IMG/VR virus record: IMGVR_UViG_3300048585_000062
Location: 1 to 23,327 of that record
Direction: 5' to 3' (one strand)
DNA: 23,327 nt
From: a virus
The notes below the pieces were generated by a model. It was not told where the DNA came from and made no database searches. It saw only the letters and a list, made by a program, of their open reading frames with translations. Each line of letters opens with the position of its first letter. Position 1 is the first letter of the stretch. The translations under genes were made by a program, and so were the position numbers. Below, one piece after another: positions 1 through 23,327 of this stretch.

Positions 1-572
1 ACACCGCGCTCCCTGTCATCGTCACTGACAGTAAGCCACGGATTCTTGTAGGGCTCTACGATTCGCAGAGGCACCTGTTTCGACATCACCACCGTCGTGA
101 AGAAGCTCTCCACGCCGAGGTTCTTAAGGGCTCCCTTCACGGGAACCGCAGTGACCTTCATCATCGCCTCTTCATCGAGGACGGTGAACGCATGAGCCAG
201 GAAGATGTACTGCTTCGGGCTGTTCGCCACGTAGACCTGCATCAGCTCCTGGAAGTAGGTGAAGTAGTCACCCCACGCCTTCTGCGAGTTCGCAGCCTTC
301 TTGATGATGTTGGTCTCGTACATCGTCATCAGGAAGTCGAGGGTGTCGATCACCACGGTGTGGACCGCAGCGGTCTTGTCGGCATACTGGATGCCTTCGT
401 AGACCTGATACGGATCGGTGATGTTGTACACCTGCAGCTTCCCCGGCTTGAACGGGAGACGCTTGTTCTCGCAGTTGAGGTAGATGACACCCTCGGGCTC
501 ACGCAGATGCTGGAGACTGAGGGACTTGCCGGAGGCTGACAAGCCTTCGATCAGGATGAGCTGTTCGGACAT
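1..572 (-). CDS. Sak4-like / RecA-fold AAA ATPase, C-terminus cut by window edge
   Basis: About 190 codons are present; the reading frame is open to the window edge, so the 3' end is missing. Seen: a Walker A motif GLSASGKS at residues 10-17 and a hydrophobic strand ending in Asp (VVID, D76) as Walker B. The N-terminus is a bare P-loop strand (SEQLILIEG), as in compact phage RecA/Rad51-fold ATPases. Known: Sak4-type proteins are phage single-strand annealing or recombination ATPases, usually encoded with replication genes. Inference: this one works in replication-linked recombination or repair. Its ATG overlaps the stop of the helicase-primase gene (TAATG), so the two are translationally coupled. 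It could also be a generic phage nucleotide-binding protein (AAA, PF13479-like); the P-loop fold is secure, the Sak4 assignment less so. Confidence 0.75.
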   Translation of the reverse strand, partial: MSEQLILIEGLSASGKSLSLQHLREPEGVIYLNCENKRLPFKPGKLQVYNITDPYQVYEGIQYADKTAAVHTVVIDTLDFLMTMYETNIIKKAANSQKAWGDYFTYFQELMQVYVANSPKQYIFLAHAFTVLDEEAMMKVTAVPVKGALKNLGVESFFTTVVMSKQVPLRIVEPYKNPWLTVSDDDRERG

Positions 573-2734
573 TACTGTTCTCGGGCCTTGCGGGCCATAG
601 TGGTGAAGACGGTGCGACGCAGTTCGTCGATCGTCAGGGGTGTGGACAGCTTCGCATTGAAGTCACGGACAATGGCTTCTGCTTCGACGTAGGGCTTGCC
701 CTTCGACATCAGCATCGTGCCATAGCGGAACAGCAGGTTGTTTCGACCACCGCCCTCAGCAATCTGGTTGGCAAACCAACGCTCGACTGCAGGCAGGTTG
801 GTCAGGTTCTCCATGCTGGCCATGTACGTCAGGTTGCGACCTGTGCGAGGAATGAACGGCAGGACATCCAGCAGCTCACCGTCGTTGACGTACACCCGTC
901 CGTTGAAGCTCTCCCACTTACGGGATCGCTGCCACGTGGCTTCATCCATGTCGAACGGCACCCACTTCGCCAGATTGGACATGAACTGGGTGTAGTCTTT
1001 CGCATCCAGCTTGAGATGATGACTCATTGGTAGGATGACGCGGAAACGATGATTGGTCTCATCGTCATGCCGCTTGGTCGTGTAGATGTGGTAGGCGTAC
1101 GGAGCCAGAAGCTCGATGGCTTCCGACAGCTGCATGCCCTTGTCCACGTCAAGCACCACGAGACTGAAGCCAGACTTGCAGTTTTCTTCGGTGCGATGGC
1201 CTTCGCCGTCGTCACCTGCAATGAGGTGGTGGTTGATCCAGTGCAGGCCATTCGTCCCGGTGAGCCTGCCCAGCTGACTCCACGGAGCGAACTCGTTGCG
1301 ATAGTTGTAGGCAACGTGCGTGGACCAGGCGATGGGCAGCTTCTCCATGTCGACAGGCTTGAGCGTTTCGCCACGGAAGAACTCGATGCCATCCACCACC
1401 GTCTTGCGGATGATGATGTTGTTGCGATAGCCCCAGGCCGAAGCCATTTGGATCATCTCGTTCCGGGAGGTGTTGCCACCCTTGTAGAACGGCAGCTCGT
1501 CCATCAGGTCCGCATGGGTCATTTCGGTCGGGCACTGCGCCAGGAACTTCGCCAGACGCATGTACGGACGCTCACGCTGGAACAGGCGGGCAAAGGCAGC
1601 ACCGCTCTCTTCGACCAGCGTAATGGCCTGATGGATATGCTCGATCTCAACCCGATTGGACAGATCGAGAGCTGCATAAACGCCGGCCAACTTGAGACAC
1701 TTGAAGTAACGGTGATTGAGTTCCGTCTTCGCCAGCTCCTCGTGGTCACCCATCTCCGAAGCACGGGTCTCGCACCACAGCCGGTAACGCAGCAGCTCGA
1801 CGCTGGTGCTGCGAGGAACGTCGATGACGCTGTTGGCATACTCCGCTGCACACAGCTCATCCAGGCGCTCTTTCCAGGGGTTCAGCGTGCCGTCACCGGC
1901 CGCCGTCACCATCAGATCGAACAGTTCCTCCGCCGACATGTTGTCGTGAGGCTTCGTCGGATGCCCCCAGGCGAACAGACAGCGGCGAGCATATCCAGCC
2001 TCCAGGAACTGGAAGAAATTATCTTCAGTTGAGCTTCCGTCAAGCAGCTTGCTAGGAGTGCCGAATAGAAGGAGATTCGCTGGGCTTGAGCCGGTGAGCA
2101 TCGTGCCGCGATTTTGCTCGCTAGTGTTCTTGATGAGCTTGTCTTTCGCGTAGCCAAGATCGTACAGCTCCAGGAAGAGGTTAAGCAGCTCCGTCGACTG
2201 AATCAGATTGGATCCGATTTCATCGACCTGAAGATTGATGGCTCCGCAGCCCATCATGAGGATCTTCTGGCGCAGCTGCTTGGTGGCTGGCACCGTGCCC
2301 GAGTCAAAGCTGAACAGGTAGTCACCCGATCGAGCATGCTCGTCCCGGAGCTGATCCTTGATCACGCCAAGGTCTTGCTCCGTCGTTGCACTCATGGCTT
2401 TCTTGGTGGCCAGTTCGTGGATGGTTTCTTCAGCCACGAGCGGCATGATCTCGCCGCAGAACTTCTCCGCAAAGTTGCCGAGCAGGTTGTACTCGAGCGT
2501 GTTGACGGAATAGCCCTTGCCAGCGCCTGACGGGGCCAGGGCGATGACGTAGGTGTTGATCGGGATGACACCACGATCACGAGTCCGAACGCTGATACGG
2601 AGACTGCTGACGCATTTGGTGAGGAAGTACACCGTCATGATGCGGAAGAACGGTGTGTCCGTGTTCTGCGTCTTCGTCACCAGGAAGTTGGAAATCTCCT
2701 CCAACGCAGGATGGTGTTGGCTTACGTATTCCAT
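572..2734 (-). CDS. Fused replicative helicase-primase (DUF3987-like ATPase plus AEP-type primase and PriCT)
   Basis: 720 residues. The N-terminal half looks like a DUF3987-type ATPase: Walker A APSGAGKGYS at about 67-76, Walker B VDE (D171, E172), and a likely arginine finger in GYARRCLF at about 247-254. The C-terminal half has hallmarks of an archaeo-eukaryotic-type primase: VVLDVDKG (D529, D531), then NHRFRVILPM (H562), then an acidic residue near D597, followed by a GGGRNNLLF segment and an E-L-R-x-T-V helix at about 660-710 that resemble the PriCT domain. Inference: one protein unwinds the fork and primes lagging-strand synthesis for the adjacent polymerase. The domain order (ATPase first, primase second) is the reverse of T7 gp4. 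It overlaps the upstream nuclease gene by 13 bp and the downstream ATPase start by 1 bp. Confidence 0.8.
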   Translation of the reverse strand: MEYVSQHHPALEEISNFLVTKTQNTDTPFFRIMTVYFLTKCVSSLRISVRTRDRGVIPINTYVIALAPSGAGKGYSVNTLEYNLLGNFAEKFCGEIMPLVAEETIHELATKKAMSATTEQDLGVIKDQLRDEHARSGDYLFSFDSGTVPATKQLRQKILMMGCGAINLQVDEIGSNLIQSTELLNLFLELYDLGYAKDKLIKNTSEQNRGTMLTGSSPANLLLFGTPSKLLDGSSTEDNFFQFLEAGYARRCLFAWGHPTKPHDNMSAEELFDLMVTAAGDGTLNPWKERLDELCAAEYANSVIDVPRSTSVELLRYRLWCETRASEMGDHEELAKTELNHRYFKCLKLAGVYAALDLSNRVEIEHIHQAITLVEESGAAFARLFQRERPYMRLAKFLAQCPTEMTHADLMDELPFYKGGNTSRNEMIQMASAWGYRNNIIIRKTVVDGIEFFRGETLKPVDMEKLPIAWSTHVAYNYRNEFAPWSQLGRLTGTNGLHWINHHLIAGDDGEGHRTEENCKSGFSLVVLDVDKGMQLSEAIELLAPYAYHIYTTKRHDDETNHRFRVILPMSHHLKLDAKDYTQFMSNLAKWVPFDMDEATWQRSRKWESFNGRVYVNDGELLDVLPFIPRTGRNLTYMASMENLTNLPAVERWFANQIAEGGGRNNLLFRYGTMLMSKGKPYVEAEAIVRDFNAKLSTPLTIDELRRTVFTTMARKAREQ

Positions 2735-3657
2735 GTGGCTCGCTGCTGGCAGATTGATGAAGCGGCGCAGTAGTCGCAGGCTCTTGGTTCACCCTTGCGA
2801 GTGTCGATGCGACCAACATTGCCTTGTTGAATCATGAACGTCTGAGCTTCGGTGAGCGTGTCGAACACTCGTGTGGCTCTGCCGGTCGGACTCGCTTGGG
2901 GGTTCTTATAGTACGCGAATCTTGGTGGATCAAGCCACAACTCTTCGTCAGTGCAGAAGGGCAACTCAGCGTCATCCACTGACATTAGAGCCTTCAGCTG
3001 ACCAATGCGTTCTTCAAGCCGAGCTTTACATTGCTCCGGTGTTCCCACAGGCACCATCATCGTCGGGCACGGAGTCTGTGGGTATTTCGGATCCTTGGCT
3101 CGAGCCTTGCTCCAGTCTTTCAAGATGAATTGAATAGTGGCGACGTTGTCCGAGATGTAGTCTCGAGCCAGGTAACGATAGGTCGTCAGCTGCCACATGT
3201 AGTCTGCTGGCGTTTTCTTTTGGTACAGGAACACCGAAGTGCTCTTGTAGTCGAATAGCCGGCCGTTGATGATGAGATCCGGTGCGCCTGACAGCACATG
3301 GCCCATGAACTGCTCGTCATACCGCTTCTGGATGTAGACGGGAGTCTTCTGTGGATCCGGAATGACCGGATTCACTTCATACTCGAACAGCGGGTTGAAA
3401 CCAGCGAGGCGCACATACTCCATGAGCTTCTCGCTTTTCCACGCAGCATCAATTGCATCGTTCACTGCATTGCCCAGGCGTGCAGCGATCAGCTTCGACA
3501 AGTCGATGTCCTGGCTGGCACGACGGCTCAGCACTACCTGACGATTGCTGCGAGCGAGTTCGCTGCCACTGATGTACGTTGGATCACGGTCGTACATCTC
3601 CCGCGCCAGCCAGACGGCAATGGACAACGGGATGTTCCGTTCGTTTGTGTAGGCCAT
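2722..3657 (-). CDS. PD-(D/E)XK nuclease, Cas4/RecB-like
   Basis: 311 residues. The nuclease core is visible as E92/E94 (FEYE), then GAPD (D127), then FDYKST (D136, K138), followed by a QLTTYRYLA helix starting at Q156 that matches the RecB/Cas4 motif IV (Q-x3-Y). Near the C-terminus C294-x2-C297-x5-C303 has the spacing of the three C-terminal cysteines of the Fe-S cluster in Cas4 and AddB; an obvious fourth N-terminal cysteine is not seen, so cluster binding is uncertain. Known: phage nucleases of this family act as 5'-3' or 3'-5' DNA exonucleases in recombination. It lies between DNA polymerase (5 bp gap) and the helicase-primase, with the Sak4-like ATPase two genes on; an exonuclease plus annealing ATPase would form a recombination pair (inference). 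Confidence 0.82.
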   Translation of the reverse strand: MAYTNERNIPLSIAVWLAREMYDRDPTYISGSELARSNRQVVLSRRASQDIDLSKLIAARLGNAVNDAIDAAWKSEKLMEYVRLAGFNPLFEYEVNPVIPDPQKTPVYIQKRYDEQFMGHVLSGAPDLIINGRLFDYKSTSVFLYQKKTPADYMWQLTTYRYLARDYISDNVATIQFILKDWSKARAKDPKYPQTPCPTMMVPVGTPEQCKARLEERIGQLKALMSVDDAELPFCTDEELWLDPPRFAYYKNPQASPTGRATRVFDTLTEAQTFMIQQGNVGRIDTRKGEPRACDYCAASSICQQRATWNT

Positions 3658-3662
3658 GTGTA

Positions 3663-6038
3663 CTACTTCTTGATGCGGTTGAGGATGTCACCGATCTGGC
3701 CGTAAGTTGCGCCATTCGGGATCTTGAGTTCTGAAGACCAGTCAGGATCATAGACAATGAGTTCGCCACCGAGCTTCAGCACAGGGTGCTGCAATTCTGG
3801 CAGACCATCCCACTCCATCTCGGGGATGAGGTTGTCGTTCACCCACTTGACCAGGCGAACGTCACGCTTCACCCAGTAGTACTGGGCGTCGTGGATCTGG
3901 GCAGCCGGCCGGACATCGTTCCAAAGCTTGGCTTCGATGACTCGGTCCATGAACGCATGAGCCGCTCTCGAGTTGAGGAGTCCATAGGACTGTCCAAAGG
4001 CATTTCCAACTGAGCGTTCTTCGGCGGATGCCTCGGAGAGTTTCTTGTGTCCTCGAAGAGAGGCGTGGAGCACAGGTGTTCTGAGACGTAGTCCGAACGC
4101 AAGCGTTGCGAATCCATCTCGAGCTGTTTGATCCAATCGAGCTGCATTCCACTCGTCGCTGACTTTGTAGAGTTCATGGAAGTTTTCCTCGATCTTGCGG
4201 GCTTCAGCTTCCGTGAAGCCGCAATTGGTCATCAGCGTGAGATAAGTGCCGAAGTACGTGAGAGCAAACGTGGGAGCCTTGCTCAAGCTACGTAGCTTCT
4301 TGTACTTCTCAGCAATGGAGTTGATGGATTCGACGGTGTCAACGATGTCGGGCATCTGATCATGAAAGTAGCTGAACGCCCTCAGTGAGTGACCGTCGAA
4401 TCCATCGAGGTAAACTTTCAATCGATTCGGGTCTCGAGTCAAGAGTGTGATGACCTTGTCTTCAAGAGCGTTAAAGTCAGCGCCAACGAAGAGCCAACCC
4501 TTCGGAGCTTTCACCATCTGCTTGACATAGATGGCGAATGCGTTTCCGCCCGATGGCAAGTTCTGTTGGTTGGGGCTGTCGCTGCTTAGCCTGCCACTCT
4601 GGGTGCCGCCAATGTTGTAGAACCCATACAGACAATGGTATCCGTCCACCGCTGGTGCGTTCACGAAGTGAGGCACGAAGCTGCTGAGCAACTTCTCGAC
4701 CTGAGACAGTTCCACGAGCCATGTCAGAAACTCCTTCGACTCCTCCGAGTGGTTGCACAGGGCTTTCAACGTATCGCCGTCAGTGGACGGCTGACCGGTT
4801 TTCGTGGTGGCCAGGATGGGTAACCCCACCACCTCGAACAGAAGCGCCTGGAGCTGTGGTGCGCTGTTTGGATTGAAGATCTCAGTGCAGTCTGCCGGCG
4901 TCACTCGCTTCTTCTTGAGCTTAGCGTTGCGCTTCTCCGCCCATCTTTCACGATGAAGCGTCATGTACCGGCTTACGTAGTCATGATTGCCAATGAGTTC
5001 CATCAACTCGTCGGCTCGATCAGACAGGATTTTGGCATTCTTTTCAGCCACCTTCTGATCGATGGGTAGCCCAGTGAGCTGCATCCAGACGATCTCACGC
5101 AGGTAGCTGTTCAGGCGATCGTAGACGTGCTGCAGCTCACCGATTTCAACGGAGTACTTGTTCCATACCCAGAAGGTAGCGGCACAGTCCTTGCCGTTGT
5201 ATTCGATGACATCATCGAGCGGCGCTCGCCAGGGCTCGTCAATGCCGTAGTCGCCATACTCGAGACTGGTGAGTGGCTTCAGGCCCAGTTCGTTGCCTGC
5301 GCACGTGTTGGTACACACGTAGGTGAGGATCATGCTGCAGTCGGTCTTGCTCTGCAGGCAATTGAGTCCACGCCACAGCCCTTCAGTATCGGAGAGCTTC
5401 TTCATCCACACCTTGTGGATGAGCTGCGTCATGTCGAACGCAGCCTTATGCATCGTGATACGGCCCTTGTAGCTCTCGAGGAACTCACGAATGTAGGGCT
5501 TGACTACGTGCCATTCGAAGACAATGGCTTCACTGTCGGAAAGACCGAAGCCAATAGTACGAATCTCACTCTCATGGTGCTTGAGACCGGTGGTCTCAAG
5601 ATCCAGAGTTATGCGAGGAAGCGCATGAAGCCGCTGCTCCCAGTTGTCCCACTCATGGCCAACATGGATGGTAACTTCTTTGTTACTACCGGGTTCGACG
5701 TACTTGCCGGCAATGTGCGCTTCGAGAGCTTCAATCGATGCCTGGGCTTCGTTCCGTACACGCTCATCCAGCGTGATGTCCTTGAATGGCGGAACGTAGC
5801 AGACGTGGTAGTTGCCGTACTTGGACGGATAGACGTAGCCCTTGGTGTTGACCACACGAGTCCGCCCAGTGAGCTTCTTGAACAGGGCCGCATCCTGAAT
5901 GGCTAGGTGCGTGATTTCCCCATTGCCAAGGATCAGCTCGTTGAACCAGTCGTCCGGAATCTTCTTGCCCAAAGGCAATGAGATTTTCTGGCCGACCAGT
6001 GCTGGGCAGCTGCGAGGGCAGATGTAACCGATTTTCAT
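3663..6038 (-). CDS. Family A DNA polymerase with 3'-5' exonuclease
   Basis: 791 residues. Exonuclease motifs: Exo I LDLETTGL (D146, E148), Exo II HKAAFD (H197, D202), Exo III YNGKD (Y280, D284). Polymerase motifs: SGRLSSDSPNQQNLP (481-495, the TxxGRLSSxxPNLQNIP element), motif A ADFNALED (D521), motif B R583-x3-K587-x7-Y595-FG, motif C IHDAQY (H716, D717). Motif C has Ala where bacterial Pol I has Glu (HDE), leaving the metal-binding Asp intact. The first roughly 100 residues precede the exonuclease and contain a segment (GYVYPSKYGNYHVCYVPP) whose character recalls the end of a uracil-DNA-glycosylase-like domain seen on some phage polymerases; that is a weak inference. This is the replicative polymerase. 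Its start overlaps the stop of the preceding small gene (TGATG). Confidence 0.95.
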   Translation of the reverse strand: MKIGYICPRSCPALVGQKISLPLGKKIPDDWFNELILGNGEITHLAIQDAALFKKLTGRTRVVNTKGYVYPSKYGNYHVCYVPPFKDITLDERVRNEAQASIEALEAHIAGKYVEPGSNKEVTIHVGHEWDNWEQRLHALPRITLDLETTGLKHHESEIRTIGFGLSDSEAIVFEWHVVKPYIREFLESYKGRITMHKAAFDMTQLIHKVWMKKLSDTEGLWRGLNCLQSKTDCSMILTYVCTNTCAGNELGLKPLTSLEYGDYGIDEPWRAPLDDVIEYNGKDCAATFWVWNKYSVEIGELQHVYDRLNSYLREIVWMQLTGLPIDQKVAEKNAKILSDRADELMELIGNHDYVSRYMTLHRERWAEKRNAKLKKKRVTPADCTEIFNPNSAPQLQALLFEVVGLPILATTKTGQPSTDGDTLKALCNHSEESKEFLTWLVELSQVEKLLSSFVPHFVNAPAVDGYHCLYGFYNIGGTQSGRLSSDSPNQQNLPSGGNAFAIYVKQMVKAPKGWLFVGADFNALEDKVITLLTRDPNRLKVYLDGFDGHSLRAFSYFHDQMPDIVDTVESINSIAEKYKKLRSLSKAPTFALTYFGTYLTLMTNCGFTEAEARKIEENFHELYKVSDEWNAARLDQTARDGFATLAFGLRLRTPVLHASLRGHKKLSEASAEERSVGNAFGQSYGLLNSRAAHAFMDRVIEAKLWNDVRPAAQIHDAQYYWVKRDVRLVKWVNDNLIPEMEWDGLPELQHPVLKLGGELIVYDPDWSSELKIPNGATYGQIGDILNRIKK

Positions 6039-6241
6039 CAGTTGAGCGTGGTGTCGGGGGCAGGCATGTGGTCGAGCAGGGTTTTGCCGAGTACTCGAAT
6101 GCCGGCCGGAGAGACGTTGCAGGTGATGACGAGGAAATGGGTGTCTCGAGCCACAGCCAGGAGAGCTGAACCGAACCCATGCTTCTGCAACAGCTGCTGC
6201 AGATCCTGTGTCAGGGCATCGTCAGGTGAGATCTGGTGCAT
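6038..6241 (-). CDS. Small protein of unknown function between helicase and polymerase
   Basis: 67 residues beginning MHQISPDD. An upstream in-frame ATG at 6283 lies inside the helicase gene; the 6241 start, 2 nt after the helicase stop, is preferred for spacing, though no strong ribosome-binding site precedes either. Seen: an alternating polar/hydrophobic helix (LTQDLQQLLQKHGFGSALLAVA) split by a glycine turn, then a beta-like stretch (HFLVITCNV). No recognisable catalytic motif. Its position, touching the polymerase start, suggests a small replication accessory, but nothing in the sequence proves it. Confidence 0.6.
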   Translation of the reverse strand: MHQISPDDALTQDLQQLLQKHGFGSALLAVARDTHFLVITCNVSPAGIRVLGKTLLDHMPAPDTTLN

Positions 6242-6243
6242 GG

Positions 6244-7407
6244 TTAGCTCACTAGGTAGAGTTGGTTGCGTGCTCGAGAACAAGCCACGTACAGCAGTCT
6301 ACGCCGTTCGTTGGGGTTCTTGCACGAATAGAGGCTGGGAAGGTCCACGAACACCGTATCGAAGGTGCTGCCCTGTGACTTGTGGATCGTGAGAGCCTCG
6401 GCATGGCGAAGGTCGATGTACTGTTCCTTGAGGTGGAAATACAACGGCCAGTTCTTGTCAGACTGAGCCTTAGCGATCTCAGCCTGCAATCGAGAGTTGT
6501 CTTTATATGTGGTCAACCAGCCCAAATCCGTTTCAACACGGATGAGGTGCGGCTGCTCAGGCACCTGTTCGATGGCCTGGATTTCCACGATGCTGTCGGT
6601 CGCAATCCACTCAGCCGTGCCGGCACTGATGACACGGAACGCTGAGTTCACGATGACGGAGTCGCCCACCATGAGAGTGGGTGGCTTCTTCATGGCATTG
6701 CGGATGACCTTCACCGCAAACGTCGTACGGGCATTGGTGTACGACAGCAGGATGCAGTTGTGCCAGTGCTCTTTTTCGACAAGCTGGGTGACGAGCACAT
6801 GGGCTTCGGGTCCGGTGACCCGCATGATTGAAGGCGGTCGGCTGGTGATGGTGATGTTCGAGCCGTTGAATACGGCTGCACGAAGAGCTGTGGATAGCTC
6901 CGTGATGGCGGGTGTGTCCAGGCTGCGCATTACCTGGGTAAGGCTGACAGTCGGAATATCCGATCGGAAGACTGAGAAGTTGCCGCTGCTGACGGGAGGC
7001 AGCTGGGCATCATCTCCCACCCAGATGATCTTGCAGTTCTCGCACATTTCCTTGGCGATGGTGTAGAGCTGCTTGTCGACCATGGATGCTTCGTCTACGA
7101 CGATCACTCGCTGGCTCAATTTGTTCACTCGAGGGTCTCGCTCGAGTGAAGTCTTGCCAGTCTTGAAGTCGTTGCGGACGGTGAGGTGGAGCAGATTGTG
7201 GATGGTCTGCGCTGCGCCTGTGAGCTGTCGCAGTACGCTGGCTGCCTTGTTGGTGGTGGCGCAGTAGGTGGCGGTATCCCCAAGGATGGAGTACAGCATG
7301 TAGGTCTTGCCCGTGCCGGCTTGACCCGTCAGGCAGAACTCTTGCTGGTCACTCTCCAGAAACGCTCGCAGCGCATCGGCTGCCATCATTTGATCTTGGT
7401 TTAGCAC
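6244..7407 (-). CDS. Superfamily 1 DNA helicase, RecD/Dda-like
   Basis: 387 residues, GTG start. The GTG at 7407 is chosen because it keeps the Q-motif (LNQDQ, residues 2-6), characteristic of this family. Motif I GQAGTGKT (28-35), motif II VVDEAS (D105, E106), motif III VGDDAQLPPV (131-140), motif V HKSQGSTFD and motif VI LLYVACSRAR near the C-terminus are all present, so the enzyme should be active. Known: RecD2/Dda-type helicases move 5' to 3' on ssDNA and help in replication initiation, fork restart and recombination. The 5' end overlaps a small membrane-protein gene by 59 nt in another frame. No clear Shine-Dalgarno precedes the GTG, so its translation may depend on ribosomes reading the overlapping upstream gene. 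Confidence 0.92.
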   Translation of the reverse strand: MLNQDQMMAADALRAFLESDQQEFCLTGQAGTGKTYMLYSILGDTATYCATTNKAASVLRQLTGAAQTIHNLLHLTVRNDFKTGKTSLERDPRVNKLSQRVIVVDEASMVDKQLYTIAKEMCENCKIIWVGDDAQLPPVSSGNFSVFRSDIPTVSLTQVMRSLDTPAITELSTALRAAVFNGSNITITSRPPSIMRVTGPEAHVLVTQLVEKEHWHNCILLSYTNARTTFAVKVIRNAMKKPPTLMVGDSVIVNSAFRVISAGTAEWIATDSIVEIQAIEQVPEQPHLIRVETDLGWLTTYKDNSRLQAEIAKAQSDKNWPLYFHLKEQYIDLRHAEALTIHKSQGSTFDTVFVDLPSLYSCKNPNERRRLLYVACSRARNQLYLVS

Positions 7408-7489
7408 GGCGGATATTCATGTAGTAGACGGTGGAGAGCACCAGCACGATGCCCATGAGGGATGCGACGAAAACCTGGATGATCGTCAT
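7349..7489 (-). CDS. Small single-pass membrane protein (46 aa)
   Basis: Short ORF beginning MTIIQVFVASLMG. Residues 3-24 are almost entirely hydrophobic (VFVASLMGIVLVLSTVYYM) and are followed by a basic stretch (NIRRAKPRS), the pattern of one transmembrane helix with a positively charged end. Its ATG shares an ATGA overlap with the stop of the upstream gene, which supports real translation, and its last 59 nt lie in the helicase gene in another frame. Function unknown; small membrane proteins in phage early regions can be superinfection-exclusion factors or lysis modulators, but there is no direct evidence here. Confidence 0.6.
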   Translation of the reverse strand: MTIIQVFVASLMGIVLVLSTVYYMNIRRAKPRSNDGSRCAASVSGE

Positions 7490-7836
7490 GAAGTGAGCGC
7501 CTCTTCGACGGCGTAGCTACGCCACTGTGCACGAATCTCGGGACCGAACAGCCGCTCACCACACTGGTGCTCATGCTCCTGGTCCATGTTTGCAGCGTCA
7601 TTCCACTTGCCCTGGCGACAGAGCTGGAGGATGTCGGCCTTGGCGCTGATGGATCCAGCGCCACGAGCAATCTGCAGCCGGCACCTGCTGCGCTTACCTG
7701 CGCCGCGAGTGGACTTGTTGAAAGCATGCTTGCTGATGGTTCTGCGGTTGCCGCCCATCCGGGTGAGCATGTTGATGTCAGCCGGAGCAATACCGAGCGC
7801 AGACAGGGTAGCGGCGATGCGAGCAAGGGCTCTCAT
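7486..7836 (-). CDS. Basic protein of unknown function (116 aa)
   Basis: The start at 7836 (MRALARIAATL) is chosen over 7866 because AAGGAG lies 8 nt upstream and the ATG overlaps the preceding stop as ATGA. The middle is rich in Arg/Lys (TRMGGNRRTISKHAF, STRGAGKRSRCR), which could bind nucleic acid. The stretch GGNRRTISKHAFNKSTRGAGKRS reads like a basic, possibly disordered linker. Several cysteines (CR, LCRQ, HQCGE) are scattered without a clear zinc-ribbon spacing. No family recognised. It is coupled to its neighbours on both sides by 4-nt overlaps. Confidence 0.6.
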   Translation of the reverse strand: MRALARIAATLSALGIAPADINMLTRMGGNRRTISKHAFNKSTRGAGKRSRCRLQIARGAGSISAKADILQLCRQGKWNDAANMDQEHEHQCGERLFGPEIRAQWRSYAVEEALTS

Positions 7837-8021
7837 GAATTCGACTCCTTGATGGATTGAATCCACTCATCACGGACACGCTCGATGGCGTGTTCGCAGG
7901 TGGATTCAGTTACGGTGATAGGATCTGGCCACTCGATGACATCCAGATGGACATCCTTCGAGTTGTGTTCAAAGTAGCTCGGGACTCGAGCTAGGCTTCG
8001 GGGGCGACGAGTCCGGTCCAC
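7833..8021 (-). CDS. Small protein of unknown function with GTG start (62 aa)
   Basis: The only in-frame start is GTG at 8021, inside the 3' end of the previous gene (31 nt overlap), and it is preceded by a strong AAGGAG at 8 nt, which decides the start. The first 15 residues are basic (DRTRRPRSLARVP); the rest is mixed and acidic (HLDVIEWPDPITVTES, HAIERVRDEWIQSIKES) and ends in a probable amphipathic helix. No known motif. It is followed by an ATGA-coupled gene. Confidence 0.55.
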   Translation of the reverse strand: MDRTRRPRSLARVPSYFEHNSKDVHLDVIEWPDPITVTESTCEHAIERVRDEWIQSIKESNS

Positions 8022-8179
8022 GGCTTCGGCTCCTTCTTGAGTTCGGCGCGACGGCGCTCGATCTCGAAACTGACGCCAGCGTAGAACGCCTGACGCAGCG
8101 CATGTTTGACGCTGCAGAGCTGAGCTGTTGCAGCTTCTTCTGCTGCCGCTTGCAGCTCTTCCTTGAATGGGTCGGTCAT
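7991..8179 (-). CDS. Small helical protein of unknown function (62 aa)
   Basis: The start at 8179 (MTDPFKEELQ) is chosen over an upstream ATG at 8233 because GGAG lies 6 nt before it, right at the end of the preceding gene. The protein is mostly alpha-helical: an Ala/Glu-rich segment (EELQAAAEEAATAQ) and a charged helix (EIERRRAELKKE). No domain recognised. The C-terminus overlaps the next gene's GTG start and also carries that gene's ribosome-binding site. Confidence 0.55.
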   Translation of the reverse strand: MTDPFKEELQAAAEEAATAQLCSVKHALRQAFYAGVSFEIERRRAELKKEPKPWTGLVAPEA

Positions 8180-8180
8180 G

Positions 8181-8486
8181 TCAATCTCCGTTGGGCCATA
8201 CGAGAACCCAGCCAAGGACGTAAACCACTGCAACAGCAGCGCCTACGAAAATCCCTGTCCAGATCCAGTCACTGACAGTACGTTTCTTCTTCTGCGGTGG
8301 CGGAATGATCATAATGGGCTCCTTCCGCATTTTCTCGGCATGCTGCCAAAGCTTGCGGTAGTGATCGACTTCAGTGCGGCTTTCACGCAACTTGACGGCC
8401 GCACATTCTGCCAGCTCCAGGGCTGCGTCGCGCTCCTTTTCCAGCTCGACAACCTTGGCATAGAGCGTACTGAGTTCACTGTCCAT
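8181..8486 (-). CDS. Coiled-coil protein with C-terminal membrane anchor (101 aa)
   Basis: Residues 1-50 have heptad-like, charge-rich helix character (LYAKVVELEKERDAALELAE, then KLRESRTEVDHYRKLW). A proline-basic linker (IIPPPQKKKR) follows, then a hydrophobic segment of about 20 residues (WTGIFVGAAVAVVYVLGWVL) close to the C-terminus. This is a tail-anchored layout with the coiled coil likely in the cytoplasm. It starts 11 nt inside the end of the upstream gene. No family recognised; it is one of several small membrane proteins in this early region. Confidence 0.65.
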   Translation of the reverse strand: MDSELSTLYAKVVELEKERDAALELAECAAVKLRESRTEVDHYRKLWQHAEKMRKEPIMIIPPPQKKKRTVSDWIWTGIFVGAAVAVVYVLGWVLVWPNGD

Positions 8487-8670
8487 TTGGTTTGTCCAGA
8501 AGTTGGCGGTGGAGATTGCGTTCAGCTGTCAGTCGCCTCATGACTTCTTCGGCAGCCATGACCCCATAGGTGTCATTACGGTGATTTGCCCAGGCGTCGA
8601 GGAGCTGATCGGTGGTGAGTTCGGCAACTGGAATGACTGGGGTGTTATCAAGCCACGGTGAGACTGGCAT
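8476..8670 (-). CDS. Small protein of unknown function (64 aa)
   Basis: ATG at 8670 with GAGG 7 nt upstream. After a short proline-containing N-terminus (PVSPWLDNTPVIP) come two predicted helices (AELTTDQLLDAWANHR, then AAEEVMRRLTAERNLHRQLL). The text resembles many short phage helical proteins but matches no function known to me. The first 133 nt overlap the 3' part of an ORF in another frame (8538-8786); one of the two may be shorter than drawn, or both may be made. Confidence 0.6.
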   Translation of the reverse strand: MPVSPWLDNTPVIPVAELTTDQLLDAWANHRNDTYGVMAAEEVMRRLTAERNLHRQLLDKPNGQ

Positions 8671-8786
8671 TGCTGTTCCTCGAGCTGGCGTTGGTGCAAC
8701 TCTTCTTCGTGGGCAAGAGCACAGAGCATCAGATCGAGGTCATCGTCTTCATGCCACTCCATGAACCATTCGCCCATGCGGCTCAT
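8538..8786 (-). CDS. Small acidic protein of unknown function, 3' part overlapped (82 aa)
   Basis: ATG at 8786 is 1 nt after the ThyX stop and has GGAG 6 nt upstream, so initiation looks real. The N-terminal half (MSRMGEWFMEWHEDDDLD, ALAHEEELHQRQLEEQQ) is acidic and helical. After about residue 40 the composition turns Pro/Ser/Thr-rich and looks like a shadow of the 64-residue gene in the other frame. The true product may therefore use only the first part, or ribosomes may slip to the -1 frame and fuse it to the next gene; this is inference. Confidence 0.45.
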   Translation of the reverse strand: MSRMGEWFMEWHEDDDLDLMLCALAHEEELHQRQLEEQQCQSHRGLITPQSFQLPNSPPISSSTPGQITVMTPMGSWLPKKS

Positions 8787-8787
8787 T

Positions 8788-9516
8788 TTACTCTCCGAAG
8801 GTTTTCTTCGCCCACAAGTGAAAAGTGTGTGGGAACACTTCACCAACAATGTTGGCTACAGCGTCAGCGTACACCCGTATCTCGTCCTGGGCATTAGGGG
8901 CACACCGCAAAGTCATGAACCCCAACCAGTTGCGCAGGTTGGCTGAAGCTCGCATTCGAGAGTAGCGCCCTACGGGCAGCAGCACTCGAGCGAGTTCCTT
9001 GGGCACACCGTCTGCCAAGGCATCCTGGTAGTGCCGTTCGTCCTCGGCGTACACAGCCTTCAGCTTGCGTTGGAAAGCCTTGGCTCCAACCTCATCGAGT
9101 TCAGGAGCGCCTTTGACGGCACCGGCCTGCTTGTTGGCATCATTTTTCTTGAGCAGGCGTTCGATGGTGGGAACGTAGTTGAGGTCGGGTAACGGAGCGT
9201 AACGAGCACTCATCTCGTTGTACGACTGCGTACGGTGGCGATGCCATTCCCGGAAGACGAACATGGGAGCCTGCACTTCGATGACCATGCCAGCAAACTC
9301 GAACGGTGTGCTGTGGTCGTTGTTGTACAGGTACTTGAGCAGCTTCTCGTCCTGTTCCCAGCCACGGAAGCTGCCCTGCGTGCTCTGACGAGCGGCTTCA
9401 ATGATGCCTACCTCGTAATCCCAGTGATCAGGGTCTTCGCCCATGTCACCTTCGGTACCAACGCCCCAGGCTTCGATGAACTTCACGTAGCCGTGGTCGA
9501 GGACATCGATCTTCAT
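8788..9516 (-). CDS. thyX: Flavin-dependent thymidylate synthase ThyX
   Basis: 242 residues, normal for the family. The ThyX signature RHRxxSxNExSxRY is complete (R93 HR TQ S98 Y N100 E101 M S103 A R105 Y106), preceded by the FREW segment and by HSTPFE at 68-73; LRNWLGFMTLR near residue 200 matches the C-terminal substrate-binding and catalytic Arg region. It methylates dUMP to dTMP using methylenetetrahydrofolate and FAD/NADPH. GGAG lies 7 nt before the ATG, and the start overlaps the preceding small membrane gene by ATGA. With the dUTPase and dCMP deaminase in this window it gives the phage its own dTMP route. Confidence 0.97.
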   Translation of the reverse strand: MKIDVLDHGYVKFIEAWGVGTEGDMGEDPDHWDYEVGIIEAARQSTQGSFRGWEQDEKLLKYLYNNDHSTPFEFAGMVIEVQAPMFVFREWHRHRTQSYNEMSARYAPLPDLNYVPTIERLLKKNDANKQAGAVKGAPELDEVGAKAFQRKLKAVYAEDERHYQDALADGVPKELARVLLPVGRYSRMRASANLRNWLGFMTLRCAPNAQDEIRVYADAVANIVGEVFPHTFHLWAKKTFGE

Positions 9517-9650
9517 GGTTTATCTCCCCAGTCTTCGTTGTCCCACCACGGATACTCTTCATCGATGTCATGCGAGCCGCGATAGATGAACAGTGCGGCG
9601 AAGCACGGTAGGACGACGAAGATGCCGAGGATCCAGAAGAGTGTTTCCAT
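9513..9650 (-). CDS. Small membrane protein upstream of thyX (45 aa)
   Basis: MET followed by a hydrophobic helix at residues 4-23 (LFWILGIFVVLPCFAALFIY), then a short acidic, tryptophan-rich tail (DIDEEYPWWDNEDWGD). The stop overlaps the thyX start as ATGA, which supports translation. The acidic tail lacks a positive cluster, so the tail is likely outside the cytoplasm. No homolog recognised. Confidence 0.6.
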   Translation of the reverse strand: METLFWILGIFVVLPCFAALFIYRGSHDIDEEYPWWDNEDWGDKP

Positions 9651-9652
9651 GG

Positions 9653-10033
9653 TCAGGTCCAGAGAATGTGAGTGGTCTTGCCGCCCGTTCCTTCGGTGTC
9701 TTCCACCTTGAAGCCACGCTTCTCCAGGGTCTGGCGCACGGCCGGCGAGAGTTCACCAGTCACCTGCATGACACTGTTGCCCTGACGAGCGTTGAGAAGG
9801 ATTCCCATGAGCATGGCGGTCAGGCTGTTGGCCTGGATGCCGTCCGGGGACGTGAGCATGGCTGCGTCCTTGGCGGTGAGGCTGATGGCTGCCGATGCGA
9901 AGGGCATGGCATGGAACAGCTCGAACACCTGCAGCGCCGTAGCCTGGTTGCGCTCGTGCAACATGTTCATGTCGGAAGCGATGGCATGGACATCTTCGTT
10001 GATGCCGAGCCACTTGCGGAGAAGGTTCTTCAT
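9653..10033 (-). CDS. Protein of unknown function (126 aa)
   Basis: Starts MKNLLRKWLGI and overlaps the upstream gene by ATGA. Residues 20-60 are helical with many Ala and Met (NMLHERNQATALQVFELFHA, ASAAISLTAKDAAML); the C-terminal part (LSPAVRQTLEKRGFKVEDTE) has the look of a small alpha/beta tail, helix then strand, as in proteins that pair a conserved KRGF turn. No known catalytic motif and no membrane segment. Function not recognised. Confidence 0.6.
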   Translation of the reverse strand: MKNLLRKWLGINEDVHAIASDMNMLHERNQATALQVFELFHAMPFASAAISLTAKDAAMLTSPDGIQANSLTAMLMGILLNARQGNSVMQVTGELSPAVRQTLEKRGFKVEDTEGTGGKTTHILWT

Positions 10034-10821
10034 GGGTGGTTATCCGGATTGATGATGACTTCGACGAACCCCGTCGCTGGGTTGTGAGTCTCAGGCAGAA
10101 CCTGGACTCGGGTAACTGAAAAATCGAAATAGGGATAGGAGATCTCGTCCTGTGGACGTGGGCCGAAGCCGGAGAAAGCATACATCCGAAAGGCGTACGG
10201 AATCTTGTTGATCTTCGAATACCCCTGTTCCTGCAGCAGTTCAGCCATGAGCGTGGTGTCACCGAACAGGCGCACGTACCACTTCTCATCGACATTCACA
10301 ATGCTGCGGGCAATCACTTCAGCGCCGCCTGGAGGATAGAGCGTGGCCAAAGCCAGCTTGTTCTGTGGATGAACGTAGCAGCGTACCAGATCGGAGCTGG
10401 TCATACAGCTCTTCACATGGTCATCTGCATACACGTTCACCCACTGCTCAGGCGTCGTGTAGAACTCGAGCCGGAACTTGCTGAGTGTCGTGATGGCCGC
10501 ATCCAGTTCTTCCTTGGGCAGGAAGTTGTTGAACAGCGCGAAGAATTTGTCCACCGGTAGGCTGCGGTTGGCCTCTTCATACAGGAAGAAGCTGCGCAGG
10601 TCCGGCCAGTACTTGATGTTCTTGCGCTTATGTGGATCCATCACGGCCAGCGTCACGAGGCGGATGGGTTCAGGAATGGCACTCGGGCAGTTGCCAAGTG
10701 CATCGAGGTAGTACTGCGCCCAATCGGGACTGCCGTCTTCTCGCTTTCCTTCCCGTCGAACGAGACGGAGGATGGCTTCCTTGGATGGGATCTTGGAGTG
10801 CTTCTTCTTGAACCGCTTCAT
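10030..10821 (-). CDS. Unknown phage protein, paralog A of the pair flanking the peptidase (263 aa)
   Basis: Basic N-terminus (KRFKKKHSK), then a long helical region, then a C-terminal domain with the pattern W-V-N-V-Y ... SCM ... VRCYVHPQNKLALA ... ARSIVN ... YVRLFG ... PYFD. The same string of motifs in the same order occurs in the gene at 11770-12591, so the two are paralogs. SCM followed by Y-x-H-P and LALA, then an Arg-containing strand, recalls an uncharacterised family in other phages (memory only). GAGG is 8 nt upstream, and the ATG overlaps the peptidase stop. It lacks the CxxC zinc-binding pairs present in its paralog. Function unknown. Confidence 0.72.
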   Translation of the reverse strand: MKRFKKKHSKIPSKEAILRLVRREGKREDGSPDWAQYYLDALGNCPSAIPEPIRLVTLAVMDPHKRKNIKYWPDLRSFFLYEEANRSLPVDKFFALFNNFLPKEELDAAITTLSKFRLEFYTTPEQWVNVYADDHVKSCMTSSDLVRCYVHPQNKLALATLYPPGGAEVIARSIVNVDEKWYVRLFGDTTLMAELLQEQGYSKINKIPYAFRMYAFSGFGPRPQDEISYPYFDFSVTRVQVLPETHNPATGFVEVIINPDNHP

Positions 10822-11777
10822 CCTTCGAACCTCTTATAGATCCGCTGCGCCAGTCTTAGAGCCTTGTCACGCAGATCATTAGGCAGTACGTCAGCGTAGT
10901 CGAACATGAAGTCCGCAAACTGCAGCGGACTCACGTTGAGATCCGGAATGTCGCTGGCAATGCGACTGCTGTCGAACAGCGGAATCGTCGACATGCCGTA
11001 GCGGTTGGTCTCGATTGGATCAGGCACAGGCACCGTGTGATCCAGCTGGCTCCAGTCGGCCATCAACAGCTGGTCACGGAGTTTCTCGATGTACGCCTTG
11101 TTGAGTGTTTCCTTCTTCGTGTGCTCGTTCAGGTAGCCCACGGAGACGTTGGTGCAGTTGTGTACGAGGTGGAAGAACTCGGCAGTGTCCGTGTACACCC
11201 CAGTCGGATCGAGCTTGTGCCCCATCTTCAGAATGGATGCCAAGCTTCGGCCGAACTCGTCACTGCACCCACGGCCAGCGCCTTGGTGCGTAATAATGCT
11301 TTCGGTGCCACGCCGATCGAATGCGATGGCACAACGCACGCTCTCGAAGATGTCCGGGCGATGCTTAGCGCAGTAGCTCGAGCCAATGCCGCCACGCTCT
11401 TCTCCACGGAAGAAGGCGTAGATTCCCGGAACACCGTAGTCGATCATGTGCAGCATCAGCCAATTGCCGGCTGCGTCGTCAGCACCCAAGGGCTGAGCAT
11501 CCGTCTTGCCGTACAGCCCATTGCTGAACGTGATCTCCTGATAAATGTCAGCGTGGTTCATGTGCACTGTGTCGATATGACTAGTGAACATGATTTCGCT
11601 CTTGCCGACATAGACCAAGAAGGCCATCACTTCATTGGCAGTCGAGGCGATGAGCGTCGGGTTCAACGGCAGAATGTGATCATGGATGTACTGACGCTCA
11701 CCCACGGAATTGTGGGCACGTCGATACATCAACAACTCATCCAGCCGTGGGACGGCACGCTTGAGGGCTCTAGTCAT
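10818..11777 (-). CDS. M28/M20-like zinc metallopeptidase
   Basis: 319 residues from ATG 11777, chosen because GGAG lies 6 nt upstream and because upstream ATGs (to 11870) sit inside the previous gene; the two genes overlap by 8 nt. Co-catalytic zinc residues are recognisable: SHIDTVH (H67, D69), LGADDAAGN (D101), FRGEERGGIGS (E126, E127), AFDRRG (D154) and a late NEHTKKE (H219). This order fits M28-type (Y/aminopeptidase-like) better than M20 because of GADDxxG and EExGxxGS. There is no signal peptide, so it acts in the host cytoplasm. Known relatives are aminopeptidases and deacetylase-like amidohydrolases. The phage substrate is unknown; it could be a peptide, an acylated metabolite or a glutamyl adduct. 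It is bracketed by two paralogous genes. Confidence 0.85.
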   Translation of the reverse strand: MTRALKRAVPRLDELLMYRRAHNSVGERQYIHDHILPLNPTLIASTANEVMAFLVYVGKSEIMFTSHIDTVHMNHADIYQEITFSNGLYGKTDAQPLGADDAAGNWLMLHMIDYGVPGIYAFFRGEERGGIGSSYCAKHRPDIFESVRCAIAFDRRGTESIITHQGAGRGCSDEFGRSLASILKMGHKLDPTGVYTDTAEFFHLVHNCTNVSVGYLNEHTKKETLNKAYIEKLRDQLLMADWSQLDHTVPVPDPIETNRYGMSTIPLFDSSRIASDIPDLNVSPLQFADFMFDYADVLPNDLRDKALRLAQRIYKRFEG

Positions 11778-12591
11778 CACCATCTCCATCTCCGTCCGAG
11801 CAGTGATTGCACTCTGGCTCTTCGGAGTAGCTGAGCATGAAGTAGCCACCAATCGTGGCTTCCTTGCCATCGATCAAGGTGACATCGTTGCCGGTGGAAC
11901 CATCAAAGTAGGGACCGACTTCCACCTCATTGTCGCAGTAGCGACAGGTGGCATAGCCGATGTAGATGAGTTCATCCCGGAGGGTGTCGTTGTCTTGCCG
12001 GTAACCGGCCTTGTGAAGAGCCGCGACGAAGTAGCCAGCATCCTTTCCGTAGACACGAAGATAGGTCTTCCTTTTCTTGTTGACGATCGTGCGGTGCGTA
12101 ATCTCATAGCCCGTGTCGACATACGCCAGGGCGAGGTTGTTCTTGGGGTGGGCATACTGACGAACGTAGCTACTGCCTTGCATGCAGCTGTGCGGGCCGT
12201 TGTCGTACACCTCGTACCAGCCGTCAGGATTGTCATTCTCGACGAAGTGAAGTGTGGGCAGAAGCTTGCCCATCACTTCCGCTGACCACGCAGCCTGGAT
12301 GTGATCAGGGGCGCAGTTGAGTTGTCGCGCCAGGAACATTTCAGGAGATGTTCGAGTGAGACGGTTGTCCATCAGTGCCTTGACGTTGGCGTAGTACGCC
12401 ACTTTGCCAGGGACGTTGGCACTCATGTGCACCAGTGAAGCGGTCCATACCGGCTTCAGTTCATCGCTCCAGGGGAAACGATGGATGAGTGCCTTGGCTC
12501 GTGCCTTGTAGCACTCAACTTGCTCCAGGCTGGCAAACGCACGTTCCACCTGAAAATTAGGATAGAACGCTGCAGGTGTCTGGCAAAACAT
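11770..12591 (-). CDS. Unknown phage protein with zinc-knuckle tail, paralog B of the peptidase-flanking pair (273 aa)
   Basis: Begins MFCQTPAAFYPN; GGAG lies 7 nt upstream in the 19-nt gap after the tRNA gene. Helical N-terminal half, then WYEVYDNG, SCMQG, VRQYAHPKNNLALA, HRTIVN, YLRVYG and VGPYFDG, matching the order in the gene at 10030-10821. Unlike that paralog it has two CxxC pairs (CRYC at about 217, CNHC near the end), a likely zinc-binding site, and a terminal Gly/Asp run (DGDGDGDD). Function unknown. The gene directly follows the tRNA in the same transcript. Confidence 0.72.
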   Translation of the reverse strand: MFCQTPAAFYPNFQVERAFASLEQVECYKARAKALIHRFPWSDELKPVWTASLVHMSANVPGKVAYYANVKALMDNRLTRTSPEMFLARQLNCAPDHIQAAWSAEVMGKLLPTLHFVENDNPDGWYEVYDNGPHSCMQGSSYVRQYAHPKNNLALAYVDTGYEITHRTIVNKKRKTYLRVYGKDAGYFVAALHKAGYRQDNDTLRDELIYIGYATCRYCDNEVEVGPYFDGSTGNDVTLIDGKEATIGGYFMLSYSEEPECNHCSDGDGDGDD

Positions 12592-12610
12592 GCAGTGGCT
12601 CCGAAAGAAA

Positions 12611-12719
12611 TGGGGCTCCTACCAGGATTCGAACCTGGGTTTCCCTGCTGAGAGCAGGATGTCCTTGATGCCCGCTGGGGTGATCGCAGCGGGACATCGG
12701 GCCTCTAGACGATAGGAGC
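12611..12719 (-). tRNA. tRNA-Glu (anticodon CTC) with a 33-nt hairpin insertion in the D-loop
   Basis: Read on the minus strand: acceptor stem GCTCCTA (12719-12713) pairs perfectly with TAGGAGC (12621-12615), followed by C73 and an encoded CCA (12613-12611). T-arm CCAGG-TTCGAAT-CCTGG. Anticodon arm TCCTG-CTCTCAG-CAGGG with T33 and anticodon CTC at 12652-12650, reading GAG. The D-arm text TCGTCTAGAGGCCC and later AGGACA equal those of E. coli tRNA-Glu, giving D-stem GTCT/GGAC, but 33 nt separate them. The total is 109 nt including CCA, 33 more than the usual 76. The insert is a self-complementary hairpin. It is embedded in the message, 7 nt after one ORF and 19 nt before the next, so it must be cut out by host RNases. 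Functional or pseudogene status is open. Confidence 0.85.
12667..12698 (-). repeat. Hairpin inserted in the tRNA-Glu D-loop
   Basis: Minus strand: GATG-T-CCCGCTG, nine-nt loop CGATCACCC, then CAGCGGG-CATC. Seven plus four base pairs with one bulged T. Removing this block plus one A restores a normal 76-nt tRNA-Glu. Confidence 0.85.
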
Positions 12720-12726
12720 GCGTTGA

Positions 12727-13260
12727 TCAGATGCTGTCGAGGTGAGCCACGAGAGCTGTGAGCGTGGCTTCTGCCTGCTCGATCTCGGCAATCAGCGACT
12801 TCGGCTGGTGCTTGATCTTGCGGAGCTTCTCGATGCGCTGCTCTTCGACTTCGATGGCAGCGTACACCTCGTCCTTCGGGAGCTTGGTGACATCGGTGCC
12901 ATTGAGCAGGTGAACGGTGTTGAACTTGAGGGACATGGACTTCTCCTTGAACGGGTAGGGAACAACTGGAACCTTGATGGGAATCTTGAGCCCACCAGCC
13001 GTGTACTCAGGGGGAGGGCTCATCTGGTCGGTCGTGTAGCGCCAGAGGAAGTACGCTCGCAGGTAAGCCTGCTGATCCATCGACAAGTCTGCCGCTGGGC
13101 GATAGAAGTACTTCATCGCGTTGTAGAAGTGGGTGTCGTCCGAACGACGAACCTGCGGAATCTTGGCGAGGTTGGGTGTGTTGCACCACCTGTACCATCG
13201 CTTGTCATTCTCCAACGACAGCTGCACGTCCTCGAGCAAGTGATCGGGACTTGCGTACAT
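12727..13260 (-). CDS. Protein of unknown function, possibly two products (177 aa)
   Basis: The start at 13260 (MYASPDHLLED) is chosen over 13287 (which overlaps the HNH stop as TAATG) because AGGAG lies 6 nt before it. Residues 1-108 are aromatic-rich (KRWYRWCNTP, FYNAMKYFYRP, AYFLWRYTT) with no known motif. Residues from the internal Met at 12936 (MSLKFNTVHLLNGTD) form a separate helical-hairpin segment (AAIEVEEQRIEKLRKIKH, LIAEIEQAEATLTALVAH) of a kind that many phages encode as a stand-alone small protein. A strong internal Shine-Dalgarno precedes that Met, so a shorter 69-residue product is likely made too. The stop lies 7 nt before the tRNA. Confidence 0.65.
   Translation of the reverse strand: MYASPDHLLEDVQLSLENDKRWYRWCNTPNLAKIPQVRRSDDTHFYNAMKYFYRPAADLSMDQQAYLRAYFLWRYTTDQMSPPPEYTAGGLKIPIKVPVVPYPFKEKSMSLKFNTVHLLNGTDVTKLPKDEVYAAIEVEEQRIEKLRKIKHQPKSLIAEIEQAEATLTALVAHLDSI
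12934..12948 (-). promoter_or_regulatory. Internal ribosome-binding site and in-frame start
   Basis: Minus strand AAGGAG, six-nt spacer AAGTCC, ATG at 12936-12934 within the larger ORF. It would give a 69-residue C-terminal product. Confidence 0.5.
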
Positions 13261-13286
13261 GATTTTCTCCTGAAGATTCACGGACA

Positions 13287-13688
13287 TTAGGAAGAAGCCA
13301 ACTTGTCCTCTGCCGTCTTGGCATCGTGACAGTCGGTGCAGAGCACCTGAAGGCCGCTGACTGGAACCAGCAGCCTGCTCCAGGCTTCTTCAATGGAGAG
13401 TCCGTCGATGTTGCCCCAAGGCACGATGTGGTCAACGCTGACCTGCTTGCCTGAGAAGTACTCCGTGCAGCGGGCACATTGATACTCGAACCGCTGACGC
13501 GGGTTAGTACCAATGTACGGACGCTTGGATCTCTGCAGGCATTGGGCTCTCGGGGGCCACTTCACCCAAGCTCTTCGCATTGCGGAGCGTATGAAGGAGC
13601 GATAGCGTGAGGTCGTCCATGCTGGATGAGATGGACACGGATCCACATTCGCTTTCTTGCGCCTGGGGGCGGATTTCTTCTTGGCCAT
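13287..13688 (-). CDS. HNH endonuclease
   Basis: 133 residues. Two Cys pairs (CARC, C71/C74; CTDC, C117/C120) hold a structural zinc around the HNH core VDHIVPWG (D86, H87) and the closing CHDAKT (H121). The upstream part (SFIRSAMRRAWVKWPP, then SKRPYIGTNPRQRFEYQC) is typical of small free-standing phage HNH nucleases. The first 185 nt overlap the end of the previous gene in another frame, and no clear ribosome-binding site precedes ATG 13688; a later start such as the Met at about residue 37 is possible but would remove family-typical sequence. The role may be homing or DNA processing; there is no sign that it interrupts a host gene. Confidence 0.88.
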   Translation of the reverse strand: MAKKKSAPRRKKANVDPCPSHPAWTTSRYRSFIRSAMRRAWVKWPPRAQCLQRSKRPYIGTNPRQRFEYQCARCTEYFSGKQVSVDHIVPWGNIDGLSIEEAWSRLLVPVSGLQVLCTDCHDAKTAEDKLASS

Positions 13689-13914
13689 CCGAAGAGCTTA
13701 ACGGAGGGCTGCTGGGCATGTCCACTCCCATCTGACTGGAGTAGTACGCCTCGAGATCGGTGTCTGAAAAGTCCGCAAGAGCGATCTTCACCTTCTCCAG
13801 GAAGATTGGATGAAGCCAGCTGTGTACGCTTTCATAACTGTTCTCGAGGATGAGTTGCTGAACCTGGTTCACCTGATCTGATGCCAGCTCAACGAACATG
13901 TCGTGTCGGTTCAT
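13504..13914 (-). CDS. Protein of unknown function (136 aa)
   Basis: The ATG at 13914 overlaps the dUTPase stop (ATGA). The N-terminal half is helical (LASDQVNQVQQLILENSYES, LEKVKIALADFSDTDLEAYY), then a Ser/Pro/Glu-rich linker (SSPPLSSSDGQEE) and a second helix (MDDLTLSLLHTLRNAKS). The last 185 nt also encode the start of the HNH endonuclease in another frame. No family recognised; the C-terminal part is less certain than the N-terminal part because of that overlap. Confidence 0.55.
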   Translation of the reverse strand: MNRHDMFVELASDQVNQVQQLILENSYESVHSWLHPIFLEKVKIALADFSDTDLEAYYSSQMGVDMPSSPPLSSSDGQEEIRPQAQESECGSVSISSSMDDLTLSLLHTLRNAKSLGEVAPESPMPAEIQASVHWY

Positions 13915-14351
13915 GTGCCAGTGCTCCCGAATCCACCGGCTCCCCTGTCTGTCTCGGGCAGCTCGGTCACTTCACTGATGGCGAAGTCCGGCAGAGCGAA
14001 CACAGTGGCCTGGGCGATACGACATCCCGGCTGCATGGCTGCATTGATCTCATCCGAAAAACGGATGTAGCCGGCGTTGAACTTCAGGATGATTTCACCC
14101 CGGTAGTCGCTGTCGATCACGCCGACACTGTTGCGCAGGGACAGGCCAAGCTTGGTGCTCAAACCTGAACGGGGAAACACGAACATGCCGTAACCCGTTG
14201 GCAGGGCAACTGCTAAGCCTGTGCGTACCGTCCAGCCGGCGTAGTCCTTGACGGCAGTATCGATGTGGAGATCCCAGCAGGCAGCTTCGATGCTGCTCTT
14301 CACGGGCAAGAGTGCCGTCGAGGTTAGACGTTTTACGGCCAGTGTCAACAT
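13911..14351 (-). CDS. dut: dUTP diphosphatase (trimeric dUTPase)
   Basis: 146 residues with all five trimeric dUTPase motifs in order: motif 1 AACWDLHID (about 23-31), motif 2 PRSGLS (60-65), motif 3 GVIDSDYRGE (77-86, catalytic Asp region D80), motif 4 GCRIAQ (109-114) and the glycine-rich motif 5 RGAGGFGSTG (136-145). It splits dUTP to dUMP and pyrophosphate, keeping uracil out of phage DNA and feeding ThyX. It is the first minus-strand gene left of the lysis cassette and is divergent from the lysozyme. Confidence 0.96.
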   Translation of the reverse strand: MLTLAVKRLTSTALLPVKSSIEAACWDLHIDTAVKDYAGWTVRTGLAVALPTGYGMFVFPRSGLSTKLGLSLRNSVGVIDSDYRGEIILKFNAGYIRFSDEINAAMQPGCRIAQATVFALPDFAISEVTELPETDRGAGGFGSTGT

Positions 14352-14396
14352 GGTAAAGTACCCTTGGTGTTTGGGTTAACGAGATGGGAAGTGGAC
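14352..14396. promoter_or_regulatory. 45-bp divergent gap between dUTPase and lysozyme
   Basis: The two genes start on opposite strands with only 45 bp between them, so promoters for one or both must lie here or inside coding sequence. No clear -35/-10 pair is visible. The block GTTAACG (14375-14381) is partly palindromic and could be part of an operator or promoter; this is a guess. Confidence 0.3.
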
Positions 14397-14873
14397 ATGA
14401 AGGGCAAAGAACTGCTTCGGTTCCATGAAGGCGAAAGACTCACGGCCTACCGTGACAGTCTTGGCTTCTGGACCATCGGAGTTGGTCACTTGCTCCCACG
14501 TCCGAAGAGCCCGGAATGGGCAGGCTACCGGATTACGAAGGCGGAATCCGATCGCTTGTTCGACGAAGATCTGAATCATCATGCAGCCCTGGTAGCGAGA
14601 TATGCTCCCTGGGCCATGGCATTCGATGAGGTGAGGCGTTACGTCATCATTGACATGACCTTCAACCTCGGCATCGAACCGTTCGACGGGGATGGCGTCA
14701 AAGATTGGCCAATTCTTGTCGCACAGTTGAGGGCCAGAAACTGGGCAGCCGCTGCTTCAAACATGCGCTCAACCCTGTGGGCTCGACAAGTAAAGGGCCG
14801 TGCTGTTCGACTGGCACGGATGATCGAGACAGGGCAGTGGCCTCGGGAACCCGGCGTTCCCGTTATCACGTGA
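14397..14873 (+). CDS. T4-type lysozyme (GH24 endolysin)
   Basis: 158 residues from ATG 14397 (an in-frame TTG at 14364 is less likely). The catalytic triad sits exactly as in T4 lysozyme: E11 (FHEGE), D20 (YRDS), T26 (FWTIG), with GVGH after it. The C-terminal half keeps the RRYVIIDMTFNLG helix typical of GH24. It cuts the glycan backbone of peptidoglycan between MurNAc and GlcNAc. There is no signal peptide or N-terminal membrane anchor, so release needs a holin. It starts a short plus-strand lysis cassette lying opposite to the surrounding genes. Confidence 0.96.
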   Translation: MKGKELLRFHEGERLTAYRDSLGFWTIGVGHLLPRPKSPEWAGYRITKAESDRLFDEDLNHHAALVARYAPWAMAFDEVRRYVIIDMTFNLGIEPFDGDGVKDWPILVAQLRARNWAAAASNMRSTLWARQVKGRAVRLARMIETGQWPREPGVPVIT

Positions 14874-14880
14874 GGGCATC

Positions 14881-15282
14881 ATGAATCAGTGGTGGCATGA
14901 CAACGTCCTGGTGATTATCCAGGATATTTTGCTGATAGGTGCGTTTATGACCGCCATTGGACTTGGCATTCGACGGGTCTACAACATGGCTCGTGGGGTC
15001 GAGAAGATCCTTGAGTTCAATGTTGCAGAAAAGAGGGCTCGAGAGCAGGTTGCTCACGATCTCATGACGCACATCAACGGGGAGGAAGCCAAGGACATCC
15101 TTCGTGACAAGCAGATCCAGGAGCTGGTCATGACTGTCCGTGAGATGAGTCGTGAGCTGCGCCCAAACGGTGGCAGCTCAATGAAGGATGTCTTGAATCA
15201 CACAGCTGAACGGGTAGGCGACATCCAAACTCGAGTGGCGGTCCTGGAAGAGTGGAAGCGCCATGAAGAGCGGAATGACTAG
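14881..15282 (+). CDS. Single-pass membrane protein of the lysis cassette (putative holin or inner-membrane spanin)
   Basis: 133 residues. One hydrophobic helix at about 8-29 (VLVIIQDILLIGAFMTAIGLGI), then a long charged, helical region to the C-terminus (EKRAREQVAHDL, QIQELVMTVREMSREL, DIQTRVAVLEEWKR). One N-terminal helix plus a coiled-coil tail is the layout of i-spanins and also of T4-T-like holins; no separate o-spanin with a lipobox is visible in the other frames. It starts 7 nt after the lysozyme stop, so cotranscription is expected. Its stop shares CTAG with the stop of the opposite-strand gene. Which of the two lysis roles it has cannot be settled from sequence. Confidence 0.7.
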   Translation: MNQWWHDNVLVIIQDILLIGAFMTAIGLGIRRVYNMARGVEKILEFNVAEKRAREQVAHDLMTHINGEEAKDILRDKQIQELVMTVREMSRELRPNGGSSMKDVLNHTAERVGDIQTRVAVLEEWKRHEERND

Positions 15283-15875
15283 AACCGGATCCCCAGCGTG
15301 GCCATCGCAGTCCATCCTTCTTCGCTGGATGGCTGCATGGCTTGGATACCAACGCTGAAGGGACCAACCTTCCTGGCGACGTACGGTCCCACTCCTTCGT
15401 AGTTCTCGAGCGGTACTACCGCACCAACTTCCCACTTCGATTCCTTCGCCACGACGTAGGGCTCTAGGGGAATGTCGTAGCCGCCAATGATCTTGCCGCC
15501 TTCGGCCGTTGCCACAACACGCTTGCCGGTGCCAGTGTCGACCAGACCGAAGTCGATCTTCACCTCTTCACACTCGCAATCCGGTGGGCTCTCGGGCGTA
15601 GGCTCGGGCTTCACCGTGACACCACCAGCACGCTCGAGCTTGCCGCCAACCTTCTTGGCAGCCTGCTTGATGGTCTTCGGAATGGGCGGTGCCACATTCT
15701 CCGGCAGACGCTGTAGGACGATGACGTTCAGATCCTCGAGTACTTCCTCGGGAGCAGCGGTCTCGATGATCTCAGTGGGTTTGTAGAGCTTCCAGCCCAG
15801 AGCCAAGCCAATGACAATGCCGGTCACCAGACAGCTGAGACCGACAATGATGTGCGAACGGTAGGTGTTGATCAT
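15279..15875 (-). CDS. Membrane-anchored protein with proline-rich linker (198 aa)
   Basis: N-terminal hydrophobic helix at about 9-28 (IIVGLSCLVTGIVIGLALGW), then an acidic/hydrophobic part, a Pro-rich linker (KPEPTPESPPDCECEE) and a C-terminal domain rich in short beta-like, aromatic strands (WEVGAVVPLENYEGVGPYVA, GPFSVGIQ, WTAMATLGIRF). The final pattern, strands ending in RF, resembles beta-barrel-like tails of uncharacterised phage proteins. Without a lipobox it is likely anchored in the inner membrane with the domain in the periplasm. It converges on the lysis cassette and could act in lysis or host-envelope modification (inference). It starts by ATGA overlap with the dCMP deaminase. 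Confidence 0.65.
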   Translation of the reverse strand: MINTYRSHIIVGLSCLVTGIVIGLALGWKLYKPTEIIETAAPEEVLEDLNVIVLQRLPENVAPPIPKTIKQAAKKVGGKLERAGGVTVKPEPTPESPPDCECEEVKIDFGLVDTGTGKRVVATAEGGKIIGGYDIPLEPYVVAKESKWEVGAVVPLENYEGVGPYVARKVGPFSVGIQAMQPSSEEGWTAMATLGIRF

Positions 15876-16306
15876 GACGTGTACTCGACGAGTTCGATAT
15901 TGGTCTCACGGGCCAGTTCCCGCACAGTAGTAAATGCCTTGCCCCAACGCTCGTTCTGCTCAGGCGTGGCTGGCGGGAACACCACCTTACGGATGCCGGC
16001 CTGGATGATGTGCATAAAGCAACGATCACACGGCATGAACGGCACCGTGTACAGGGTGTACTTGTTGAGAGATTCCCTCGCTGAGAGTATGGCATTCATC
16101 TCAGCATGCACGACCAAAGAGTATTTGGTTGGACGGTCATGCAGACGCTCAGGTGTGTCAGCCACACCGCGAGGGAAACCGTTGTAGCCCACCGACACGA
16201 TGGTACGGTCGGGACGAACGATCACCGCACCTACCTTGGTGCTGGGGTCTTTTGACTTGGAAGCTGTCACCCGAGCGATGCTCAGGAAGTATTCATCCCA
16301 ATTCAT
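15872..16306 (-). CDS. Deoxycytidylate (dCMP) deaminase
   Basis: 144 residues. The zinc-dependent deaminase motifs are complete: HAEMNAIL (H67, E69) and PCDRC (P92, C93, C96), with substrate-binding YNGFPRG at about 41-47 and the helix FMHIIQAGIRKVVF after them. It converts dCMP to dUMP, supplying ThyX. It is coupled by 4-nt overlaps to the genes on both sides. Deoxycytidylate specificity is inferred from the family's YNG..RG segment and the phage context. Confidence 0.92.
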   Translation of the reverse strand: MNWDEYFLSIARVTASKSKDPSTKVGAVIVRPDRTIVSVGYNGFPRGVADTPERLHDRPTKYSLVVHAEMNAILSARESLNKYTLYTVPFMPCDRCFMHIIQAGIRKVVFPPATPEQNERWGKAFTTVRELARETNIELVEYTS

Positions 16307-16749
16307 ATGCTTGATTCCGGTTGATCCGCACCATACAGTCCGAGACGTTCGGACTCCTGCTGCAACTCCCTCAGCGCGTCGAGCCGTTTGGCCTTGTCGT
16401 TTGCGCTGTCCGCCGTGTCAATCATGTCCATCAGCGTTTCCATGCCTTGATCCTCTGCGTAGGAGTAAATATCCCGCAGCAGCGCCTCGGCCTTGGCTAA
16501 TCGCTGCTCACGAACGATGTCCTCGGATGCGCTGACAGCGGCTCGCACTATCGCGTCCAGTTCGTTGAACTGATCTTCGTCCAGCAAGTCTGCACAGCGT
16601 GCCATGACCTTTTGCAGCACCCTCTGCAATCGCTCAATCTCGTCGGCGGCTGCATACGCGGCATCGTCCAACAGATCGCCAGTGCGACCTCCACGCAAGG
16701 CTGAGATCAGGTCGTCGCCAGCCAACACTTCGTACTTAATTCCGCTCAT
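16303..16749 (-). CDS. Helical protein of unknown function (148 aa)
   Basis: Almost entirely alpha-helical and acidic, with long amphipathic stretches (DDAAYAAADEIERLQRVLQK, DEDQFNELDAIVRAAVSASE, DKAKRLDALRELQQESERL) consistent with a coiled coil. No catalytic motif, signal peptide or membrane segment. Both ends are ATGA overlaps with the neighbours, so it is translated in the chain. Function not recognised. Confidence 0.6.
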   Translation of the reverse strand: MSGIKYEVLAGDDLISALRGGRTGDLLDDAAYAAADEIERLQRVLQKVMARCADLLDEDQFNELDAIVRAAVSASEDIVREQRLAKAEALLRDIYSYAEDQGMETLMDMIDTADSANDKAKRLDALRELQQESERLGLYGADQPESSI

Positions 16750-16988
16750 GGCTTTGGCTCCACGACCCAGGTGCTCTTCTGGTAAGGCTCCGGAATCGCA
16801 CAGATGGCTTCGATGTACGGACGGAGAGCTTCGTGATTGGCTGAGATCTTTACAGCACTGTTGGTCAGGATACCTTTCTCGACACAGTGAGCGATGTACT
16901 CAACCTGCACCGGGTTCCACTTGTGCTGGTAGGCAAACGGGTCATACCAGAAACGGATCAACACTTCGATCTGGACGAGACTCATCAT
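16746..16988 (-). CDS. Small conserved-type phage protein of unknown function (80 aa)
   Basis: The start at 16988 (MMSLVQIEVLIRFWYDP) has GGAG at 8 nt; the second Met is also possible. The pattern, a helix beginning QIEVLIRFWYDP, then NPVQVEYIAHCVEKGIL, then ALRPYIEAICAIPEPYQKSTWVV, recalls small phage proteins with a winged-helix-like layout that end in a Pro-x-P...W segment (from memory). A DNA-binding or regulatory role is possible but not shown. Confidence 0.62.
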   Translation of the reverse strand: MMSLVQIEVLIRFWYDPFAYQHKWNPVQVEYIAHCVEKGILTNSAVKISANHEALRPYIEAICAIPEPYQKSTWVVEPKP

Positions 16989-17308
16989 GAAATCATCTCC
17001 TCACAGCTGTGGATGACGTTGCGAGCTGCATAAACATCTCGCACGTAAAGAATGTGCCCATTCCAACCCATCAAAGGCTGATCCGGGTGCTTGTGCAGCA
17101 ACTCTTCGAGCGGGATGTTGGCGAGTGGCTTCAGCGCCTCCAATGCATTGGCAAGGGCGGTGACGACGCCTCTCACCTTGCCTACGTCAAGAGGCACAAA
17201 GCCATCTGCTGCATCAAGCATTCCGAATTGCTCCCGCCAGTTGTACTCCCCCGGAGATACGTCACCCACCTTGGGAGCAAGGGATGGGACACGTTTGCGG
17301 CGACTCAT
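16985..17308 (-). CDS. Protein of unknown function (107 aa)
   Basis: The start at 17308 (MSRRKRVPSLAPKVGD) has GGAG 8 nt upstream and an ATGA overlap; upstream in-frame sequence lies in the previous gene. A basic N-terminus precedes a helical core (VRGVVTALANALEALKPLAN, IPLEELLHKHP) and a C-terminal WNGHILYVRDVYAARNVIHSC segment. No known motif; many phage proteins of this type (short, one Trp-rich turn) have no assigned function. Confidence 0.55.
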   Translation of the reverse strand: MSRRKRVPSLAPKVGDVSPGEYNWREQFGMLDAADGFVPLDVGKVRGVVTALANALEALKPLANIPLEELLHKHPDQPLMGWNGHILYVRDVYAARNVIHSCEEMIS

Positions 17309-17457
17309 ACGGCAATCTCCAGCCAGCCACGATTGGTACGTGGAGCGGTGACACGAACGATGTACGTGAACCACTGTGGGTACTTACCATCGTAGCGTCG
17401 GAAGTCGAGAACCACTCCGCCTGGAAACCAGACATCGAGCTGCATGCCGCGTTTCAT
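17305..17457 (-). CDS. Very small protein (50 aa)
   Basis: MKRGMQLDVWFPGGVV, then LDFRRYDGKYPQWFTYIVRV and a short basic tail. The strand-rich, aromatic composition suggests a small beta fold. ATGA overlaps with both neighbours (HD hydrolase upstream, 107-residue gene downstream) support real translation, although the ORF is below usual length cut-offs. Function unknown. Confidence 0.6.
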   Translation of the reverse strand: MKRGMQLDVWFPGGVVLDFRRYDGKYPQWFTYIVRVTAPRTNRGWLEIAV

Positions 17458-17879
17458 CGCAGGGCCTGCAGTTCACGGAAAAAATCCATGTATCGCTTGC
17501 GCAAGGAGCGAGGCAACTCGTACTTGCGGTTTGGATCCATGTTGTGTTGCAGATCACAGAGCTTCACACGGATCGCATCTGGATTGGTTTTCACCTGCTC
17601 TTTGTAGTCGGCGTACGTCTGCGCTGGAAATCGCGTCAGCGTACGAATGCCTTCCACGATGCGAGGTGTGAAGTTCTCGATGAGTTCGGCCTGGGTGGTG
17701 TTGGTGTCCTCGAGCAGATCGTGGCCGAGGGCAATGCACTGCAGCTCTTCGTCAGTCGTGTAGAGCAAGTACATCACTGCCAGTGGATGGAGGATGTAAG
17801 GCTCGCCACTCTTGTCGAGCTGGCCGGCGTGCTTGTAGGTCGCCAGCATGAGCATCTTGCCCAGGAGTTGGCCTTTCAT
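17454..17879 (-). CDS. SpoT/MESH1-like HD hydrolase (putative small alarmone hydrolase)
   Basis: 141 residues from ATG 17879, which overlaps the previous stop as ATGA. The SpoT/MESH1 HD layout is intact: YKHAGQLDKSGEPYILHPLAV (H31), GHDLLEDT (H53, D54, then E57, D58), and VKLCDLQHNMD (D109). In characterised ppGpp hydrolases these positions bind Mn2+ and the ED pair drives cleavage. No synthetase domain follows, so this is a hydrolase-only protein. Known: such enzymes turn (p)ppGpp into GDP/GTP plus pyrophosphate. Inference: the phage may blunt the stringent response or an alarmone-based defence. Other small HD nucleotidases have a similar core; the LEDT and HPLAV text favours the alarmone branch. 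Confidence 0.82.
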   Translation of the reverse strand: MKGQLLGKMLMLATYKHAGQLDKSGEPYILHPLAVMYLLYTTDEELQCIALGHDLLEDTNTTQAELIENFTPRIVEGIRTLTRFPAQTYADYKEQVKTNPDAIRVKLCDLQHNMDPNRKYELPRSLRKRYMDFFRELQALR

Positions 17880-18097
17880 TCGGGATCTCTCCATCCTTCT
17901 GGAAGTGCGATTCGAGTCCAGAGTTTGTCAACCAAACCCTTTTCGATCCATCCTGCCAGCACTTCTTCAGCCTGTTTCTTCGTAGTGAAACTCATCCAGG
18001 TCTGAAGTTCGTTAGGCGGATCCGAGATGATCGTTGGGTGGGTGACTTTGTAGGGGCCATTACGCTTGATGGCCTGCTGCTGGTGCCAGGTGCTCAT
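17876..18097 (-). CDS. Small protein of unknown function (73 aa)
   Basis: MSTWHQQQAIKRNG, then a strand-rich central part (PYKVTHPTIIS, LQTWMSFTTKKQAEEVLAGW) and a C-terminal IEKGLVDKLWTRI. The FTTKKQAEEVLAGWIEKGL stretch is a helix following a strand, as in small alpha/beta folds. ATG 18097 overlaps the SLOG gene's stop; the stop overlaps the next start. It sits between the SLOG protein and the HD hydrolase. Function unknown. Confidence 0.58.
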   Translation of the reverse strand: MSTWHQQQAIKRNGPYKVTHPTIISDPPNELQTWMSFTTKKQAEEVLAGWIEKGLVDKLWTRIALPEGWRDPE

Positions 18098-18630
18098 GAT
18101 GTCAACCAATCCTCGCCCATCACGAATGATGGAGCTTGAGGGTCGCAGAAATTCACCCACTCCACCCAGTGATTCTGGAACGGACGCCCGATCTCTCGAG
18201 CGTAGTTGAGGCAGTTGCCGGTGCCACCCTTCGTACCGTTCCACAGCGCCACGATGAAGTCGCAGTTGTCGACCATGTCCATGTTGCGCTTCTGCATCGC
18301 TTCCTTGCTGAATCCACCCGGAGAGCAGATCACGGTGTGTTGCGCATGACGCAACAGAGCCCGGTAGAACAGCTGGGTGTGGACAGGCCACATGAGTTCA
18401 TGGCCCTGGAACGGGATGTAGGCGTGGAAGGGAATGTCGAGGTTCTTGGCTGCCTCGGCAATGGCCAAGTCCCAACCAATTGCCATGCCACTGATCACCG
18501 TTGATGGCTGGTGATGGCGCAAGACGTTCTCTGCAAAGCGAAGCAGACGCACGTTCTGTTCCGCTGAGTAGGGCGTCTCACCCCACAAGGCTAGCTTGTT
18601 GGGACGATGGCCAGTGCCGGCGATGATCAT
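18094..18630 (-). CDS. SLOG-family protein (DUF1273/YpsA-like)
   Basis: 178 residues. Family marks: TGHRPNKL at the N-terminus (G5, H8), SGMAIGWDLAIAEAA (47-61), IPFQGHE (72-78), a KRNMDMVD segment (about 114-121) and ALWNGTKGGTGNC (128-140). Known: SLOG proteins have a Rossmann-like fold that binds nucleotides or nucleotide-derived ligands; DUF1273 members occur in phages and plasmids with no settled role. Inference: it binds a nucleotide signal or metabolite. It lies two genes before the SpoT-like hydrolase, which suggests nucleotide-signal handling. Confidence 0.85.
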   Translation of the reverse strand: MIIAGTGHRPNKLALWGETPYSAEQNVRLLRFAENVLRHHQPSTVISGMAIGWDLAIAEAAKNLDIPFHAYIPFQGHELMWPVHTQLFYRALLRHAQHTVICSPGGFSKEAMQKRNMDMVDNCDFIVALWNGTKGGTGNCLNYAREIGRPFQNHWVEWVNFCDPQAPSFVMGEDWLTS

Positions 18631-18821
18631 ACGATTGACTGCTTCTTGTTGAAGACGGTGAGTACCAGCTGAGGCTTGGCACCATCAGGCGCTTCGTGTT
18701 CAAGGCGCTTGAGGTCGATTGGCCTGCCATATTGCGCAGCCAGATGGGCAGCTCGAGCACGCGCTTGATGAAAGCGGTCTTTGAACCACTCCCCTTCCAC
18801 GTAGTAGCCGGGGCGCTTCAT
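18627..18821 (-). CDS. Small protein of unknown function (64 aa)
   Basis: MKRPGYYVEGEWFKDRF, a helical Arg/Ala-rich middle (HQARARAAHLAAQYGRP), then a beta-like end (KPQLVLTVFNKKQSIV). Its stop overlaps the SLOG start (ATGA). It begins 1 nt after the first gene of the operon. No family recognised. Confidence 0.58.
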   Translation of the reverse strand: MKRPGYYVEGEWFKDRFHQARARAAHLAAQYGRPIDLKRLEHEAPDGAKPQLVLTVFNKKQSIV

Positions 18822-18822
18822 G

Positions 18823-19146
18823 TCAGGCCACTCGACGGAGCGGAGTGGTGCTGCCCAGACGCTCGTACACCTGGATGCGGCTGCGCATGCTGGCGATACG
18901 CTCTCGAGCCGAGTCCCGGTAGTTGATGGCGTCGGTCTTGCTGAGCATCACATCCATGGTGACGCCGTCAGCAGTGCGGATGAAGTAGATCGGCTGGCCC
19001 TTGCGAATCGCGTTGGCGATGGCATTCAGGGTAGCCTCGTCGGTCGACGGCAGGCTCTCGTCACGACCCGACTTCAGGGGCTTGCACGAAATCGTGCGGC
19101 GGGTGGGACCATGGACTCGATTCTGACGCTTGAGACTGTTGTACAT
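18823..19146 (-). CDS. First gene of the leftward cluster, unknown function (107 aa)
   Basis: ATG 19146 with GGAG at 6 nt. Basic N-terminus (MYNSLKRQNRVHGPTRRT), then helical parts (TLNAIANAIRKGQP, INYRDSARERIASMRSRIQ). The segment YFIRTADGVTMDVM is strand-like. The Lys/Arg content would allow DNA or RNA contact. Because it is first in the transcript it may be an early regulatory or host-takeover protein; that is position-based inference. Confidence 0.6.
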   Translation of the reverse strand: MYNSLKRQNRVHGPTRRTISCKPLKSGRDESLPSTDEATLNAIANAIRKGQPIYFIRTADGVTMDVMLSKTDAINYRDSARERIASMRSRIQVYERLGSTTPLRRVA

Positions 19147-19225
19147 CTCGATCTCCGTTGGTTGCGGACAGGAAAGGATTCACCCACAATGGGAAAGGAA
19201 AACGCCCATCCGTTAAGGTAGCCCC
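19147..19225. promoter_or_regulatory. 79-bp divergent gap between the early cluster and the tail-fibre gene
   Basis: The leftward operon and rightward tail fibre both start here, so promoters for both directions are expected in or beside it. No textbook sigma70 -10/-35 pair stands out. Both ribosome-binding sites are visible: GGAG 6 nt before 19146 on the minus strand, AAGG 7 nt before 19226 on the plus strand. Confidence 0.35.
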
Positions 19226-22200
19226 ATGCCTTCCGTAGACATCACCCATCAGCCGATTGTCGTCGAAGCAACCAACGACACATCGGTGGTGAGCTTTTCT
19301 GACACCCAGGTGGTAGTGGAAGTCCCCAACCCAGCGCCCGTGGTTGAGTTTGCCTCAGCCGCTACGCTCGTTCCAGGGGCTGGGCTTACCGGTGGTGGCT
19401 ACCTGCTTGGAAACGTCGCTATCGGGCTCTCACCGGCTTCTGTGGCATCTCTTCTGAAGGCAGATACGGCCGTCCAGCCAGGAGCCAACCTGAGTGGCTT
19501 TGTGGACGACGTGGGTCTGGCCACGGATGCCGAGGTCGCTGCAGCCATTGCTGCGCTCAGTGCCATCTACCAGCCGGTGAACAGCAACCTCACTGAGGTG
19601 GCTGCTCTCTCGACGACGGTGTTCGGTCGCAGCTTCCTCACCCTGGCGAATGAAGCTGCTGCAAGGACGTTGATTGGCGTTTACTCGACTTCAGAGGTGT
19701 TGTCTCTTCTGGCACTGAAGGCCAACGTGAGCCACACCCACACGACGGCTGACATCACGGGAGGCATCTCCTGGAGCAACCTTACTGGAGTGCCGGCGAC
19801 GTTCCCCCCTGGTGCTCACACTCACGTGATGGCAGACCTGACGGACTACGTAGCCGCAGGTACCTGGGGAAGCATCACTGGAACACTGTCAGCTCAGACA
19901 GATCTGCAGGCGGCATTGGACGGCAAAGCGGCTACCGGACACACGCACTCCTACCTGCCGTTGGCTGGTGGATTGATGACGGGATCGTTTGCACTGAACT
20001 TTCACACACTGTTCGGTATTGGCAACACGAATGACACGTTCACCTACGATGGTGACGTGATACCGCACTATGGCATTCGCTGGTACAGCGATACTGAGTT
20101 TGAATCTCAAGGTCCGACTGCTGCTTTTGCCAGCTATGGTGGCATTCGCTTCTTCACGTTGGGTACGTTGCGAGCATTTATTTCTCCTGGTGGAGATCTT
20201 GCAACCAATCGCATTTATCCGATTGCCAACAACACCTACACGTTGGGCTCGCCCAGTTACTACTGGTCAGCCGTGTACGGCATCAGCTTCGTTGAGAATG
20301 GCACAGCCCTCTCTGCGAAGTATGCAGCAATTGGGCACACACACACCGGTATTGCTTCCCTCACTTCACCGTTCCATTCGGGAAGTGACTTTCCTGATGG
20401 CACTTTGGTAGCCACAGACATTGATGCATCTGTGACTAATGGTGCTTCATTTGTCATTGAAATCACTGGCAAATCCTATAGTGACATCATTCCGCCAACA
20501 AAAGTGGTGGCTCAGGGTTATCTCTATAACGACACCATCATCAATGCATCTGCCTTGTCTTATGGCGGCACGTTTGCATCATCGATCAAGCTGATGAACG
20601 ATGGTGGTGTGCTCAAAGTTTGGTGGCCCAACGTAGGCTACTGGCACTCTTATAACGTCCGTGTGTACAACGCCACGGGTGCCACTGATGGTAATGTCAG
20701 TCGCAATCGAGTTACCGGCATCACCAATGCTGCAGAGCCCACCGGTTCCAAGAAGATCACGGTGACCGTGCAACAGTCGTTGTACACCTGGGGTGGTCAG
20801 CTGCTTTCTGGTGTAGCGATTAAGGCCAACAGTCATCACATCACTCTCTATGAGGGTGATGGTCCTGATCCAAATGATCGTGTGCTCTTCGAAGTGAACG
20901 GTGGACAGTTCAACCTGTACACCCACGACAATTCACTCAATCAGTGGTGGCTTCCGTTCTCTGCCAACATTCAATCCGGACAGATTGAAATTGGTGGTAA
21001 CTCTGCTGCGTCATTGATCATCAAGACTGGAAACTTGGTGACCCGCACCTCAGAGGTGACGGGCTATCAGGCATACCAGTACAGCGGTGGCACACTGTCT
21101 CACTACATGGCTTTCAATTCCGGTGACTATGGCTTCTTGAATGAAGCTGGTAACTGGAGTTTGCGTCTCGATCGTTCGAAGAACGTCTATCTCTCTCGAC
21201 TCGTCATTGATGCTCCGAGCAACACAGGCATTCCTGCCCTGGGAGCCTCGAGTGCGAGCAACTCATTCCTGATTCGTTTCTCAGGTGATCCACTCTACGG
21301 CATGTTGATGGGTGTGATCGGCAGTGGAGATGGCTGGATCCAGGTGCAACGCATTGATGCGCAAGCCACGGCTTACGATCTCTTGCTGCAGCCCAATGGT
21401 GGTCTGGTGAAGATCGGTGGCAATGTTGCTTTTCATGCAGGAAACGTGGGAACAGCTGCCAACATCTTCTGGAACAACATGGGTGGCACTCACGGTGACA
21501 CAATCGATTTCAATGATGTTGCCATTGGATTTGGTCCCAAATTCCTTCAGTCCACAACGAATGGTCCGGGTACCGGTGCTTCGCAGTGGTACACGATGAA
21601 CATGGGTTTGGGCATCAACTATCCCAACTACTCAGGCGTATCGGCATACCGGATACAGCTGGCATGGCCTCGTACTGGCATGGAATCTGCAGACAAGCGT
21701 GCTGCATTTCGTACGATGGAAGCTGGAAGCTGGACAGCATGGAACTATCATGCAATGTCCAACTACGACAGCCAGTTCAGCGTGGCGCAGACGTTCAACT
21801 CGAACATCAACATCGGCGGGAGTTTCTACCGCACGTCCGGCGCGGAGTTCTCATTCTTCGGTCAGGGGAGTGACACGGTCTACATGACCCTCCGGGGTGG
21901 CGCAACGCCCGTCATGCGGGGCTACATCTACGGTGACGGTGACGGGTTCGGCCTGCTCGGCAACACGGGCGCATGGTCTATCCGCATTGCCCACGGCACG
22001 GGCGGCGGCATCATGCTCTACAACACCACGTTCTTCGGTGGAGCTTCCAACAAGGCTGCGAACAACGACGGCTTCTATGTCAACTGGTCGAACAGTCGCT
22101 ATATCACAGATGCCAACGTCAACTACGGCAGTGCAGACGTGCATGGTTCAAAGGGTGGATGGGCTGGATTCCGGTTTGCTTCAGCAGCCGGTTCTCCCCA

Positions 22201-22408
22201 CCTGATGTTCACGACATCTGGACAGACTGGCGGTATCTACAATGAAAGCGGTCTCGGCTGGATTCTCTACTTCACTGGCGCACATTGGCAGGGCTATGGC
22301 GGCCAGGCTCTTGCTCAGATGAGCACATCAGCTTCGTGCATCATTCGTCGTGGTACCGCTGCGCCTTCTGGTGGGGTCGACGGCGATCTCTACCTCCAGT
22401 ATACGTAA
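19226..22408 (+). CDS. Tail fibre protein
   Basis: 1060 residues. An N-terminal strand-rich part (DITHQPIVVEATND, VVEVPNPAPVVEFAS) is likely the virion-attachment end. Four H-T-H metal-binding motifs follow (H170-H172, H198-H200, H239-H241, H371-H373), like the HxH iron sites of T4 gp37, with ADITGG/LTGVPATFPPGAHTH repeat units between them. A YPIANNTYTLGSPSYYW segment at about 331 and a pyocin-knob-like block at about 740-845 (ending RTMEAGSWTAWNYH) are typical of receptor-binding fibres, and the C-terminus ends GGVDGDLYLQY, a common fibre end. Role: host recognition. A stretch near residues 853-932 has clearly higher GC than the rest. It starts the rightward structural block. Confidence 0.9.
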   Translation: MPSVDITHQPIVVEATNDTSVVSFSDTQVVVEVPNPAPVVEFASAATLVPGAGLTGGGYLLGNVAIGLSPASVASLLKADTAVQPGANLSGFVDDVGLATDAEVAAAIAALSAIYQPVNSNLTEVAALSTTVFGRSFLTLANEAAARTLIGVYSTSEVLSLLALKANVSHTHTTADITGGISWSNLTGVPATFPPGAHTHVMADLTDYVAAGTWGSITGTLSAQTDLQAALDGKAATGHTHSYLPLAGGLMTGSFALNFHTLFGIGNTNDTFTYDGDVIPHYGIRWYSDTEFESQGPTAAFASYGGIRFFTLGTLRAFISPGGDLATNRIYPIANNTYTLGSPSYYWSAVYGISFVENGTALSAKYAAIGHTHTGIASLTSPFHSGSDFPDGTLVATDIDASVTNGASFVIEITGKSYSDIIPPTKVVAQGYLYNDTIINASALSYGGTFASSIKLMNDGGVLKVWWPNVGYWHSYNVRVYNATGATDGNVSRNRVTGITNAAEPTGSKKITVTVQQSLYTWGGQLLSGVAIKANSHHITLYEGDGPDPNDRVLFEVNGGQFNLYTHDNSLNQWWLPFSANIQSGQIEIGGNSAASLIIKTGNLVTRTSEVTGYQAYQYSGGTLSHYMAFNSGDYGFLNEAGNWSLRLDRSKNVYLSRLVIDAPSNTGIPALGASSASNSFLIRFSGDPLYGMLMGVIGSGDGWIQVQRIDAQATAYDLLLQPNGGLVKIGGNVAFHAGNVGTAANIFWNNMGGTHGDTIDFNDVAIGFGPKFLQSTTNGPGTGASQWYTMNMGLGINYPNYSGVSAYRIQLAWPRTGMESADKRAAFRTMEAGSWTAWNYHAMSNYDSQFSVAQTFNSNINIGGSFYRTSGAEFSFFGQGSDTVYMTLRGGATPVMRGYIYGDGDGFGLLGNTGAWSIRIAHGTGGGIMLYNTTFFGGASNKAANNDGFYVNWSNSRYITDANVNYGSADVHGSKGGWAGFRFASAAGSPHLMFTTSGQTGGIYNESGLGWILYFTGAHWQGYGGQALAQMSTSASCIIRRGTAAPSGGVDGDLYLQYT
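21781..22020 (+). other. GC-rich patch inside the tail-fibre gene
   Basis: Counting bases gives about 64% G+C over these 240 bp, against about 45-48% in 60-bp samples at 20461 and 21121 in the same gene. Codons here prefer C/G third positions. A recombined segment is the simplest reading. Confidence 0.6.
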
Positions 22409-22418
22409 CGGAGCAGCC

Positions 22419-22922
22419 ATGCCTCTGGGTCACAATGTCAGCACTGTGTGGAAAGACTGCACCATCTGGCACAACGTCAGCGGTACCTGGAAGAAATGTG
22501 CTCTTTGGCACAATGTCAATGGTGTCTGGAAACAGATCACTGCTCTACTGTCTTCACTGTTGCCCAGCACGATCAGCTGTGGGGATTTTGCCATTAGTCC
22601 TACGGATGCGATTGCTCGATTGACACTCTCGAGTGCAGGAACCTGGAGCACGGTAGGTGGTGGTGGTAGTGGAACATGGCGTGGCAGCGGTGCATCGTCA
22701 GAGTATGACGTTCGTTGGACAACCACTGCAGGAGCCTTATCTTCAGGAACCACAGGCACTTGGCTGAATCTGGCTACGAGCCGCAGCTGGGATTGCGTGG
22801 TCACCATCAATGGCTATGGTTCTGCTTCTTGCACTGGTACTCTTGAAGTTCGAATGGCGGCTTCGCCATACACTGTTCTGTCAACAACCACTGTCTCGCT
22901 AAGTGCGGACGTAGAGGTGTAG
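22419..22922 (+). CDS. Fibre-associated protein with WHNV repeats (167 aa)
   Basis: The start at 22419 (MPLGHNVSTVWKD) follows CGGAG at 5 nt and lies 10 nt after the tail-fibre stop. Residues 4-42 are three 13-residue repeats (GHNVSTVWKDCTI, WHNVSGTWKKCAL, WHNVNGVWKQITA), a xWHNVxGxWKxCx unit seen in phage fibre accessory proteins. The remainder is Ser/Thr/Gly-rich (WSTVGGGGSGTWRGSG, GTTGTWLNLATSRSW) and looks beta-structured. It may cap or assist the fibre, or be a second adhesin. No enzymatic motif. Confidence 0.7.
   Translation: MPLGHNVSTVWKDCTIWHNVSGTWKKCALWHNVNGVWKQITALLSSLLPSTISCGDFAISPTDAIARLTLSSAGTWSTVGGGGSGTWRGSGASSEYDVRWTTTAGALSSGTTGTWLNLATSRSWDCVVTINGYGSASCTGTLEVRMAASPYTVLSTTTVSLSADVEV
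22428..22544 (+). repeat. Three tandem 39-bp coding repeats
   Basis: Each unit encodes a 13-residue G/W-H-N-V-x-x-x-W-K motif; identity between copies is partial at DNA level and higher at protein level. Confidence 0.75.
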
Positions 22923-22924
22923 TC

Positions 22925-23327
22925 ATGTCACGTCAGGATTTTGCTCGTCAGTACCTCTTCAGCCTCGTCCTCAAATGGGAGGAACTCGAGGCCGAACGGC
23001 AAGAGCTTCTTGCTGCAGCAACACGCATCACTGCGATTCAGGCTCAGAAAGCTGAGTTGCTGTCGGATGCCCAGGATGCCCTGGCCAAGTACAACCAGGT
23101 GTTTGGCACCAGCTACACGCTGCCGCAGGTGCGAGCCTGGTACAACGCCCAGATGAAGATGATCGTTCCCACTCCGCCGACTGCCCTGTTGCCGGATGTG
23201 GTGGGCTCCCTGGAAGCCGCAGCTGTCGCAGCGGTACAGGCAGCTGGCTTCGTCACATCCGTGGTTCCGGTCCCTCATGAGACCGTACCAGTGGGTGAGG
23301 TGATCAGCCAGACGCCTTCGGGTGGAA
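22925..23327 (+). CDS. Coiled-coil protein with PASTA-like domain, cut by window edge
   Basis: 134 codons present with the frame open to the edge. The ATG is 2 nt after the preceding stop. Residues 15-60 are a charged helix (LKWEELEAERQELLAAATR, AQKAELLSDAQDALAKY) suited to a coiled coil. From about residue 88 the text follows the PASTA consensus: LPDVVGSLEAAAVAAVQAAG, a strand, then VPVGEVISQTPSGG (PASTA: vPdvvG...A...L...G......G.V.sQ.P..G). Known: PASTA domains occur in penicillin-binding proteins and Ser/Thr kinases and bind peptidoglycan-like ligands. In a virion-side protein it could contact the cell wall (inference). Confidence 0.72.
   Translation, partial: MSRQDFARQYLFSLVLKWEELEAERQELLAAATRITAIQAQKAELLSDAQDALAKYNQVFGTSYTLPQVRAWYNAQMKMIVPTPPTALLPDVVGSLEAAAVAAVQAAGFVTSVVPVPHETVPVGEVISQTPSGG

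Follow-up and report, generated by a model that had tools for sequence, protein, structure and literature searches.

During infection, host defences cut tRNAs, and phage tRNAs replace them and differ from them at the points of contact (PMC10264068, PMC12409363). Sequence changes are predicted to let phage tRNAs evade defence nucleases (PMC10264068). In a model of AriB, the enzyme touches U16-U17 of the D-loop, and its cleavage is impaired by a U16C change (PMC12409363). Phage tRNAs are increasingly seen as parts of counter-defence, and work to date has dealt with point changes, chiefly ones that affect the anticodon arm. Known defence-escaping phage tRNAs (T5 against PARIS AriB, mycobacteriophage against VapC) share with the tRNA described here an alteration from the host form, possibly directed against nucleases. 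However, they carry point changes, whereas the putative escape of the present tRNA would rest on a whole added arm.

An extra stem-loop that leaves the tRNA core is also found in class II tRNAs (Leu, Ser, Tyr), although their long variable arm lies between the anticodon and T stems, while the present arm lies in the D-loop. Additional sequence within the D-loop of a tRNA gene is known from archaeal introns, but they are spliced by an endonuclease at a bulge-helix-bulge motif, and neither was seen for the present tRNA. Ordinary phage and bacterial tRNA-Glu have in common with it the cloverleaf, the Glu anticodon, the GTCT/GGAC D-stem, A46, the absence of nucleotide 47, and CCA. In contrast to their D-loop of about 7–12 nt, its D-loop measures 42 nt and contains an 11-bp hairpin; it further differs in C34 and C73, and its relatives differ in C37.

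The tRNA was located in a window of 23,327 bases, which is the whole stretch of DNA analysed and comes from an uncultivated virus record. Judged by its primase and replication genes, the window is a Schitoviridae-like (N4-like) phage. The primase is 48–49% identical over 99% of its length to those of Achromobacter, Pseudomonas, and E. coli N4-like phages, including N4, and the primase, exonuclease, polymerase, and helicase match phage-replication PHROGs (phrog_2135, 2139, 17, and 325). The giant virion RNA polymerase of this family is not encoded within the 23-kb window. The features of the locus are listed in Table 1.

Table 1. Features of the tRNA-Glu locus, with positions in the window.
Feature	Position	Strand	Basis
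tRNA-Glu(CUC) gene with D-loop hairpin and encoded CCA, 109 nt	12611..12719	minus	sequence and fold
Expanded D-loop, 42 nt (normal 7–12 nt); A14, G18G19, and A21 kept	12665..12706	minus	
D-loop hairpin, GATG-(U)-CCCGCTG / 9-nt loop / CAGCGGG-CATC	12667..12698	minus	RNA fold
D-stem 3′ strand GGAC, partner GTCT at 12707-12710; U11-A24 and U13-G22 kept	12661..12664	minus	
Anticodon CTC in anticodon loop CTCTCAG, A37	12650..12652	minus	
p11770, conserved gene directly downstream of the tRNA, no Pfam match	11770..12591	minus	
M28-type peptidase, conserved neighbour	10818..11870	minus	
HNH endonuclease, immediately upstream of the tRNA in three relatives	13287..13688	minus	
ORF between HNH and tRNA, in the window only	12727..13287	minus	
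ThyX, end of the conserved neighbourhood	8788..9516	minus	

A sequence-only reading of the window had described a tRNA-Glu with a paired acceptor stem, T-arm, CTC anticodon arm, and encoded CCA, and all of these are present at 12719..12611 on the minus strand. The cloverleaf is complete, with all four stems paired: acceptor stem GCTCCTA/TAGGAGC, D-stem GTCT/GGAC, anticodon arm TCCTG-CTCTCAG-CAGGG, and T-arm CCAGG-TTCGAAT-CCTGG. The variable loop has 4 nt (AAAC), and the discriminator, C73, is unusual. The same reading had placed the hairpin exactly, with its 11-bp stem and nine-nt loop; it had missed C73 and the bulged U, which divides the stem (12698-12667) into 4 and 7 bp.

With the insert in place, no tRNA was reported in the window by either ARAGORN or Rfam. 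After removal of the 33-nt insert, ARAGORN returned a tRNA-Glu(ctc) of 76 nt. Recognition by standard tRNA models, which the tRNA-Glu with its insert did not receive, is a criterion of annotation and not of biology.

Within the window, the hairpin pairs had probabilities of 0.96–1.00 in the RNA ensemble. The 33-nt insert folded at −19.1 kcal/mol, compared to −8.2 ± 2.4 kcal/mol for dinucleotide shuffles (z = −4.5), and none of 200 shuffles folded as well. The canonical D-stem received a probability of 3% in the nearest-neighbour model, a value that reflects a limit of the model, since the insert-free tRNA was misfolded too and tertiary contacts are ignored. The hairpin is inserted between positions 20 and 21, in the naturally length-variable part of tRNA D-loops, so that A14, G18G19, and A21 remain free for elbow contacts.

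Three relatives of the locus were obtained, L012 by a search with p11770 (49% identical) and L187 and L231 by pattern scans; the tRNA-Glu of L187 sits on a 72-kb contig. As far as the contigs reach, all four phages share the order lysozyme, dUTPase, HNH, tRNA-Glu, p11770, M28 peptidase, p10030, and ThyX, and their proteins have diverged to about 50–85% identity. In each of the four tRNA-Glu, a hairpin was present at a matching position, between G18G19 and A21, with a sequence unrelated to the others; this recurrence lay beyond what the sequence-only reading could see. The stem comprises 11 bp in the window, 7 bp in L012, and 10 bp in L187, while that of L231 has about 10 bp and includes a 3′ UU bulge; a bulged U on the 5′ arm occurred in three of the four.

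From phage to phage, both strands of the four closing pairs of the hairpin change, yet pairing is maintained in every case. In the cloverleaf, pairing was kept at 84 of 84 pairs (acceptor, D, anticodon, and T stems) across these four genomes, which are few, with two-sided changes at 11 positions; the D-stem GTCT/GGAC was the only invariant stem. No hairpin-free syntenic relative was found, and a final alignment-based scan gave just distant relatives without the tRNA neighbourhood. In L187, the best-sampled relative, the other three tRNAs of the genome (Pro, Tyr, Ile) are ordinary, and the hairpin is therefore specific to Glu there.

The tRNA-Glu fits cleanly into a 135-nt gap between two ORFs on the same strand. 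The start codon of p11770 follows 20 nt past the CCA end, with an SD-like CGGAG in between; the predicted fold of its product (pLDDT 53) was too low for use. The 186-aa ORF at 12727-13287 is absent from L012, L187, and L231, and searches with it gave no relatives and no domains. The genes p11770 and p10030 are paralogues (~23% identical) on either side of the M28 peptidase (window 10030-12591). Enterobacterial phages with genomes of 42–48 kb, among them phages of Klebsiella and Pectobacterium, carry the M28 peptidase and p11770-like genes as well.

The determinants of E. coli GluRS are U34, U35, C36, A37, U11-A24, U13-G22:A46, and the absence of nucleotide 47, A37 being a strong one (PMC9976931). 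The window tRNA carries U35, C36, A37, U11-A24, U13-G22:A46, no nucleotide 47, and G1-C72. All four syntenic tRNA-Glu have U11-A24 and U13-G22:A46 and lack nucleotide 47, with the GTCT/GGAC D-stem and a 4-nt variable loop (AAAC or AGAC). A Glu anticodon is likewise present in each, CTC in the window and TTC in L012, L187, and L231.

Some features count against a working tRNA-Glu, namely C37 in the three relatives, where the window has A37, and C34 and C73 in the window. With C34, the window anticodon reads GAG only, and this codon is only mildly favoured in the window (174 GAG, 150 GAA), which also counts against a working tRNA. In L231, 49 GAA codons were counted versus 25 GAG, and L012 showed no preference (38 GAA, 36 GAG). 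The anticodon loop CTTTCCG, with C37 instead of A37, was observed in the D-loop-hairpin tRNA-Glu of L012, L187, L231, and L216.

For the wider viral set, IMG/VR was scanned for long D-loops with patterns for two D-arm types and then with a custom cloverleaf scanner. D-loop lengths were bimodal, with several hundred viral tRNAs at 7–12 nt and a second group, of at least about 40 candidates, from 22 nt upwards; only two weak calls, of 17 and 20 nt, fell in between. Some pattern matches were dropped because the underlying sequence was an ordinary tRNA preceded by a fortuitous motif, a tandem duplicate, or an error of assembly. After removal of artefacts and near-duplicates, at least 35 distinct D-loop-expanded viral tRNAs of several isotypes remained, and the extra arm was present in tRNAs of at least about 30 other viral lineages. 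Glu and Arg(UCU) were frequent among them, although these frequencies are no measure of isotype bias, as the Glu pattern was searched separately.

Among the 35 viral cases listed, the part 3′ of GG folded better than 95% of its dinucleotide shuffles in 16 (p ≤ 0.05; 1.75 expected), an excess with a probability of 2.5e-12 by the binomial and 9e-16 by the Fisher test. Apart from the four N4-like phages, few of the listed loci share genes, which suggests that D-loop-expanded viral tRNAs arose many times independently. Another N4-like contig, L055, carries a tRNA-Asp with a D-loop hairpin.

In 84,980 prokaryote species, no bacterial case of a D-loop-expanded tRNA-Glu was found; the pattern gave 14 matches, of which 13 were tandem, fragment, or chance matches and one was an archaeal tRNA (L037). 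Both D-arm patterns were also applied to 398 Pseudomonadota genomes, where no D-loop expansion was found. Each match there could be traced to an ordinary tRNA preceded by a fortuitous motif, to a partial tandem, or to chance. Both prokaryote scans demand exact consensus letters, which rare variants may escape. Among 50,697 named phages, no D-loop-hairpin homologue was recovered when the locus, the tRNA, or the regions around L055, L014, and L103 served as queries. A concatenated query of 17 D-loop-hairpin tRNAs matched mainly normal tRNAs, and no cultured example was found.

No published report of D-loop hairpins in phage tRNAs was found by full-text search, which is weak evidence, with most subscription papers lying outside that search. 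The earlier statement that insertions of this size are not an established class thus holds, both for the literature found and for the searched bacterial genomes, from which they are essentially absent.

We put at about even the chance that the locus encodes a working phage tRNA-Glu whose hairpin is retained as a fifth arm, perhaps as a shield against a tRNA-targeting host defence. The sequence-only reading had offered four options (a functional tRNA bearing an element for shielding or recognition, a mini-intron, a structured regulator, and a decaying gene), and in our assessment the first fits best. The tRNA would be cut out of the operon transcript by RNase P and host 3′ processing enzymes, which would leave the hairpin in place in a mature product of about 109 nt. 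This tRNA-Glu would then be charged by host GluRS and would read GAG.

We infer both the retention of the hairpin in the mature RNA and its function. Projecting from the elbow or D-arm side, it might stand in the way of host factors holding on to the D-loop, tRNA-cleaving defence enzymes being the likeliest of these, and Glu decoding might thereby survive the cutting of host tRNA-Glu; these are the least certain steps. A rigid hairpin next to U16-U17, which AriB is modelled to contact, could obstruct enzymes of this kind. If bulk and rigidity alone matter, the hairpin sequence would be free to change, and a shield that works whatever its sequence fits the finding that the structure is kept and the sequence is not. 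A broader and more tentative proposal, which we regard as possible but somewhat unlikely, is that five-armed tRNAs are a recurrent viral invention, with D-loop hairpins that arose independently in selected tRNAs of unrelated phages and are retained in the mature RNA as a steric shield or as a tag marking phage tRNAs off from host tRNAs during tRNA-targeting immunity.

The strongest rival is a tolerated neutral expansion, in which the tRNA works, the hairpin is harmless, and non-folding inserts are lost as they would wreck the cloverleaf; we judge it rather unlikely. The insert sequences are unrelated even among close relatives, the insertion site is naturally variable, and in some of the viral D-loop inserts the hairpin excess is slight, all of which agree with neutrality. 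However, the hairpin was kept in four of four phages despite protein divergence, with no hairpin-free counterpart, and such inserts recur in viral tRNAs but not in the searched bacterial genomes. It is still less probable that the tRNA is decaying or an assembly error, a reading to which we assign almost no weight. Nothing beyond the missed calls by ARAGORN and Rfam speaks for it, while four independent contigs from different samples have intact cloverleaves. The compensatory changes and the kept pairing of cloverleaf and hairpin argue for a functional structured RNA, and contradict the suggestion of a decaying gene.

Removal of the hairpin as a mini-intron or excised segment, with the halves rejoined to a 76-nt tRNA, would explain why ARAGORN accepts the insert-free version as a normal tRNA-Glu, and each of the four phages has a gene for an HNH endonuclease close to the tRNA. 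It is nevertheless improbable, and this option found no positive support: inserts of 32–33 nt are far below the size of group I or II introns, no Rfam family matched, and the insert ends share no sequence. The archaeal bulge-helix-bulge is also absent, a single bulged nucleotide being present instead of two 3-nt bulges around a 4-bp helix. Inspection of the fold (an 11-bp stem with a lone bulged U) led to rejection of an archaeal-type tRNA intron, and a group I intron was rejected because its catalytic core takes at least about 200 nt, compared to a 33-nt insert and no Rfam match in the window. To our knowledge, the archaeal-type tRNA splicing endonuclease is absent from bacteria. A non-decoding tRNA-like element has a similarly low probability, whether as a decoy that would sequester an enzyme of the host or as a signal for processing or regulation in the interval from HNH to p11770. 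The position in a gap inside the operon, with the SD-like sequence of the next gene right behind CCA, is consistent with such a role, as is C37 in three relatives, a departure from the GluRS determinants. In contrast, the anticodon, CCA, and the augmented D-helix elements persist, as do all stems through compensatory change, and neither a decoy nor punctuation would need a Glu anticodon in four of four phages. The structured regulator of the earlier reading likewise gained no positive support.

The D-loop-arm tRNA thus looks like an overlooked, possibly protective variant of phage tRNA. If the fifth arm is real, it would represent a new way of marking or protecting a tRNA and a new site of insertion tolerated by the ribosome and tRNA enzymes. 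Standard annotation misses or mislabels such genes, so that phage tRNAs are undercounted and in part misnamed.

Several other unusual viral tRNAs were observed. The tRNA genes L043 (1578, minus), L044 (1193, plus), L046 (9942, plus), L048 (9782, plus), and L045 (10285, minus) have intact D and T arms and inserts of 30–50 nt in the anticodon arm; ARAGORN misses them, Rfam scores four as tRNA with long inserts, and they are possible mini-introns. L043, L044, L046, and L048 resemble the window tRNA in carrying an insert missed by ARAGORN, but theirs must be removed or remodelled for decoding, whereas that of the window lies in the D-loop. L097 (2512, plus) and L113 (6567, plus) are tRNA-like; in both, the D-loop is expanded and the anticodon arm closes down to a tiny loop (ATCTGTTCGACAGAT), apparently leaving no usable anticodon.

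A34 anticodons, rarely used by bacteria, were present in the D-loop-expanded viral tRNAs of L059 and L060 (ACT) and of L125 and L138 (ATT). In the D-loop-hairpin tRNA-Glu of L014, L019, and L263, the anticodon stem contains two conserved U-U mismatches; ARAGORN labels those of L014 and L019 as tRNA-Ala, and a distant M28 peptidase relative lies near the tRNA in both. In L008 (4495, minus), L009 (8556, plus), L010 (3386, plus), and others, a normal viral tRNA-Glu is preceded by a conserved stretch, ACCGAAGCCTCTAGTGGTCGCCCAAC, which resembles part of the D-arm.
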